Assembly (NCBI GenBank): GCA_016873165.1
Contig: VGXV01000017.1
Location: 1-64,000 of the forward strand
Length of the DNA: 64,000 nt
Direction: 5' to 3'
DNA from: Planctomycetota bacterium
GTDB lineage: Bacteria > Planctomycetota > Brocadiia > Brocadiales > Brocadiaceae
Below, piece by piece: positions 1-64,000 of the stretch. The position numbers and the translations under genes are program-made. The first letter of the stretch is position 1. Each line of letters opens with the position of its first letter. The notes beneath the pieces were generated by a model. It was not told the DNA's origin and made no database searches. It was given only the letters and a program-made list of their open reading frames with translations.

Positions 1-138
1 CAAAAATATGTATCCTTGCGAGAAAAAGTGATGAAAAAACAAATAGGAAAAACTTTTTGGCAGGGGTGATGGTTACGTTTTGATACGAATACAACAAATT
101 TCACCGCCCTCACGGGAGCGGTCTATTTGGTGCAAGAT

Positions 139-231
139 TCAGGTATTAAAACTTACCACAAGAATAAAAATTGCAGCTATCATTGCTACTATTTTTATTC
201 TTTTTTCTGTATAAAGTTTTTCTTTCCTCAT
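139..231 (-). CDS. possible 30-aa single-TM peptide
   Basis: A short reading frame begins at an ATG with AAGGA-like bases 9 nt upstream. It encodes a basic N-terminus (RKEKLYTEKRIK) followed by a hydrophobic stretch (IVAMIAAIFILVV), then stops. It could be a tiny membrane peptide, or the severed N-terminus of a larger membrane protein. No family is recognised and there is no supporting context. A G/C-rich imperfect hairpin at about 102-120 follows its stop. Confidence 0.25.
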   Translation of the reverse strand: MRKEKLYTEKRIKIVAMIAAIFILVVSFNT

Positions 232-562
232 TATTCATCCTTTCTTATTTTATTAAAGTAATTCTGTTTAGTAACAGTACGGATATTTTTTTGTCTGTTA
301 ATATCCTTTAATTTACTTCATGTTTTATGTGCTTGCTTATTGTTTCTCCTCCTTACCAGGAACAGTGATAAAACCTTGCAATTCTAAATCCGCAGTGGAC
401 ATACAGTATTTTTCATATAACAATAGAGACTGTGGGGAAGTATTTGTACTTTCACCCACAGCTCTTTTTTCTGAAAACTCGTATAGTCCTTTGTCGGTAT
501 TAAATTACCCGTGTGATAAATGTCCTCTTTTTTCAGGAATTACTTATCAATATAGGTAGCTA

Positions 563-688
563 TTATGATAATAAGCTGTAGCCGTTAACATAACCTGTAT
601 GGGCTGTCCCTAACTTCTCAAGCAATTCCTCATCCGTATAGGTTTCTATTTTTGGCGCTTCATAGCCTGGTAATTTTTGTTCTTTCAT
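563..688 (-). CDS. 41-aa peptide resembling a RiPP precursor
   Basis: The ATG at 688 is preceded by a good Shine-Dalgarno (GGGAGGCAAC). The peptide starts MKEQKLPGYEAPKIETYTDE, continues with an acidic Leu-rich helix (ELLEKLGTAHTG), and ends in a Gly/Tyr/Asn/Ser-rich tail (YVNGYSLLS). A conserved-looking acidic leader with xYTxEELLExLG, then a short polar core after a Gly-Thr-Ala step, is the general layout of small modified-peptide precursors. That assignment is inference: no radical SAM, YcaO or peptidase gene lies nearby in the window. It could also be an ordinary small regulatory peptide. Confidence 0.5.
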   Translation of the reverse strand: MKEQKLPGYEAPKIETYTDEELLEKLGTAHTGYVNGYSLLS

Positions 689-732
689 TGTTGCCTCCCT
701 TATAAAAATTATCTGAGATTAATTTTCTGCAG

Positions 733-1608
733 TCATTCAGATGCTCTTGTCTCTACCTTAATTGGACCATGTAGTGTGCTTTTTCCATTGGTATCAATAT
801 CTTCCAGTTTGTAAAAGTATCTGCCGCTGCGTTCAGGAATGTCCACATAGCTGTAACTTGCGCCGGAAACTGAATCTCCTTTTGCCTCTATAAGTTCTTC
901 ATTAACCATGATATATGGGCCTCTTTTGTATTTTGCGCGGTAAATATTGAAGCCTGCGTTATCTGTTTCGGTTGCAGTTTCCCATTCCAGCAACACTTCA
1001 TCTTCGTATGCAGTGGCAGTAAAAGAAGTGAGTTCCACCGCATTGGGTTCGCAAAGAACCTCCAGATCTATTGCCCTTCCGTCAACCGCGGCAGTCTGCT
1101 CCTCATCATCAGCAAAAACCTGCGCATGTACATTTAAATTGTTATATGTTCCTTGAGCAAGAGATACGGAAGCTTCCCATCCTTCGGCTTCTCCGCCGCT
1201 AAGCCCGATCCATGCAAAATCCGGCGGCGTGCCATCGTTGTTATCATTGCCGTCGACAAGTTTGGTAGAATTTCCCAATTTTATAAAATTATCGTCGGGT
1301 AATTCTAAAACTGGTCCGGTTTCACCTAATACCAATGCGTAAAGGATTTCGTTTTCACAGTCATAACGAAGATAAAGCTTTGCATCGATAGAAGGATTTG
1401 GTTTCTGAGAATCGCCTGCCCTCCACATATTTGCAAAAAAATCACCGCTTCCGTCTTCCGCAAGGTTCCATTCACTCGGGTCTCCATCAACCGTTGCAGT
1501 GCCAAATGTGGGTACTGGCGGGCTTGCAGCAAAAGCAGAGGAAATATATTGACAATTCATTGTTATACAAAAGATTAATGCAAATAATTTCATGCCGGTT
1601 TTGAGCAT
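733..1608 (-). CDS. secreted protein with C-terminal FN3-like module
   Basis: 291 aa. A signal peptide (MLKTGMKLFALIFCITMNC...SSAFA) precedes a region starting ASPPVPTFGTATVDGDPSEW, which resembles the opening of carbohydrate-binding-type beta-sandwich domains. The last ~95 residues (VELTSFTA...LLEWETATETDNAGFNIYR...YFYKLEDID) are the fibronectin-III-like tail common on secreted proteins of planctomycetes and deltaproteobacteria. Start supported by AAGGAGATAATAGT before the ATG. Likely exported or surface-associated; substrate unknown. Confidence 0.7.
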   Translation of the reverse strand: MLKTGMKLFALIFCITMNCQYISSAFAASPPVPTFGTATVDGDPSEWNLAEDGSGDFFANMWRAGDSQKPNPSIDAKLYLRYDCENEILYALVLGETGPVLELPDDNFIKLGNSTKLVDGNDNNDGTPPDFAWIGLSGGEAEGWEASVSLAQGTYNNLNVHAQVFADDEEQTAAVDGRAIDLEVLCEPNAVELTSFTATAYEDEVLLEWETATETDNAGFNIYRAKYKRGPYIMVNEELIEAKGDSVSGASYSYVDIPERSGRYFYKLEDIDTNGKSTLHGPIKVETRASE

Positions 1609-1855
1609 ACTATTATCTCCTTGTAAAATAATATAATGGGATATAAGATTGCAAAAAATGGTGTTTCACTATCTCCTTTCTTTTTATGTGATAAGTATGA
1701 ATAGCGGATATCAATTAATTTTATGTAGCATATAAAAAATAAAGATAGTGTAAATACCCGATTACAGATATATGCAAAAGAATGCCTTCTTTTGGGTTAA
1801 CGAGTCATTTTTATCTGTTTCTGTGCAGAGGATTAATGACGGTGATTAAATTTTA

Positions 1856-1884
1856 TTGACAAGCGGCAATTAAATGCAATACCA
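1856..1884 (+). promoter_or_regulatory. candidate sigma-70 promoter for PilZ gene
   Basis: A perfect TTGACA (1856-1861) with a weak -10-like ATACCA after 17 nt, preceded by TGC as in extended -10 elements, lies about 45 nt before the PilZ gene. The -10 match is poor. Apart from this, the 1609-1917 gap is AT-rich with nothing else recognised. Confidence 0.4.
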
Positions 1885-1926
1885 TCGCAAAATAATTCAA
1901 TAACAATAGAGCAAGGAATGGAAAAT

Positions 1927-2355
1927 ATGAATGAATTTGAAATGGAGAAGAACCCGAACGTTTCGAATTATGGATTCAAGGCGTCAAAGGAACAACTGAT
2001 TCATTTAGAAAAACGAAAACATCCAAGAATAGAATCTTCCATGTTGATTAAAATTCAAAAGGAGAATGTTACTGTTCTTGCTACCACAATCAACATAAGC
2101 TGTTCGGGTATCTTTTGTCAGACGGAGATGTATATTCCCATAAAGACAAAAGTTAATTTACTGTTTGCCCTGCCGTATTATGGAGATCAAAAGAAACGAA
2201 TCGAGCAAATGGAATGTTGCGGGGAGGTGGTGAGGATTCAATTGGATTTGACAGATGTGCGCAAGGTGCCTGCATATAACATTGCCATTACTTTTATAAA
2301 CCTTAATGAACAGGAGAAAAAGAAGATTGACAATTATATGAAATTTACTATATAA
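1927..2355 (+). CDS. PilZ domain protein (c-di-GMP receptor)
   Basis: About 142 aa. It carries both PilZ signatures: the RxxxR arginine motif (EKRKHPRIESS) and the later N/DxSxxG motif (NISCSGIF), so it is expected to bind cyclic di-GMP. It has no other domain, making it a stand-alone cytoplasmic adaptor. An upstream in-frame ATG at 1918 exists, but AAGGA ends at 1917, which is right on that codon and gives good 9-nt spacing to the ATG at 1927; that start is preferred. The window also encodes c-di-GMP phosphodiesterases (HD-GYP at 36.2 kb, EAL at 38.6 kb), so a signalling link is plausible but unproven. Confidence 0.8.
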   Translation: MNEFEMEKNPNVSNYGFKASKEQLIHLEKRKHPRIESSMLIKIQKENVTVLATTINISCSGIFCQTEMYIPIKTKVNLLFALPYYGDQKKRIEQMECCGEVVRIQLDLTDVRKVPAYNIAITFINLNEQEKKKIDNYMKFTI

Positions 2356-2399
2356 GTTAACCGGTTCTCTTTGTGACTATACGATAAAAATTCATTCGG

Positions 2400-3059
2400 T
2401 TATTTAAGTTCAAATGTTGCTTTCGTAATCTCTCCTGCCTTTATTTTTATAGAGATATCTTTTGCTTCGGGAGATTTTCCCCATAAAGACCTTTTTGGTC
2501 TTGTCCACAGTTTTAAGGTATAGCTGCCTTCCGGCACGTTGCTTATGGTAAAACTTCCATCGTCATTGACCAATGAAAAATAAGGGTTTTGCAATACTAT
2601 GATATAAGCACGCATATCGCTATGCACGTTGCAGAGCATGGTTGCCATTCCCGGTTTATTGAAAGTAAAAGACCGTGTTTCACCCTGAAACCACGTGCCG
2701 AGATTTACATTATCCGCAACATCATCAGGAGAATAGATATTATGCCGAACATCATCGCTATTGAGGAAATCCACCGTAGTGCCCTTTAGCAATGGAAGGA
2801 CATGGGGGATAAAGGTGATATTTTTTTGATCCATAACGGCATGTTCAGCAGGAGGATCATAGGTTTCAGGAGTCTTTTCAATATAAGCGAGAGCATATTT
2901 TCTGTGTTTTTCTTTTTTTGCCTTAACGATGCCTTTAATCTCTCCCGTCTTCTTTTCTTCGGCATGTATATTTGCCGTAAAACATACTGCACAGAAAAAA
3001 ATAGAAATGTATATGAGGAATTGTATCTTGGCGGAACGGCACATCGTTTTTATAGCCAT
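2400..3059 (-). CDS. exported cupredoxin-like (blue copper) protein
   Basis: 219 aa with a signal peptide (hydrophobic IQFLIYISIFFCAVCFTANIHA). The middle contains a type-1 copper arrangement: a histidine in DVRHNIYS, then MLCNVHSDMRAY supplying Cys, His and Met ligands. The C-terminal ~70 residues (DDGSFTISNVPEGSYTLKLW) are a carboxypeptidase-regulatory-like beta domain. The combination resembles methylamine-utilisation-type plastocyanin-like proteins. Likely an electron carrier outside the cytoplasm or in the anammoxosome; the redox partner is unknown. Confidence 0.8.
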   Translation of the reverse strand: MAIKTMCRSAKIQFLIYISIFFCAVCFTANIHAEEKKTGEIKGIVKAKKEKHRKYALAYIEKTPETYDPPAEHAVMDQKNITFIPHVLPLLKGTTVDFLNSDDVRHNIYSPDDVADNVNLGTWFQGETRSFTFNKPGMATMLCNVHSDMRAYIIVLQNPYFSLVNDDGSFTISNVPEGSYTLKLWTRPKRSLWGKSPEAKDISIKIKAGEITKATFELK

Positions 3060-3148
3060 AAAGGTAAATATCTCCTTGCTGAATAGAATAGTTAAGAAAA
3101 TTATTCTGTATTAAATAATTGATAATAACAATTTCTGAATGGGCATAT

Positions 3149-3658
3149 TTAATGAAAGAGCGTATTTAATATTTGTCTCATATTTTCCCTGTGTGTGCCC
3201 GGCCAGAAAAGACGGTGACACCGTCTGCACGTTTCAAAGGCATCGGATGTTGCAAATACGTAGGGGGGCACCCGTTCTTTTATTTCTTCTTTTTTGACAG
3301 GGTATAATATCGTATTACAGTGCAAACATCTAGTAAAAACAAGTGACCAGACATCAATAGTATAGTGTCGTATCACTTGTTGCAATTGTTTTTTATAATC
3401 GAAACTATGAATGCATAACGAATTATGCGCGGATTTGCGTTCTAACAGCTTTTTGTCCATAGTCAGGATGGTGCGATTATCCCTGAGCGCTCTGGCAATC
3501 AGTTCGTCATCTGAGATAAAAGGCTCATACACAACGTCCAGTCCGATAATCCGAAGCCATCTTGCAAGTCTGCCGAGCATTGCATCTGCAATGAACTTTC
3601 GTTGTTCCGGAGAGGCATTATTTGAAATATGTTCCGATGTTTTTTCCGATAGGTGCAT
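3149..3658 (-). CDS. Mut7-C RNase-fold protein with zinc ribbon
   Basis: 169 aa. FIADAMLGRLARWLRIIGLDV and TILTMDKKLLERK are hallmarks of the Mut7-C (DUF82) PIN-like fold, and the C-terminus carries two CxxC pairs (CLHC...CRRC) of its zinc ribbon. The acidic residues DAMLG, SDDEL and TMDKK fit the metal-binding active site. Predicted RNase or RNA-binding protein; no substrate is established. It stands alone, ending head-to-tail before the methionine adenosyltransferase region. Confidence 0.8.
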   Translation of the reverse strand: MHLSEKTSEHISNNASPEQRKFIADAMLGRLARWLRIIGLDVVYEPFISDDELIARALRDNRTILTMDKKLLERKSAHNSLCIHSFDYKKQLQQVIRHYTIDVWSLVFTRCLHCNTILYPVKKEEIKERVPPYVFATSDAFETCRRCHRLFWPGTHRENMRQILNTLFH

Positions 3659-3804
3659 TAATGAAAAGGGCGTCTGTGAATGAATTTATACAGGTAAAGC
3701 AAAAAAGCGGATAGGTATCATTTGTAATTTTTGGTGACTTATCAGTGTAGCTGAGATTCATTTTTGTATTTGACTAAATATACGTTAACTGCTTTTACCC
3801 TGTT

Positions 3805-4986
3805 TTAGAACATGGCAAAGCGTTTTTCTAAAATGCTTTGCCATAATGTGGGTATCCTGCCGAGGTGTTTTCTTACAATACCCGCACACGTAGTATCTAA
3901 TAATTCCTTTTTAAGGGAGGAATGTAATTTTATATGAATAATCTGCGGTTCGGTAATAGGTTTTCCAATCTGGCTCACCAGATAACACTCTGCGTTTTGA
4001 ATACCCGGGTTTTGTGTGAGTTCTTTTGATATTTCATGTGCGACAATATTGTATAATTTTCCTGTGTGTGTAACAGGGTTTTTTCCTGCCGTTGCCTCCA
4101 TTGTCATTGGGCGATAGGGGGTAATCAGGCCGTTAACTCTGTTTCCTCTTCCTACCTGACCGTCATCTCCGCATTCCGCACTTGTGCCCGTTACGGTCAG
4201 GTAAAAAATATTTTTCTCCGCGTTATCTGCTGCGTTGATGACGATGGCAATATTTTTGGAGGTATGCTTTTTTACAAACGAGCTGATATATTCAATGAGG
4301 ATATTTTTGATTTTGAGGTATTCTTCTTTTGAAGAAATAAATCCCGACACAAAGGCAATGGCAATGGTGAGATTTATTTGATCGTTTAATCTGATTCCCA
4401 TAATTTTAATATCTTCGCCGATCATGGGATAGTTACGTTTTGTTTCTGCGGAATTAAGAAATTGTTCCGTGCAATACACAATAGTTTCCAGTTCCGTCAT
4501 CGGAGCGAATCCTACGCCAATGGAGGTATCATTCGCTGAAAGCTGCATGCTGTCATAGGTGGCCCGCAAATCTACGCTTCCCGTTCTTATTTGTGTGTCA
4601 ATAACAACGTTATTTTCCGGCTCCAGGAATCTCATACGATTTTTCAGCCACGCACGGGCTGTTTCCTGTGTGATTTCTTTCAAAGGTATTGCATGGTCGC
4701 CGACGTATTCAGTGGCGCGGCCTGCGATAATCAGTTTCATGGGAATGATCACCCTTCCGCCGCCAAAGGAAACTTCAGAGCGTCCCCCGACCAGAAGACA
4801 TTTGTCGATATTATGATGTAAAATTCTTCCAAAATGTTTTAAATAGTATTTTGAGAAGGCGGCGCTGAGTTCTTCTGCCACGCCATCGCAAAGGGTGTCA
4901 GGATGCCCTGCTCCTTTACGCTCCACAATCTCGACGGAAGATTTACCGACGGGTAGTTCTTGTGTTTGTTCAATAATTATTTCCAT
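3805..4986 (-). CDS. archaeal-type S-adenosylmethionine synthetase
   Basis: 393 aa, the length of archaeal MAT rather than bacterial MetK. It makes SAM from ATP and methionine. Landmarks: ERKGAGHPDTLCDGVAEELS near residue 25, VGGRSEVSFGGGRV near 70, and GDDGQVGRGNRVNGLITPYRP in the second half, all typical of the archaeal family. Bacterial MetK motifs in their usual layout are absent. First of a run of minus-strand stress and housekeeping genes. No strong Shine-Dalgarno precedes the ATG at 4986. Possible inter-domain transfer is inference. Confidence 0.88.
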   Translation of the reverse strand: MEIIIEQTQELPVGKSSVEIVERKGAGHPDTLCDGVAEELSAAFSKYYLKHFGRILHHNIDKCLLVGGRSEVSFGGGRVIIPMKLIIAGRATEYVGDHAIPLKEITQETARAWLKNRMRFLEPENNVVIDTQIRTGSVDLRATYDSMQLSANDTSIGVGFAPMTELETIVYCTEQFLNSAETKRNYPMIGEDIKIMGIRLNDQINLTIAIAFVSGFISSKEEYLKIKNILIEYISSFVKKHTSKNIAIVINAADNAEKNIFYLTVTGTSAECGDDGQVGRGNRVNGLITPYRPMTMEATAGKNPVTHTGKLYNIVAHEISKELTQNPGIQNAECYLVSQIGKPITEPQIIHIKLHSSLKKELLDTTCAGIVRKHLGRIPTLWQSILEKRFAMF

Positions 4987-5069
4987 AAAAAGCCTGCATA
5001 TACGCTGCGCTGTCTGTCTATTGCGGAATTACCGCCGAAAAAGATCAAGGGATAAAAAAATTATAAAAA

Positions 5070-5537
5070 TTATTCGGGGATTACAAATTCGTGCTCCGGA
5101 TGCTTTATTGTTAAAACGGGGCATGGCGCTTTTCTCACTACCCTTTCGGCGGTGCTGCCTATAAGTGTATGGGCAATTCCGGTGCGTCCGTGTGTTGCTA
5201 TGGTAATAAGATCAATGTCATGTTTTTTTGCGATTTTGACAATTTCCACATAGGGAGTGCCCCGGACAATGATATTTTTTACCTCTATTTGTTCAAAAAA
5301 TCTTTTTGGAATTAAATGGCGCATTTTCACCTTCGCTTTTTCTTCCAGGTCTTCATATATTTTGAAAGCGGGATACATTATACCACCCGCGCTGATAGAG
5401 ATATTCATTTTTGGGACAACATACAATATATAGAGTTTTGCTTTAAAGAGAGTTGCAAGGGACAAAGCGTATTGTAAGGCATGTTTGGCACAGGGAGAAA
5501 AGTCGGTTGGCAAGAGAATCTTTTTGACATTAATCAT
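5070..5537 (-). CDS. universal stress protein, UspA family
   Basis: 155 aa from the ATG at 5537, which is preceded by CCAGGAGCTGATAGT; the 34-residue upstream extension of the open frame lacks family character and is rejected. KILLPTDFSPCAKHALQYAL opens the Usp fold, and ITIATHGRTGIAHTLIGSTAERVVRKAPCPVLTI carries the GxxGxxxGSxxxxV ATP-binding signature. Likely a cytoplasmic ATP-binding stress protein. The ORF ends 83 nt upstream of the MAT gene, so they may be co-transcribed. Confidence 0.85.
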   Translation of the reverse strand: MINVKKILLPTDFSPCAKHALQYALSLATLFKAKLYILYVVPKMNISISAGGIMYPAFKIYEDLEEKAKVKMRHLIPKRFFEQIEVKNIIVRGTPYVEIVKIAKKHDIDLITIATHGRTGIAHTLIGSTAERVVRKAPCPVLTIKHPEHEFVIPE

Positions 5538-5604
5538 ACTATCAGCTCCTGGGTAAAGGTATTTTTTAACCGTAATATTACAAAAAACATGAATAATTTT
5601 TGAG

Positions 5605-5796
5605 GAGGCGTATTGAATAGTTTTATTATGCAAATTCAATAGGGAGCATTCCCAATTTTTTGTAAAATGTGGAGGTATTATGCGGGGGATAAACCACCCG
5701 CGCTACGACACATATTGCATGGTAGCGCCGATCCTTTATGGTCGGCTTTATTTTGATTTACAAAAAATTGGGAATGCTCCCAATTCAATACGCCTC
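5605..5796. repeat. hairpin target interrupted by MITE-B
   Basis: The 14-base arms GAGGCGTATTGAAT (5605-5618) and ATTCAATACGCCTC (5783-5796) are exact reverse complements. With the intervening MITE-B copy and one target duplication removed, they form a single hairpin with a short AT-rich loop. The original hairpin could have been a terminator or another palindromic repeat. Confidence 0.6.
5642..5781. mobile_element. MITE-B copy 1, 140 bp, non-coding
   Basis: The ends are 25-base perfect inverted repeats (outermost GGGAGCATTCCC / GGGAATGCTCCC followed by AATTTTTTGTAAA). They are flanked by the 9-bp direct repeat AATTCAATA (5633-5641 and 5782-5790), a target-site duplication. The interior has nested palindromes (GGGATAAACCACCC; GCCGATCC...GGTCGGC). 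The right 101 bp (5681-5781) are identical to 55103-55203. It encodes no protein and would need a transposase in trans. The family name is mine. Confidence 0.75.
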
Positions 5797-5891
5797 TCTA
5801 TAAACTGACAAGGATTTTCACTGACTAAAGATTTCTTTTCTCTGGTTTTATCTTCTCGTGTCTTTGTGTGTCTGTGGCATAATTGCTGCAA

Positions 5892-6398
5892 TCAGCGTGA
5901 CCATTCAACGCGCATGAATTTTGCATTTTCATGTTTTTTGTAATCGACTTCTCCGTTATAAGCCTTGTGCAGAATCGTGCCGATGCGTTGCGCAAGTTTT
6001 GCCGATGTGGTGTGGATTTCGATTTCACCCGCTTTGTCGTTGATTTTCATAATTCTTTTTAACGGATTGAAATTCTTTGACCGTTCGTCCTCGTTTTTAA
6101 TAAGATTCAGAATTTCCTGTTTATGCTGCTGTAAAAATTCTCCTCTCAGCGTGACAATACCACTGGGCACGTTTTCCTTTGTTTTCTTGCATGCGGGACA
6201 TTCCACCCAGTTAACATCTTTCAGTGATTTTTTTTGTTCATATAATTTGGCATCGAGGAACCATTTTTTATTGTGGTAAATCGCGTTGCAATCTTTGCAG
6301 ATTGAGTAATCAACGAGGCCTTTCTTTGGCAAATAAGGATCGTTTTCCGCATGTACTTTATCCCGGGAAAATTTGCCGATATTTTTTTGTGGTTTCAT
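5892..6398 (-). CDS. zinc-ribbon protein, BCAM0308/NMD3-like
   Basis: 168 aa. CKDCNAIYHNKKW...ECPACKKTKENVPSG gives two Cys pairs that form a zinc ribbon, followed by LRGEFLQQHKQEILNLIKNEDE and an alpha/beta segment (IEIHTTSAKLAQRIGTILHKAYNG). The pattern fits a small bacterial family (BCAM0308) related to the N-terminal part of archaeal NMD3. Function not established. It lies next to Hsp20 on the same strand, which hints at a stress-related role. Confidence 0.6.
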   Translation of the reverse strand: MKPQKNIGKFSRDKVHAENDPYLPKKGLVDYSICKDCNAIYHNKKWFLDAKLYEQKKSLKDVNWVECPACKKTKENVPSGIVTLRGEFLQQHKQEILNLIKNEDERSKNFNPLKRIMKINDKAGEIEIHTTSAKLAQRIGTILHKAYNGEVDYKKHENAKFMRVEWSR

Positions 6399-6457
6399 AT
6401 GATGTATTTCTCCTTTCGCGCGCTTGAAAAAGTGTCGTTTCTGTTATTTTTGCTGCT

Positions 6458-6901
6458 CTAACTGACTGTTACCTGAATTTTTTTTGCTTCCTCTTTTTCC
6501 TGTTTTGGCAATGTTATCACCAGAATGCCATTCTTGTATTCTGCCTTTGTTTGTTCATATTTTACAGAGGCTGGCAATGAAACAGATCTTGCAAAACTTC
6601 CGTATCTCCTTTCTATAAAATGATAATTTTTCCCTTTTTCTTCCTTTTCTCCTTTTTTCTCGCCTTTTATGGTGAGAATATCGTCTTTAATGGATATATT
6701 TATTTCCTGTGGGTCTACACCGGGTATTTCTGCCTTAACAATAACATTCTCTTTTGTCTCGGATACGTCCAGCGGGGGTATCCATCCCCGGAAAGAGGCT
6801 TCACCTCCGGTCCCGCTGAAGGTATCAAAAAGTTTGTTCATTTCGTTTTTGAATGTATCCATCATTGGCAGATAGGGCCACTTCATCATTTCTGACGCCA
6901 T
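6458..6901 (-). CDS. small heat shock protein, Hsp20 family
   Basis: 147 aa with a complete alpha-crystallin domain: WIPPLDVSETKENVIVKAEIPG (strand 2 onward), IKDDILTIKGEKKGE, RRYGSFARSVSLP, and the closing GILVITLPKQE. ATP-independent chaperone holding unfolded proteins. The start at 6901 has AAGGAGATGCAAAC in front. A second, similar Hsp20 is encoded at 32581-33027; both have the same K/E-rich GEKKxEKEEKGKNYxxxER linker, so they look like paralogues. Confidence 0.92.
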   Translation of the reverse strand: MASEMMKWPYLPMMDTFKNEMNKLFDTFSGTGGEASFRGWIPPLDVSETKENVIVKAEIPGVDPQEINISIKDDILTIKGEKKGEKEEKGKNYHFIERRYGSFARSVSLPASVKYEQTKAEYKNGILVITLPKQEKEEAKKIQVTVS

Positions 6902-6955
6902 GTTTGCATCTCCTTCCCGAAAAATGTTTAAGAGAGAAAAAAGTAATTAATAATA

Positions 6956-8542
6956 TTATTGGTAAACACAATAGTCTATATCGGGGAATATATTATTTTT
7001 ATGCTCTATTTCACACAGCCATTTTTCATCGATAGCATTTGCCCGGATGTCATTATAGAGTTTGTTAAAATGAAAGAGGTGTTCTTTTGTTCTTTTTATC
7101 GCATATCCCACCATGGTGCCTGCTTTCATGATAAACGCCCAGTCACTGCTTTGCGCTAATAAAAGCTCTCGTGCGGCCTGGTTTAAAGCACGATGCTGTA
7201 ATGAATGTTTGCCGGCATGAGGAAATAATTTTGCCAGGTCAACCATACGTTCTGACGCAATGTGGAGGTGCCGGTAAATCCAATCATTTTTATCGTTCAG
7301 CCAGTATTCACTGTAGCCTTTATATCCCCAACTTGAGAGGGAAGGGGTTGCGCATTGAATCTTTGGATACATGGCAAGATATTCCATCGGCGTAATGAGT
7401 GAAATAGTTTGCTGATCAAACGCAATTTTTCTGAAGAGAAAATCAATCCATTGCGGACCCTCAAACCACCAGTGGCCAAAAAGTTCGGCGTCGTATGGAG
7501 CAACGACAATCGGCTTTCTATCCATGTGCGAAGCCAGGTATTCTATTTGTTTTTCCCTGTTAAAGATAAAATTACCGGCATGTTCTGCTGCTTTATTGCG
7601 TGCAATTTCCGGAGAATAGGGCTCTTTGTGATTTGTTTTGCCGGTAATGCGGTAGTATTTTATTCCCAAATTCGAACGTTTCCCATCGCCGTGGAGATAT
7701 GGCTTTACATAGTCATAATCCAGGTCAAAGCCGATGTCCCGGTAAAATTCACGATAATAAAAGTCGCCGGGATATCCTTCTTTTGAACTCCAGACCTGCT
7801 TTGAAGATTCGGCGTCTCTCCCGAAAGCGGCGACTCCGGACGGGCATACTATGGGGGCAAAAATGCTATACTTTGGCCTTGGAGAGGCAAAGAGAATTCC
7901 ATGTGTTTCGACAATAAAGAAACGAATTCCTGCTTCCTTAAGAAGCCGGTCAATGCCCGGGGTGTAAGCACATTCGGGTATCCAGATGCCGCGTGGTTTT
8001 CTGCCAAAATGTTGTTCGTAATGATTTACGGCAATATGAATTTGCGCCCGCATGGCATTCACATTATCATTCATAAGAGGGAGGAAACTGTGCGTTGCGC
8101 AGCAGGTTATAATTTCAATTTTTCCTATATCCTGAAATTTTTTAAACGCATTGATGATGTTCTTCTGATATTTTTCCGAAAAAATGTATTTTACATCAAA
8201 AAAATGATTGTAATACATCCTTGCAAGCTGATTAAACTCAGGTTGATTATTTGTTCGTTCAATTTCTTTTTCCGCGAGTTCAAGACGTGTTTCTATGTAC
8301 CGGAGACAGCGTTGTTGTAAAAGCACATCGGTGAGCATTGAAATAAGGGTGGGGGTCAAGGATAAAGTAATACGAAAATCAATGCGTTCTTTTATCAGAT
8401 TATCGAACACATTGATCAGCGGGATATACGTTTCTGTTACCGCCTCAAAAAGCCAGTCTTCTTCAAAATATGCGTCAAACTCCGGATGACGAACATAGGG
8501 CAAATGCGCGTGCAGTATCAGCGATAGATAACCTTTATTCAT
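6956..8542 (-). CDS. GH57 1,4-alpha-glucan branching enzyme
   Basis: 528 aa. The N-terminus YLSLILHAHLPYVRHPEF is typical of GH57 branching enzymes. The nucleophile glutamate sits in GIWIPECAYTPG and the acid/base aspartate in PYDAELFGHWWFEGPQW; the C-terminal part is the DUF1957 helical domain. It creates alpha-1,6 branches in glycogen. A glycogen phosphorylase is encoded at 41.4-43.9 kb and a DUF4912 protein directly upstream (25-nt gap), so glycogen storage is the likely setting. Confidence 0.88.
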   Translation of the reverse strand: MNKGYLSLILHAHLPYVRHPEFDAYFEEDWLFEAVTETYIPLINVFDNLIKERIDFRITLSLTPTLISMLTDVLLQQRCLRYIETRLELAEKEIERTNNQPEFNQLARMYYNHFFDVKYIFSEKYQKNIINAFKKFQDIGKIEIITCCATHSFLPLMNDNVNAMRAQIHIAVNHYEQHFGRKPRGIWIPECAYTPGIDRLLKEAGIRFFIVETHGILFASPRPKYSIFAPIVCPSGVAAFGRDAESSKQVWSSKEGYPGDFYYREFYRDIGFDLDYDYVKPYLHGDGKRSNLGIKYYRITGKTNHKEPYSPEIARNKAAEHAGNFIFNREKQIEYLASHMDRKPIVVAPYDAELFGHWWFEGPQWIDFLFRKIAFDQQTISLITPMEYLAMYPKIQCATPSLSSWGYKGYSEYWLNDKNDWIYRHLHIASERMVDLAKLFPHAGKHSLQHRALNQAARELLLAQSSDWAFIMKAGTMVGYAIKRTKEHLFHFNKLYNDIRANAIDEKWLCEIEHKNNIFPDIDYCVYQ

Positions 8543-8566
8543 AGTTCGTTTTTTTCAGAATAAAAA

Positions 8567-9355
8567 CTAATCAACACGTTCACGTGATGATAAATAATGA
8601 GAAAATAATTTCTGCCATCCTGCCGGGGTACTTTTAAACACATGTGAACCTGCTTCAGAACCCATGGAAGTATATACCTTTTCATAAAGGGCCCCGATGC
8701 CAATCCATTTTTCGTCGATTATATCAGATGGACACATACGGGGAGTTGTTACGGTATTTGATCGTATCAGCGGATGGAATGTTCCGGCAGAGGTGAGAAA
8801 ACCTACATCAGCACAAAAAGACCTGTTTGGTTCCTTCAGGTGAATATACCAGTCTCTTGATCCCGGAACTAATTCAATGTCAAAATACCTGTTGGCATTT
8901 TTGCCGTCGAAAAGGATGTTTGTCACATCGTACATCCTCAAGGCAGGTTTTGCGTCGTGTGCCAATGGATAAAGGCTTTTCATAAAATCGTCTATCCTGT
9001 TTTGCTGTATTTCCCAATAACAAAACAGACATAGAGGATCTCTCTGCATCAGCACAATCCGGTTTTCCCCGTAATTGTCCGGAAGATCGGGAATGATGGG
9101 GGGAAGGAGAATCTCATTTCCTTTTTTTGCAGGTTCTTTTATTTCACCCTCTGTTATTTTCGGCCATTCACTTTCTCCGGTGACACCCCATTCTTCCAGA
9201 CTTTCTTTCTCTTTCGGAGGGATTTCTTCATACCCGAAGAATCGAATCCAAAATATCTTTAGAAAATATTTTGTTTTTTCCCATAAAATTTCAACCAGGG
9301 CCTTAAAAATCTCGAGTAGTAATAAGAAGATTTCTTTTATTATCTCTTTTTCCAT
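8567..9355 (-). CDS. DUF4912 domain protein
   Basis: About 262 aa. The conserved core is NRIVLMQRDPLCLFCYWEI near residue 100, followed by DIELVPGSRDWYIHLKEPNRSFCADVGF, characteristic of DUF4912. The N-terminus is an amphipathic/hydrophobic helix rich in Leu/Ile/Phe/Trp. The open frame extends upstream to 9466, but that ATG overlaps a strong -35 box (see promoter at 9437), so translation should begin at the ATG at 9355. DUF4912 genes often sit beside GH57 alpha-glucan enzymes, as here; function unknown, possibly carbohydrate binding. Confidence 0.75.
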   Translation of the reverse strand: MEKEIIKEIFLLLLEIFKALVEILWEKTKYFLKIFWIRFFGYEEIPPKEKESLEEWGVTGESEWPKITEGEIKEPAKKGNEILLPPIIPDLPDNYGENRIVLMQRDPLCLFCYWEIQQNRIDDFMKSLYPLAHDAKPALRMYDVTNILFDGKNANRYFDIELVPGSRDWYIHLKEPNRSFCADVGFLTSAGTFHPLIRSNTVTTPRMCPSDIIDEKWIGIGALYEKVYTSMGSEAGSHVFKSTPAGWQKLFSHYLSSRERVD

Positions 9356-9436
9356 AATATCAAAAGAGTAGGCATTATTTGGTGTGTATGCATAAGTAAT
9401 TACGCAATAAAGGTTTATGATTGCAATATAAAATAA

Positions 9437-9466
9437 ATTATACTGTAAACAACAAGAGATAGTCAA
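9437..9466 (-). promoter_or_regulatory. sigma-70 promoter for DUF4912-GH57 unit
   Basis: On the minus strand TTGACT (9466-9461) and a perfect TATAAT (9442-9437) are separated by 18 nt, about 80 nt before the chosen start at 9355. It decides against the longer open frame. Confidence 0.65.
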
Positions 9467-9545
9467 TAAAATTTATAATTGCAATTGTTTTAATGAATGA
9501 ACAGGAGCTATTAAAAATAATTTTTTCGGTATCTAAAGAATTGAT

Positions 9546-9574
9546 TTGTCACTGCTAATGACATTGGCTAAAAT
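9546..9574 (+). promoter_or_regulatory. candidate promoter of octaheme cytochrome
   Basis: TTGTCA and TAAAAT are separated by 17 nt, 54 nt before the ATG at 9629. It is divergent from the DUF4912 promoter in the same 270-bp intergenic region. Confidence 0.5.
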
Positions 9575-9628
9575 AACGCATAAAGTTTCTGGATTCAGAA
9601 AAATGTATCCGTGAAAGGGGGGGAAAAG

Positions 9629-11302
9629 ATGATTTGCAGAACAGGTATGGCAAAGGCAGTTTGTTTTATTTTCTTCATGGGATTGGTACTGTTGGGAACA
9701 GGATGCGCGGATTTGGAGGGATTACGCAAAGAAAATCAGGCGCTTACGGAAAAAGTTTCTTTGTTGCAGCAGCACACGGAAGAATTGATGCAGCGCTACC
9801 CTGCGGAGGAAAAACCCGTTCCGATAATTATTACTCCACAGAATAAAACATGTGTTGCATGCCATAAGATTAACTCTTCTGCACTCGTTATGGAGTGGGA
9901 GAGGTCGCGGCATGCCCAAAACGGAATAGGGTGTGTGGATTGTCACGAGGCGGAACAGGGAGAGATTGATGCGTGGAAACATATGGGATTTTACATTTCA
10001 ACATTGGTGACGCCGAAAGATTGTTCCCGTTGTCACGGAAAAGAGCATGAGGAGTTTTCGAAAAGTCATCACGCAAAAGCGGGGGAAATACTTGCAAGCC
10101 TTGATAACGTGCTTGCGGAAAAGGTTATCGGAATGCCAGCCAATAATGCTGATGCGGTGAACGGCTGCTGGCAGTGTCACGGCAGTATTATAAAGTTTAA
10201 GCGCGATGAGAAAAACAATATCGTAAGGAACGGAAATGAGGGAAAGCCTGTTATAGACCCTGATACATGGCCGAACAGCGGCATGGGACGATTGAATCCT
10301 GACGGTTCAAAAGGCGCCTGCCATGCATGCCATTCACGACATTCGTTTGAGGCGAAATTGTCCCGCGCTCCGGAAAATTGCGGAAAATGCCACTTGGGAC
10401 CTGACCACCCTCAGTTGGAGGTTTATGAAGAGTCAAAACACGGCATAGCCTTTGCCGCTAACATTGATAAGATGGCGCTGGATAAGGAAGGTGACTGGGT
10501 TTTGGGAAAAGATTATTCTGCCGCGCCAACATGCGCTACGTGTCATATAAGCAGTTACATGACCCCTCAGGGGATTTATAAGGCAAATAGCCATGACGTC
10601 GGCGAACGCATTAGCTGGACGCTTCGTCCTGTAGTGAGTACCAGGATAAGCCTTGTAATATATGAAGACGGATATAAGGAAGACTATCCCGAAACGAAGG
10701 CTTTGCCTAAGATAGGCGAGGAAGTACAGACTGTTGAAAATGTGATACAGAATGAAGTATTGGTAAAGCAGACGGTTGCAAGACGCGTTGCGAATGTAAT
10801 TACCTGGGAGGAACGGCGTGAAAAAATGAAGGGTGTCTGCAGAAATTGCCACAATGAAACCCATATTGATAATTTTTATAGGCAATTTGACAGCCTTGTG
10901 GAACTCTACAATGATAAATTCGCAAAACCGGCACAGGCATTAATGAAGGAACTTGTCGCTGACGGGGCGCTTAATCCCAATTCGCCGTTTGAGCATGACG
11001 TGCAGTGGGTGTTCTGGGAATTATGGCATCATGAAGGCAGAAGGGCGAGGCATGGAGCCAGCATGATGGGACCCGACTATTCACATTGGCATGGTATGTA
11101 TGAAGTGGCGAAACATTTTTACATGAAATTTTTGCCCGCAGTGGTGAAAGCCGCAGCGCAAAAGGATAGCGCTACGAAGGAAAAGTATGAGAAAAAAATC
11201 GAACAATTGCTCATGCAGGATGAACATCTATGGGTGAAGGGACTCTCTCCCGAAGAAATCAAGGTTTTAAAAGCAGGGTATAAAGAACGGTATAATGAGT
11301 GA
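9629..11302 (+). CDS. octaheme c-type cytochrome, HAO-like lipoprotein
   Basis: About 557 aa from the ATG at 9629, chosen over the GTG at 9611 because AAAGGGGGGG falls just before it. The signal peptide ends in a lipobox (LLGTGC), so it should be a lipid-anchored protein, and a short coiled coil (LRKENQALTEKVSLLQQHTEEL) follows. It has exactly eight CxxCH sites (CVACH, CVDCH, CSRCH, CWQCH, CHACH, CGKCH, CATCH, CRNCH), in hydroxylamine oxidoreductase order. The C-terminal helical region contains HGASMMGPDYSHWHG, with a Tyr in the region of HAO's heme-crosslinking Tyr. About 60 residues rich in acidic/Val residues are inserted before heme 8. Oxidative or reductive N-oxide chemistry cannot be decided without alignment. 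Confidence 0.88.
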   Translation: MICRTGMAKAVCFIFFMGLVLLGTGCADLEGLRKENQALTEKVSLLQQHTEELMQRYPAEEKPVPIIITPQNKTCVACHKINSSALVMEWERSRHAQNGIGCVDCHEAEQGEIDAWKHMGFYISTLVTPKDCSRCHGKEHEEFSKSHHAKAGEILASLDNVLAEKVIGMPANNADAVNGCWQCHGSIIKFKRDEKNNIVRNGNEGKPVIDPDTWPNSGMGRLNPDGSKGACHACHSRHSFEAKLSRAPENCGKCHLGPDHPQLEVYEESKHGIAFAANIDKMALDKEGDWVLGKDYSAAPTCATCHISSYMTPQGIYKANSHDVGERISWTLRPVVSTRISLVIYEDGYKEDYPETKALPKIGEEVQTVENVIQNEVLVKQTVARRVANVITWEERREKMKGVCRNCHNETHIDNFYRQFDSLVELYNDKFAKPAQALMKELVADGALNPNSPFEHDVQWVFWELWHHEGRRARHGASMMGPDYSHWHGMYEVAKHFYMKFLPAVVKAAAQKDSATKEKYEKKIEQLLMQDEHLWVKGLSPEEIKVLKAGYKERYNE

Positions 11303-11373
11303 GTTATTCTGATAAAAAAGGTAATCACACAAAGGCGCCGGGGCATAAAGTTTTTAAAAAGCAGAAGTGGTAG

Positions 11374-11443
11374 GGGAGCATTCCCGATTTTTTGTAACCC
11401 GTCATTCATAGTATGCTTCGACTCCGCTCAGCATGACCTGGCG
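11374..11443. repeat. REP-like palindromic repeat with MITE-B end
   Basis: Starts with a MITE-B-type terminus (GGGAGCATTCCCGATTTTTT, then GTAAC), followed by the dispersed GCTTCGACTCCGCTCAGCATGAC-type sequence. The same combination, inverted, recurs at 58661-58744, and the second half recurs at 26868. It fills the gap between the octaheme gene and the response regulator. Confidence 0.6.
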
Positions 11444-11458
11444 TCTTTGTGTGAGGAA

Positions 11459-11839
11459 CTATAATGCTATATTCAGAATACTTGCGGTCTTTGCAATGAT
11501 AACATCGGGATTGAAGGGTTTTGTCATATAAATATCAGCCCCGGAATCTTCCCCCCTTTTTTTATCGTATTCCTGTCCTTTTGCGGTAAGCATTATTATG
11601 TATATGTTTTTGAGATTGAGTTCGTTTTTTACCGCATTGCATACATCATAACCGTTCGTTTCCGGCATCATGACGTCAAGATAGACAATGTCGGGACTCT
11701 CCTTTTTTATTATTTCCAGCGCCTCTTTGCCATTGCAGGCAGTAATAATTTCCACCCCTTTGTCTTCGAGGTCTTCCAGTGTTTGTTCCAGCAACAGCCT
11801 GATATGTGGCTCATCATCGACTATTAATACCTTCGGCAT
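11459..11839 (-). CDS. single-domain response regulator (CheY-like)
   Basis: 126 aa, only a receiver domain: acidic pair DDE (residues 8-10), phospho-acceptor Asp in IVYLDVMMPETNGYDV, Thr in IIMLTAKG and Lys in YMTKPFNP. There is no output domain, so it acts by protein contact. It lies 20 nt downstream of a cyclase gene with the same orientation and is likely in its operon. No cognate histidine kinase is adjacent. Confidence 0.9.
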   Translation of the reverse strand: MPKVLIVDDEPHIRLLLEQTLEDLEDKGVEIITACNGKEALEIIKKESPDIVYLDVMMPETNGYDVCNAVKNELNLKNIYIIMLTAKGQEYDKKRGEDSGADIYMTKPFNPDVIIAKTASILNIAL

Positions 11840-11859
11840 ACTATTTCCCCCTTTGTTCT

Positions 11860-13305
11860 TTAATAGATTACGCTAAAGATTTCTATAGGTTTTTCTTTGC
11901 CTTTTATTGTGATTTTGCCAAAGTGTTCATATTTAAATACGTCTTTGGTTGCATGGTAGACATTGCGTTCCACCAGTATTTGTCCGCCTTTTGCAAGGGA
12001 TTGCAGCCTGTCCGCGATATTTACTTCATCTCCGATTGCGGTGTAGTCCATGTGCCGTGGGGAGCCGATATTTCCCACCACCACTTCTCCCGCAGTTATG
12101 CCGATGCCTGTTACAAAATTATCCCGAATCCATCTGCTCCCGACACTCTTTATGCACTGCTGCATTTTAATGGCGGATTTGATTGCCTGTATTTCATTGT
12201 TGTCACAATGAAAGGGTGCGCCAAAGAGCGCCACAATCATATCGCCTACAAATTTATTTACGGTTCCTTTGTGTTCAAAGATTATTTCCACCATGAGAGC
12301 AAAATATTCATTGAGATATTTAACAATTTCTTCCGGAGCGAGTTTTTCGCATACGGAAGAGAATTTTCTGATGTCAGAGAACAAAATCGTTATTTTCCTT
12401 TTGGATGGGTTAAGTGAATTTCCTTCCGTATCTTCCAGAATGGAGCGTACAATTTGGGGTGAAACATATCGTTGTAGATGCGCTTTAATATGTTCCGTTT
12501 TCATTTTGTTTTCAAAAAGCATTGCGTTATCTATGAAAGATGCCGCCTGTGATGCCAGAATATTGAGGAGTTTCAGGTCTCTGGCGCTGTAAGCGTAAGA
12601 GGGGTAGCTGCTGAGGTTCATCACTCCAAGAATCCTGTCTTTAATCCTGAGCGGAGCGCATAGTAAGGAAGAAACAATGTTATGACCTTTTACAAATCTT
12701 GGGTCAGAAGCCACATCATTCACTATTTCCGCGATGCCTGTAAGCGCCACATTGCCGGCAATGCCTTCGCCTCGTTTTAACCGGGTCTTTGGGATGAATT
12801 CATTTCCGTATGCCGACAGTATTTCAAGGACATCATCGTTGTTCAACAGCATAATGGAAGCGTTTGGCGCGTGTATTAGCTGTCTTGCCTCATCAATAAT
12901 CAAACGGGCAATGTCGATAACCTCGGTGCATGCAACTATTTTATCCGCAATATCGTAAAGCAGATTGATCTCTCTGTAGGTGTCAAGCATGTCGGTGGCA
13001 AGAGATTTTTTTTCAAATTCTTTATTTGCCAGATATGAAAGCAGTTCGGAAAAAACACGAACAGTTTGATCTCCTTTTACCCAGCCGATGGCAATGCCAT
13101 TGAGCATCACCGGATAGGTGTTATTTGAAAGTGGTATGTTTTTCTGATGCAGTATATTTGTATCTGAATGAGTGTTAAGGCAGGCGATCACCTGCCCGTC
13201 TTTGTTTAGGATTTCGAGGGGTGTGTTAAAAGCATTTGCGAAACCGGTGATAACGTGTAACAAATCTCTTTTGGAAATGAGTTTTTCAAAATTGACTTGA
13301 GCCAT
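11860..13305 (-). CDS. GAF domain class III adenylate/guanylate cyclase
   Basis: 481 aa, no membrane segment. An N-terminal sensory region (~1-110) is followed by a GAF domain (~140-280; INLLYDIADKIV...LLNILASQAASFIDNA) and a class III catalytic domain (~305-480). Catalytic features: two metal aspartates (LFSDIRKFS; VGDMIVALFG), a purine-selecting Lys in GTVNKFVGDM, and the YTAIGDEVNIADRLQ segment with Asn and Arg for transition-state stabilisation. The lysine favours ATP, so cAMP is the expected product. The downstream CheY-like gene suggests a joint signalling unit. Confidence 0.85.
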   Translation of the reverse strand: MAQVNFEKLISKRDLLHVITGFANAFNTPLEILNKDGQVIACLNTHSDTNILHQKNIPLSNNTYPVMLNGIAIGWVKGDQTVRVFSELLSYLANKEFEKKSLATDMLDTYREINLLYDIADKIVACTEVIDIARLIIDEARQLIHAPNASIMLLNNDDVLEILSAYGNEFIPKTRLKRGEGIAGNVALTGIAEIVNDVASDPRFVKGHNIVSSLLCAPLRIKDRILGVMNLSSYPSYAYSARDLKLLNILASQAASFIDNAMLFENKMKTEHIKAHLQRYVSPQIVRSILEDTEGNSLNPSKRKITILFSDIRKFSSVCEKLAPEEIVKYLNEYFALMVEIIFEHKGTVNKFVGDMIVALFGAPFHCDNNEIQAIKSAIKMQQCIKSVGSRWIRDNFVTGIGITAGEVVVGNIGSPRHMDYTAIGDEVNIADRLQSLAKGGQILVERNVYHATKDVFKYEHFGKITIKGKEKPIEIFSVIY

Positions 13306-13439
13306 AAGTAGTGATGAAAGACATATTTTAACGGAGACTGTTTACAATTTATATACATCGGAAATCACGTTTAGAAAGAATCTGCGGTAATTCTTGAAAT
13401 TGAGCGTCCTGTTCGAAAATAGTATCCGTTCTCCTGCTT

Positions 13440-14942
13440 TTACTTTATTTTTTTCCACGCAGTCGCATCCGGTTTGTCATCCAGCGCTATTCCGATTTCC
13501 GTGAGTTTATTCCTGATAAAATCTGCCATCTGAAATTGTTTTGTCTTTCGCAATTCACTGCGGGTATCGATAAGAACTTGCATTACATCCTTTAACATGT
13601 TGCTATCTCCTTCGCCGGAATCGCTTTCAAGTATTGACCATTTGATCTCAAGTTCAGCTTTAACGTCTTTCCTCTTAGGCACAATGCCAAGTATATCTCC
13701 GCCCAATTCCTGATAAAGCGCATTTATATCCTCCAGGCATTTTTTGCTTATTCCTTTGCCGGAATCCAGTAATGCATTTACCTCTTTTGACAAATCAAAA
13801 AGAACTGCAATTGCGCCTGAGGTATTAATATCCTCATCCATTGCCGCAAGGAACGCCTTTTTATACTGTCCGATTTTTTCATAAACATTCTGAGGAGAAT
13901 CGCCATTCTTTGTTTCGTCGGTTTGCTGCCGCAGTCTCTTTACTGTATTAAACATGCGTTCCAAACCTTTGTCCGCGGCGTCCAATGCTTCATTGCTAAA
14001 ATCGAGCGGGCTGCGGTAATGGGATGAAAGGATAAAAAATCGTATCGTTAACGGGTGGTATTTTTTAAATGCATCCTTGAGCGTGACAAAATTGCCCAGG
14101 GATTTTCCCATTTTTTGCCCATTCACGGTAACCATGTTATTATGAATCCAATAACGGACAAAGGTCATGTCGGTTGCCGCCTCGCTCTGGGCTATTTCAC
14201 ACTCGTGATGGGGAAACATATTCTCAAGGCCGCCGCCATGAATGTCTATCGCTTCGCCGAGATATTTTGTTGACATTGCGGAACATTCAAGATGCCATCC
14301 GGGAAAACCTTCTCCCCACGGGCTTTTCCATCTCATAATATGTGCAGGTTCCGCTCTTTTCCATAAAGCGAAATCATGGGGATTTCTTTTTTCAGGATTA
14401 ATTTCAATCCTGGCGCCCGCTTCGAGTTCTTCCTGTTTGCGTCCGGATAATTTTCCATATTCCCTGAATTTACTTACCTCAAAATAAACGGACCCGTTTG
14501 ATACATAAGCGTACCCTTTCTCAATCAACTTTTCGACAAGTTCTATCTGTTCGGGAATATGCGCTGTCGCCCGCGGTGAAATATCGGGTCTTAAATTGTT
14601 CAGGGCATCCATATCTTCGAAATAACTGCGCGTATATATTTCCACAAGCTCTGCGGGTTCCAGACGTTCTCTTCTCGCGCGTGCAAGAATTTTGTCGTCA
14701 CCCGCGTCTGCATTGTCGGTAAGGTGTCCCACATCGGTAATATTCTGCACATAACGCACTTTGTATCCCAGATATCTCAAATACCGGACAATGACGTCAA
14801 AGCTCACATAACTCTTTGCATGTCCGATATGCGGATGGTCATACACCGTAGGGCCGCAGACATACATGCTGACACGGCCTTCAACCAATGGTTTAAATAG
14901 TTCCTTTTTCTTTGTAATCGAATTATAAAATTTTAGCGTCAT
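13440..14942 (-). CDS. cysS: cysteinyl-tRNA synthetase
   Basis: 500 aa, usual family length 460-500. MYVCGPTVYDHPHIGHAKSY carries the HIGH signature and the zinc-binding Cys; GWHLECSAMS and HHECEIAQSEA supply the remaining zinc ligands; GQKMGKSLGNFVTL is the KMSKS loop (here KMGKS). The class I anticodon-binding helices follow. Charges tRNA-Cys, a heavily needed residue given the multiheme proteins. Sits in a long minus-strand run with sppA upstream. Confidence 0.95.
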   Translation of the reverse strand: MTLKFYNSITKKKELFKPLVEGRVSMYVCGPTVYDHPHIGHAKSYVSFDVIVRYLRYLGYKVRYVQNITDVGHLTDNADAGDDKILARARRERLEPAELVEIYTRSYFEDMDALNNLRPDISPRATAHIPEQIELVEKLIEKGYAYVSNGSVYFEVSKFREYGKLSGRKQEELEAGARIEINPEKRNPHDFALWKRAEPAHIMRWKSPWGEGFPGWHLECSAMSTKYLGEAIDIHGGGLENMFPHHECEIAQSEAATDMTFVRYWIHNNMVTVNGQKMGKSLGNFVTLKDAFKKYHPLTIRFFILSSHYRSPLDFSNEALDAADKGLERMFNTVKRLRQQTDETKNGDSPQNVYEKIGQYKKAFLAAMDEDINTSGAIAVLFDLSKEVNALLDSGKGISKKCLEDINALYQELGGDILGIVPKRKDVKAELEIKWSILESDSGEGDSNMLKDVMQVLIDTRSELRKTKQFQMADFIRNKLTEIGIALDDKPDATAWKKIK

Positions 14943-15000
14943 GATTTATTTTTCTGAATTTCCAGGTTTTTAAAAAAAGATTTCCACCACTCACATAAGA

Positions 15001-16083
15001 TCAATTGCCGGTTGACTGACCATTCCAGAGGTACATAGGTTTTGCAATACCCTGATCGGGCATGCTTGAAATATCTAATGTAATGGTATTTTTTTGAGAC
15101 AATTTCAGGCAGAGCATTCCAAACAATTCCGCAAATCCATAGAGTCTCTTATATCTGACAACGGTTGCTTCTTCGATTCCCGCTGTCTTTTTCGCCATGA
15201 TAATCGCATCTTCCAGATACCCGAGTTGGTCAACCAAGCCCGCCTCAACAGCCTGTTTTCCCGTATAAATTCTGCCGTCGGCAATCTTTTTTACTTCCTC
15301 TACGTCCAGATTTCTTCCGGCAGAAACGACTCCGACGAACTGCATATACATTTCATTTATAATATTCTGTAACACCAAGGCTTCTTCCGACGTCATCTGT
15401 TTCAGAGGAGATCCGATTTCTTTCATATCACCGGAGGCAATTGAATTGTCAACAACACCATGCCGGTTAATAAATTCCGCCACATTTATTAACGGCATAA
15501 TTACGCCAATGCTCCCGGTGATAGTCGTTGGATGAGCAATGATAACATCCGCCGCGGATGCAATATAATATCCGCCGGAAGCGGCAACATCTTCCATGTA
15601 TACCACCACTTTCTTTTGCGTATTCTTCTTAAACTTTATAATCTGATGATAAATAATATCACTGGCCGTAATACCACCGCCGGGGCTATCGATTTCAAGC
15701 AATATCGCTTTAACATGAACATCACCCGCCGCATATTTCAGTTGTTCCCTGATGATCTCAACAATGCTCGGTTTCCGGATAAATAAATGGTCGGGAGACT
15801 CGCTTGTCAATATACCCTTGGCAGAAATGACAGCGATCTTATTCTCACCGCTTCCTTCGATTATTTCCTCCGAGACATATTCATCTTCCACGCCACCGCC
15901 TGCAATAATCGACTTGCTCATCAGAAGCGATCCGATCAACAGCATAAACAGAAAAAGGGAACACAAAAAGAAAAACGAAGCGATGCCTACCGCAACCCAA
16001 AACCCGGAGCCCCTTTTCTTTTTAATATAGACAAATGGCCCGCTCATGCCTTTCGGCAAAACAGTGTTATTTGATTCTGTCAT
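15001..16083 (-). CDS. sppA: signal peptide peptidase SppA (S49)
   Basis: 360 aa. An N-terminal membrane anchor (FWVAVGIASFFFLCSLFLFMLL) is followed by an S49 protease domain. The nucleophile serine is in DVAASGGYYIASAAD, followed by TTITGSIGVIMP; the general-base lysine is expected in SGDMKEIGSPLKQMTSEE. Degrades cleaved signal peptides in the membrane. Seven bases separate it from the upstream MazG-like gene. Confidence 0.9.
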   Translation of the reverse strand: MTESNNTVLPKGMSGPFVYIKKKRGSGFWVAVGIASFFFLCSLFLFMLLIGSLLMSKSIIAGGGVEDEYVSEEIIEGSGENKIAVISAKGILTSESPDHLFIRKPSIVEIIREQLKYAAGDVHVKAILLEIDSPGGGITASDIIYHQIIKFKKNTQKKVVVYMEDVAASGGYYIASAADVIIAHPTTITGSIGVIMPLINVAEFINRHGVVDNSIASGDMKEIGSPLKQMTSEEALVLQNIINEMYMQFVGVVSAGRNLDVEEVKKIADGRIYTGKQAVEAGLVDQLGYLEDAIIMAKKTAGIEEATVVRYKRLYGFAELFGMLCLKLSQKNTITLDISSMPDQGIAKPMYLWNGQSTGN

Positions 16084-16089
16084 TTTACC

Positions 16090-16380
16090 CTACCTGATTT
16101 CCTTACAAATACAGGGAATTTTCTCACATACCGGACAACCGGCGGTATATTTGGCAATTGCCTCTTCCATTTTAATACCGGATATGCTTGCCAGAGAAAA
16201 AAGCCATGCAAGCACATCGGCAAATTCTTTTTTCAGTTCTTCTTTATTATTATCTCTCAAGGCGCGCGAAAGTTCACCGACCTCTTCGGTAAACCACATA
16301 AAAGTCTTTGCCAGACCTCGCTTCGAATCTTTCTCAAGATACGTTTCTTCAATAAGCTTCTGAAATTTACTGATATCCAT
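16090..16380 (-). CDS. MazG-like nucleotide pyrophosphohydrolase
   Basis: 96 aa, a single MazG fold: TEEVGELSRALRDNN provides the EExxE metal motif and EFADVLAWLFSLA the second acidic helix. The C-terminus adds a Cys-rich tail (CPVCEKIPCIC) that may bind metal. Predicted to hydrolyse non-canonical or damaged NTPs in the cytoplasm. Part of the uppP-CPBP-ubiX-mazG-sppA string. Confidence 0.85.
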   Translation of the reverse strand: MDISKFQKLIEETYLEKDSKRGLAKTFMWFTEEVGELSRALRDNNKEELKKEFADVLAWLFSLASISGIKMEEAIAKYTAGCPVCEKIPCICKEIR

Positions 16381-16400
16381 AATAGTTTCCCTATCACTAT

Positions 16401-17015
16401 CTATTCAATCCGGTCATTTTCGCCTTTCCATACCGGTATAAGCAAATGTTTTATCCCCAGCATATCCAATATTTTGGCAACGACAAAGTCCACCTGGTCG
16501 TTTAATGTCTTTGGATTATGATAGAATCCGGGCATTGCCGGCAAAATACATGTTCCAACTGAAGACAATTTCAGCATTGCCTCCAGATGAATTGACGATA
16601 ACGGCGTTTCTCTGGGCACCAATATCAGAGTTCTTCGTTCTTTTATTGTTACGCTTGCAACGCGTTGAATGAGGTTGCTTGCAATGCCATTTGCCACAGA
16701 ACACAGGGTATTCATGCTACAGGGAACAATAACCATCGCCTTTACCGGATATTGACTGCTGGCAATCGTTGTACTGATATTCGAATTATTATAATAGGCT
16801 ATATTGTTGGCAGGGCTGCCTAATAATTTCTCAAAATTTGGCTTTTCATAATCTAAATCAATGCCCAGTTCATGATGTATCACTCTTAACGCAGCTTCTG
16901 AAATTGACACATGGGCAAAAATATCTTTCTTAGTCAATAACACTTGCAAAAGTCGCTGCGCATATACTACACCACTTGCGCCTGTAATTCCAACGGCAAT
17001 ATTCTCCACGTACAA
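16401..17015 (-). CDS. ubiX: flavin prenyltransferase UbiX
   Basis: 204 aa. NIAVGITGASGVVYAQRLLQVL is the FMN-binding N-terminus; VIVPCSMNTLCSVANGIASNLIQRVA and LVPRETPLSSIHLEAMLKLS are diagnostic of UbiX/Pad. Makes prenyl-FMN, the cofactor of UbiD-type decarboxylases. No ubiD is in the window. Four bases separate its start from the upstream CPBP gene. Confidence 0.92.
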   Translation of the reverse strand: MYVENIAVGITGASGVVYAQRLLQVLLTKKDIFAHVSISEAALRVIHHELGIDLDYEKPNFEKLLGSPANNIAYYNNSNISTTIASSQYPVKAMVIVPCSMNTLCSVANGIASNLIQRVASVTIKERRTLILVPRETPLSSIHLEAMLKLSSVGTCILPAMPGFYHNPKTLNDQVDFVVAKILDMLGIKHLLIPVWKGENDRIE

Positions 17016-17019
17016 TTCC

Positions 17020-17730
17020 TTATCCCTGAAACAATTTCAGCAGAGCAAATACATCATATATCGCGTGCGTATAAACAGCGATTCCGATCCCTCTGAACAT
17101 AAAAATACATGACAAAACTATACCAGACAATATTCTAAACATAAAACTCGTATAGGTAAACTCTCCGCTTAGACTCCCTATATAGTGCATAAGGGTAAAT
17201 ATCAGCGCACTGAACAGAATACTCATTACCGCGCCGAGCGGTTTGCTTGTCTTTAATATTTTCGTAATGCCAAAATACAAGGCCGAAACAAGCAAAAGCC
17301 TGAACACGATTTCCTCATAAACGCCTGCGCCAACCGAAAGGAGTATTCCCCCGGCTACTTCACTATTAAAGGGAATAGCCAGCAAATACGGAAATAGCAT
17401 CTTATATACGACAAAACCGATAGCATAACCAATGAAAAAAGCATACATGACACTTTCAAGAAACATGGGAAAAAACAAAAGCACGCTGAAGGCATGCTCT
17501 TTTTCTATATAAAATACCGATGCCAGTAAAAACGCTATCACCAATAGATTGAATATCAATGATCCATTCTTGCCAAATAGCGTTAACGGTGTTTTTATGA
17601 TGGTATCTGCGGTATTTTTTAAATCTGAACCGTAAAATGTGATCCCCGCTTCATAGAGGATAAGTAAGGGCAAGATAAATACAAAACTATTCGCAAGGCG
17701 TTTCGAACGGGAGAAATACAAACTCTTCAT
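17020..17730 (-). CDS. CPBP family intramembrane metalloprotease
   Basis: 236 aa with about 6-7 membrane segments. Rce1/CAAX-protease motifs are present: EExxxR in GVYEEIVFRLLL, a conserved His in ALIFTLMHYIGSL, and a third His/Asp motif in VYTHAIYDVFALL. Predicted membrane glutamic protease; substrate unknown. Its start overlaps the end of uppP by 4 nt, indicating translational coupling. Confidence 0.85.
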   Translation of the reverse strand: MKSLYFSRSKRLANSFVFILPLLILYEAGITFYGSDLKNTADTIIKTPLTLFGKNGSLIFNLLVIAFLLASVFYIEKEHAFSVLLFFPMFLESVMYAFFIGYAIGFVVYKMLFPYLLAIPFNSEVAGGILLSVGAGVYEEIVFRLLLVSALYFGITKILKTSKPLGAVMSILFSALIFTLMHYIGSLSGEFTYTSFMFRILSGIVLSCIFMFRGIGIAVYTHAIYDVFALLKLFQG

Positions 17731-18566
17731 TTATACAAAGATTTCAGTAAAAAAGAGATTGCTGCTGCACACCCGAAACCCCAGCAATAATATGCAAATA
17801 CATACAATTTTCCCCTTTGTACAATTTTTATAAGGAATTGCAAGGCAAGATATCCTACCACAAAGGCTACACCAGTGCCAATAAAGAGAGGGATCAGGTT
17901 TTTATCGTGCACAACATCCATCTTTTTTATCTGAAGAATCACCGCGCCGGCAACGGCAGGAATGCTGAGAAGAAATGAGTATCGCACCGCCGTTTCGCGG
18001 TTAATTCCCATATACGAAGCGGCCGAAATTGTCATACCGGAGCGGGATATTCCGGGAGTAATGGCGATTCCCTGTACGGCGCCGATAATCAGGGCGCGGA
18101 ACACATTTACCGGTTTTCCTCCTGGATTTTTTGCGCCGAAGAATTTTGTCAGCCACAATACGATGCCTGTAATAAGAATTGCAATCGCGGCAAGAAATGG
18201 TTGACTGAATAATGACTCAAATTTCTCTTCAAAGAGAAGCGCTATGATTCCGGTGGGTATTGTTCCGATAAGAATCAACAGGAAAAACCGTGTATAATGA
18301 TCCTCTCTCCAAATTTCCTTCGGATGACATCCTGAACACAATTTCAGTGTGGAAATAATTACCCATCGGAAAATTTCAAGAATGTCTTTCCAGAAAACGG
18401 CAAAGATAGAGAGTAATGTGCCCAGATGCAGCATTACCTCCAGAAGGACGCCGTGGGCATCTTTCACCTGCAAATAGTTTTTCAGGATTACCAGATGACC
18501 GGAACTGCTTATCGGCAAGAATTCCGTTAAACCCTGGATAATGCCAAGGATAATATAGTCAATCAT
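17727..18566 (-). CDS. uppP: undecaprenyl-diphosphatase UppP (BacA)
   Basis: 279 aa polytopic protein. IIQGLTEFLPISSSGHLVIL and AVQGIAITPGISRSGMTISA are the two family motifs lining the active site. Recycles undecaprenyl pyrophosphate for cell-wall synthesis, which fits with murQ and an amidase elsewhere in the window and supports a peptidoglycan-making planctomycete. First gene of the minus-strand run to 11.4 kb. Confidence 0.93.
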   Translation of the reverse strand: MIDYIILGIIQGLTEFLPISSSGHLVILKNYLQVKDAHGVLLEVMLHLGTLLSIFAVFWKDILEIFRWVIISTLKLCSGCHPKEIWREDHYTRFFLLILIGTIPTGIIALLFEEKFESLFSQPFLAAIAILITGIVLWLTKFFGAKNPGGKPVNVFRALIIGAVQGIAITPGISRSGMTISAASYMGINRETAVRYSFLLSIPAVAGAVILQIKKMDVVHDKNLIPLFIGTGVAFVVGYLALQFLIKIVQRGKLYVFAYYCWGFGCAAAISFLLKSLYK

Positions 18567-18686
18567 AACAAAGTCAGGCTATTGAGATCCAAAATCATAA
18601 AGAGGAAACAGTATATCAGCCTGCCGGAAAACTGTCAACAACGTTTCATTTATAACCATTTGAAACCTCTTGTAATTAAAAATTAA

Positions 18687-18714
18687 TTGACAAAAGGTGT
18701 CGATGTGCTACAAT
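18687..18714 (+). promoter_or_regulatory. strong sigma-70 promoter
   Basis: TTGACA and TACAAT with a 16-nt spacer, about 78 nt before the bifunctional nuclease ATG. Confidence 0.7.
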
Positions 18715-18791
18715 TTTCAAAGAGATTATTGCATTTCATTATACTGCAATAATTGAGTATTAAACAGAAGTTCTTTTTGAGGAAGTGGTAA

Positions 18792-19199
18792 ATGATTCCC
18801 GTAACTCTTTCAAAAATTATAATTACTGAAACGAGTGATCACCAGGTTATCGTGTTAAAAGAAATTGAGGGGGAAAGAAGCTTTCCCATCGTGATTGGCC
18901 TGAATGAAGCCTGGGCAATTGACCGAGCAGTGAAAGGAATCAATACCCCTCGTCCTCTGACCCATGATTTAATTAACAAAGTTATCGAAAGTCTTAACGC
19001 AGGATTAGAAAAGGTTATTATCAATGATTTGAGAAATAACACTTTCTATGCAAAAATTATATTGAAACAAAACGGTTCTATTGTTGAAATTGATTCGAGA
19101 CCGAGCGACGCAGTCGCGTTAGCCATGCAGAAAAATACTCCTATTTTTGTGGCAAGCAAGGTATTGGAAGAAGTTTGCAAAACAGAGGACAGTTTTTAA
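18792..19199 (+). CDS. bifunctional nuclease (BFN/DUF151) protein
   Basis: 135 aa. VIVLKEIEGERSFPIVIGLNEAWAI and VEIDSRPSDAVALAMQKNTPIFV are the two blocks that define DUF151/BFN. Members have been reported with DNase/RNase activity; the cellular role is unclear. Preceded by GAGGAAG Shine-Dalgarno and a clear promoter; two tRNA genes follow directly. Confidence 0.85.
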   Translation: MIPVTLSKIIITETSDHQVIVLKEIEGERSFPIVIGLNEAWAIDRAVKGINTPRPLTHDLINKVIESLNAGLEKVIINDLRNNTFYAKIILKQNGSIVEIDSRPSDAVALAMQKNTPIFVASKVLEEVCKTEDSF

Positions 19200-19202
19200 A
19201 AA

Positions 19203-19292
19203 GGAGGGATGGCCGAGTGGACTATGGCGGCAGTCTTGAAAACTGCTGGAGGCGTGAGTCTCCCGTGGGTTCGAATCCTACTCCCTCCGCCA
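19203..19292 (+). tRNA. tRNA-Ser (anticodon UGA)
   Basis: Acceptor GGAGGGA pairs with TCCCTCC at the 3' end, discriminator G and encoded CCA. Anticodon arm GCAGT-CTTGAAA-ACTGC gives UGA; a long variable arm (GGAGGCGTGAGTCTCC) and GTTCGAATC T-loop are typical of class II serine tRNA. Confidence 0.95.
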
Positions 19293-19326
19293 TGTTTTTG
19301 TAGTTTTGATATCGTTACTGTTAAAA

Positions 19327-19378
19327 AACCACGGAAAAATATTCACAAAACAGCAAAAAACCGTGGTTATTGTTTTTT
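19327..19378 (+). terminator. hairpin with T-tract between tRNAs
   Basis: AACCACGG and CCGTGGTT (19327-19334, 19361-19368) enclose an A-rich loop and are followed by ATTGTTTTTT. The 26-nt loop is long, so efficiency is uncertain. Confidence 0.5.
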
Positions 19379-19407
19379 ATAATCATTTCAGTATCTATAA
19401 ATATACA

Positions 19408-19500
19408 GGAGAGGTGGCTGAGCGGCTTAAAGCGACGGTTTGCTAAACCGTTGTAGGGTCTAAAGCCCTACCCCGGGTTCGAATCCCGGCCTCTCCGCCA
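19408..19500 (+). tRNA. tRNA-Ser (anticodon GCU)
   Basis: Acceptor GGAGAGG pairs with CCTCTCC, then G and encoded CCA. Anticodon arm ACGGT-TTGCTAA-ACCGT gives GCU, and the variable arm (TAGGGTCTAAAGCCCTA) is long as expected for class II. Second serine tRNA in tandem. Confidence 0.95.
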
Positions 19501-19572
19501 TACTTTACGACACATTGATTCCTGCCACAATACCATAAACAATTAAATTAAGCCTTGCAGTTGCTTTTTTGA

Positions 19573-19623
19573 TGTAGAGCGAAGTGCCACTTCGCTCGAA
19601 CGAAGCAATCGCTTCGTTCTACA
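19573..19623. repeat. nested hairpin repeat
   Basis: Outer TGTAGA/TCTACA arms enclose two palindromes, AGCGAAGTG-CC-ACTTCGCT and GAACGAAGC-AAT-CGCTTCGTTC. Looks like a REP-type element. The rest of the 19501-19776 gap is AT-rich with nothing recognised. Confidence 0.5.
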
Positions 19624-19776
19624 ACTTTGAAATTCCTTAAACAATTAAATTCGTTATTAATAGCTGAGCATTATTTTTGGTGCGGTGTGTTTTAAAACTA
19701 AAACAAAAATTTCCCCGAAAAATGTCTTGCGTTACGGAAAACAATCACCGGGAATTAATTTTTAGCCCTTACAGCC

Positions 19777-20262
19777 ATGAAGATTGGAATCATTGCGGAC
19801 ACACATGATAATATTACGGCAGTCAAAAAAGCTGTTAGCTTTTTTAATAAACAAAATTTAGAATATGTTATCCATGCCGGTGACTACATTGCCCCCTTTT
19901 CTCTGAGAGAATTGATGAATGTAAAAGCCCGGTTCATCGGGGTGTTTGGCAATAATGACGGTGAACAAAAAGGGTTGCTTGACGTTTGCAAAAATATTCA
20001 TATTCCTCCGTATACTATTGTCCTGGACGGGAAAACAATTCTTTTAACACATATATTGGAGAATATATGCGGCAACGCGGATGAGGAGAATGTTGATATC
20101 ATTATAAGCGCCCATACACATACGCCGAAGATTAAACAGGGAATGCCATTATACATAAATCCGGGAGAATGTTGCGGCTGGCTCAGCGGTAAAAGTACGG
20201 TAGCGCTCATGAACCTCAAAACATTGGAGGCGGAAATAATTGATCTTTCAACGGTATCTTAA
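19777..20262 (+). CDS. YfcE/MJ0936-type metallophosphoesterase
   Basis: 161 aa. All calcineurin-like motifs are in order: IIADTHDN (D, H), VIHAGDYI, FGNND, LTHI and SAHTHTP. Matches the short MJ0936/YfcE phosphodiesterase family, which acts on phosphodiester model substrates with Mn or Ni; the physiological substrate is not established. The PEGA lipoprotein gene follows 16 nt later. Confidence 0.88.
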   Translation: MKIGIIADTHDNITAVKKAVSFFNKQNLEYVIHAGDYIAPFSLRELMNVKARFIGVFGNNDGEQKGLLDVCKNIHIPPYTIVLDGKTILLTHILENICGNADEENVDIIISAHTHTPKIKQGMPLYINPGECCGWLSGKSTVALMNLKTLEAEIIDLSTVS

Positions 20263-20278
20263 CAAGTCTTGTTACTCT

Positions 20279-20731
20279 ATGAAATTTCCCAAAATAATTT
20301 TCCGATCACTTGCACTCTGTATAACCACCGGATCAGTATTGTGCGGCTGCGTGCTCCGTACAATTACCATCGATTCAGAACCTCCCGGGGCAATGGTCTA
20401 TCTGGACGATGAACCTATCGGCCAAACACCGGTAACCACAAAATTCACTTACTACGGAACAAGAAAAATTACTCTGGAAAAAACTGATATAGAAGGCAGG
20501 CTGCTGACGAAGCGGATGACTGTCTATGAAAAAATCAAACCACCGTATTATCAATATATACCCCTGGATTTCTTCTCGGAACTCATTCTCCCTGTGAAGC
20601 TTGAAGACGACCACTATTTCCTCTACCAATTAGAACCCACGGAAGAAATACCTGTGGAAGAACGCCAGGAAGAAGTGCTAAGAAACGCAGCAGAATTAAA
20701 AGAACGATTGCTTCAGCACGCAACCCATTAA
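20279..20731 (+). CDS. PEGA-domain lipoprotein
   Basis: About 150 aa from the ATG at 20279, preferred over the earlier open frame because it begins a proper lipoprotein signal (RSLALCITTGSVLCGC). The mature part opens with a PEGA module (ITIDSEPPGAMVYLDDEPIGQTP) and ends in an acidic helix. Likely a lipid-anchored, extracytoplasmic protein; function unknown. Converges with the nitroreductase gene, overlapping its end by 4 nt. Confidence 0.8.
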   Translation: MKFPKIIFRSLALCITTGSVLCGCVLRTITIDSEPPGAMVYLDDEPIGQTPVTTKFTYYGTRKITLEKTDIEGRLLTKRMTVYEKIKPPYYQYIPLDFFSELILPVKLEDDHYFLYQLEPTEEIPVEERQEEVLRNAAELKERLLQHATH

Positions 20732-21237
20732 ATATATTTTACCAATTCCTTCAAAGGCTTACGATAGGTTGGCTCCGGAATCGTTTCAGGATAACCAAGC
20801 GGCGTCAATGCTACAGGTTCAAGTTCCGGAGGAAGATTAAGAACTGATTTTACGACAGAGACCTTAAAAGCGGCAACCCAGCACGAAGCCAATCCCTCCT
20901 CAGTAGCAGCAAGGATAAGATGATCCATTGCAATCGCGGCGTCAATGTCAGCATAATTTTTTCCATCCCCGCGTTTCCAGGATATCTCAGGAATACTACA
21001 AACGCCGATGATAACAGGAGCCGTATAAAACCATTCTTCGCTATACGCCTCTTTCAGTTGTTTTTTTACCTTTTCGTCCTTAATCACAAAAATGCACACC
21101 GGTTGTCTATTGGCAGCGCTTGGCGCATTTCTCGCCGCTTCCAGTATTCGTTCCAACTTATCCTTAGGAACGGGTTCCTTCTTATACGAACGCACGCTCC
21201 GCCTTTCTTTCATAATATCGCATATACTCATTTGCAA
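20728..21237 (-). CDS. nitroreductase family protein
   Basis: 169 aa. ICDIMKERRSVRSYKKEPVP and ILEAARNAPSAANRQPVCIFVI form the FMN-binding N-terminus; AAIAMDHLILAATEEGLASCWVAAF and LTPLGYPETIPEPTYRKPL are family landmarks. An FMN oxidoreductase of the short subgroup; substrate unknown. Confidence 0.88.
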   Translation of the reverse strand: MQMSICDIMKERRSVRSYKKEPVPKDKLERILEAARNAPSAANRQPVCIFVIKDEKVKKQLKEAYSEEWFYTAPVIIGVCSIPEISWKRGDGKNYADIDAAIAMDHLILAATEEGLASCWVAAFKVSVVKSVLNLPPELEPVALTPLGYPETIPEPTYRKPLKELVKYI

Positions 21238-21278
21238 TCCTCCATTTCCAATTTTCCGCTAAAACAATAGAGAGGCTG

Positions 21279-21695
21279 CTAACGAAGCAGCATCAGCCCT
21301 CCTAAAATCAGCAACATGCCGGTAACCTTGGAAAAAGTAACTTCTTCTCCAAGAAAAATACAGCCGAAAAGAAAGGTAAATAACGGAGCGCTGCTGGTAA
21401 TAGGAACAACCTTTGAAATTTCCCCTGTTTTAATTGCCCTATAAAATACCACCTGTGCCACAAAACCTGCCAGGAGACCCGCAAGTACCAGAAAACAAAT
21501 GGACTTGATACCCATCTTCCCGACCGCTGATAGATTTGAGGTAAACAATACAACAATAATGACTCCCATAAATACCCCTGAACTTCGCACTATGTAAGCA
21601 GTCATAGGCTCAACAGAAGAAAGCCCAACCTTCTCTAAAAACGCAACGGTTCCCCAAAGAACAGCGGTAATAAGTGCAAGATAATATGGTTCCAT
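21279..21695 (-). CDS. single-domain EamA/DMT membrane protein
   Basis: 138 aa with about four to five membrane helices, one EamA repeat only (YYLALITAVLWGTVAFLEKVG...PLFTFLFGCIFLGEEVTFSKVTGMLLILGGLMLLR). Half the size of the usual ten-helix transporters, so it would work as a dimer, as in SMR-like proteins. Transported compound unknown. Downstream of the nitroreductase on the opposite reading order (shared strand, 41-nt gap). Confidence 0.8.
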   Translation of the reverse strand: MEPYYLALITAVLWGTVAFLEKVGLSSVEPMTAYIVRSSGVFMGVIIVVLFTSNLSAVGKMGIKSICFLVLAGLLAGFVAQVVFYRAIKTGEISKVVPITSSAPLFTFLFGCIFLGEEVTFSKVTGMLLILGGLMLLR

Positions 21696-21841
21696 TTGCC
21701 TTTCCCCGAATAGTTGTTCCGGTAAAAATACTTTTTAAAAAAGAAACTTGCAGATTAAAATTTTATATGATTATAATGAAATGGCCAGTAAAATTCTCCA
21801 ATTTTATATAGTAGCATAATTCTGAAGAAAACAGAGAGAGA

Positions 21842-24800
21842 ATGTTATCGATTAAGTTGGGGCAATACCATCCCCTGCTGGAAAACTCATTTGCAGACAC
21901 ATTATACGCCATAAAGAGGAACGATCCTTTTTCCCCTGTTGCCATTGTTGCTCCCACGAACTACATGCTTGAAAGGCTTCAGGAATATTTGGTTGAGAAA
22001 AATGACACCTCTTTTCTCAACGTATTTTTTCTAAATTTTTATCTGCTTGCAAAGGGGATCTGCAAAGACGCAAAAATGGATACCGGACTTGTCTTGCAGG
22101 AATCTTTCTTCTACGAACGGCTTATTACAAAACTAATCGAACAGGAATTGAGCCGCACACCTTCCTTAAAGAATGTGACATCTCCGTCATCCATTGCACG
22201 ATCAATATTTCATGTTATCCAAGACCTTTCAGATGCCAACGTCAATGCGGATGATTTAAGAAATATTATTAAAGAACAACTTATGGACGGTGCGGATATC
22301 CAAAAGCTATCGGATGTATCCCGATTATTTGCGCTTTTCCAATCCACTCTGAATTCCCTCAACATATCTCATTATTCACATTTCTATTCTTCTGCAACAA
22401 AACTTGTGCCTGATTCAGAATATCTTAGAAAATTTAAGTGCATTCTGGCATATGGTTTCTATGATTTAACGGGAGTAGAACAAGACTTTTTTTCTGAAAT
22501 ATTCCGATATTATCCTACAACGCTGTTTCTTCCTTATAAAAAAAATCATTCCGCTTTTGCCTATGTTAAGCATTTCTATGAGTCATTTTTGCTGGGAATT
22601 GCACACGATATTGAGGAGTTGTCATTCGATGAACGACATGGTTTTTCTTATTTAATGGATGCGGAAACGGAAACAAGTCTCCCTTCTCATGAGAAACCTG
22701 TGCCCGGCATGCCTTCGTCAGATAACCTTGCCATAATCAATACCTCCGGCAAACATGATGAAATATGGACAATCGCAAAGGAAATCCTCAAACTCACCGG
22801 CAAAGGTCACATATTTGGCGATATCGGCATTGTGGCAAGGGAACTTGAACCATACATAAATATTATTCAGGAGATTTTTCACGAAAATTATATCCCGTTT
22901 ACCACTCATGTGATGGAACCGATAGAAAAATATCCTTTGTTTGTCAGTATAAAACAATTGCTCCTGCTGAATCGCGAAAGATTTTATCGCCCTATGGTGA
23001 TTGATATTCTGGAATCGCCCTATTTCAGCGCTCCTGTTTCTGAATCAAGGGACGTCATGCCAGGGCCGAATATCTGGGATACTATCAGCAGGGCCATTGG
23101 CATCCACAGCGATATACATTGCTGGATATCAAAACTTGAACAACTCAGGAATGCACTGGCAGAACCAACAGAGGAAAATATTTCCCCTCGTACCGGCCCT
23201 ATCAACGGTGAACAAATTGAGTCCTTGAAAAACATATTGCAGCAGTTGTCCAACGATTTACTTTCCCTGCAGGGAAAGGCCACATGGTCTCACATGTGTC
23301 ATAAAATGAAACATTTTCTCGATAAATATATACGTATTCCTTCAGAAATCACAGACCGGGAAATGACGCAAAGAGATACCCTTATTATGGAAAGAATCAC
23401 GTCCCTTTTAGAAACGTTCGGCATTCTTGACCGAATTGATAAAGAAATTACCTACGATCAATTCGTGGATACTTTTATCAATGCATGCGGACAGGAAGGG
23501 ATACCTGTTGGCACCGCAACCGGCAAAGGCGTCAAGGTTATGAACGCCATGTCGGCGCGCGGCATACCATTCCGCGTATTGTTTCTTATCGGGTTAAACG
23601 AAAAGGAATTTCCCCGCGCCATTTTTGAAGAACCTTTTCTGCGGGATCATACCCGGCGAAGATTATCCGAAGTGATGGGAAATCATATTCCTGAAAAATT
23701 AATGGGATATGAGGAAGAGCGTTTGTTATTTTATTTCCTCCTCAATGCCGCGCAGGAAAGGCTTTATCTCCTCTATGAACGTTCGGATGAAACAGGAAAA
23801 CCCAAAACGCCTTCCCACTACATAATGGACATCCGTCAAAACATAAAAAGGATATATTCCTGCAATGAGGACACAGAAAACACTATTCATCTTAAAACGA
23901 GCGTTCCGCGCGGCATAAAAAATAAATTATGCAATGAGGATGTATCACTGCTTACACCCGATGAGGCCGTCATTCGCATGACTCTTGATCACATCGATCC
24001 TTCGGATTGTATCAAAGCAATAGGCATAAACCATGCAGCCTATACACGCTCCAAACGGGCGCTGCATACTATGGAAAGTTTTGTTCCGCATCTTACCGCT
24101 TATGACGGCATTGTTTCCGGTATAGAACACTGGTACAAAAAACGGGTGCAAAAAGGTTTCACCCCTACGATGCTTGAAACGTTTGGCGCATGCCCGTTCA
24201 AGTTTTTTATAAAAGAAATTCTGCAACTGGAACCCCTGGAAGAACCGGAAAAGAATATTTTCATTGCCTCTCCGAAACTTGGCAACCTCTATCATAGCAT
24301 ACTTGATAAATTATATTGCTATTTAAGAGAAAGTGAATATTTTGAAAGAAAAGCAAGCAATATAAATCCTGCTGAATACCTGCGTGATATTTCACATGCA
24401 TCGTTTGCAAAAACGGAGAGGCAAATACCCATACCCTATCCGCTTCTCTGGGAAATCACAAAAGATGAAATAATTGCCCGGTTAACACAATTCCTGCCAT
24501 GGGATATCAGACAAATTAAAGACACCGGCTATATCCCGGCATTTATTGAAACACGATTACAGATGTCATTGCCAAAAGGCACAATTGATGAAAACTCAAC
24601 CGTGTTTTTTACAGGAAAAATTGATAGAATAGACCTCAAAAAAAACGGACAGGAAATATATTTCCGTCTGGTAGATTACAAATCAGGAAAGGCAAGTGAT
24701 GAAAATTTACTAAAGTCTGCCGTTCGCGGGCAAAAGCTGCAATTGCCATTTTATATTGCAATGGCAGAACAGTTTCTCAAAAATACCTATGCAAAGGATG

Positions 24801-25150
24801 AATCTCCTCTCCCCGAAATACGATTTGACGAAGCATCATTTGTGTATATTGCCTATGATATGACTGATAAAAACGGAGAAAGATGTCCGCAAATAAATAC
24901 AATAAACAATAGTGAATGGACGCAGAATAGAGAACTTTTCTGGACAACCGTGCAGGAATTTCTTACTATTATTCGCACGGGATTGTTTCCGCCAATAGAA
25001 AACAAAACGTGCTGTCAATGGTGTGAATTTGCCACTGTGTGCAGAAAGGGTCATCAACCCTCCCGATTCAGACAGGAACATGATGAAAGATTAACAAGCT
25101 ATAGAAATAGTATTACGTTTAATGCCGCAAAAACCTGCAAAACTGAATGA
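21842..25150 (+). CDS. AddB-like PD-(D/E)XK nuclease
   Basis: 1102 aa. The C-terminus has a nuclease core (FFTGKIDRIDLKKNG...FRLVDYKSGK with acidic and Lys residues) and a likely 4Fe-4S site: GACPFKFF near residue 782 plus CCQWCEFATVC near 1056. Helicase-like motifs occur in the middle (VKVMNAMSARGIPFRVLFLIGLNEKEFPR; EEERLLFYFLLNAAQERLYLLYERSD), as in AddB of the AddAB recombination nuclease. The N-terminus (PVAIVAPTNYMLERLQEYL) has no GxxGxGKS Walker A, so the ATPase half appears inactive. No AddA partner is adjacent. Confidence 0.8.
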   Translation: MLSIKLGQYHPLLENSFADTLYAIKRNDPFSPVAIVAPTNYMLERLQEYLVEKNDTSFLNVFFLNFYLLAKGICKDAKMDTGLVLQESFFYERLITKLIEQELSRTPSLKNVTSPSSIARSIFHVIQDLSDANVNADDLRNIIKEQLMDGADIQKLSDVSRLFALFQSTLNSLNISHYSHFYSSATKLVPDSEYLRKFKCILAYGFYDLTGVEQDFFSEIFRYYPTTLFLPYKKNHSAFAYVKHFYESFLLGIAHDIEELSFDERHGFSYLMDAETETSLPSHEKPVPGMPSSDNLAIINTSGKHDEIWTIAKEILKLTGKGHIFGDIGIVARELEPYINIIQEIFHENYIPFTTHVMEPIEKYPLFVSIKQLLLLNRERFYRPMVIDILESPYFSAPVSESRDVMPGPNIWDTISRAIGIHSDIHCWISKLEQLRNALAEPTEENISPRTGPINGEQIESLKNILQQLSNDLLSLQGKATWSHMCHKMKHFLDKYIRIPSEITDREMTQRDTLIMERITSLLETFGILDRIDKEITYDQFVDTFINACGQEGIPVGTATGKGVKVMNAMSARGIPFRVLFLIGLNEKEFPRAIFEEPFLRDHTRRRLSEVMGNHIPEKLMGYEEERLLFYFLLNAAQERLYLLYERSDETGKPKTPSHYIMDIRQNIKRIYSCNEDTENTIHLKTSVPRGIKNKLCNEDVSLLTPDEAVIRMTLDHIDPSDCIKAIGINHAAYTRSKRALHTMESFVPHLTAYDGIVSGIEHWYKKRVQKGFTPTMLETFGACPFKFFIKEILQLEPLEEPEKNIFIASPKLGNLYHSILDKLYCYLRESEYFERKASNINPAEYLRDISHASFAKTERQIPIPYPLLWEITKDEIIARLTQFLPWDIRQIKDTGYIPAFIETRLQMSLPKGTIDENSTVFFTGKIDRIDLKKNGQEIYFRLVDYKSGKASDENLLKSAVRGQKLQLPFYIAMAEQFLKNTYAKDESPLPEIRFDEASFVYIAYDMTDKNGERCPQINTINNSEWTQNRELFWTTVQEFLTIIRTGLFPPIENKTCCQWCEFATVCRKGHQPSRFRQEHDERLTSYRNSITFNAAKTCKTE

Positions 25151-25180
25151 AATACCCTCGTTTTATTCGGAGATTGAAAG

Positions 25181-25585
25181 ATGAAGCTTCAATGGAATGA
25201 TGATTTGGCAATAAATATTGAAGATATTGATGAACAGCATAAGGAAATATTCAAAAGAGTGAATAATCTGCTTGATGCATTGAAAGGGAGTTCCGGCAAG
25301 GAAGAAGTATCCAAAATATTAAATTATCTCTCACGATATGTGGTTGATCACTTCCATGCGGAAGAATGCATTATGATAAAACACAACTACTCATCGTATA
25401 AAAACCACAAAGATGAACATATCCTGTTCACAAAAGATTTCGCCGAACTGGAAAAAGACTTCGAAAAATACGGAGTCACTCCGGAATTATTGCGGCAAAT
25501 ACAATGGAGACTCTGTAATTGGTTATTAGATCACATTTCGGTAGAAGATAAAAAAATAGGTCTCTTTTTGAAGAAGAAACACTGA
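25181..25585 (+). CDS. bacteriohemerythrin
   Basis: 134 aa. The diiron ligands are all in place: IDEQHKEIF, HFHAEECIM, YKNHKDEHILF and LLDHISVEDKKI, giving the H...HxxxE...HxxxH...HxxxxD pattern. An oxygen-binding or sensing protein, sensible for an anaerobe that must manage oxygen. Follows the AddB-like gene by 30 nt and may share its transcript. Confidence 0.93.
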   Translation: MKLQWNDDLAINIEDIDEQHKEIFKRVNNLLDALKGSSGKEEVSKILNYLSRYVVDHFHAEECIMIKHNYSSYKNHKDEHILFTKDFAELEKDFEKYGVTPELLRQIQWRLCNWLLDHISVEDKKIGLFLKKKH

Positions 25586-25797
25586 AGAACAGGATTAACC
25601 ATAATTATGACAGGCTTGATCCATTGTTTACTTGAAAGCAGAGAGAAGTCAAAATCAACTTTTTCATGAATTCCATACACAGTTTGCGTTGTGTCCCATT
25701 CCATTTTCCATGTCTATTTATTTTAATTCAGCCAGCGGCGCATTACATTGGTTTATTGACGAATCCGCTTCCGCAAGGCTAAGGAGGGATAGTCTTC

Positions 25798-25827
25798 ATT
25801 GAACGAGATGCATCTCAGTAATTCAAT
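25798..25827. promoter_or_regulatory. palindrome upstream of PIN gene, possible operator
   Basis: A perfect 12-bp palindrome GAGATGCATCTC (25805-25816) is nested between ATTGAA and TTCAAT arms, 8 nt before the PIN start codon. Toxin-antitoxin pairs commonly autoregulate at such sites; this use is inferred. Confidence 0.4.
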
Positions 25828-25834
25828 TTTAAAA

Positions 25835-26578
25835 ATGAGAGTATATCTTGATAATTGTTGTTTTAACAGGCCGTTTGATGACCAATCTTTATTAATCATA
25901 CAACTGGAAACGGAAGCAAAATTGAATATCCAGGAGAAAATTAAATCAGGTGATATTTCTTTAGGTAGGTCTTACATTCTTGATTTTGAAAACACTGCCA
26001 ATCCTTTTTTGGAAAGGCGTATTGAGATTCAAAGATGGAAAGTTTTGGCCGACTCATTTGTTAATGAAACAGAGGAAATCCTGTCGGAAATGGATAAATT
26101 AACCTCTATAGGCTTGAGACCTATCGATGCTTTACATATTGCATGCGCTATTTCATTAAAATGTGAGTTTTTGTAACACTTTACTTTTTTGAAAAATTAC
26201 CCCTGTCTTAACCCCATGCTTCAGCATGGGGTTAAGGGGAGAAATAATCATGGGCTTCAGCCCTGAAGTATAGTTAGCCCAATATCTTTCACTGTACCAG
26301 GTTGTAGAGACAGGTTTCAAACCTGTCTCTACCAAAGCCGGTGTATTTATTGTGGATATCTCCGCACTAAAGTGCGGAGTTAATGGAGGTGAAATGTGCT
26401 CCATGCTCCAATATTAGAGGCACCTTATAAAATAAGGGAAACCTATGTCTTTTTCAAAAAGCTGAAGTGTTACGAGTTTTTTTTAACGGTAGACAAAGGC
26501 ATTCTGAAGAAAAGCACAGAAATTTCACAGATAAAAGTAATAAATCCTATAAATTTAATAAGCGAGTGGGAGGCGTAA
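25835..26578 (+). pseudogene. PIN-domain toxin gene split by MITE-A
   Basis: The 5' part (25835-26172) reads MRVYLDNCCFNRPFDDQ...RPIDALHIACAISLKCEFL, a VapC-like PIN ribonuclease start with the first catalytic Asp. It is then cut by a 301-bp element. The 3' part (26482-26578) reads FLTVDKGILKKSTEISQIKV...SEWEA, the normal PIN C-terminus. Removing the element and one 8-bp duplication restores an uninterrupted 144-aa frame. As it stands the product truncates right after CEFL and lacks the last acidic residues (TVDKG). A TTG with AAGGAGGG lies at 25799 upstream but adds no family sequence. Confidence 0.88.
26173..26473. mobile_element. MITE-A copy 1, 301 bp, non-coding
   Basis: Bounded by inverted ends GTAACACTTTA... 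/ ...TGAAGTGTTAC with the adjoining TTTTTGAAAAA/TTTTTCAAAAA. Flanked by an exact 8-bp duplication GAGTTTTT (26165-26172 and 26474-26481). The interior holds a chain of palindromes, e.g. CCCCATGCTTCAGCATGGGG, GGGCTTCAGCCC and CTCCGCACTAAAGTGCGGAG. It carries no credible gene. Reverse-oriented copy at 32146-32445. Confidence 0.85.
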
Positions 26579-26580
26579 TA

Positions 26581-26794
26581 ATGAGAACTGATTCTGAAAT
26601 AAAAATATTAGGTTTTGAAATATTGAATCATCACCTTGGAATAGTTGAAACTGAAAAAATTTGTCGCTCTCATTCAAAGAGAGAGATTTGATTACACAAA
26701 ATGGAGAGAACATCTTTTTGAAGGACTGACTGGAAAGGAAATAAGCAATAAAGCAATGGAGTTTCAGCGTAAATTAAAAAATAAAAATACCTAA
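26581..26794 (+). pseudogene. frameshifted antitoxin of the PIN pair
   Basis: Begins MRTDSEIKILGFEILNHHLG two bases after the PIN stop. The frame breaks at a run of six A (26654-26659). Dropping one A restores VETEKFVALIQRERFDYTKWREHLFEG...ISNKAMEFQRKLKNKNT ending at 26794. That ~70-aa protein matches small partners that accompany this PIN family. As written, only 36 aa would be made. Both members of the module are broken; a homopolymer sequencing error could explain this one. Confidence 0.75.
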
Positions 26795-26867
26795 CCTGCG
26801 CTCCATTGCAGCAGGTGAGTTTGTCGTTATAGTTAAAAGCATCTGGTTTTCGAAAGTTTTATACTAT

Positions 26868-26943
26868 AATATGCTTCGACTCCGCTCAGCATGACATGTT
26901 TTTCATAGATGACTTTTATTGTCACCCTGAGCGGAGTCGAAGG
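26868..26943. repeat. REP-like inverted repeat
   Basis: GCTTCGACTCCGCTCAGCATGAC followed by its imperfect reverse GTCACCCTGAGCGGAGTCGAAG. Member of the dispersed family also at 11415 and 58606. Nothing else is seen between the antitoxin relic and murQ. Confidence 0.65.
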
Positions 26944-27031
26944 GTATTTCTATTTGTAAAAGGAAGACTCTGTTTGATGTTTCGAAAACCATATTTGTTT
27001 TGCTATATTATTATCGAATGTCTGAATGCGC

Positions 27032-27937
27032 TTATTCCTTCAGAACCGCCCTTACAAATCCGTTGTTCGCGTCAAGACGTTTCTTCGCTTCCGGGAAATC
27101 AACCCCCAGTTTCTGCATGACTATGGCAGCTTTTGCATTGCCATACGCCGCCTGTAAAAGCTTTTTTGCTTCATCACGCCCAATGCCTGTGGATGTCATA
27201 ATAATACGCTCGGCACGGTCAGTAAGTTTCACGTTCATTGCCTTTAAGTCGACCATAAGGTTTTCATAAACCTTGCCGAATTTGATCATTGCGGTGGTTG
27301 TCAGCATGTTTAACACAAGCTTTGTCGCGGTGCCCGCCTTCATACGGGTAGAACCGGTTATTACCTCGGGGCCGACAATCGGCCTGATAATGACATCAAT
27401 ATCGAAATTTGGCGTCGTCTCAGGATTACAGCAGATAAATACCGTTTTTGCATTCCGCTTTTTTGCTTCGAATAATGCCCCCGTGACATACGGAGTCGTG
27501 CCGCCGGTAGAAATACCAACAACGATATCACGATGGTTCACCCCTTTTTGCTGAATATCCTTTGCGCCGTTTTCCGGGAAATCTTCTGCCCCTTCCACAG
27601 ATTGAAACACGGCTTTTTCTCCCCCGGCGATGATCCCTATAATCATATTGGGATCGGTGCTGAACGTCGGCGGACACTCTGAGGCATCCAGTATGCCAAG
27701 CCTGCCGCTTGTGCCGGCGCCAATGTAAAATAAACGACCTTTCGCCTTCATAATCACGTCTACTATCAGATCTACCGCCTTTGCAATATTTTCCCGCTCT
27801 TTATATACGGCGGCAAATACCTTTGCGTCCTCTGCGTTAATAATATCCAGGATATCCAAGGTTGATTTCTTGTCGATATCCATTGAATTGGGATTTCGCT
27901 GTTCTGTCAATAATTTTGATCGATCGTTCATATTCAT
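27032..27937 (-). CDS. murQ: N-acetylmuramic acid 6-phosphate etherase
   Basis: 301 aa, the usual length. LLTEQRNPNSMDIDKKSTLDIL at the start, the SIS-fold sugar-phosphate motif LFYIGAGTSGRLGILDASECPPTF, GISTGGTTPYV, and GPEVITGSTRMKAGTATKLVLNMLTT are all MurQ signatures. Cleaves the lactyl ether of MurNAc-6-P during cell-wall recycling. Encoded alone; no anmK or nagZ is adjacent. Confidence 0.94.
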   Translation of the reverse strand: MNMNDRSKLLTEQRNPNSMDIDKKSTLDILDIINAEDAKVFAAVYKERENIAKAVDLIVDVIMKAKGRLFYIGAGTSGRLGILDASECPPTFSTDPNMIIGIIAGGEKAVFQSVEGAEDFPENGAKDIQQKGVNHRDIVVGISTGGTTPYVTGALFEAKKRNAKTVFICCNPETTPNFDIDVIIRPIVGPEVITGSTRMKAGTATKLVLNMLTTTAMIKFGKVYENLMVDLKAMNVKLTDRAERIIMTSTGIGRDEAKKLLQAAYGNAKAAIVMQKLGVDFPEAKKRLDANNGFVRAVLKE

Positions 27938-28118
27938 GGTATGCTTTCGTGGTATCCGTTATAAAAGTTATCAATATAAAATACAATAGTACGAATCATA
28001 ACTTCCCCTGTGTGTGCCAGTTCCGGCATATTACGGCATGGATTGTAAACTATAGCATTGATGCTGTTAATTGTCAAAGATATTTACAAAACGCACTGCC
28101 GGTGATATAAAATATGAT

Positions 28119-29960
28119 ATGAACTTATCTCTTAAATTAAAAAACCTGCCGGTATCTCCCGGTGTTTACCTCATGAAAGACGCGAAACATAAGGTAATCT
28201 ATGTCGGCAAGGCAAAAAATCTCAAAAACCGCGTCAAAAGTTATTTCCAGAAAGGAACTGACGGCAGGCTTTACACGGAATTTCTGGTAAGGCGCGTGGC
28301 AGATATCGACTTTGTGCTCACGGAGACGGAGAAAGAAGCCCTTATCCTTGAAAATAATTTTATAAAACAATTCAAACCCAGATTTAATATTAATTTACGT
28401 GACGACAAAAATTTCCTCAGTATCAAGCTGGAAATTAAAAAAAGATTCCCGTATCCAAAGGTTGTTCGTCAGATAGAAGATGACGGCTCAATGTACTTCG
28501 GCCCCTATGCATCGGCAAGCGCCGTCAGAGAAACGTTGCGATACATCAACGATACGATACCTATCAGAAAATGCAAGGATACTGCCTTTAAAAACAGGAC
28601 AAAGCCCTGTCTGTATTATCAAATCCATAAGTGCCTGGGGCCTTGCTGCGATCTTATCGACGAAGCATCGTACAAATCGCTGACAGAACAGGTAATCCTT
28701 ATTCTGAAAGGCAAGCAGGAAGACCTTCTCGATATCCTCAGGAATCAAATGTATGAGGAATCGGAACACCTGCGGTACGAAAAGGCGGCAAAACTGCGGG
28801 ACCGGATACGATCCATCGAAGAAACGGTTGAGAAACAGAGGATCAATTCTCTGACGTTTGTTGACCGGGACATCTTTGGCTATTATATTATGAATGATGA
28901 AATATATATTGAAGTAATGTTTATTCGCTCAGGCAATATGGAAGACGTTGCATCCTACCGGCTGGCAATGAACCATACTACCCTCGAAGAGGTATTCCGG
29001 TCATTTTTAAATCAATTTTACAGTCAAACCCGGTTTATACCTTCTGAGGTCATTATTCCGGTGAATTCTCCCGATGCCTCTTTGCTTGAAGAGTGGCTTA
29101 CGGAAAGAAAAGGAAAGAAGGTTTCCGTGTTATGTCCGCAGCGCGGCGATAAATTGCGGCTTATCGAGATGGCGCAAAAAAACGCGATGAACGCTTACAA
29201 GGTCTCGCAGACATCTGATAATAATTATGCACATACTTTGCAGGCGCTGAAAAATACCATCGGCCTGAAAAATCTGCCTGAACGCATCGAGTGCTTTGAT
29301 ATCTCCAATATCTTTGGCAAACAGGCGGTAGGATCAATGGTGACGTTTGAAGGCGGAAAAACGGATAAATCAAACTACAAACGTTTCAGAATAAAAACCG
29401 TGGGACACATCGACGATTATGCGATGATGCATGAGGTATTGTTACGAAGATACAAAAAAGCCGTTGAAGAGGGAGATTTGCCCGACCTCGTTATGGTAGA
29501 CGGCGGAAAGGGGCAACTGGGAGTCGCGCTCAAGGTCTTTGAAGAACTCGCAATAAGCAATGTAGATCTTATCGCATTGTCAAAAGACAGAGGGAAAAAG
29601 GGAATTTCGGGAGAAAAACAGGGAGAACAGGTACATGCACCCCACATACCGGATCCGATACTCCTTCCGCCTTCATCCCCCATCCACCTGTTCCTTGCCA
29701 AAATCCGCGATGAAGCGCACCGGTTTGCCATTACATATCACAGAAAACTTCGCGATAAAGAATACTACCGATCGCCCCTTGATGAAATCCCCGGCATTGG
29801 CATTATCAGGAAAAAGGCGCTGATAAAGTGCTTTGGAAGCATAGAAGGCATCAGAAACGCCACACTACGACAATTAAAGGAAATCGGCAAATTGCCGGAA
29901 AAACAGGCAAACGATGTTTATCAACATTTTCATAAAGAACACACAGAAAATAAAATTTAA
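28119..29960 (+). CDS. uvrC: UvrABC excinuclease subunit C
   Basis: 613 aa from the ATG at 28119; the open frame starts at a TTG 48 nt earlier, but LPVSPGVYLMKDAKHKVIYVGKAKNLKNRV shows the GIY-YIG domain starts right after this ATG. The UVR motif (YEKAAKLRDRIRSIE) lies near residue 220, the RNase H-like nuclease (CFDISN...MVDGGKGQLG) follows, and an HhH pair closes the protein (IPGIGIIRKKALIKCFG). Makes both incisions in nucleotide excision repair. The next gene begins 4 nt after its stop. Confidence 0.95.
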   Translation: MNLSLKLKNLPVSPGVYLMKDAKHKVIYVGKAKNLKNRVKSYFQKGTDGRLYTEFLVRRVADIDFVLTETEKEALILENNFIKQFKPRFNINLRDDKNFLSIKLEIKKRFPYPKVVRQIEDDGSMYFGPYASASAVRETLRYINDTIPIRKCKDTAFKNRTKPCLYYQIHKCLGPCCDLIDEASYKSLTEQVILILKGKQEDLLDILRNQMYEESEHLRYEKAAKLRDRIRSIEETVEKQRINSLTFVDRDIFGYYIMNDEIYIEVMFIRSGNMEDVASYRLAMNHTTLEEVFRSFLNQFYSQTRFIPSEVIIPVNSPDASLLEEWLTERKGKKVSVLCPQRGDKLRLIEMAQKNAMNAYKVSQTSDNNYAHTLQALKNTIGLKNLPERIECFDISNIFGKQAVGSMVTFEGGKTDKSNYKRFRIKTVGHIDDYAMMHEVLLRRYKKAVEEGDLPDLVMVDGGKGQLGVALKVFEELAISNVDLIALSKDRGKKGISGEKQGEQVHAPHIPDPILLPPSSPIHLFLAKIRDEAHRFAITYHRKLRDKEYYRSPLDEIPGIGIIRKKALIKCFGSIEGIRNATLRQLKEIGKLPEKQANDVYQHFHKEHTENKI

Positions 29961-29964
29961 CGGA

Positions 29965-30540
29965 ATGACGATGAAAAATAAAAAGAGTGTAATAGGTGTA
30001 ATATTGGTTGTTCTGCTGTTTTTATATGCCTCTGTTGCCTTACCGGAAGAAAAGGAAACAGAAACATTTCCCTTCAAAAATCCGTCATACTGGTATGATA
30101 GAAAAAAACCTCTAACATACGAGGAGTTCTTTCTTTTGGCACAACAACTGGAAGATATAATGCTGGAAACAAAAAGGATTCTTTATGAAATGACAATTGG
30201 TGGGAATAATATTTCCGGCGATGAGGCAAAATTCGCGGAGGAGTGTCTCGAAGGAGGGAGAAAGGAAATAGAAGTAGTCTTAAAATCTCTCTATTTTGCA
30301 AAAGAAAACCCGAATTCTATATCGGCATCGCTGGGGTTGTTCTCCAATATGATTTACATGGATGAAAGTTTGCAGGTGTTGCGTGTCTATGATATTAAAA
30401 AATGTGGTATAGATAATTTATATTTTGATTTCATGTCGTGGAGCACGGCATTTCTGAACTCTCATTTATTCTTTTTAGCATTCGCAAAAGATGAAAAGAG
30501 AAATTTATATGCCATCCCGAAACCGGCAGATGTTAAGTAA
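29965..30540 (+). CDS. small exported hypothetical protein
   Basis: About 190 aa. The start is either 29965 or the ATG two codons later (29971). A signal peptide or anchor (KKSVIGVILVVLLFLYASVALPEEK) precedes an all-helical region (YEEFFLLAQQLEDIMLETKRILYEMT; FAEECLEGGRKEIEVVLKSLYF). No family recognised. Begins 4 nt after uvrC, so it is probably co-transcribed by read-through. Confidence 0.6.
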   Translation: MTMKNKKSVIGVILVVLLFLYASVALPEEKETETFPFKNPSYWYDRKKPLTYEEFFLLAQQLEDIMLETKRILYEMTIGGNNISGDEAKFAEECLEGGRKEIEVVLKSLYFAKENPNSISASLGLFSNMIYMDESLQVLRVYDIKKCGIDNLYFDFMSWSTAFLNSHLFFLAFAKDEKRNLYAIPKPADVK

Positions 30541-30566
30541 ATGTACAGGAATTTTAATGTGCCGTT

Positions 30567-30636
30567 AACCCACCCCTAAATCCCCTCCCGAGAGGGGACT
30601 TTTAATTCCCCTCCTGGGAGGGGTTAGGGGTGGGTT
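30567..30636. repeat. palindromic dispersed repeat
   Basis: AACCCACCCCTAAATCCCCT at the left is mirrored by AGGGGTTAGGGGTGGGTT at the right, with inner CCCTCCCGAGAGGGG-type hairpins. A very common style of intergenic repeat. Confidence 0.6.
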
Positions 30637-30643
30637 GAACGTC

Positions 30644-30670
30644 GTTGGGTTTTGTCTTTTAAAACCCAAC
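30644..30670 (+). terminator. hairpin, possible terminator
   Basis: GTTGGGTTTT and AAAACCCAAC enclose GTCTTTT: a 10-bp perfect stem after the uvrC unit. A T-tract is lacking downstream, so it may instead be a repeat. Confidence 0.4.
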
Positions 30671-30734
30671 CTAATTAAAATACCATATTAATTCAATAGT
30701 TAGAAATTTCAATGTTTGTAGTCTCACGGTGCAT

Positions 30735-30761
30735 GTAGAGACGCATGCTATGCGTCTCTAC
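30735..30761. repeat. GTAGAGACGCA palindrome
   Basis: GTAGAGACGCA-TGCTA-TGCGTCTCTAC. The same motif, with the same flanking TCTCACG...TTTGG..GGG, recurs at 54699-54782. Confidence 0.6.
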
Positions 30762-30821
30762 GTTTGGCGGGGAATGCCCACCGTTTACTCTGTTTACCAT
30801 TTATTTACGTAAAGGCGTTAA

Positions 30822-32057
30822 ATGACTACTGCGGAAATTATTACCATAGGCACGGAAATTGTTCTCGGTCACATAGTCGATACGAATTCCCGGTATATCG
30901 CAGGGATGTTAACAAAAAACGGGATCCATGTCCTTTTTACCACCTCCGTTCGCGATGACGCCGAATTGCTAACATCCGCGCTCACTATCGCAAAAGAACG
31001 CGCGCAACTGATTATTACAACCGGAGGCCTCGGCCCTACAGAAAATGACATTACGCGTGAGACTGTATCGCGTCTCTTTAACATGCCGCTCATACTTAGC
31101 AGTGATTCATATACAAATAGACCTCAATGTGCTGATACACTGTACGAAGGGGCTATGAAATTAAAATCCATTCCCTCCGGCGCGCTTATTATCCCCAACG
31201 AACATGGAACTGCAATAGGGTTTGCCATTATCCACAATCATACAACTATTGTATGCCTTCCCGGCGTTCCCGGAGAAATGTATCAAATGCTTAACTCCTA
31301 TTTGACATTATACAAGACTCAGCATCCGGCAGAAGAATATTCTATCGTAACTAGACAATTTCACACATTTGGGTTGCCTGAATATAAAATAAATACAGTA
31401 ATTAAGGAATGTGATATCAATAAAAAATTAATAAAGATAATGACATTGGTTCATGACGGCATTGTTACGGTGAATGTAGCAACATCTTCCCTTATAAAAG
31501 AGGATGCCCTACGGGCGCTGGATGCAGCAGAAACAATTTTGAGGAAAGCGCTTGGACAGGCAATTTTCGGAACGGATGACGCAAACCTTGAACACGCCGT
31601 TTTTGAACTCCTAAAGGAAAAGAGCGCAACGATTGCAGTTGCAGAATCATGCACCGGAGGGCTTGTCTCAGACAAACTCACCAATATCCCCGGCATATCC
31701 GAATATTTTCTGGAAGGAATCGTTGCCTATAGCAACGAAGCAAAGATACATATTTTACACGTGCCGGAAGCCGATATCACCACGCATGGAGCAGTGAGCG
31801 CGCAAGTGGCGGAAGCAATGGCAAAGGGAATCAGGAAGATATCGGGGGCAAACATCGGCATTGGAATTACCGGCATTGCCGGTCCGGGAGGCGGTTCCGA
31901 ACAAAAACCCATAGGGCTTGTCTACATTGCAGTTGCAGGAAGTAATTTTATAGAAGTAAAAAAATGCCAGTTCCGCGGCACACGAATGTCCAACAAACTT
32001 TTTTCCGCAAACACAGCGCTCAACATGGCACGGCTCAAACTTATGAACAATTGTTGA
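30822..32057 (+). CDS. cinA: CinA nicotinamide-nucleotide amidase
   Basis: 411 aa with both CinA halves. N-terminal MoCF-like domain: AEIITIGTEIVLGHIVDTNS, ITTGGLGPTENDITRETVS, CLPGVPGEMY. C-terminal amidase (PncC) domain: IAVAESCTGGLVSDKLTNIPG, VAYSNEAKI, GIGITGIAGPGGGSEQKPIGLVYIA. Acts in pyridine nucleotide salvage (deamidates NMN) and possibly ADP-ribose hydrolysis. Ends 88 nt before the second MITE-A copy. Confidence 0.93.
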   Translation: MTTAEIITIGTEIVLGHIVDTNSRYIAGMLTKNGIHVLFTTSVRDDAELLTSALTIAKERAQLIITTGGLGPTENDITRETVSRLFNMPLILSSDSYTNRPQCADTLYEGAMKLKSIPSGALIIPNEHGTAIGFAIIHNHTTIVCLPGVPGEMYQMLNSYLTLYKTQHPAEEYSIVTRQFHTFGLPEYKINTVIKECDINKKLIKIMTLVHDGIVTVNVATSSLIKEDALRALDAAETILRKALGQAIFGTDDANLEHAVFELLKEKSATIAVAESCTGGLVSDKLTNIPGISEYFLEGIVAYSNEAKIHILHVPEADITTHGAVSAQVAEAMAKGIRKISGANIGIGITGIAGPGGGSEQKPIGLVYIAVAGSNFIEVKKCQFRGTRMSNKLFSANTALNMARLKLMNNC

Positions 32058-32145
32058 GACAAAACCCTTCTTTTACAGCCTGCTGGTGTTATTTCAATAG
32101 TGTCCGAATATAGGTTCATTACCTGTTTGCGGAATAAATATTGTC

Positions 32146-32445
32146 GTAACACTTTAGCTTTTTGAAAAAGACTTCGATTTCCCTTATTTTATAAGGCACC
32201 TCTAATATTGGAGCACGGAGCAAATTTCACCTCCATTAACTCTGCACTTTAGTGCGGAGATATCTACAATAAATACACCCTTGCCTGTCGGCAGACAGGG
32301 GCTTTAGCCATGACCTTCTGGTACAGTAAAAGATATTGGGCAAACTTTACCTCAGGGCTGAAGCCCATGATTATTTCTCCCCTTAACCCCATGCTGAAGC
32401 ATGGGGTTAAGACATGGGCAATTTTTCAAAAAACTAAAGTGTTAC
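32146..32445. mobile_element. MITE-A copy 2, 300 bp, inverted
   Basis: Ends GTAACACTTTAGC... / ...TAAAGTGTTAC, flanked by ATATTGTC (32138-32145) and ATATTGCC (32446-32453), an 8-bp target duplication with one mismatch. The sequence is the reverse complement of copy 1 with several differences, including the central part (CTGTCGGCAGACAG here versus a GGTTTGAAACC hairpin there). No gene inside. Confidence 0.85.
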
Positions 32446-32512
32446 ATATTGCCATATTTCGTAACCGTACCAGCGATTTTCTGAGTCAATATTCAATCAG
32501 GCGAAAGGAATT

Positions 32513-32557
32513 AAAAAGGGCAGGTCCCGGATTCTCCGGAATTGACTGCCCTTTTTT
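32513..32557 (-). terminator. intrinsic terminator of second Hsp20
   Basis: AAAAAGGGCAG and CTGCCCTTTTTT bracket an inner TCCGGA-type stem. It follows the Hsp20 stop on the minus strand and is symmetric, so could work both ways. Confidence 0.75.
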
Positions 32558-32580
32558 AATTTGTGTCAATTCGATGTGCG

Positions 32581-33027
32581 TTAGCTGACCTTTACCGAAA
32601 TCTGTTTTGGTTTTACTTCTTCCTTTTTCGGAAGTGTGATTTCCAGCACGCCGTTTTTACATTCCGCTTTTACTTTATTTACATCTACAGAAGAAGGGAG
32701 GTCGATAGAACGGGAGAACTTGCCATAGCTCCTTTCCATACGGTAATAATTCTTTCCCTTTTCTTCTTTTTCTTCTTTTTTTTCGCCCTTAATGATCAAA
32801 TTATTGTCTTGTATGGAGATGTCAACCTCTTTTGGGTCTATTCCCGGTATTTCAACTTTTACAACAACATTATCATCGGTCTCGGCAAGATCAATGCTGG
32901 GCGCCCATGTTCCGGCTTCCGTGCCGAACCCTGAAAAATCCCATCCCCTGAAAAACTGGTCAAACATGCGGTTTATCTCGTTCTGTAAAGATGATACACT
33001 AGTCCATTTCATTAAGTCCTTCGCCAT
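32581..33027 (-). CDS. small heat shock protein, Hsp20 family
   Basis: 148 aa alpha-crystallin protein: WAPSIDLAETDDNVVVKVEIPGIDPKEVDIS, ERSYGKFSRSIDLPSSVDVNKVKAECKNGVLEITLPK. Paralogue of the Hsp20 at 6.5 kb. Start preceded by TATAAGGAGATAGTGT. Transcribed alone, with its own terminator. Confidence 0.92.
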   Translation of the reverse strand: MAKDLMKWTSVSSLQNEINRMFDQFFRGWDFSGFGTEAGTWAPSIDLAETDDNVVVKVEIPGIDPKEVDISIQDNNLIIKGEKKEEKEEKGKNYYRMERSYGKFSRSIDLPSSVDVNKVKAECKNGVLEITLPKKEEVKPKQISVKVS

Positions 33028-33299
33028 ACACTATCTCCTTATAAAAAAGACCAATAAAATACAGTTAAGTCCTATTCTTTATCACTATGGATAAAATAAA
33101 TACTCTATTATTCTAAATATTTTTATGCAAAAAATATCATTTATGGGTAAACTAAACCAGATACATTAATATCTTAAAGCCGTTAGCTATTATTCTAAAT
33201 CAAACAATTTAATATGACAAATCAAATATCATATAAAAACATTTGCCTGTGATTCCCTCATGTATCATGAAATATGGTCAAAAATTGTCCGGAGAAAAT

Positions 33300-33383
33300 A
33301 TGAGGAGTATCATGAATGCTTATCTGCCTGATAGCGATGCAGGGCTTCTCCGTATTGCGGAATTTGGGGAAATATTGATTTAA
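33300..33383 (+). CDS. 27-aa upstream ORF before variant aconitase
   Basis: ATG at 33300 is preceded by GGAG with 5-nt spacing. It encodes MRSIMNAYLPDSDAGLLRIA then EFGEILI, and its stop lies 16 nt before the aconitase ATG, next to that gene's AGAGGAGG. Could be a translated leader or the tail of a lost gene. The rest of 33028-33299 is AT-rich with nothing recognised. Confidence 0.4.
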   Translation: MRSIMNAYLPDSDAGLLRIAEFGEILI

Positions 33384-33399
33384 AGAGGAGGCACATACT

Positions 33400-35361
33400 A
33401 TGGCAAAAAATCTTACACAAAAATTACTGGAAAGACACCTTCTTGAGGGAAATCTTGTCTACGGCGCTGAAATATCATTAAAAATCGATCAAACGTTAAC
33501 GCAGGACGCAACGGGCACTATGGTGATGCTGGAGCTGGAAGCAATGGGGCTTTCCCGTGTTAAAACGGAATTGTCGGTCCAATACGTAGATCATAATCTT
33601 GTGCAGGAAGATAATAAGAATCCTGACGACCATTTATTCCTGCGCAGTGCATGTAAAAAATTCGGGATATGGTACAGCAGGCCGGGCAACGGCATCAGCC
33701 ATCCGGTGCATGCGGAGCGTTTTGGCATACCGGGCAAATCACTGCTTGGTTCTGATAGCCATACGCCTTCTGCCGGCGCTTTGGGAATGCTTGCCTTCGG
33801 GGCAGGCGGGCTTGAAGTTGCCATGGCTATGGCGGGTGAACCGTTTTATTTGAAAATGCCAAAGGTTTGGGGTGTGAAACTGACCGGCAAACTGCCGGAT
33901 TGGGTGAGTGCAAAAGATGTGATCCTTGAAATGCTCCGCAGGCATGATGTAGATGGAGGTATTGGAAAGATCATCGAATATTACGGGCCGGGGCTGGAGT
34001 GTCTTACGGCAATGGACCGTCTTGTTATTGCCAATATGGGAGCGGAGTTAGGCGCTACTACAACCGTATTTCCCTCTGATGAAATGGTAAAATTGTTTTT
34101 AAAGGCGCAGGGGAGAGATGGCGCATGGGTGAAACTAACGGCAGATGAAGAATGTGAATATGATGAATATGAAGAGATTAATCTATCAGAACTTGAGCCC
34201 CTTATTGCATGTCCGAGTAGTCCCGGCAATGTTGTTCCGGTAAGAGAGGTTGCGGGAAGGGAAATTTGTCAGTCATACATTGGTTCTTCCGCAAATCCCG
34301 GCCTTCGTGATTTTGCCATAGCGGCATTGATAGTGGGAGGAAAGCAGGTTCATGACCGTGTTTCCTTCGATATTAATCCATCGACACGCCAGGTGCTGGA
34401 AAATCTTATTTCCTTTGAATTGCTGGAAAAACTTATCCATGCGGGCGCAAGGTTGCATCAGGCCGGGTGCAACGGATGCATAGGTATGGGACAGGCTCCG
34501 GCAACGGGATGCATAAGCCTGAGAACGGTGCCAAGAAATTTTCCCGGCCGTTCCGGCACGAAGGAAGATCTGATATATCTTTGCAGCCCTGAAACTGCCG
34601 CTGCTTCGGCATTAACAGGCGTTATTACCGATCCCCGTACCCTGAAAACGGAATACCCGCGTTTTAACGAACCGCGTGTTGTGCTTATTAATACCAAAAT
34701 GTTTGTGCCGCCCGCCAGGGAACCGGAACACGTAGTTCTTGAAACAGGGCCGAATATTAAACCTTTGCCAACGTTTGACTCCCTTCCTGAAAAATTGGAA
34801 GGAATAGCGCTTCTCAAGGTGGGTGATGATATCTCTACCGATGAAATAATGCCGGCCGGCGCAAAGGCGCTTCCCTACAGAAGTAATATTCCCGAGATCA
34901 GCAAATTTACCTTTAGTCCGGTCGACACTACATTGTATGAGAGAGCCGTTAAAAACCGGAATACGTGTTATTTTATTATAGGCGGAGAGAATTACGGACA
35001 AGGTTCAAGCCGGGAACATGCCGTTATTGCCCCAAGATATTTAGGTGTGCGGGTGATTATTGCAAAAAGTTTTGCGCGCATCCACTGGCAGAATTTATGT
35101 AACTTCGGGATATTGCCTTTGACATTTCAAAATCCCGGAGACTGGGAAAAGATTGAGCAGGGTGATGAGTTGGTGATATCAGATGTGCCCGGCGCCATAA
35201 AAAAGGGAAAAGAAGTAAAGGTGTATAACAGGAAAAAAGGGGCGATTTGTGATACGCTGCATACCCTGAGTGACAGACAAATTGAAATGATTATAAGGGG
35301 GAGTTTGGTTAATATCATCAGACAAAAGCAAAATGAATCAGGGGAAGAAATATTATCATAG
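33400..35361 (+). CDS. aconitase paralogue lacking one cluster cysteine
   Basis: 653 aa, colinear with the canonical aconitase at 49261 (both start with ...LTQDATGTM, share DSHTP and GSSREHA). Two of three 4Fe-4S ligand cysteines are present (C357, C360 in GCNGCIGMGQAP), but the first, in the IGSCTNS motif of the other copy, is Ser297 here (SYIGSSANPG). The active-site NRN of the FNRNFEGRSG block is PRN (TVPRNFPGRSG). Arg and the GSSREHA Ser remain. It may lack ordinary aconitase activity, hold a cluster differently, or work on another substrate. First gene of a tight four-gene run. Confidence 0.85.
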   Translation: MAKNLTQKLLERHLLEGNLVYGAEISLKIDQTLTQDATGTMVMLELEAMGLSRVKTELSVQYVDHNLVQEDNKNPDDHLFLRSACKKFGIWYSRPGNGISHPVHAERFGIPGKSLLGSDSHTPSAGALGMLAFGAGGLEVAMAMAGEPFYLKMPKVWGVKLTGKLPDWVSAKDVILEMLRRHDVDGGIGKIIEYYGPGLECLTAMDRLVIANMGAELGATTTVFPSDEMVKLFLKAQGRDGAWVKLTADEECEYDEYEEINLSELEPLIACPSSPGNVVPVREVAGREICQSYIGSSANPGLRDFAIAALIVGGKQVHDRVSFDINPSTRQVLENLISFELLEKLIHAGARLHQAGCNGCIGMGQAPATGCISLRTVPRNFPGRSGTKEDLIYLCSPETAAASALTGVITDPRTLKTEYPRFNEPRVVLINTKMFVPPAREPEHVVLETGPNIKPLPTFDSLPEKLEGIALLKVGDDISTDEIMPAGAKALPYRSNIPEISKFTFSPVDTTLYERAVKNRNTCYFIIGGENYGQGSSREHAVIAPRYLGVRVIIAKSFARIHWQNLCNFGILPLTFQNPGDWEKIEQGDELVISDVPGAIKKGKEVKVYNRKKGAICDTLHTLSDRQIEMIIRGSLVNIIRQKQNESGEEILS

Positions 35362-36151
35362 CGTATTTGTAGTTCACAGTGCGTTTGTTGATTGTGTCCG
35401 GACGCTTTTTCTATTCATTCTTACAGGTGTTTTTCAAATTTATTTCCCAACGCAGTGTGGAGCGGAAACTATGGAATCTGTAAATACCGTATTTATTTGT
35501 TCCGGACACGTGAAAGAGCCGGCATCAAAAATCGATCATAAGGGCGCGAAGTCGTTTTCCGGCAAATGGGAATATGAGTTTAACGATGACATTGTGCAAT
35601 ATTTTGAGGATGAATCCTTCCGCAAAAATGACATACAGTATTACGTCCTTAAGGCAGCCGGTAATATCGGACTAAAGGAACGCGTGGAATATGCGAATAC
35701 TATCGTTCCTGATCTTTATCTGGAGATTCATCACGATTCTGCTCAGGAAAGCGATATAAAAAAAGCTATGAATGAAGGAGAGAACAGTATTCTCTGGAAT
35801 GAGATACAGGGGTTTTCCCTTCATTATTCGGAGCAAAATTGCTGCCCTGAGCGGAGCAAGGCATTTGCACAAATGGTTGCTGATGAATTATTGAAACATG
35901 GCTTCACCCCCAATCTTTACCATGCCAATATTGAAAATATGCAATGTGTTGACCGGAAAAGGGGCATTTATAACAGGATTCCTCCCATGGGGCTTTACGT
36001 ATTATACAATGTGAAAAACCCTGCGGTTGTCATTGAATGCGGCACAATTATTAATCCGCACGAAGAAAAATTTTTAACAAATAATGACACCAGGAAAAAG
36101 ATTGCTGAAGCTATACATCGTTCTGTTATGCAATATTTCGGCAACAATTGA
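35333..36151 (+). CDS. N-acetylmuramoyl-L-alanine amidase (Amidase_3-like)
   Basis: 272 aa. A long hydrophobic N-terminus (TLFLFILTGVFQIYF) is a signal or anchor. Zinc ligands and catalytic residues: His in VFICSGHVKEP, Glu in FSGKWEYEFND, His in LYLEIHHDS, and Glu in AVVIECGTIINPHEE, in the Amidase_3 order. Cleaves stem peptide from MurNAc in peptidoglycan. Starts 29 nt inside the aconitase gene; a later start is possible. Confidence 0.72.
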   Translation: MNQGKKYYHSVFVVHSAFVDCVRTLFLFILTGVFQIYFPTQCGAETMESVNTVFICSGHVKEPASKIDHKGAKSFSGKWEYEFNDDIVQYFEDESFRKNDIQYYVLKAAGNIGLKERVEYANTIVPDLYLEIHHDSAQESDIKKAMNEGENSILWNEIQGFSLHYSEQNCCPERSKAFAQMVADELLKHGFTPNLYHANIENMQCVDRKRGIYNRIPPMGLYVLYNVKNPAVVIECGTIINPHEEKFLTNNDTRKKIAEAIHRSVMQYFGNN

Positions 36152-36166
36152 CAGGAGAAGTAATAA

Positions 36167-37246
36167 ATGCAGCAAAAAATAAAGTCGCGCGACTTGAAAA
36201 TAGGGATGTATGTAATAATTCCCACATCGTGGATGGATCACCCTTTTTTTAGGCGTGAGTTTTTGATTAAAACACAGGAACACATTGAGAAAATAAAGTC
36301 ATGTGTCACTGAAGTGGTTATTGACACATCAAAAGGAGATGCAGCCGGCGAAGATATTGCCGGAGGAGAACAGAGAGATACAGACTCTCAATCAATCAGG
36401 AAAGGGGAAACCCCCGATGCTTCTGAAAAAGAAACGCCCGTTACGGAAGGCATTGATTCTATCAGTCACGGAGACGTCAATTTGCCTGTTCCGGAAAACT
36501 GGAATCCGGATAAATTTGTTTCTGAAGAATTACGGGATGCGATACATGACAAATCACTTTCACCACAGGAAAAGGCACACGCTGTGTATGACTTTTCACT
36601 GGAAATTATGCATAAACTGATTGACAATCCGACAATTAAAAATATAGAAACGGTGAAAGGTTATCTCTGCGAGGTAGTAGATGTAATTCTTTCTGAAAAT
36701 AAAACAGCCTCGCATCTTCTGAAGATAACTTCACATGATTTTTATACCTATACGCATTCGGTAAACGTTGGGATTTTATCGGTTATGCTTTCTAAAGTGC
36801 TGGTGAAAAATTATGATGAAAAACAGATGCGCGAATTGGGCGCGGGATTTTTTCTTCACGATCTTGGCAAAGTAAAGATAGACTCCGCCATAATTAACAA
36901 ACCGGGCAAATTGACAAAAGACGAAATGGGCATTATGCGCACGCATCCTTATCAGGGATACAAGTTATTGGAAGATGCAAATCAGTTGACCGAAGATTGC
37001 AAGATTATTGTAATGCAGCATCATGAGAGGGAAAACGGCGCCGGTTACCCACGGCGGCTTAAAGGAGATGAGATTCATTTATTTGGCCGCATCTGCTGCA
37101 TAGCGGACGTGTACGACGCATTGACTGCCCAACGGTCATACAAGACGGGGTTAACTCCTTTTGAAGCGCTCACGGTAATGAAAGAGAGTATGATCGATCA
37201 TTTTCATAAAGAAATATTTAAGGAATTTGTATTACTTTTAAAATAA
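36167..37246 (+). CDS. HD-GYP c-di-GMP phosphodiesterase
   Basis: 359 aa. N-terminal DUF3391-type region (SRDLKIGMYVIIPTSWMDHPFF), a variable acidic linker (~60-110), then HD-GYP: HDLGKVKIDSAIINKPGKL, THPYQGYKLLED, MQHHERENGAGYP, IADVYDALTAQRSYK. Expected to hydrolyse cyclic di-GMP. Fifteen nt after the amidase and 15 nt before the next gene, so one transcript. GYP is intact. Confidence 0.93.
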   Translation: MQQKIKSRDLKIGMYVIIPTSWMDHPFFRREFLIKTQEHIEKIKSCVTEVVIDTSKGDAAGEDIAGGEQRDTDSQSIRKGETPDASEKETPVTEGIDSISHGDVNLPVPENWNPDKFVSEELRDAIHDKSLSPQEKAHAVYDFSLEIMHKLIDNPTIKNIETVKGYLCEVVDVILSENKTASHLLKITSHDFYTYTHSVNVGILSVMLSKVLVKNYDEKQMRELGAGFFLHDLGKVKIDSAIINKPGKLTKDEMGIMRTHPYQGYKLLEDANQLTEDCKIIVMQHHERENGAGYPRRLKGDEIHLFGRICCIADVYDALTAQRSYKTGLTPFEALTVMKESMIDHFHKEIFKEFVLLLK

Positions 37247-37261
37247 TACAGGAGCATTAAA

Positions 37262-38656
37262 ATGAGAGAGTTCGATTTAATTGTCATAGGGAGCGGGCCT
37301 GCCGGCCAAAAGGCGGCCATACAAGGCGCAAAGCTTCACAAACGCGTTGCCGTTATTGAAAAAGAAAATGTGTTGGGAGGCGCGGGAGTTAATACCGGAA
37401 CGCTTCCAAGCAAAACGCTGAAGGATGCTATTTATCATATGCATGGCTACAGTCTCCGTTCTTTTTTGAATGTCAGCTGCACCCTGAAAAAAAATATTAC
37501 ATTTCAGGATCTGATGGCAAGAAAGAGTCAGGTTTCCTCAATCGATAGTGATGTATTTAAACAGCAGTTAGAGCGGAATAAGGTTGCAATAATTCATGGG
37601 GAGGCTTCGTTTGCCGGACCGCATACCGTGAAAGTCAAAATGCCTGACGGTGCGGAGGAATTATTCTCCGCATCCTTTATTGTGATAGCAGTGGGCTCGC
37701 GTCCCCGAAAGCCGAACGACATTCCTTTTAACAATCTCACTATTTGTGATTCGGACGCAATTCTTTCCACGAAAGTCATTCCCAATAGCATATTGGTGGT
37801 TGGCGGAGGGGTTATCGGAATGGAATATGCTTCTATGTTCAGTGTGTTTGGTTTAGAAGTAGTTCTTCTTGAACGCCGCAAAGAACTCTTTCGTTTTGTG
37901 GATACTGAAATTACCGGTAAACTCATCGATCATCTGAAAATAAATGGAGTTCGGTTTATCCTCGGTGAAGAGATTGCCGGAATATCGGTAAATAAATCCG
38001 ACAGGGTAGAAACAATACTTCAGAACGGAGAAACCGTTGCCACAGACTTGCTGCTTTACACGATGGGGAGAAGCGCACAAACTCAAGCGCTGAATTTGCA
38101 ATCGACGGGAATCGAAACGGATTCCACAGGCCAAATAAAGGTCAATGAATATTATCAGACAAATGTCAGCCATATTTATGCTGCCGGAGATGTTATCGGA
38201 TTTCCGGGTCTCGCGTCCACTTCAATGGAACAGGGGCGGCGTGCCGTATGTCATGCTTTTAAAGTTGCAATGCCGCAAATGCCAAAAATATGGCCATACG
38301 GTATATATACCATCCCTGAGATTTCACTTGTGGGAAAGACAGAGGAAGAATTGAAAGCGGAGTCGATTCCCTATGAAATAGGAAGATCATATTACAAAGA
38401 AATTGCCCGCGGACAAATTACCGGCGACACGAAAGGTTTTATGAAACTTCTCTTTCATCGTGATTCGCGAAAACTTTTAGGGGTGCATATCATCGGAGAC
38501 AGCGCTACGGAGTTAATTCATATCGGACAAAGCGTTATTGCCCATGACGGAACTATAGATTATTTTATCAATAACGTATTCAACTTTCCTACCCTTGCGG
38601 AATGTTATCGTACTGCTGCTCTTGACGGGTTGAACAGGCTGGGAGTTATTCAATAA
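37262..38656 (+). CDS. sthA: SthA-like pyridine nucleotide oxidoreductase
   Basis: 464 aa flavoprotein of the disulfide reductase fold: DLIVIGSGPAGQKAAIQGA (FAD), ILVVGGGVIGMEYASMFSVFG (NAD(P)), and HIYAAGDVIGFPGLAS. The usual redox CxxxxC is replaced by GVNTGTLPSKTL, as in soluble (energy-independent) transhydrogenase SthA, so it should move hydride between NADH and NADP+ rather than reduce disulfides. Last gene of the aconitase-amidase-HD-GYP unit. Confidence 0.75.
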   Translation: MREFDLIVIGSGPAGQKAAIQGAKLHKRVAVIEKENVLGGAGVNTGTLPSKTLKDAIYHMHGYSLRSFLNVSCTLKKNITFQDLMARKSQVSSIDSDVFKQQLERNKVAIIHGEASFAGPHTVKVKMPDGAEELFSASFIVIAVGSRPRKPNDIPFNNLTICDSDAILSTKVIPNSILVVGGGVIGMEYASMFSVFGLEVVLLERRKELFRFVDTEITGKLIDHLKINGVRFILGEEIAGISVNKSDRVETILQNGETVATDLLLYTMGRSAQTQALNLQSTGIETDSTGQIKVNEYYQTNVSHIYAAGDVIGFPGLASTSMEQGRRAVCHAFKVAMPQMPKIWPYGIYTIPEISLVGKTEEELKAESIPYEIGRSYYKEIARGQITGDTKGFMKLLFHRDSRKLLGVHIIGDSATELIHIGQSVIAHDGTIDYFINNVFNFPTLAECYRTAALDGLNRLGVIQ

Positions 38657-41153
38657 TACGGTTATTCATGAAATCAAACGATTCAGGAGATTTTAGGAAG
38701 ACCGATTGTTCTTTTAAAAAAAGTGAGAATTTTGCGGCAGGGATGGGCGGGCTGAATATAAAGCCCTGAACCTCGTTGCATCCGCAATTTTGTAAAAACC
38801 GTAAATGTTCTTTTGTTTCCACCCCTTCGGCAATTACCTTCAGGTCAAGCCTTCCTGCCATAGAGACAATTGCGTCAACCAAAGAGGCATCCTTTGGGTT
38901 TTTATCCATATCCCGGATAAATGATTGGTCAATTTTCAATTTTTGTATAGGAAATATTTTGAGTGAATTCAATGAAGAATAGCCGGTGCCAAAATCATCC
39001 ACAGAGAGAGTTATTCCCATTTCCCGCAACTCTTTTAATATAGAAACAGCAATCCTTACATCATTCATCACGGCGCTTTCCGTAATTTCCAGTTCCAAAC
39101 AAGAAGGGGGTAATTTGCTCTTTTCCAGGGCATTCCTTATTGCATGAATGAGATTCTTATCGTGAAATTGTTTCGGAGATAAATTTACCGCCACACTTAA
39201 TGAATATCCCGCATCAAGCCACGCTTTGGTTTGTTTGCATGCCTCATGCAAAACCCATTCTCCAATCGGCACAATAAGTCCGTTTTCTTCCGATACGGGA
39301 ATAAAGTCTGTCGGAGAAATTAATCCGCTGCCGGGACGCTCCCACCGTAAAAGGGCTTCCATACCGACAATTTTCAGACTGTCAGAAGATATTTTTGGCT
39401 GATAAAAAACGACAAACTCGCCGTTTTTTAACGCTTTGTGCATATTTTTCTCTATAGAAAGCCGTTTGACGGCGGTTTTGTACATAGCAGAGGTATACAA
39501 TTGATATCTGTTGCGCCCGTCTGTTTTTGCGCGATTCATTGCCAATTCGGCATTTTTAATTAATTCTTCAGGTTTTTCTCCGTCATCAGGGTATATAGCA
39601 ATGCCGATACTGGCAGTAATGTAGAGTTCATTTTCTTTTACGTTGAACGGAATTTGCAGTGATTCTAATATACGTTCCGCCATGGATATTGCCGTTTTTA
39701 CATTGGTTAAATCTTCTATTAAAAAAATAAATGAGTCGCCGCTGAAGCGTGTAAGAGTGTCTCCTTTGCGGAGATTGCCTGCAAAATGTTTTGCCACGTT
39801 CAGCAACAAGGTATCGCCTTCCGCATGGCCAAGGCTCTCATTAATATTCTTAAAATGGTCAAGGTCTAAGAAAAGAATCGCAAGGTTTTCTTTTGTTCTC
39901 TGTTTTTTTGCAATGGCCTGATTAATTCTATCCATAAATAATGACCGGTTTGGCAATCCGGTCAAAGCGTCGAAATTTTCCCGGTAATTTAATTTTTCTT
40001 CCGTTTGTTTGATAGTGGTAATGTCATGAAAAACTCCGATATATTTTGTGTCTTTGCAATTATTACCGGCAATGGCATTAATTGAGAGCCATTCCGGATA
40101 TGCTTCGCCGTTTTTCCGTCTGTTCCATATTTCACCCTCCCAGTGCCCCTTATTTTTTAATGTGTCCCACATTTTTTTGTAAAAAGAATCTTTATGGTGG
40201 TTGGAACGTAAAATTTTAGGCTTTTTCCCGATGACTTCTTCGGGACTGTAGCCCGTAATTTTGGTAAATGCCGGATTGATAAAATGAATTATAGAATCAG
40301 AGTTCGTAACCACAACCCCTTCAATTGCGCTTTGAAAAACCTGAGTTGCTATCTTGAGCTGATCTTCTTTTTTCCTAAGCTCCGTAATATCCTGCAAGGT
40401 TCCCATAAACAGAGAATGCTTGCCGGCATTGTTTTGTTGTCGTTCTATGTGGCTGTAAATAATACGCGTTTCATTGTTTGGCAGAACAATGCGAAATTCA
40501 TGGCGATATTGCTTGTTTAACCCGCGAAGGTTTTTGATTATGCCTCGCAGAGAAATCTTGTCGGCAGGGTGAATATGTGCAATAAAATTCTTAATGCTTG
40601 GCGGAAATGCCCTGTCAGAAAATCCGAATATTCGGTACATTTCATTGTTACATGAGAACTTGTTGGAGTCCATATCCCAGTCCCATATGCCGAGGCGCGC
40701 AATTTCCTGCGCACGGGAAAGAATATGCTGGTTCCGCCGCAGGGCATCTTCGATTGCTTTTTGAATTGATATGTCGTGCGCAATGCATAATAATTTTGTC
40801 GGTTTGTCATTATTGTCTTTCATAACCGACAGGGAGAGCAGCACAGGTATGAGGGTTCCGTTTTTGCTTTGAAGACAAGATTCAATCTTTTGTACCGGAC
40901 CGCTGTTTAACAAAGAATAGAACATAGTTTCTTCAAAAATCGGCTTATTGTCCTTTTCGCTGAGAATGAAGGAAAAACGCTGGCCTATGAGTTCATTTTC
41001 TGAATAATCAAGCATATTGCAACCGGCGGCGTTGATATCAATAATAATAGCATTGGTTATGTTGTCCCTGAAGGTTTCTTCCGTGACAGATACCACAACG
41101 AGCAACTCTGCCAGTGAATCAGTAATATTTTTAGAATAGTGATTTGGTAGCAT
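38646..41153 (-). CDS. PAS-GGDEF-EAL c-di-GMP phosphodiesterase
   Basis: 835 aa, no membrane helix. Three PAS/PAC units (~1-140, 140-265, 265-385) precede a GGDEF domain with degenerate signature (TRFSGDSFIFL instead of RxGGDEF) and an EAL domain that looks intact (VGMEALLRWERPGSG, SVDDFGTGYSSLNSL). Likely hydrolyses c-di-GMP under PAS control, the GGDEF half serving as regulator. Overlaps the convergent sthA-like gene by 11 nt. Confidence 0.9.
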   Translation of the reverse strand: MLPNHYSKNITDSLAELLVVVSVTEETFRDNITNAIIIDINAAGCNMLDYSENELIGQRFSFILSEKDNKPIFEETMFYSLLNSGPVQKIESCLQSKNGTLIPVLLSLSVMKDNNDKPTKLLCIAHDISIQKAIEDALRRNQHILSRAQEIARLGIWDWDMDSNKFSCNNEMYRIFGFSDRAFPPSIKNFIAHIHPADKISLRGIIKNLRGLNKQYRHEFRIVLPNNETRIIYSHIERQQNNAGKHSLFMGTLQDITELRKKEDQLKIATQVFQSAIEGVVVTNSDSIIHFINPAFTKITGYSPEEVIGKKPKILRSNHHKDSFYKKMWDTLKNKGHWEGEIWNRRKNGEAYPEWLSINAIAGNNCKDTKYIGVFHDITTIKQTEEKLNYRENFDALTGLPNRSLFMDRINQAIAKKQRTKENLAILFLDLDHFKNINESLGHAEGDTLLLNVAKHFAGNLRKGDTLTRFSGDSFIFLIEDLTNVKTAISMAERILESLQIPFNVKENELYITASIGIAIYPDDGEKPEELIKNAELAMNRAKTDGRNRYQLYTSAMYKTAVKRLSIEKNMHKALKNGEFVVFYQPKISSDSLKIVGMEALLRWERPGSGLISPTDFIPVSEENGLIVPIGEWVLHEACKQTKAWLDAGYSLSVAVNLSPKQFHDKNLIHAIRNALEKSKLPPSCLELEITESAVMNDVRIAVSILKELREMGITLSVDDFGTGYSSLNSLKIFPIQKLKIDQSFIRDMDKNPKDASLVDAIVSMAGRLDLKVIAEGVETKEHLRFLQNCGCNEVQGFIFSPPIPAAKFSLFLKEQSVFLKSPESFDFMNNRIIE

Positions 41154-41208
41154 GATTTATTATGTATGAAAACATATTCCGAGTGTCTTCGTATCCTGAA
41201 GGGATAAG

Positions 41209-41362
41209 CTTTGCAAAGCAATGTCGAAGTTGGGTTAAGCAACCCTGACAAAAGGGTGGATTAAGCGACAGCGAATCCACCTTTCCTGTGCATATTATTG
41301 GTGGATTCGGCGTAAAATACAATGCCTTAATCCACTTAACTTAATGACATTGCTTTGCAAAG
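41209..41362. repeat. MITE-like element C with 17-bp inverted ends
   Basis: CTTTGCAAAGCAATGTC (41209-41225) and its exact reverse complement (41346-41362) enclose GGGTGGATTAAGCGA...GTGGATTCGG...TTAATCCAC-type sequence also present at 44504. No target duplication is clear. Non-coding; fills the gap before glgP. Confidence 0.6.
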
Positions 41363-41446
41363 TATAACACATATTTATGGCAAATAATATTCCATAATAT
41401 TTAATGCTTAAGATGCCATAATATTCAGGATGAGGGGAAAATTGTT

Positions 41447-43936
41447 TTATTCCTGTTTTAATGTTATGGGAACCGGTTTCACATCCCATATTTCCTTTGC
41501 GTATTCCTGAATTGTCCTGTCGCTGGAAAACTTTCCCATGTTGGCGACATTAAGAATCGCTTTCTTTGTCCACTCGTACTGATTCTGATAAGTCTGTCCG
41601 GCTTGCTCCTGGCTGCGAATATAGGAGGCGTAGTCGGCAAAGAGCAGATACTGATCGTGATGCAGTAAGGAATCGGTGATAGGTTTGAACAAATCTTTAT
41701 TCGACGGGGAGAAGAATCCGCTGGCGATCATATTGATTACCTCTACAAGCTCCTGATTCTGCTGATAATAATCAAAAGGGTGGTATCCTCTTCGTTTCAG
41801 TTCTTCAACTTCTTGGGCTGTATGGCCGAAGATGAAAATATTTTCCGGTCCTACTTCGTTCCTGATTTCAACATTAGCGCCATCCAGTGTGCCGATTGTC
41901 AGCGCGCCGTTAAGGGCAAATTTCATGTTTCCGGTTCCTGATGCTTCGGTTCCCGCGGTGGAAATTTGTTCGGAAATATCTGTGGCGGGGATAATGAGTT
42001 CCGCCAGAGACACGCTGTAATTTGCCAGAAATACCACCTTGAGTTTGCCGGAGATACGGGAATCAGTGTTGATCATCTGGGCGATTGAATTGATAAGTTT
42101 AATAATCAATTTCGCCATATAATAACCGGGGGCTGCCTTGCCGCTGAATATGATTGTCCTGGGAACAACGCTGCCGGAAGGATTCTTTTTTATACGATTA
42201 TAAAGAGTGATTACATGCAATATGTTGAGCAATTGCCGCTTATATTCGTGGATACGCTTGATATGGCAGTCAAAAATTGAATTTACATCAATATCGGGCC
42301 CATGTGTTTGCTGAATGAATCTGGCAAGGCGCACCTTGTTTTCCCGCTTTACTTCCTGCCACTCCGCATGAAGACTTTCATCCCCGGACAGCGGGATAAG
42401 TTTTTTCAACTCATCCAGATTGCTGATCCAGCCGTCGCCGATATGTTTTGAAATCAGTTTGGCAAGGCTACGATTGCATTTTTTCAGCCATCGGCGCGGA
42501 ACAATGCCATTCGTTTTGTTGTTGAATTTGTCAGGAAAGAATTCGTAGAAATCTTTGAAAACATGAGATTTTAAAATTTCGGAGTGCAGCTCGGCAACGC
42601 CGTTTACCGAATGGCTGCCGACAATGGCAAGATGTGCCATGCGCAGTCTTTTTCCGTAGTCTTCTTCAATCAGCGACATGCGGCGCAATTTTTCGGCATC
42701 GCCCGGATACCTTCGCGCAACTTCTTCCAGAAAGCGATGATTTATTTCATAAATAATCTGCAAATGCCGCGGCAGCACATTTCTTAACATATTTATCGTC
42801 CACTTTTCCAGCGCTTCAGGCAGGATGGTATGATTGGTATAACCAAATGTTTTTACGGTAATCTCCCACGACTTTTCCCATGGCAAACCCTCGATATCCA
42901 AAAGAAGCCTCATTAATTCGGGAATTGCAATAGAGGGATGGGTGTCGTTTAATTGAATGGCTACTTTATCGGCAAAATGATCAAAGGTGGTATGTGTTTT
43001 TTTATAACGGCGGATTACATCCTGCAACGTCGCGGACACAAAGAAAAATTGCTGCTTTAATCGTAACTCCTGCCCCTCGTAAATATTGTCATTGGGATAA
43101 AGCACCTTTGAAATGGTTTCCGTTTTCTGTTTGTCTTCAACGGCCTTGATATAATCTCCCTGATTGAAATAGCTCAAATCAAATTCTCTCGTGGATTTTG
43201 CAGACCAAAGGCGCAAGTTATTAACGGTATTATTCTTGTATCCGGGAATGGGTGTGTCATACGCCATTGCCATAACATTTTGAGTATCCTTCCATTCGTT
43301 TTTCAGCATTCCGTTGGCGTCGTAGTATTGATTTACCCATCCGTGAAATTGGATGGTATAGAGATGTTCAGGTCGTTCAATTTCCCATGGATTGCCATGT
43401 CGCAACCAATTGTCGGGAGTTTCAATTTGATAACCATCGATAATTTTCTGTAAAAAAATTCCATATTCGTAACGAATGCCATACCCATACGCGGGAAGTT
43501 CCAGAGACGCCATGGAATCCAGAAAACAGGCTGCAAGTCTTCCGAGCCCGCCGTTGCCAAGTCCCGCATCCCATTCAAGTTCAACAAGTTCTTCCAGATC
43601 ATAACCGAGTTCATGCATAGCGCGATGGCACTCATCGAGAAAATCCAGATTGACAAGATTGTTGCCAAGCACCCTCCCGATGAGAAATTCGAGGGAAAGA
43701 TAATATACCCGCTTGACATCATTATTATAATACGTTTGCTGAGTGGCTATCCAGCGGTCAATTAAGTGGTCACGAACGGTATAAGCCAGGCTTGTATATA
43801 AATCCAGCCTGGTTGCAGTATATGCGTCCTTGGCCAAAGAACTCTCCAAATGGCGGGCAAATGACTTTTTTAATGACTCCGGGTCTGTTGATAAAAATTC
43901 ATTATAAAATGCAGATATAATACATTTTTGTTCCAT
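41447..43936 (-). CDS. glgP: glycogen phosphorylase
   Basis: 829 aa, normal length. [16 protein letters not shown] and [21 protein letters not shown] near the N-terminus, [19 protein letters not shown], and the PLP-lysine block [29 protein letters not shown]. Releases glucose-1-phosphate from glycogen; complements the GH57 branching enzyme at 7-8.5 kb. Confidence 0.96.
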
Positions 43937-44045
43937 AATATTGACCCTCAGTTAAAGAGTGAAAGAAATTGAAGCGGAGATATTAAAGCATAAATGAATT
44001 TAAATACAAGATTATTTCATGGCATTACCTGTCATTGTGTCATAA

Positions 44046-44432
44046 TCACCTGACATCTGCTCCTCTTTTCAGCAGTAATTCCCTTAAAATCGACCTGTGG
44101 CACATCGTCTCATCTTTGCAATAACACCCGATAGAAAAATTCGTCTGATGGGAAAGCATGGCCAGCAAATCCAAATCCTTGCTTGCTTCGGAAGACTTCA
44201 TCTCGGCCAGAAACTTTCTTTTGAAGATATGCCAGTTTCTCTCGTCCTTTGCTGGCGATGACTCCTTTAGAAGTGCTTCACTGGGAGAAAGATTCGGAAA
44301 CCAGACGTCGTAGATATTCTTCGAAGCATACTCTTCCTTACGTACGCCTCTGGGAGGACGTCTCACCGTGCCTATTCGAAGCCCTTCACCCCCCTCCCTT
44401 GGGCGGCCCAATCTGACAATTCTGATACTCAC
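44046..44432 (-). CDS. DUF488 family protein
   Basis: 128 aa. VRLGRPREGGEGLRIGTVRRPPRGVRKEEYASKNIYDVWFPNLSPS opens the YeaO-type DUF488, and IGCYCKDETMCHRSIL near the end is its conserved Cys/His block. Function unknown. Lies at the edge of a repeat-rich 600-bp region. Confidence 0.85.
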   Translation of the reverse strand: MSIRIVRLGRPREGGEGLRIGTVRRPPRGVRKEEYASKNIYDVWFPNLSPSEALLKESSPAKDERNWHIFKRKFLAEMKSSEASKDLDLLAMLSHQTNFSIGCYCKDETMCHRSILRELLLKRGADVR

Positions 44433-44451
44433 TTTCCCTCCTTATAAACAA

Positions 44452-44499
44452 GACGGTATGTTGTGAGGATTATTAAATTTGCTGAGGATGAAAAGCAAG
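44452..44499 (+). repeat. 48-bp direct repeat, left copy
   Basis: GACGGTATGTTGTGAGGATT...GATGAAAAGCAAG; right copy 44638-44685 differs at three positions. The pair bracket 138 bp of family C and MITE-B-end sequence. One frame of each copy reads RYVVRIIKFAEDEKQ-like, so it may be a fragment of a lost gene. Confidence 0.6.
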
Positions 44500-44503
44500 C
44501 CTT

Positions 44504-44592
44504 GTAGGGTGGATTAAGCGGAGCGAATCCACCATTCATGCGATAATCGTTGGTGGATACGGCGCAAAAACCAGCGCCTTTATCCACCCTAC
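44504..44592. repeat. family C inverted repeat
   Basis: GTAGGGTGGATTAA...TTTATCCACCCTAC with an inner GAATCCACCATTC...GGTGGATAC pairing. Relative of 41209-41362; a half-copy (GGGTTAAGCGAAGTGAGCCC) sits near 45755. Confidence 0.6.
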
Positions 44593-44637
44593 CCACACCG
44601 ATCCCATAAACGGTTACAAAAAATCGGGAATGCACCC

Positions 44638-44685
44638 GACGGTATGTTGTGAGTATTGGTAAATTTGCTGAGGATGAAAAGCAAG
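44638..44685 (+). repeat. 48-bp direct repeat, right copy
   Basis: See left copy at 44452. Immediately preceded by a MITE-B-type end (GTTACAAAAAATCGGGAATG, 44613-44632). From here to 45037 no gene is convincing. Confidence 0.6.
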
Positions 44686-45037
44686 ATTTGGAGCAAACAT
44701 GTTTGCCGATGGAATTAATTGTTGTATTCATAATCAGGAAAACATCTTTACGTAGAGGGATTTCAGATCACATTGGGAACGCTTCCGATTTCAAAAGGTA
44801 TTTTGTTGTTACGCCCTCTTTCTCATTTTTGGGCGGAAAATAGTCATAAGGTTGGGTAGAATGGAATGAAACCCAACGCAGACTGTGTATTGAATGAAAT
44901 TCAAGAACTATTGCATTTCGTTCCTCTCTGCTCTCCATTAAACACGCAATCCAACGATTAGGCGTTTTCTATTTGTGATCCTTGTACCTTATTAGGGGAG
45001 AAACTTTTACCTATCACCCCTTCATAAAAAACTAACC

Positions 45038-45253
45038 CTATAGATTCTTCATAAACTCCTCAATATCAATCTCCGCATCTTTAAGAGCGCCTTTTAGGGT
45101 ATATCTATCAACTTCGTCATGAAAGGGAAAAACTATCTTCCTACCATCCGGGTGCTTCATTTTCACATGACTGCCTTTCCGATGGATTTCAATAAATCCC
45201 ATCCGTTTTAATGCTGCCAACACCTCTCGTCCTGATAATATCGGGAGTCTCAT
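45038..45253 (-). CDS. hicA: HicA-type mRNA interferase toxin
   Basis: 71 aa. LPILSGREVLAALKRMGF, then HRKGSHVKMKHPDGRKIVFPFHDEV with the catalytic His of GSHVKM, is the HicA double-stranded-RNA-binding-like fold. Degrades mRNA when free. Overlaps the HicB gene by 4 nt, typical of the module. Confidence 0.9.
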   Translation of the reverse strand: MRLPILSGREVLAALKRMGFIEIHRKGSHVKMKHPDGRKIVFPFHDEVDRYTLKGALKDAEIDIEEFMKNL

Positions 45254-45450
45254 ATTGCCACTTCATAAACTTTATGCTTACTGTCTTCTATTAACTTTTC
45301 ATCAGGTTCTAAATATAATTCGATTGCTTCCCGAATATTCTTTAATGCCTCTTCTTCTGTCCGTCCCTGACTCCAACAGCTTTTTAATGATGGACAATAT
45401 GCTACAAAGTAACCATCTTCTCCTTGCTCTAGTATAACTTTTATTTTCAT
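45250..45450 (-). CDS. hicB: HicB-type antitoxin
   Basis: 66 aa. KVILEQGEDGYFVAYCPSLKSCWSQGRTEEEALKNIREAIELYL is the degraded RNase H fold of HicB. The usual C-terminal DNA-binding domain is absent, so this is the short form. It precedes hicA and is translated first. An inverted repeat TATACA-N5-TGTATA lies about 108 nt upstream. Confidence 0.88.
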   Translation of the reverse strand: MKIKVILEQGEDGYFVAYCPSLKSCWSQGRTEEEALKNIREAIELYLEPDEKLIEDSKHKVYEVAI

Positions 45451-45557
45451 CTCTTTTACTCTCCTAGTTGAGTTTTTATTAACCTATCATATTTGTGGAT
45501 ACGTTTCTAATTATCTAAATCCGCCACGCATACGGTCAAATTCGTCTAACGAGTTAG

Positions 45558-45574
45558 TATACAATTTCTGTATA
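45558..45574. promoter_or_regulatory. inverted repeat upstream of hicBA
   Basis: TATACA-ATTTC-TGTATA on the plus strand. It could be an operator or simply AT-rich promoter DNA; the 45451-45790 stretch holds no gene. Confidence 0.3.
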
Positions 45575-45794
45575 TCATTCCTTTTTGTATATTATCAGGA
45601 ATAAAATCTGATAATTTATTCGAATTCCTGAAAAAGCCTTTCAAATACTGCTTGCAATACAATACTTGTAACAAAAGTTATAAAATTTGCAATATTTTTT
45701 CTTCCGGTCTGTTTGCCAGAGAGAAGAAAGAAAAATGAAGCTATTTCATATAAGGATGGGTTAAGCGAAGTGAGCCCAACGATATAGTTTTTGT

Positions 45795-45820
45795 GCTGTC
45801 AGGAGTTTCCTCCTGACAGC
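45795..45820 (-). terminator. strong hairpin after antitoxin relic
   Basis: GCTGTCAGGAG-TTTC-CTCCTGACAGC, 11-bp perfect stem, directly downstream of the pseudogene at 45824. The T-tract is weak, so terminator or REP function is open. Confidence 0.5.
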
Positions 45821-45823
45821 AAT

Positions 45824-46098
45824 CTAATTCAGTGACACATATTTTGCGTCTGATGAAAGTGACATGTGTGCCATAACATTGTGCAGCCCGCCAGAAACAA
45901 CATATTTGTGAAGAATGCCGGAGACCATGGTTTGATATGGAATACCTTTTTCAATGTCTCTTTTTTGAAGGGATACCATGTCACGGTCTGATATTCTGAT
46001 ATTAATGCGTTTGTCCTTTTTAAAAGTTTCTTCAGCTACTGTTTGAAGATGTTTTTACGCTTTGGAGTCGGCGCTGATTTAAGTTTTGGCGTATTTAT
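45824..46098 (-). pseudogene. decayed antitoxin-like gene
   Basis: Reads NTPKLKSAPTPKRKNIFK, then a frameshift, then TVAEETFKKDKRINIRISDRDMVSLQKRDIEKGIPYQTM...LHKYVVSGGL to a stop at 45824. The KRINIRISDRD...GIPYQT pattern is the ribbon-helix-helix style of CopG/BrnA-type antitoxins. One A missing near 46042 breaks the frame, and the expected start codon is ATA rather than ATG, although AGGAGAGG precedes it. No toxin gene is next to it. Confidence 0.7.
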
Positions 46099-46184
46099 TA
46101 TACCTCTCCTAAATATATCCTTGTTGCTTTTCTGCCCGGAATTATTGTTTTTAAGAATATTTCTTTTCCGGTAAAAAAATGCAT

Positions 46185-47456
46185 TCAGGAATTTTCACCT
46201 TTGCTATTGCCCGGTGTCTCGCCGGTCGGAGGCAGTTCAAGAAGGGGAACAGTAGGAATTGCGCTCCCCGCAATACCCTTTATTGCTCCATAGAAGTGCG
46301 TTGTGTTCAACAACACCTTATCAAGCTGTTTTTCCCTTTCTTTCCATAATTTTTCCATTGCAAGTTTTTCTCTTGCAATGGAATTTTTCAACTCGGCAAA
46401 TCCTCCAATAATTGCTTCAAGCTGCATCCTGAACTCGTTGCCGGTAAGGTAATCGTAGAGCATGACAATCTTATCGCCCTTATTTTTTTGTGTCTCCGAC
46501 ACTGCTGTTATTTTAATCAGGCTTTCACGAAGGGCAAGGGCTAACCCTTTAAAAGAATAGTAATCACATACCCACACATTTTCTTCGTACATGATTTTTT
46601 CCTTCACATCGGGCAATACCTCGCTTACCAAAACAGCGATGTCAGCAGACTCCTGAAGTTGATCGGCTTTTAATTTTTCAATCCACTTGCTGCTGAATGC
46701 CTTGGTTCTTTTGCTTTCATAGATAATCTTGCCGCATTCAACGCCAGCAGCATTTTTTACAATCTGCACCGAATCCGCCCCTTTTTTCCCCTTTGGCACT
46801 TCTCTGATTTCATCTGCCGGAAAAAGCTCCTTTAATATTCCTTCTATAGCAAGCTCCTGAACCTCACCCTGCAGTTGCATTGACCCCTGTTCCACTTTTC
46901 GTTTCATCTCCTCTACCTGCTTTCTGAGATCGTTGAGCTGCTTGTCCTTTTCGGCAATTTTTAATTCATGTCTCTCCTGCTCACGCTTTCCTATTTTCAC
47001 TTCAAGTTCTCTCTCAAACTCCGACCTTTTTTTCAGAAGCTCAAGTTCAAAGTCTTTTTCCCGTTCATCAAAACGTCTTTGTAATTTCGCAAGTTCGATT
47101 TCTTTGTCCTTTAACGCCTGGTTCAGCTTCCGCTGTTCGTTCAGTTCTTCAACGACAGAATCAAACTTTTTTTTGTTTTCTTCCTGTATCTGAAGTTTGA
47201 GTTTTCTGGCAATTTCATCTTCTTTTTCCGCCAATTTTGCCTTTATAATTGTCTCCTGCTCGGCCTTCTGCTTTTCAAGCGTTGTTTCCCTTGAGCGAAG
47301 TTCCTCCCTCTTTTTTTGAAATTCACCTTCAAGCGCTATCCGTTCTTTGGACAATTGCGCATTCATGGCTTCCTCGTATTTCCGGGAAAGAACTTCTTCG
47401 ACATAAAAACTGCAACCGCATTTCGGGCAATTGATTTTGTCTGCAATGGTATCCAT
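46185..47456 (-). CDS. DUF2130 coiled-coil protein
   Basis: 423 aa. A zinc pair (INCPKCGCSF) at the N-terminus, about 170 residues of charged coiled coil, then the DUF2130 nuclease-like core: GILKELFPADEIREVPKGKKGADSVQIV, GKIIYESKRTKAFSSKWIEKLKADQ, ADIAVLVSEVLP. The E-K pair in IIYESKRTK resembles PD-(D/E)XK endonucleases. Function not established. Confidence 0.82.
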   Translation of the reverse strand: MDTIADKINCPKCGCSFYVEEVLSRKYEEAMNAQLSKERIALEGEFQKKREELRSRETTLEKQKAEQETIIKAKLAEKEDEIARKLKLQIQEENKKKFDSVVEELNEQRKLNQALKDKEIELAKLQRRFDEREKDFELELLKKRSEFERELEVKIGKREQERHELKIAEKDKQLNDLRKQVEEMKRKVEQGSMQLQGEVQELAIEGILKELFPADEIREVPKGKKGADSVQIVKNAAGVECGKIIYESKRTKAFSSKWIEKLKADQLQESADIAVLVSEVLPDVKEKIMYEENVWVCDYYSFKGLALALRESLIKITAVSETQKNKGDKIVMLYDYLTGNEFRMQLEAIIGGFAELKNSIAREKLAMEKLWKEREKQLDKVLLNTTHFYGAIKGIAGSAIPTVPLLELPPTGETPGNSKGENS

Positions 47457-47594
47457 TCACAACCTCTTTTTTTTAATAATTGAATTTATAAAGTAATAAG
47501 ATATTATACAGCAATTGTTTATACACTGAATACCCTTCAAATGTTAGTATATTTTTATTATGCAATGTGTGTTTCAGACTAATTAAAAATTGAC

Positions 47595-47623
47595 TTGAAC
47601 ATAAAAATACTTTGTGGTAGAAT
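47595..47623 (+). promoter_or_regulatory. promoter with long leader for 11-heme protein
   Basis: TTGAAC-17 nt-TAGAAT. The next start codon is 275 nt downstream, leaving an unusually long 5' leader with GTTGC...GCAAC and CTT-GATA-AAG pairings near 47783-47810. Confidence 0.5.
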
Positions 47624-47897
47624 CCCTTAGATTTTTGTGTGTATTAAGGTGGTTACTTTGGGGTGAAAATTCTAGCCTTTTTAATAAACACCGTAAATTC
47701 CACATTATTATATCTGATGTTGTAACGAAATGTTAGTTATGAATTACAGAGTTTTTTAGTGCGTAGTATCCCCCACTAATACTAGTTGCGGTCTTGATAA
47801 AGCTAAGCAACCTTCGTCATGATTACTATCGTCATTTAGGCGCTAATTATTTTTTATAAAAGCAGCAGATTTCATTAAACATATTTAGGAGGTATCT

Positions 47898-49109
47898 ATG
47901 GAGCGGTTGAAGCAGTTGTTAGAGTTTATTCAGCGAAGAAAAAAACTGGTAGGCTTCTTCACCATAATTGTTCTTGTTATTTTGCTTGTTACGGTAAATA
48001 AAGTATACCATTATTCGGAAAAAAGCGAGTTTTGCGCCAGTTGCCATGAGATGGATATACATTATACATCATTTCTGGAATCCAAACACAATAATGAACA
48101 CGTTGAACATTGCCATGCTTGTCACGTAGGCCCCGGACTTAAAGGGTACGCCCACGCGAAGCTGAGTGACGGAACACATGACTCTTTAATGCATTCGTTC
48201 CAGGCGTTTTCCGACGGTTCGCTCATTGAAATTGCCGAGGACAGTATAATAACTATAAATGGCAATTGCGCGCGTTGCCACGCAGAAGGTTTTACGAAAG
48301 ATAAAACTCACGTAGAGTTCGTTTCAAAGAGCAACAAACATAGCACGGATGGTAGGGCTCTTGAAAAATTAATGTGCACCGATTGCCATCTGGGCGTTGC
48401 TCATCCGCATATGCCCGGAGATCTTTACGAACTTTACGCGGAGAAAAAGGTAAAACCCTATGGTAAATACAAAGAAACCGATTGTTTTGCGTGCCATAAA
48501 ATTGCAACCCCTGAAGTTGTAAAGCAGTGGACAGGAAGCCCGCATGCAGAAAAAGGAGTAACCTGTATCAGTTGTCACGGCGATGATCATGGACATATCG
48601 CTGAGAAACATGGCCATGTATCGGCGACCACATGCGGTGAATGCCACCAGGCGCAGTTCCTTGATTTCCGTGAAAGCGCCCACTTGCAGGGACATCCGGT
48701 TGCATTTGACAATACCTACGATGTGATCAGCACAAGAAAACTCACCATGGAAGGTTGCAGAGACTGCCATAAAATGGGATTGGAATATGAAGACCGGGTT
48801 GGAGGAAGCTGCAATGCCTGTCATGGAAGCCATAAATTCTCAACTGCGGAAGCAAAGGCATATGATGCTTGCGAAAAGTGCCACATTGGAGGCCCTGAAC
48901 ATTCACAGCTTGATACAAGTGAAAATTCCATTTTCGGAAAAGTGCTAAAGATGCGCAGCCAGGGATTAATCACCAACGATCTGGTAAAATGCCAGACGTG
49001 TCACGGACCTAACAAATCGCACAATTTTAATAAAGTATCCATTCCTCAGGAAGTAGATGTGCTGCTTTTCGGAGGTCATGGATTGGTAAAATTACCGGAA
49101 AACCATTAA
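47898..49109 (+). CDS. 11-heme NapC/NirT-HAO-like fused cytochrome
   Basis: 403 aa with eleven CxxCH motifs (Cys at about 46, 72, 124, 160, 196, 223, 246, 287, 305, 325, 365). One membrane anchor (LVGFFTIIVLVILLVTV) precedes a tetraheme NapC/NirT/NrfH-like module whose first heme is CASCHEM. From residue 190 on, seven hemes align in order with hemes 1-7 of the octaheme HAO-like protein at 9.6 kb (CFACHKI...HAEKGVTCISCHGD; CNACHGSHKF...CEKCHIGGPEHSQL). HAO heme 8 and its C-terminal helical domain are absent. Likely a quinol-linked electron conduit. TTTAGGAGGTATCT precedes the ATG; a terminator follows. Confidence 0.85.
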   Translation: MERLKQLLEFIQRRKKLVGFFTIIVLVILLVTVNKVYHYSEKSEFCASCHEMDIHYTSFLESKHNNEHVEHCHACHVGPGLKGYAHAKLSDGTHDSLMHSFQAFSDGSLIEIAEDSIITINGNCARCHAEGFTKDKTHVEFVSKSNKHSTDGRALEKLMCTDCHLGVAHPHMPGDLYELYAEKKVKPYGKYKETDCFACHKIATPEVVKQWTGSPHAEKGVTCISCHGDDHGHIAEKHGHVSATTCGECHQAQFLDFRESAHLQGHPVAFDNTYDVISTRKLTMEGCRDCHKMGLEYEDRVGGSCNACHGSHKFSTAEAKAYDACEKCHIGGPEHSQLDTSENSIFGKVLKMRSQGLITNDLVKCQTCHGPNKSHNFNKVSIPQEVDVLLFGGHGLVKLPENH

Positions 49110-49146
49110 TAGTTTTTTGTTTGCTATTTGTTGAAATTAATTTAAT

Positions 49147-49181
49147 AAAAAATCCCACCCTTATATGGTGGGATTTTTTTT
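49147..49181 (+). terminator. intrinsic terminator
   Basis: AAAATCCCACC-CTTATAT-GGTGGGATTTTTTTT, stem of 11 bp and eight T. Ends the 11-heme transcript; the aconitase needs its own promoter. Confidence 0.92.
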
Positions 49182-49260
49182 GTATATGAAACGCTTTTAT
49201 TTATACAAAAATATTATCACTATTTTTACCCGCTGTTTGCGGTAATTTGGAGGCAGAAAC

Positions 49261-51186
49261 ATGGGAAAAAATATTGTTCAAAAGATTTTAAGTTCACACC
49301 TTGTTTCCGGTCGGTTAAAAACGAAAACCGAAATTGCCATTTCAATTGATCAAACCCTTACGCAGGACGCAACAGGCACAATGGCTTACTTGCAATTTGA
49401 GGCTATGGGGATACCGAAAGTGAGAACAAAACTCTCCGTCAGTTACGTTGATCATAATATGCTGCAGACCGGATTCGAGAACTTCGACGACCATTTGTTT
49501 TTACAAAGTTTCGCCAATAAATATGGCATATATTTTTCCAAACCGGGAAACGGCATTTGTCATCAGGTGCACCTCGAACGTTTTGCCGTGCCGGGAGGAA
49601 CGCTGCTGGGTTCCGATAGCCATACACCTACGTGCGGCGGGCTTGGAATGCTTTCCATCGGAGCAGGGGGGCTTGATGTGGCAATTGCAATGGCAGGAGG
49701 GCCGTTTCATTTTTCCATGCCGGAAATTGTATTAGTAAAACTCTCAGGCGCACTATCCTCATGGGTCACGGCAAAAGACATAATTCTTGAATTATTAAGA
49801 AGATTGACCGTGAAAGGTGGCGTGGGAAAAATCTTCGAATATGGCGGAGAAGGAGTGAAAACACTTACCGTCACGGAACGTTCTACCATTACCAATATGG
49901 GCGCGGAACTCGGCGCGCTCACCTCAATCTTTCCGAGCGATGCGCAAACCAGAAAATACTTAAAGATGCAGGGTCGTGAAGAAGCATGGCAACCTTTAAA
50001 AGCCAGCGCAACCGCGCAATACGACGAAGTGGTTGAAATTGATCTTTCTGCCCTGGAACCGATGGTGGCGCGGCCACACAGCCCGGATAATGTATGCAAA
50101 GTGAGTGAAATCAAAGGAACAAAGGTGCATCAGGTTTGCATAGGCAGTTGCACAAATTCATCGTATCACGATCTTATGATGGCAGCGGCAATGTTGAAAG
50201 GAAAAAAGGTTCATCCTGATGTCAGCCTCACCATCTCTCCGGGATCTCGGCAGGTGCTTGAAATGATTACGAAAAACGGGGCATTGTCAGATATCATCGC
50301 TGCGGGAGGCAGATTACTGGATGTTGCCTGCGGTCCCTGTATCGGAATGGGCCAGGCACCGCCTTCCGGCGGTATTTCCGTCCGGACATTTAACAGAAAC
50401 TTTGAGGGAAGAAGCGGAACGAACGACGCAAAAGTCTATTTGGCAAGCCCGGAAACTGCAGTTATTACCGCAATAAGAGGTGTGATCAGCGATCCCGGGG
50501 ATTATGGGACACCTATTGCCATTAAAGAACCGAAATCTTTTCTAATAGATGACACCATGATAATTCCCCCTTCTGAAAATCCGGAACAGGTGACAATAAT
50601 CAGAGGCCCTAACATCAAACCTTTACCGAAAAAAGAACCGATGCCGGATACATTAAAAGGCGATGTCCTTTTAAAAACCGGAGACAATATTACCACAGAT
50701 CATATTATGCCGGCGGGAGCCAAGGTTTTGCCGTTAAGGTCAAATATTCCCGCTATTTCCGAATTTGTGTTTGAAAAAGTCGATAAAGAGTTTGCAAAGC
50801 GGGCAAAGGAAAAAGGCGGAGGTTTTTTGATCGGGGGAATAAATTACGGGCAGGGATCAAGCAGGGAACATGCGGCGCTTGCCCCGATGTATCTGGGCGT
50901 TAAAGCGGTTATTACAAAATCTTTTGCACGCATACACCGGGCAAATCTTGTCAATTTTGGCATACTCCCGCTCACCTTCAAAGATGAAAAAGATTATACC
51001 CTTCTGGACCAGGGAGATAGTTTAGAATTGGCAAATATTAAGAGTAAATTAAAACCCGGAAGCGTACACGTTATCCGCAATATAACAAAAAACAAGGAAT
51101 TCAAAGTAACGCACACGTTATCGTCACGCGAGATAGATATCCTTTGCGCAGGGGGTCTGTTAAATTACCAGGCACAGTGCAAATAA
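49261..51186 (+). CDS. acn: aconitate hydratase (canonical copy)
   Basis: 641 aa. All three 4Fe-4S ligands are present: Cys297 in VCIGSCTNSSYHD and Cys357/Cys360 in ACGPCIGMGQAP. Other active-site parts: DSHTPTCG, FNRNFEGRSG and YGQGSSREHA. Interconverts citrate and isocitrate in the TCA/reverse branch. Homologous along its full length to the variant at 33400. GGAGGCAGAAAC Shine-Dalgarno. psd begins 22 nt later. Confidence 0.94.
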   Translation: MGKNIVQKILSSHLVSGRLKTKTEIAISIDQTLTQDATGTMAYLQFEAMGIPKVRTKLSVSYVDHNMLQTGFENFDDHLFLQSFANKYGIYFSKPGNGICHQVHLERFAVPGGTLLGSDSHTPTCGGLGMLSIGAGGLDVAIAMAGGPFHFSMPEIVLVKLSGALSSWVTAKDIILELLRRLTVKGGVGKIFEYGGEGVKTLTVTERSTITNMGAELGALTSIFPSDAQTRKYLKMQGREEAWQPLKASATAQYDEVVEIDLSALEPMVARPHSPDNVCKVSEIKGTKVHQVCIGSCTNSSYHDLMMAAAMLKGKKVHPDVSLTISPGSRQVLEMITKNGALSDIIAAGGRLLDVACGPCIGMGQAPPSGGISVRTFNRNFEGRSGTNDAKVYLASPETAVITAIRGVISDPGDYGTPIAIKEPKSFLIDDTMIIPPSENPEQVTIIRGPNIKPLPKKEPMPDTLKGDVLLKTGDNITTDHIMPAGAKVLPLRSNIPAISEFVFEKVDKEFAKRAKEKGGGFLIGGINYGQGSSREHAALAPMYLGVKAVITKSFARIHRANLVNFGILPLTFKDEKDYTLLDQGDSLELANIKSKLKPGSVHVIRNITKNKEFKVTHTLSSREIDILCAGGLLNYQAQCK

Positions 51187-51208
51187 AATTTCTTAATTGT
51201 AATATACT

Positions 51209-51886
51209 ATGCGTATCACATTAACAAAATATGGCATCAGAGAATTGTTGCTTTTCGGCATACCCTGTATCGTTGGAATTTACTTTTCTATCATTTTTTT
51301 CCCATGGATCATGCCGGTTCCGGTGTTCTTCTTGTTATTCCTGCTTAATTTTTTCCGGGATCCAGAACGAAAGACTCCGCTGGGAAAGGAACTTATTATT
51401 GCTCCTGCCGATGGCGTTGTCACACACATCGTTCCTGTATTTGAAGAAAATTACCTGAAATGTGATTCGATAAAAATAAGTATTTTCATGTCAGTTGTTA
51501 ATGTCCATGTAAATCGCATGCCGGCACGTGGCACGGTGGAATTTATCAAACACACCCCCGGTAAATTTCTGGACGCAAGGGATGACGAATGTTTCAGCAG
51601 TAATGAAAGCAATCTGGTAGGGTTATCACTTGCAGAAAATATGGGAAAAATTACCATAAAACAAATTGCCGGAAGGATTGCCAAACGTATTGTGTGCGCG
51701 TGCAAAATAGGGGAATCTCTGCAGCAAGGTGAAAGATTCGGCATGATAAAATTTGGCTCCCGTGTAGAAGTCTTTGTTCCGAAAACCATTCGATTCGAAC
51801 CAACGGTAACTGTCGGCGAAAAGGTAACAGCAGGAAAGACAATAATCGGGAAAATACACGGCAATGAAGCCACTGCAACAGAATAA
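51209..51886 (+). CDS. psd: phosphatidylserine decarboxylase proenzyme
   Basis: 225 aa, the short archaeal/Bacillus-like Psd. Two membrane segments at the N-terminus (FGIPCIVGIYFSIIFFPWIMPVPVFFLLFLLNFF), IIAPADGVV, VVNVHVNRMPARGTVEFIKHTPGKF, and the self-cleavage site FGSRVEVFVP where Ser becomes the pyruvoyl group. Makes phosphatidylethanolamine. Close behind the aconitase gene. Confidence 0.9.
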   Translation: MRITLTKYGIRELLLFGIPCIVGIYFSIIFFPWIMPVPVFFLLFLLNFFRDPERKTPLGKELIIAPADGVVTHIVPVFEENYLKCDSIKISIFMSVVNVHVNRMPARGTVEFIKHTPGKFLDARDDECFSSNESNLVGLSLAENMGKITIKQIAGRIAKRIVCACKIGESLQQGERFGMIKFGSRVEVFVPKTIRFEPTVTVGEKVTAGKTIIGKIHGNEATATE

Positions 51887-51950
51887 AAGCCGTAGGTTTT
51901 TAAAACGGTATTTATTTCATACTTTCTGTTATTCTTAACGAGACGTTTTT

Positions 51951-52598
51951 ATGTTTACCGGAATTGTAGAACATCTGGTTATGGTAAATAAACTCTCCAC
52001 ATCTTCACATGGAGCCGAATTATTTTTAGAGCTAGGGGATTTTTACGGCAATCTTGCAATCGGTGAAAGCATTTCCGTAAACGGCGTATGCCTTACCGTA
52101 AAAACCATCAGGGGCAATGTGGTGAGCTTTGACGTTTCAGGTGAAACACTTAAAAAAACTACATTGGGGGCATTGCACAGCCGGGAAAAGGTGAATGTTG
52201 AACGGGCATTAAGGGTTGGCGACCGGTTAGGAGGTCATTTTGTTACAGGGCATGCGGATGGCATTGGCGCGATAAAAGAAAAGAAACAAGCTGCCGATCA
52301 ATGCCTCATAATTTTTTCAGCCGAAAAGAAGTTCACCGATATGATGATTGAAAAAGGTTCCGTAGCAATAGACGGCATAAGCTTAACAATTTTTGATATA
52401 AAAGAACTCACCTTCTCCGTGGCCATCATCCCCCACACACTTGCTTCAACCACGTTAGGATATAAAAAAACCGGAGACAGAATAAATATTGAAATAGACA
52501 TGATGGGAAAATGGATAAAGAAATTGTTGGAAAATACTTTTTCAGGGAAAAAAAGCGCCCTTACCCGGGATAAACTGATTGAACAAGGGTTTTTATAA
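51951..52598 (+). CDS. ribE: riboflavin synthase alpha chain
   Basis: 215 aa of two internal repeats: MFTGIVEHLVMV...SVNGVCLTV and GHADGIGAI...VAIDGISLTIF. The MFTGIxE N-terminus and paired lumazine-binding folds are diagnostic. Dismutes two lumazines to riboflavin. Not with other rib genes here; pdxA follows 17 nt later. Confidence 0.94.
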   Translation: MFTGIVEHLVMVNKLSTSSHGAELFLELGDFYGNLAIGESISVNGVCLTVKTIRGNVVSFDVSGETLKKTTLGALHSREKVNVERALRVGDRLGGHFVTGHADGIGAIKEKKQAADQCLIIFSAEKKFTDMMIEKGSVAIDGISLTIFDIKELTFSVAIIPHTLASTTLGYKKTGDRINIEIDMMGKWIKKLLENTFSGKKSALTRDKLIEQGFL

Positions 52599-52615
52599 TA
52601 AAGAGAACACATACT

Positions 52616-53638
52616 TTGCCTATAAATAAAAAATCAAAATTACTCATCGGCATCACTATGGGAGATCCCTGCGGCATCGGGCCGGAAATAATAGCACGGG
52701 CTGTTGCTTCCGCCTCCTTAAAGCGTGAGGCAAACTATCTCATAATTGGAAACCAGGAGGTATTTGAACACACAATAAAATCTTTAAAAATACCCCTTCG
52801 GTATAAAACAATTTCCGGCGATTCGGATATAGAGGGTGTGGCATCACCCCTGTCATTGCTCTCCGCGGAATATTTTAATCCTGATCTCATAAAAAAAAGA
52901 GGGCCGACAAAGGAAGGAGGAGAATTATCTTTTCAATGGATAAAGAAAGGGATTCATCTTGCCTTGCAGAATAAAATCAATGCCCTTGCTACGGCGCCTA
53001 TTTGCAAAGAAGCCATCCACATGGCCGGCCATAATTATCCCGGCCATACGGAAATATTGTGCGACCTTTCCGGGGTGAAACGCGTTGTAATGCTCATGGT
53101 GGGTGGAGCATTAAGGGTTGCCTTTGTAACCACTCATATTGCCCTGAAAGAAATTCCTCATAGTATCACGGTAAAAAACGTCCTGGAAACAATCACCATA
53201 AGCAATAATTATCTGAAAAAATACTTTACTATTAAAAAACCGAGGATTGCGGTTTGCGGCGTAAATCCCCACGCCGGGGAAGAGGGAATTTTTGGAAATG
53301 AAGAAGAAAAAATCATAGCCCCTGCGGTAAAAAAGGCAAAAAACCTTGGAATACTATGTGACGGCCCTGTTTCTGCCGATACCGTTTTTTACAAGGCATT
53401 AAAAGGCATGTACGATTTGGTAATATCCATGTATCACGACCAGGGAGCAATCCCTTTGAAACTGCATGCCTTCGAAACAGGGGTAAATATCACATTGGGC
53501 ATTCCATTTATCAGGACATCGCCAGATCATGGCACCGCCTACGATATTGCCGGAAAAGGCATTGCAAATCCTGACTCAATGAAGGAAGCAATAAAAATGG
53601 CAATTATGATGGCGCAATGCGGAAAAACAAATAAATAA
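52616..53638 (+). CDS. pdxA: 4-hydroxythreonine-4-phosphate dehydrogenase
   Basis: 340 aa. GITMGDPCGIGPEIIARAVA near the N-terminus, ATAPICKEAIHMAGHNYPGHTEIL, and MYHDQGAIPLKLHAFETGVNITLGIPFIRTSPDHGTAYDIAGKG are PdxA signatures with the metal His residues. A PLP-synthesis enzyme. A TTG start at 52616 is the only one that keeps the full N-terminus; GAGAACA lies before it. Confidence 0.92.
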   Translation: MPINKKSKLLIGITMGDPCGIGPEIIARAVASASLKREANYLIIGNQEVFEHTIKSLKIPLRYKTISGDSDIEGVASPLSLLSAEYFNPDLIKKRGPTKEGGELSFQWIKKGIHLALQNKINALATAPICKEAIHMAGHNYPGHTEILCDLSGVKRVVMLMVGGALRVAFVTTHIALKEIPHSITVKNVLETITISNNYLKKYFTIKKPRIAVCGVNPHAGEEGIFGNEEEKIIAPAVKKAKNLGILCDGPVSADTVFYKALKGMYDLVISMYHDQGAIPLKLHAFETGVNITLGIPFIRTSPDHGTAYDIAGKGIANPDSMKEAIKMAIMMAQCGKTNK

Positions 53639-53704
53639 TGATTTTCCAACCCGCCGGCATGTTGATTTTCTATTGCAGAATATATTTCACGTAAGAATTT
53701 TTTA

Positions 53705-54646
53705 ATGAGGACTCACCCCCTGGAAGAAAATACTGTCATCCCCCATACGCCTGATTTCCTGCGTAAAATATTTGCCAGGAAAGGTATCGTTCTCAACAAA
53801 AAATACGGACAACACATCCTTATTGACCAGAATATTCTTTCTTATATCGCCACCATCGCTTCTTTGCAAAAAGATGATGTAGTTTTAGAAATCGGGACGG
53901 GCACAGGAAGCCTGACACGGTTTCTGGCGGAAAGGGCAGGCCATGTATTCACCGTCGAAATAGATAATAAACTCTTTGAATTATCCTCAGAGATTCTTAA
54001 ACTATATAAAAACATCACCATCATTAATGCGGACATTTTACGGTCGAAACACAAACTCAATGCTGAAGTCGTTACTATGATAACCGACTGGCTTGTTAAA
54101 AATAATAATCCTGTCTTTAAAGTAGTTTCCAATCTTCCCTATAATATCAGCACCCCTGTTATCATTAACCTTCTGGAAAGCAATCTGCCAATCAGCCTCA
54201 TGGTATTGATGTTACAAAAGGAAATTACGGAACGTTTGGCTGCAGCTCCAGGCTCAAGGGAATACGGTATTCTCTCCGTAATTACACAATTGTTTTCGGA
54301 AGTGGAACTCATGAAGACATTGCCGCCGGAAGTCTTCTGGCCAAGGCCGGAAGTATCTTCCGCCATCGTAAAAATGTCTGTTAACAAGGCAAAATTTGCA
54401 GGAAAAATAACAGATTACCCGCTCTTCACCAAAATCATTTTTGCCATATTTACATCACGACGCAAAACGCTGCTCAACAGCATAGAAAAATTACGACTGC
54501 CGGGAGTTTCAAGAAACGAATTGAAAAAAATACTTATCTCCATGCAACTGGATGAGCACATAAGGGGCGAGATCTTAAATCTTGAACAATTACTCTATTT
54601 AACAGAGGCTATTCATACCATTTCAAGACATGGGAATGCCAATTAA
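53705..54646 (+). CDS. rsmA: 16S rRNA dimethyladenosine transferase KsgA
   Basis: 313 aa. NKKYGQHILIDQNILSYI, SAM motif VVLEIGTGTGSLTRFLAERA, FTVEIDNKL, and catalytic VVSNLPYNISTPVI are classic RsmA/KsgA. Dimethylates two adenines in helix 45. Follows pdxA by 66 nt; last gene of this plus-strand run. Confidence 0.94.
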   Translation: MRTHPLEENTVIPHTPDFLRKIFARKGIVLNKKYGQHILIDQNILSYIATIASLQKDDVVLEIGTGTGSLTRFLAERAGHVFTVEIDNKLFELSSEILKLYKNITIINADILRSKHKLNAEVVTMITDWLVKNNNPVFKVVSNLPYNISTPVIINLLESNLPISLMVLMLQKEITERLAAAPGSREYGILSVITQLFSEVELMKTLPPEVFWPRPEVSSAIVKMSVNKAKFAGKITDYPLFTKIIFAIFTSRRKTLLNSIEKLRLPGVSRNELKKILISMQLDEHIRGEILNLEQLLYLTEAIHTISRHGNAN

Positions 54647-54698
54647 ACATTTTACAAGGCTGCCGGGTATATTTTAATGATGAGGAATTTCAATCGTT

Positions 54699-54782
54699 GT
54701 AGGGTGGGCATTGCCCACCGTCTCACGTTGCTTGTACAGACGCATAGCAATGCGTCTCTACGTTTGGTGGGCGATTCCCACC
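54699..54782. repeat. GTAGAGACGCA palindromic repeat, second copy
   Basis: GTAGGGTGGGCATTGCCCACC, then CAGACGCATAGCAATGCGTCTC and GGTGGGCGATTCCCACC. Longer relative of 30735-30761. Confidence 0.6.
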
Positions 54783-54836
54783 AAACTCTGTTAAAAATTG
54801 CCGAAGGCCTAATTAAATCGGCTTTCATTATCAAAC

Positions 54837-55562
54837 TTATTTTGATCCGTAAATATGTTCGCTGTCTGCTGCGGAAGGCAGATAGTTCAAGCCTGCAAAG
54901 GTAAAATTTACTATTCCAAAGGAAATAAACAACCAGAAAGCCAGGATAACAGAAGTTTTTGATTTACTAACGTTCATCTTGGGCAAAATAAGCGGTGTAT
55001 GTAAATAGACCAGATATGCAAACCATGTAATTAAAGACCACGTTTCTTTGTAACACTTTAGCTTTTTGAAAAACGTAGCGCCGAACCCTTGTGGTCGGCC
55101 CGTGCGGGGGATAAACCACCCGCGCTACGACACATATTGCATGGTAGCGCCGATCCTTTATGGTCGGCTTTATTTTGATTTACAAAAAATTGGGAATGCT
55201 CCCCTTTAATGCCGGCATAATTGGTCGAACGGCATCGTCCTGGAGAGTGGCATAGAGCAATATCAACATGGACAAAACAGACGCCATAGCGACAACAACT
55301 CTAAATTCATAAATAAATTCGAATATTATGTACACAAATGCCGTGAACAGGCGTAAAATACGAGCGATTCATACAACTTAGAAAAGGGAGGGTGTCCTGC
55401 TTCGACAGAACGTTGTATTACCATGGCCAAATTAAGACAAAATGCTAACATGAATATTCCGAGAGAAATCCATTTTGTGGCCGCAGACCTCCAGATTTCT
55501 CTTGTTATGTAAGCAACGGACGCAATAACGTAAACAATTAATGTAACATTTATTAAACTCAT
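54837..55562 (-). pseudogene. CcsA-type cytochrome c biogenesis gene, broken
   Basis: The N-terminal part from 55562 reads MSLINVTLIVYVIASVAYIT...EAGHPPFSKLYESLVFYA, a System II CcsA start. A base lost near 55348 shifts the frame. Reading on gives FVYIIFEFIYEFRVVVAMAS...LQDDAVRPIMPALK, up to a 154-bp repeat (55050-55203). After the repeat, the C-terminus KETWSLITWFAYLVYLH...FTFAGLNYLPSA runs to a stop at 54837. The central helices with heme-handling His/Trp residues are missing, so this cannot work. It lies 42 nt after a TPR gene. Confidence 0.85.
55050..55203. mobile_element. composite of MITE-A end and MITE-B
   Basis: Begins GTAACACTTTAGCTTTTTGA (24-bp MITE-A terminus). After 29 bp of GTAGCGCCGAACCC...GGTCGGCC, 55103-55203 is identical over 101 bp to the right part of MITE-B at 5681-5781. 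It sits where about 100 residues of ccsA are missing. Simple insertion would not remove sequence, so deletion accompanied it. Confidence 0.8.
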
Positions 55563-55604
55563 TTCTATTTCTCCTTTCTTTTCAGCAAAGTTATAAATAC
55601 TTTT

Positions 55605-56636
55605 TTACCTTTTCGTGGTTACATTGGATTTTTTTAAATATTTCTTGTCATTTGTTTTACGCAAATATATGAATAAAGAAGCTGCTGCACACAGCCAGAT
55701 TTGGATGGTTATAATATAGCAGATGAAACCTTTTAGAAACTTGCCGATATACGGCTTATTTAATAGTTCTGCAAATTCGCAGAAGACGCGAGAGATCTTA
55801 TTCTTGAATGATTTAAACTGATTATTCTGTTCGGTTTGTGTTTGCTGAGATTTGTATTCTCTGCTGGGATTTGGATTTGATTCGATTTCTGAGGATTGTA
55901 TGGTGGTATCTACTGATTTTGTCCTGGGTGGGCCTGTTCCTAAAATAGAATTTCTTTGTTCATTATCAGACCGCGATGTTGATTCCTTTATTTTTGATTT
56001 AACGGGTTTTACAACAGAAAGCATATCTTTCTTTTCGCCCACATATTCTTTCGATTCCTCCTCTTCCGATTCCGAAGGTGCAGACTTCGTTAATCTTGTC
56101 GTGGATGCAGTAGTACCTGATGATTTTATTTCAGAAGGCTGAGATGTATCCACCTTTGCCGCCGGTAGTTTTGATCCTTCCTTTTCTTCTTGTGGGGATG
56201 AGGCAGATGGTTTTATTTCCTGTGGCGATTGTACAGACAATGCTTGCGCACGTTTTATCAATGTTTCTTTAAACTTTTGAAGAGCCTCATCAGCCTTATC
56301 GTTCAGTCCCATCTTTTTGTAGATCAGCCAAAGCCGTTCGTATGCCTGTGTGTATTCCGGTTTAATACGAATAACCCTGTTAAACTCTCTGGCCGCGTCC
56401 TCATACATATTCTGTCTGAAATAAATACTTCCCAGACCAAAATATGCTTCAACATGGTCAGGATCGATCTCTAGTGTCTTTTTCAGAAGTTCCATGGATT
56501 GATCTATCTTGCCATATCTATAAAGATTGTAAGCCGCTAAATAATATTTGTTTGCATCATCGGAACTTTCTGCAAGCAAAACATTACTTAGACATACGAA
56601 TATTAAGATTGGAAATGGTATGGAATATACCTTCAT
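55605..56636 (-). CDS. TPR protein with C-terminal membrane anchor
   Basis: About 343 aa from the ATG at 56636 (the frame opens at a TTG 15 nt earlier). A signal-like segment (FPILIFVCLSNVLLA) precedes three tetratricopeptide repeats (AAYNLYRYGKIDQSMELLKKTLEIDPDH; VEAYFGLGSIYFRQNMYEDAAREFNRVI...). A long Ser/Glu/Lys-rich low-complexity linker (~130-280) and a membrane helix (GFICYIITIQIWLCAAASLFIYL) follow. It lies just upstream of ccsA, so a heme-protein assembly role is plausible but inferred. Confidence 0.75.
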   Translation of the reverse strand: MKVYSIPFPILIFVCLSNVLLAESSDDANKYYLAAYNLYRYGKIDQSMELLKKTLEIDPDHVEAYFGLGSIYFRQNMYEDAAREFNRVIRIKPEYTQAYERLWLIYKKMGLNDKADEALQKFKETLIKRAQALSVQSPQEIKPSASSPQEEKEGSKLPAAKVDTSQPSEIKSSGTTASTTRLTKSAPSESEEEESKEYVGEKKDMLSVVKPVKSKIKESTSRSDNEQRNSILGTGPPRTKSVDTTIQSSEIESNPNPSREYKSQQTQTEQNNQFKSFKNKISRVFCEFAELLNKPYIGKFLKGFICYIITIQIWLCAAASLFIYLRKTNDKKYLKKSNVTTKR

Positions 56637-56874
56637 AAGATAATGCAACAAAGATTATTCAATCAATAAATCGCTACTTAAAACACATAATTCTTTATTT
56701 TGGTTCCTATCTCTGCGCAAATTTTACGATCATTCCATCAAAAACAGAGAAGCGTTGTATAGACAAAATACATGAGAAAAATGCAAATCCCCATTTTCAT
56801 ATTCTCTTGCGATCGTTATGTCCTGAATGGTCAGCGCCGGTTCGTTCCGTTAACGGTAAAATGTGTTTTGCTAT

Positions 56875-58518
56875 TTATCCATTGCCATGCAGGGGTATGG
56901 TAAACGAGAATCTGGAGCCTTTGCCAGGTTCGCTTTCCGCCCAGATGGCGCCGCCATGATGTTCGATGATTTGCTTGCATATCGGAAGGCCGAGTCCTGT
57001 GCCTCTCGGTTTATTGGTAAGTGTGTCGCCTACCTGTTTGAACGTATCAAAGATTTTTTCAAGATTCTCATGTTCAATGCCTATTCCTGTGTCCGTGATG
57101 GCAACCAGGATGTTATTATCGGATTGTCTTGCGTTGCATGAAATGGAGCCTTCGTCGGTAAATTTTATCGCGTTCGAAAGGAGGTTAATTACGACCTGAA
57201 TAATCCTGTTTTTGTCGCCGACAAAATCGGGTATATTTTTTTCAATATCTACTATTAGCGCAAGTCCCTTTTGTTCCGTAAGAGAAGCGGTTGCCGCCGT
57301 GGCTTTCGTAATGACTTCCGTTATTGAGGTTGTATTCATATGCCATTCGGTTTTGCCCGCTTCTATTTTTGCAAGGTCAAGCACGTCGTTTATTAAATTT
57401 GTGAGCCGCTCGCCTTCCGTGAGTATGATATTAAGGTTTTCTTTTATTTGTTGCACTGCCTTCTGCGATTTGATGGCGGTGTTTGCTTCGATATGAGGGA
57501 ATATAACGGTATCCAGTCGTTTTTTGATAATGTTTGTGAATCCGATGATGGAGGTGAGCGGTGTTCTCAGTTCGTGTGATACAATGGATAAAAAACCGGA
57601 TTTTGCTTTATCGAGTTCCTGCAGTTTCTGATTGGCATCCTTCAGTTCCCGCGTTCTATCCTCTACTTTTTGTTGCAGTGTATGGCTGTATTCTTCCAGT
57701 TTTTCATAGGAGATTTTCAGATTATTTGACATTTCGGTAAACGACGCGGCAAGAATACCGATTTCGTCTTTTGCTGATATTTTCAGATTTGAAGCGGCGG
57801 TAAAGTTGCCTTTGGCTAATAACCGGGCGGATTCTGTGAGTTTAATGAGAGGATGAGAGAGACGGGTTGACAGCATATAGACAAGTATCACGCCAATAGC
57901 CACGAATAGAATGGAGGTAAGGACAGACCTGATGACCATTTCTTCTATTTTCTTTCGAATCTCATTTCTTGAATTTAATATTTCATTGTTGAGGGTATTC
58001 AGGGAAAACCCAAGACGGAGCGTTCCCCACTGTTCGGTGCTCACGGTTATCGGAACAATGATTTCCATGTACGAATTCTCATTTTTTGAGAATTCATGAA
58101 TGGCAGGAATCTGCTGGTTTGCCGCAAACAAGTCTTCCTCTCCGGAGAGTGTTTCCTGCTGAAGTTCCGGTTGAAGTGTGTGGGTGTACACCGTACAGGA
58201 AGAATCCATAAGGATGATGTAGCTTAATTCATTGTACTCATGCACGGTTTTGTTTAATATTTCGGCGGCATTGGAGAAGTTATACGATGCGATATTGTTT
58301 TCCGTTTGTCGGGCAAGATTGTCCGACAAAATTTTTCCCTTTTCGACAAGATTATTTTTCATCAGTTCGATGCGGCGTCCGAATTCCTTTTCCAGGACTA
58401 CTTTTTGTGTGGAAATCTGAACGACGGTTAAAACGGTCAGCAGACCTACAATCAGGCTTATCATGGTGATAAGCAATTTTATTCGTATGCCACGTTTAAT
58501 ATAGGTATTTTTTTTCAT
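56875..58518 (-). CDS. membrane sensor histidine kinase
   Basis: 547 aa. Two membrane helices (LLITMISLIVGLLTVLTVV; VLTSILFVAIGVILVYML) flank an extracytoplasmic sensor of ~140 residues. HAMP (STRLSHPLIKLTESARLLAKGNF) and a coiled coil lead to HisKA (FLSIVSHELRTPLTSIIG) and HATPase (QVVINLLSNAIKF, ITDTGIGI, GTGLGLPICKQII). No receiver domain; no adjacent response regulator. Confidence 0.93.
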   Translation of the reverse strand: MKKNTYIKRGIRIKLLITMISLIVGLLTVLTVVQISTQKVVLEKEFGRRIELMKNNLVEKGKILSDNLARQTENNIASYNFSNAAEILNKTVHEYNELSYIILMDSSCTVYTHTLQPELQQETLSGEEDLFAANQQIPAIHEFSKNENSYMEIIVPITVSTEQWGTLRLGFSLNTLNNEILNSRNEIRKKIEEMVIRSVLTSILFVAIGVILVYMLSTRLSHPLIKLTESARLLAKGNFTAASNLKISAKDEIGILAASFTEMSNNLKISYEKLEEYSHTLQQKVEDRTRELKDANQKLQELDKAKSGFLSIVSHELRTPLTSIIGFTNIIKKRLDTVIFPHIEANTAIKSQKAVQQIKENLNIILTEGERLTNLINDVLDLAKIEAGKTEWHMNTTSITEVITKATAATASLTEQKGLALIVDIEKNIPDFVGDKNRIIQVVINLLSNAIKFTDEGSISCNARQSDNNILVAITDTGIGIEHENLEKIFDTFKQVGDTLTNKPRGTGLGLPICKQIIEHHGGAIWAESEPGKGSRFSFTIPLHGNG

Positions 58519-58605
58519 AAGGCGGCGTTTCCCGTTATGATAAAATTATGACAGAAAACGAAATATGTGGTGTAGCAAAACAAATAAGTTTTACTCGGAA
58601 ACACA

Positions 58606-58744
58606 ACCCTTCGACAGAGTTTACCCTGAGCATGCGAATGTGCTCAGGGTGACAGTTTCTTCATGCTGAGCGGAGTCCCTGTCTGCCGGCAGGCAGGGAA
58701 GCATACTATAAACGATGAGTTGTAAAAAATCGGGAATGCTCCCC
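58606..58744. repeat. REP-like repeats with MITE-B end
   Basis: CCTGAGCATGCGAATGTGCTCAGG hairpin, then ATGCTGAGCGGAGTCC interrupted by a small palindrome (CCTGTCTGCCGGCAGGCAGG), and a MITE-B terminus (TTGTAAAAAATCGGGAATGC). Inverted counterpart of 11374-11443. Confidence 0.6.
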
Positions 58745-58762
58745 ATCAGAGGGGAATTGTTG

Positions 58763-59215
58763 TTATTTTCTCTTTGTCTTAAATTTGCCGGAAATATCGG
58801 CTTTCGAATCCACTCCGTTAGCGTTCCATGTCACCTTGCCTTCCGCTTTTCCTCTGATTTTGTCGTCTTTGAGTTTTCCGTATAAATTCAATTCAGCATC
58901 TACTTTAGAGAGATCCAATCCGTAACTTTGAAATTTTTCATCCATCAGCGAATTCAGATAATCATTATCAAAAGTAAATGTTACCTTGTTGTCTTCTTCA
59001 TTTTCTGTGACTCCTCCCATTCGTTCGCCATTGTAAAAAAATTCACTATCGGAAATGGTAATGTCATAGGATGATTTTTCACAAAACAATTCCTGGCCGG
59101 AGAGGGAAACGCATACGTTATAACGTAATTTCCATTCTCCGTCCAAATCTGATTCGGCATGGCACAAAGAAGCAGAGAAAGTGAAAAGAATTGCGAGAAA
59201 AAATATTTTTTTCAT
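58763..59215 (-). CDS. secreted hypothetical protein
   Basis: 150 aa with a clear signal peptide (KKIFFLAILFTFSASLCHA). The mature part (SDLDGEWKLRYNVCVS...) has two Cys and alternates hydrophobic and charged residues, suggesting a lipocalin-like beta-barrel; that is inference. No family recognised. Confidence 0.65.
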   Translation of the reverse strand: MKKIFFLAILFTFSASLCHAESDLDGEWKLRYNVCVSLSGQELFCEKSSYDITISDSEFFYNGERMGGVTENEEDNKVTFTFDNDYLNSLMDEKFQSYGLDLSKVDAELNLYGKLKDDKIRGKAEGKVTWNANGVDSKADISGKFKTKRK

Positions 59216-59297
59216 GATTATTTATTCCTCCGTGTTCATTGAAAAATAGAGTAACGTGTTTCTCCGCTGTACATTTCCCGATTGTGACAACGGCGGG

Positions 59298-59891
59298 TTA
59301 TTGCAGTTCGTTTCTTAATTTATCGATTGAATTTTTCACTGCTTTTTCGGCCAGTTCAACTTCATCCTTGTAAACAGCGCTTTCGTTTGCTTCAATAGTC
59401 CAAAGGACGTTGCCGTTCTTTGTGTCTATGCATTCCGCGATAAAGGAGACTGTGCCACGTTCGTAAATAAGGTTGTTTGCCAGTTTGAATGTCAGTATAT
59501 TTCCAATGACAACGGAATCAACACCGAGAAGTTTTCCCAAACCGGCATAATCTCTGCGAGAGACAAGGTTTTTTTCATCGGCATAGTTCTCATTTATGAT
59601 ATCAGTAATATCTGCCCGGGAAAGGACATTGTATGTTTCTAATTGTGACAGTTCGCGTGATATCATTGTGGCGAGCATCTCTCCGGCATTTGTATTGGTA
59701 TAGGTTTTTATAAATGTGCCTTCTACCTCTTTTCCTGAGATTAATTGTTCGTCAAAATGCATCACGGCAATAGTATGTATGCTGCGTGAATAATCATCTT
59801 CGTCGACAATAATATTTGTTTTAGAGACAGTCTTGCAGCCAAAACATACAAGACAAATGATGAGAACAATAATTCCGGATAGCCTATTCAT
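59298..59891 (-). CDS. CsgG/LpoB-like lipoprotein
   Basis: 197 aa. Lipobox CFGC after a hydrophobic run (GIIVLIICLVCFGC). The mature domain IAVMHFDEQLISGK...NAGEMLATMISRELSQLETYNVLSRADI...GKLLGVDSVVIGNI resembles the CsgG/LpoB nucleotide-binding-like fold of envelope lipoproteins. Role unknown; it ends 82 nt before the secreted protein gene on the same strand. Confidence 0.7.
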   Translation of the reverse strand: MNRLSGIIVLIICLVCFGCKTVSKTNIIVDEDDYSRSIHTIAVMHFDEQLISGKEVEGTFIKTYTNTNAGEMLATMISRELSQLETYNVLSRADITDIINENYADEKNLVSRRDYAGLGKLLGVDSVVIGNILTFKLANNLIYERGTVSFIAECIDTKNGNVLWTIEANESAVYKDEVELAEKAVKNSIDKLRNELQ

Positions 59892-60007
59892 ACTAACCCT
59901 CCCTTTGCAGGAATCATTCTGATTAAAAATTGAAAAACAGTATACATGGAATAAAATATACGATGTTTATAAGAAATAAGACAATAATTTTTTTAATACT
60001 TATTTTA

Positions 60008-60035
60008 TTGACAACATCCGGTTTATTTATAAAAT
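60008..60035 (+). promoter_or_regulatory. sigma-70 promoter
   Basis: TTGACA-16 nt-TAAAAT, 36 nt before the ATG at 60071 and upstream of an AGGAG Shine-Dalgarno. Confidence 0.65.
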
Positions 60036-60070
60036 TTAATTAAATATATAACTCAGGAGAATAATTATTT

Positions 60071-60385
60071 ATGAAACAGAAAAATAACACAGTAATGTAT
60101 ATTGTTTTTAGTATAACCTTAGTAATCGGGTTGGTATTTTTTACTATCCCCTCTATAAGAAAAAAGCCTACTTTTACAAAAGAAATTCCTGAAAGTTCAT
60201 TGGGGTTCATAAAACGTGAAGACTTTAAACAGCAAAAGTACTCTCCCAGCCATGACCTCACTCTCCGGGACCTGAAAAAAGGATATGATAAGAAAATATA
60301 TCTTGGTTTATCGGGAATAATCGTATTATTGGGCGTATCGGTGTATTCCATGTATAAGATTAAAAAGAAAAATAAAATGTCATAA
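60071..60385 (+). CDS. small two-helix membrane protein
   Basis: 104 aa. Membrane segments at ~8-27 (VMYIVFSITLVIGLVFFTI) and ~77-96 (YLGLSGIIVLLGVSVYSMY) frame a basic extracytoplasmic or cytoplasmic loop. No family recognised. A good promoter and ribosome site support it as a real gene standing alone between oppositely oriented neighbours. Confidence 0.6.
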   Translation: MKQKNNTVMYIVFSITLVIGLVFFTIPSIRKKPTFTKEIPESSLGFIKREDFKQQKYSPSHDLTLRDLKKGYDKKIYLGLSGIIVLLGVSVYSMYKIKKKNKMS

Positions 60386-60434
60386 GGATAAACAATCGTC
60401 GCTTTTTTGCCGTTACCCGGTTTACAATTAGCGG

Positions 60435-61388
60435 CTAACAGGAGAACATAATAAATTTTAAATAAGGTTCATTTAAATGAATTCCATCGATGGGAAAATC
60501 AAATCCTTGTGATGAAACATCAATGATTTTAAACAATTTTTTTGTATGGTGTTTAATTTTTGGCAAGAGCTGAAATGTTTTTGATATATTCATTTTGGCG
60601 ATATTTGTCGAAAAAACGAGCATTCCGTTTTCTCTCAGAATAGTGAGCCCCATACCCACCAGTTCGGGAAAATCTTTTTCAACGGTAAATGTCCTGGATT
60701 TACCGGTTGAGAAGCTCGGGGGATCTAAAATTATCATATCGAATTCCCTTCCCTTTTTTTGGAATATTTTAAAATATTCCCACACGTCTCCTGTAATAAA
60801 ATCATGATTGCCGATGTCTATGTGATTCAGCAAATAGTTCTTTTTGCTCCATGCTATTGCTTTCCTTGATAAATCTATATTCGTTGTTCTTTTTGCGCCT
60901 CCGGCGCATGCATAGACAGAAAACGATGATGTATAACAAAAACAATTCAATACTTCTTTGCCGGGGGCAAAAGACTGCACCTTTTTCCTGTTTTCCCGCT
61001 GGTCCAGGTACAATCCTGTGCCGCCTCCGTCATTGAAGGAAGTATAAAACCGTATTCCGTTTTCAGATACTATATAATCATCGGGGATTTTTTCCCCCGA
61101 TATTAAGCGGGTGATAACGTCGGTTCCTTTTAACCGTGACTTTTCTATGAGGAATTCGGGCGCTAATATTTTTTGCACTGCTTCATAAATTTCCTTTTTC
61201 TTATGGTCTTCATATGTTTTAAAATATTGGAGTAAAGCCGTTTTCCCATATATATCTATTGTTATATCCGGGAGATTATCGCCATAAGAATTTACCAAGC
61301 GATACACATCGGTTTGGGCATGATCAATATAGTTTCTTCTGAAAGACAATGCCTTTTCTATTGTTTTATGGATAGGAATATCTGTCAT
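60435..61388 (-). CDS. RlmI/RlmK-like SAM methyltransferase
   Basis: 317 aa. VLNCFCYTSSFSVYACAGGAKRTTNIDLSRKAI is the SAM motif and FDMIILDPPSFSTGKS the catalytic DPPSF motif of the rRNA cytosine/guanine methyltransferase class. DGGGTGLYLDQRENRKKVQSF is the conserved entry segment. The N-terminal PUA domain of RlmI is missing. rRNA is the likely substrate. Confidence 0.85.
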   Translation of the reverse strand: MTDIPIHKTIEKALSFRRNYIDHAQTDVYRLVNSYGDNLPDITIDIYGKTALLQYFKTYEDHKKKEIYEAVQKILAPEFLIEKSRLKGTDVITRLISGEKIPDDYIVSENGIRFYTSFNDGGGTGLYLDQRENRKKVQSFAPGKEVLNCFCYTSSFSVYACAGGAKRTTNIDLSRKAIAWSKKNYLLNHIDIGNHDFITGDVWEYFKIFQKKGREFDMIILDPPSFSTGKSRTFTVEKDFPELVGMGLTILRENGMLVFSTNIAKMNISKTFQLLPKIKHHTKKLFKIIDVSSQGFDFPIDGIHLNEPYLKFIMFSC

Positions 61389-61415
61389 TGTGTAAAAATG
61401 TAAAGGGGGGGGCCA

Positions 61416-62975
61416 TTAATTGTTCAGATAACGCTGCAGAACCGTAAAGAGTTCTTTTATTTTTACGGGTTTGGCAAGGTGTTCGTTGCAACCGGCTTCG
61501 AGGTGTTTTTTCCTGGCCTCTTCCCCGGTGCTTGCTGTCAGGGCAATAATAGGAATATTTGATAACTCATCGATTGCCCGTAGTTGTCTGGTTGCCGTTA
61601 TGCCGTCTATCTTTGGCAGCATGATATCCATAAAAATAATCTCGGGTTTATATGCCTTTGCCATGTCAATAGCTTCTTGTCCGTTTCTGGCGACAATGAC
61701 TCTATGGTTGTGGATATTCAGCATATCGAGCATCATTGTGAGGTTGTCTTCGTTGTCTTCAACCAAAAGAATGCGATGGTTTGTCGGCGTGGTGGTTGTC
61801 GTATCGTCATTTCTCTTTTGTATATTTGTTTTATTTGACGGTAATTCCTTCAGGGGAAGTGTAAACCAGAAAGCGCTGCCCTTGCCCGGTTCACTTGTCA
61901 CTCCGATTTCCCCGCCGTGTAACTGAACCAATCTGCGCGTCAATGCGAGTCCTATTCCCGTTCCGCCCAGTTGCGCATCTCTTACCCTGTCTGCCTGAAA
62001 GAACTCGGAAAATATCTTATCAATATCGTCAGGTTCTATGCCGATGCCCGTGTCTTTCACTTCTATCCTGACCGCCGATTTACCCTCTTTGGTTACGGCA
62101 ATATCAACCCTGCCGCCTTGCGGCGTATATTTAAGGGCGTTGGAAAGCAGGTTAAGCATTATTTGCTTACATTTTGTTAAATCGGCATATAGTATTGGCA
62201 ATGTTGTGTCGACCGTGGTGTTCAGCGTTATATTTTTTTTCTTGAATTGGCTGGCCATGAGGGAAGTGATTAAAGTGATAAAATCGGCAGATACGAACAT
62301 CTCCGGTTGCAGTTCTACAGCGCCAGCCTCAATTTTCGCGATATCCAGCAGATCATTAATGAGCGACAACAAGTGGTTGCCGCTGTCGGCGATGCGTTTT
62401 ACGTATTCCATCTGCTTCTCATTAAGGTCTCCGTAAAACTTATTATATAATAAATCGGCAAAGCCCAGTATGCCATTTAACGGCGTGCGGAGTTCATGGC
62501 TCATTGAAGAAAGGAAACGTGATTTTGACTGATTTGCTTCGGCAAGGTGCAGGTTGGCGTCTTTCAGTTGCCCTATGGTTTCCCGCAGTTCTTTTGTTCT
62601 TAATTTAACGGTGTTTTCCAGATTCACCCGTTCTTCTTTTAATTCGGTTTCAATTTGCTTGCGTTTTTCCACGTCTTGTTTTAATTGTTCATTCAATTGA
62701 GTAAGTTCTGCGGTTCTTGCTTTCACAAGTTTTTCGAGTTGCTGATTGTATTCTCGTAACTTTTCTTCCGAAACTTCGTGTTCGGATACTATTTTTTTTA
62801 AGGCAATTTTGCTGAATTTCATTGAGTAAATGGTATCGGTAAGCAATTCTGCCTTTATATTGCTCAGATACGACAAGCAACGCATTTGAAGGGCTCTTTC
62901 CAGAAGATCACGGTTTGTGACCCTTACCACATCAACATGTTTCTTCCCGAAATCGACAACATCTTCTTTTTTCAT
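61416..62975 (-). CDS. soluble hybrid histidine kinase
   Basis: 519 aa, no membrane helix. A long coiled coil (~60-150) leads to HisKA (FLSSMSHELRTPLNGILGFADL), HATPase (MLNLLSNALKYTPQGG, VKDTGIGI, GGTGIGLALTRRLV), and a C-terminal receiver (ILLVEDNEDN, phospho-Asp in IIFMDIMLPKIDG, LTAST, AKPVK). Signals by internal phosphotransfer; input unknown. Ten bases downstream of the MBL diiron gene and likely co-transcribed. Confidence 0.93.
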   Translation of the reverse strand: MKKEDVVDFGKKHVDVVRVTNRDLLERALQMRCLSYLSNIKAELLTDTIYSMKFSKIALKKIVSEHEVSEEKLREYNQQLEKLVKARTAELTQLNEQLKQDVEKRKQIETELKEERVNLENTVKLRTKELRETIGQLKDANLHLAEANQSKSRFLSSMSHELRTPLNGILGFADLLYNKFYGDLNEKQMEYVKRIADSGNHLLSLINDLLDIAKIEAGAVELQPEMFVSADFITLITSLMASQFKKKNITLNTTVDTTLPILYADLTKCKQIMLNLLSNALKYTPQGGRVDIAVTKEGKSAVRIEVKDTGIGIEPDDIDKIFSEFFQADRVRDAQLGGTGIGLALTRRLVQLHGGEIGVTSEPGKGSAFWFTLPLKELPSNKTNIQKRNDDTTTTTPTNHRILLVEDNEDNLTMMLDMLNIHNHRVIVARNGQEAIDMAKAYKPEIIFMDIMLPKIDGITATRQLRAIDELSNIPIIALTASTGEEARKKHLEAGCNEHLAKPVKIKELFTVLQRYLNN

Positions 62976-62984
62976 ATCAGGTTT

Positions 62985-63722
62985 TTATAAAAGGTCATTT
63001 CCGCAGGGCAGCGCTTTCAGATGATCTATGGCCAGCCGGATATTTTCTCCCTCAAGAATTGAACCATGCTGGGGGAGAATGCGGGCGATATTTAATTTTT
63101 CAAATTTTTCCATACATTTCCGGAGCACGTCGTTGCCGGGCATATAGAGTTGGTGAAAAGCGCTCATCGCATCAAGAAAATTGTCCTCTGCGTAAAGTGA
63201 CCAGTTTTGCGAGACAGCGCCAAAAATATCGGAAGTAAACAGGGAATGGGTTTTATGGTCATACGTAACGATTGCCCCCGGCGAGTGCAGGTAAGGGGTA
63301 TACAGAAACTCTAAGACCCTGCCGCTCTTCAACAGATATTTGTAGTCATTTTTGTCCACCGCGTAATAATCCGAACTAAGTCCGTAATGCCGGATCAGGC
63401 GTATGGTGTTTGAATGAGCGATAATTTTTAAGTCTTTGCGGCCGATTACGTCTTCTACCACAGCGAGGCCGCCGCATACGTCGGGGTCCTGATGGCTGGC
63501 AACAATCGCCGTAATTTCTGCGGGGTTGATCGTGTCGATGATCTTGCGCATTACAATGGGAAAATGAGGAATGGAGCCGGGATCAATCAATACGACGTCT
63601 TCGTCATCGATGAGCAAATACGGATTACAATGCAGGGAGGATTCCTGATCATAGAAACCTATCCAGAATATATCACGCAAGACTGCGATGGCATTGTTAT
63701 AATCTAAGGTTATTTTACCCAT
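62985..63722 (-). CDS. flavodiiron-like MBL-fold protein
   Basis: 245 aa from the ATG at 63722 (CAGGAG ahead), preferred to the earlier frame opening. LRDIFWIGFYDQESSLHCNPYLLIDDEDVVLIDPG, SHQDPDVCGG, LHSPGAIVTYDHKTHSLFTSDIFG, and ILPQHGSIL give the metal ligands of the flavodiiron/ODP family, with HxDxD in place of HxExD. No flavodoxin domain, so it is the stand-alone oxygen-binding diiron type, probably feeding the histidine kinase next to it. Confidence 0.82.
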   Translation of the reverse strand: MGKITLDYNNAIAVLRDIFWIGFYDQESSLHCNPYLLIDDEDVVLIDPGSIPHFPIVMRKIIDTINPAEITAIVASHQDPDVCGGLAVVEDVIGRKDLKIIAHSNTIRLIRHYGLSSDYYAVDKNDYKYLLKSGRVLEFLYTPYLHSPGAIVTYDHKTHSLFTSDIFGAVSQNWSLYAEDNFLDAMSAFHQLYMPGNDVLRKCMEKFEKLNIARILPQHGSILEGENIRLAIDHLKALPCGNDLL

Positions 63723-63905
63723 AATATTCTCCTGAAAAGTGGGATTATACCCAAATATGTTCTTGATTGGCAACTATTTAATGTGGTTTTGGAATCAATA
63801 TTATGTATAGTACTTCTTTATGATGCATCAGATAGTATGTTGAAGCCGGGAACGGTAAATGCCCTCTTTTTCAAATTCTTTTTTGTAGAGTGTTATTAAT
63901 TAATA

Positions 63906-64000
63906 ATGAACATACGGAATAAATTAGTATTTATATTTGCAGGTTTTTCGATAATTCCTGTTGCTATCTTTGGATTTATTGCCATACGGGATAGCCGCAG
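63906..64000 (+). CDS. membrane protein, 5' part only
   Basis: MNIRNKLVFIFAGFSIIPVAIFGF followed by IAIRDSR runs off the window end. The basic start, then one membrane helix, is the usual beginning of a sensor kinase or chemoreceptor; the rest is not visible. Confidence 0.55.
   Translation, partial: MNIRNKLVFIFAGFSIIPVAIFGFIAIRDSR

Follow-up and report, generated by a model that had tools for sequence, protein, structure and literature searches.

The gene at 47898..49109 (+) of the window, the 64,000-nucleotide stretch of DNA analyzed here, encodes an 11-heme cytochrome of 403 amino acids in which a NapC/NrfH-type tetraheme module is fused to an HAO-like heptaheme module. Orthologs of this fusion are present in 53 of the 59 Brocadiales genomes sampled (the window's genome and others of the order). 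The component families are known, and their covalent union appears to be undescribed as far as the literature searched shows. That literature, which takes in neither the reviews by Kartal/Keltjens nor the complexome study of anammox bacteria, gave no description of a NapC-HAO fusion and no 11-heme family of characterized function, in keeping with the first-pass annotation, to which a covalent fusion of this shape was unfamiliar. The near-universal occurrence in anammox bacteria, the gene's frequent position next to HDH and a probable earlier detection by proteomics go beyond that annotation. Its position next to HDH makes the fusion a candidate for the step that carries electrons from hydrazine into the membrane.

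The gene and its tetraheme module

The CxxCH motifs begin at residues 46, 72, 124, 160, 196, 223, 246, 287, 305, 325, and 365, and they contain all 22 cysteines of the protein. Shuffling the protein 2000 times gave a mean of 0.10 motifs and a maximum of 2, compared with the 11 observed, which bears out the eleven sites first read in this ORF. A ribosome-binding site, AGGAGG, was read directly from the sequence at 47887..47892 (+). Comparisons with two other Kuenenia genomes gave dN values of 0.06–0.08 and dS values of 1.0–1.8, and the gene is under strong purifying selection. This selection, the Shine-Dalgarno site, and the full-length orthologs indicate that the gene is real. A terminator-like hairpin at 49147..49179 (+), statistically weak as one match against a shuffle mean of 1.6, suggests that its transcription unit is separate from the aconitase gene (49261..51186, +), which is kept as the downstream neighbor in families f1, f2, and f3.

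Residues 1–178 (47898..48431, +) are the NapC/NrfH-type quinone-reactive module and show the NapC/NirT layout, with a single membrane-spanning anchor at the N-terminus ahead of four CxxCH motifs. The single transmembrane helix, at approximately residues 16–36 (47943..48005, +), follows a basic stretch; the hydropathy peak (2.45) is at residues 18–36 and the predicted structure has a helix at residues 15–40. By the positive-inside rule the hemes would be on the far side of the membrane, which in anammox bacteria is presumably the anammoxosome lumen. The protein scores 54.3 bits against Pfam Cytochrom_NNT (PF03264), passing the gathering cut-off of 24.1, and 78.9 bits against the NCBIfam NrfH equivalog model, below the cut-off of 134.2. 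The profile search of the N-terminal part against NapC/NirT proteins that the first-pass annotation had proposed was run with 29 orthologs; it placed Desulfovibrio NrfH 2j7a first among PDB entries (E 2.7e-9), all others having E values of at least 0.29. Together with a Foldseek probability of 1.0 for NrfH chains, these matches uphold the initial placement of hemes 1–4 behind a membrane anchor in NapC/NrfH fashion.

Heme 1 (48033..48053, +) has the motif CASCHEM, which is the NrfH-type CxxCHxM, and its candidate Met ligand, M52, aligns with NrfH Met49, which we take to be the heme-1 ligand. K88 and D95 (48159..48182, +) are the counterparts, in the alignment with 2j7a, of NrfH Lys82 and Asp89, presumably the quinol site. 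All three residues are invariant in 29 of 29 orthologs. Hemes 2–4 are at C72, C124, and C160 (48111..48389, +). Because the quinone-site residues of NrfH are kept, the fusion is predicted to exchange electrons with a quinone, the likely partner being menaquinone. Family f2 fusions (L041, L045, L046, L047, L050, and L066) have a CX3CH heme 1 (CGKMCH, CGTLCH, or similar), counted in all six f2 members aligned.

The HAO-like heptaheme module

Residues 186–380 (48453..49037, +) correspond to the part of HAO that carries hemes 1–7, as seen by BLASTP, MAFFT, profile, tree, and Foldseek analyses. Hemes 5–11 are at C196, C223, C246, C287, C305, C325, and C365 (48483..49004, +), with six conserved histidines outside the CxxCH motifs among them (216, 231, 262, 312, 335, and 375). 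Heme 8 (C287-H291; 48756..48770, +) corresponds by alignment position to heme 4 of HAO, at which catalysis takes place in that enzyme (PMC8388095). The correspondence of hemes 5–11, in order and spacing, to hemes 1–7 of the octaheme protein at 9.6 kb of the window had been noticed before and is reproduced here. Octaheme P0002 and the fusion share 29% identity across residues 196–347 in BLASTP, and in the MAFFT alignment the fusion shares all seven CxxCH columns, and five columns of His outside these motifs, with HOX, HDH, and IhOCC-like octahemes.

The octaheme protein itself (9629-11302, +) has a lipoprotein-like N-terminus and finds its best match in Ignicoccus IhOCC (4qo5, E 2.8e-49), its match to catalytic HAO being weaker (E 1.6e-13). 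This qualifies its earlier description as HAO-like: its nearest relative is IhOCC and not catalytic HAO. A second similar-looking octaheme is encoded in the same genome (L210:5191-6669), where its gene is grouped with one for a tetraheme protein and with two others.

A profile search of the C-terminal part, which had been suggested against HAO, gave HAO, HDH, or IhOCC as all of the best eight PDB entries, with E values from 1.6e-20 (the HAO-like 6t5e) to 1.3e-10; KsHAO 4n4j, HDH 6hif, 6h5l, NeHAO, 6m0p, and IhOCC are among the matches. The first entry outside this group is MccSep (E 1.5e-4). Pfam c554 (PF13435) matches one stretch only, residues 183–228, at 21.6 bits against a cut-off of 20.8. 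An MtrC/MtrF Pfam domain match (51.7 bits, residues 43–203) and a DmsE decaheme NCBIfam match (48 bits, cut-off 192) were rejected, as neither the PDB profiles nor Foldseek supported them.

The structure prediction called for at the outset was run as a model without hemes. The AlphaFold2 model used, from an alignment of 90 sequences that included HAO relatives, has a pLDDT of 78.9 and a pTM of 0.69; an earlier model from 29 orthologs without HAO relatives (pLDDT 55.6) was set aside. With the former, Foldseek gave a probability of 1.0 for HAO/HDH chains and NrfH chains only, and no MtrC/MtrA-type fold match for the fusion. The assignment of the C-terminus to HAO rather than to another NapC/MtrC-type family therefore held up. 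Query-normalized TM-scores are low (0.24–0.34), since no single match extends over the whole chain, and the structures superpose only roughly (rmsd 5–7 Å).

In the alignment with HAO-family proteins the fusion has counterparts of HAO hemes 1–7 only, so that HAO heme 8 is absent. The chain ends approximately 34 residues past heme 11, the equivalent of HAO heme 7, and the C-terminal helical domain, in which the crosslink Tyr of HAO is located, is absent as well. Both absences had been read from the sequence at first pass. Because only hemes 1–7 are present, the fusion is not classified as an HAO.

Distribution, origin, and gene neighborhood

The survey across the Brocadiales that the first-pass annotation had envisaged included named records from the Brocadiaceae (Kuenenia, Brocadia, Jettenia, and Loosdrechtia), Scalindua, groundwater Planctomycetota lineages, and Anammoxibacter. 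Two of the 53 fusions were counted as split fragments (G025 and G051), and orthologs in the aligned set are 41–87% identical. No fusion was found in the remaining six of the 59 genomes: G008, G009, and G056, which are 79–85% complete, G022, a draft despite its rating of 99% complete, and the two Anammoxibacter genomes (G036 and G039; 93% complete), though HZS and HDH are present in the latter two. Anammoxibacter encodes a different NapC-headed protein with 13 CxxCH motifs (L204:4450-6192(-), L205:3095-5008(-), and L206:4805-6604(+)), which in L206 adjoins a 16-heme protein with apparent transmembrane segments. In seven family f2 genomes of 1.5–2.2 Mb the fusion is the only NapC/NirT-family match.

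A scan of 84,980 species, keyed on two conserved peptides and hence liable to miss strongly divergent fusions, found no full-length fusion outside the Brocadiales. Among 392 Planctomycetota genomes sampled, those outside the Brocadiales gave only C-terminal-module matches. Candidate fusions in other Planctomycetota and bacteria were rejected, as the matches span only approximately residues 187–377 and represent octahemes or similar proteins. A truncated Scalindua-like copy on a 3.7-kb contig labeled Alphaproteobacteria (L115) is most likely misbinned.

The C-terminal modules of the fusions form one clade (support 100/100), distinct from HOX, HDH, and every octaheme sampled. On the basis of the tree, the idea that the C-terminus was captured recently from HOX or HDH was rejected, and this single separate clade indicates that the fusion is one old graft.

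Within the window the fusion gene is solitary and is followed by aconitase. Elsewhere the locus reads, with small variations, hzsC-hzsB-hzsA-HOX-trpB-trpA-HDH-TPR-TPR-(FGE-sulfatase-like, reverse)-fusion-aconitase, and the order HZS-HOX-trpB-trpA-HDH is common to three families. In many lineages HZS, HOX, and HDH are in one locus broken by trpB-trpA (L148:1306-19901; also L150, L154, L155, L156, and L158). The conserved divergent neighbor of the fusion is a zinc-ribbon/TPR/FGE-sulfatase-domain protein (L148:14994-16586, -). With HDH identified by its match to PDB 6hif (1257 bits) and HOX by 6t5e/4n4j, HDH was placed 4.0–7.8 kb upstream of the fusion, on its strand, in 20 genomes from three families (G005, G007, G014, G015, G020, G021, G023, G024, G025, G027, G028, G029, G031, G035, G042, G043, G044, G046, G049, and G051); neighborhoods inherited by descent do not count as independent events. 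Since reverse-strand genes stand between, the linkage is not an operon. It does not hold in Kuenenia, G010, or G012, and HDH was not found beside the fusion in G033 and G040. The hzsA gene is within 20 kb of the fusion in 12 genomes; in the complete 4.4-Mb Kuenenia genome (G001) it is still upstream, at a distance of approximately 8 kb, and the intervening genes are mobile-element-like. The window's own assembly (G000, rated 100% complete) yielded no hydrazine synthase alpha gene. Biological loss was set aside, as hzs is multicopy in relatives and an assembly gap is the probable cause.

The protein has probably been detected by proteomics already, under a plain family name. KsCSTR_12840 of K. 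stuttgartiensis, a “NapC/NirT family cytochrome c”, is relatively abundant and is upregulated with HZS, HDH, and HOX (PMC10006275). It is probably the fusion ortholog: its locus tag comes after that of hzsA, KsCSTR_12690 (PMC12053348), which agrees with the gene order in G001, and a single strong NapC/NirT match was obtained in that genome.

Electron flow and relation to known systems

Nitrifiers link HAO to quinone through the NapC-family cytochrome cM552, for which the anammox counterpart has been described as “an as yet unidentified cytochrome c” (PMC3701875). A c554 homolog is absent from K. stuttgartiensis (PMC8388095), and hydrazine's low-potential electrons are said to pass from HDH into the membrane chain “in a yet to be discovered manner” (PMC12607021, 2025). 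We propose, with confidence and doubt evenly balanced, that the fusion is a membrane-anchored, single-chain HURM-like module linking the HDH/HOX heme pool to menaquinone and probably reducing the quinone. The NrfH/NapC unit would exchange electrons with menaquinone at heme 1, and the fused seven-heme relay would extend the wire into the compartment where HDH and HOX release electrons. The flow would run from hydrazine to HDH, by direct contact or a small cytochrome c to hemes 11 to 5, and through hemes 4 to 1 to menaquinone. The fusion would then work like the HAO-c554-cM552 system (HURM) of nitrifiers, with shuttle and quinone reductase in one polypeptide. This route is favored because the nearest conserved catalytic gene is HDH and because a NapC-family cytochrome serves this step in nitrifiers, the anammox equivalent being unassigned (PMC3701875). 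The “membrane-bound electron conduit” of the first-pass annotation is supported in its anatomy. More tentatively, the fusion may be the missing hydrazine:menaquinone link, possibly with an open heme 8 that would also turn over N-oxides.

Several observations count against passage from HDH to menaquinone. The HDH linkage is neither an operon nor universal, NapC/NrfH proteins are usually quinol oxidizers rather than quinone reducers, and Anammoxibacter has a different, 13-heme NapC-headed protein; as it has HZS and HDH without the fusion, the role must be replaceable. Flow in the opposite direction, in which a menaquinol dehydrogenase feeds hydrazine synthase or an HAO-like nitrite reductase of the kustc0458 type, is a serious rival, if in our estimate a rather unlikely one. 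Quinol oxidation is normal for the NapC/NrfH family, the 12 genomes with hzsA nearby fit such a role, K. stuttgartiensis retains hzsA but not HDH near the fusion, and a role with HZS has been put forward for the KsCSTR_12840 protein (PMC10006275). However, HZS already has its own proposed quinol-side electron-transfer module, kuste2854-2856 (PMC12053348), and Anammoxibacter, where the fusion is missing, has multiheme counterparts of it next to hzs; for both reasons HDH/HOX are more likely than HZS to be the partners of the fusion. HDH, its nearest conserved catalytic neighbor, is moreover an electron producer.

HAO relatives without the Tyr crosslink have been proposed to be nitrite reducers with NapC partners (PMC3701875), and the fusion could itself be a catalytic enzyme, a self-contained quinol:N-oxide (nitrite, NO, hydroxylamine) reductase or fused “reverse-HURM” with a five-coordinate heme 8. 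One or more hemes may be open, since six conserved non-CxxCH histidines serve seven HAO-type hemes. H335 is invariant and lines up with the DH pair that comes after heme 6 of HAO, a position that we take to be the HAO active-site pair. The acidic residue preceding H335 is, however, poorly conserved, and the C-terminal helical domain is gone together with the position of the crosslink Tyr, which makes catalysis possible but less likely than a relay, and on balance improbable. Least probable is that the fusion is a quinol dehydrogenase of the CymA kind, passing electrons out of the cell to Fe/Mn oxides or electrodes. Extracellular electron transfer by anammox bacteria has been studied (PMC7188810), and Fe2O3 and MnO2 were accompanied by higher levels of what is probably the K. 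stuttgartiensis protein (PMC10006275). That response is not specific, because HZS, HDH, and HOX increased along with it; the fusion also occurs in almost all lineages, including those with small genomes, and in the loci examined it is linked to core HZS/HOX/HDH genes and not to porin-cytochrome genes.

With transfer from HDH/HOX to menaquinone as the preferred reading, a conserved gene with both required modules beside HDH in three families reduces the electron-exit question to one named protein. The fusion is also a clear example of multiheme protein evolution through module joining. It resembles NrfH, NapC, and cM552 (PF03264) in its N-terminal anchor, four hemes, CxxCHxM heme 1, and quinol-site Lys and Asp, with sequence and fold matches to its N-terminus, but its chain runs on with seven more hemes. 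In order, spacing, and conserved His, hemes 5–11 agree with hemes 1–7 of HAO, HDH, and the octaheme cytochromes (PF13447); unlike these, the fusion is without heme 8 and the helical domain, its active-site acid is poorly conserved, and its module is in a clade separate from HOX and HDH. TorC-type fusions likewise lengthen a NapC module in-chain, and TorC models match the N-terminus weakly, but TorC is a pentaheme with one extra heme and no relation to HAO. The kuste2854-2856 module of HZS also belongs to the hzs locus and has likewise been proposed to handle electrons in connection with quinol; it consists of a heme-b membrane module and a separate triheme protein instead of a NapC-HAO fusion (PMC12053348), and has counterparts in Anammoxibacter, where the fusion is absent. 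The nitrifier HURM (HAO + c554 + cM552) similarly combines an HAO-superfamily multiheme protein with a NapC-family quinone module, and in anammox bacteria the fusion gene is linked to that of an HAO-family dehydrogenase (HDH, 20 genomes). In contrast to HURM, the fusion, for which we infer quinone reduction, has relay and quinone module in one polypeptide.
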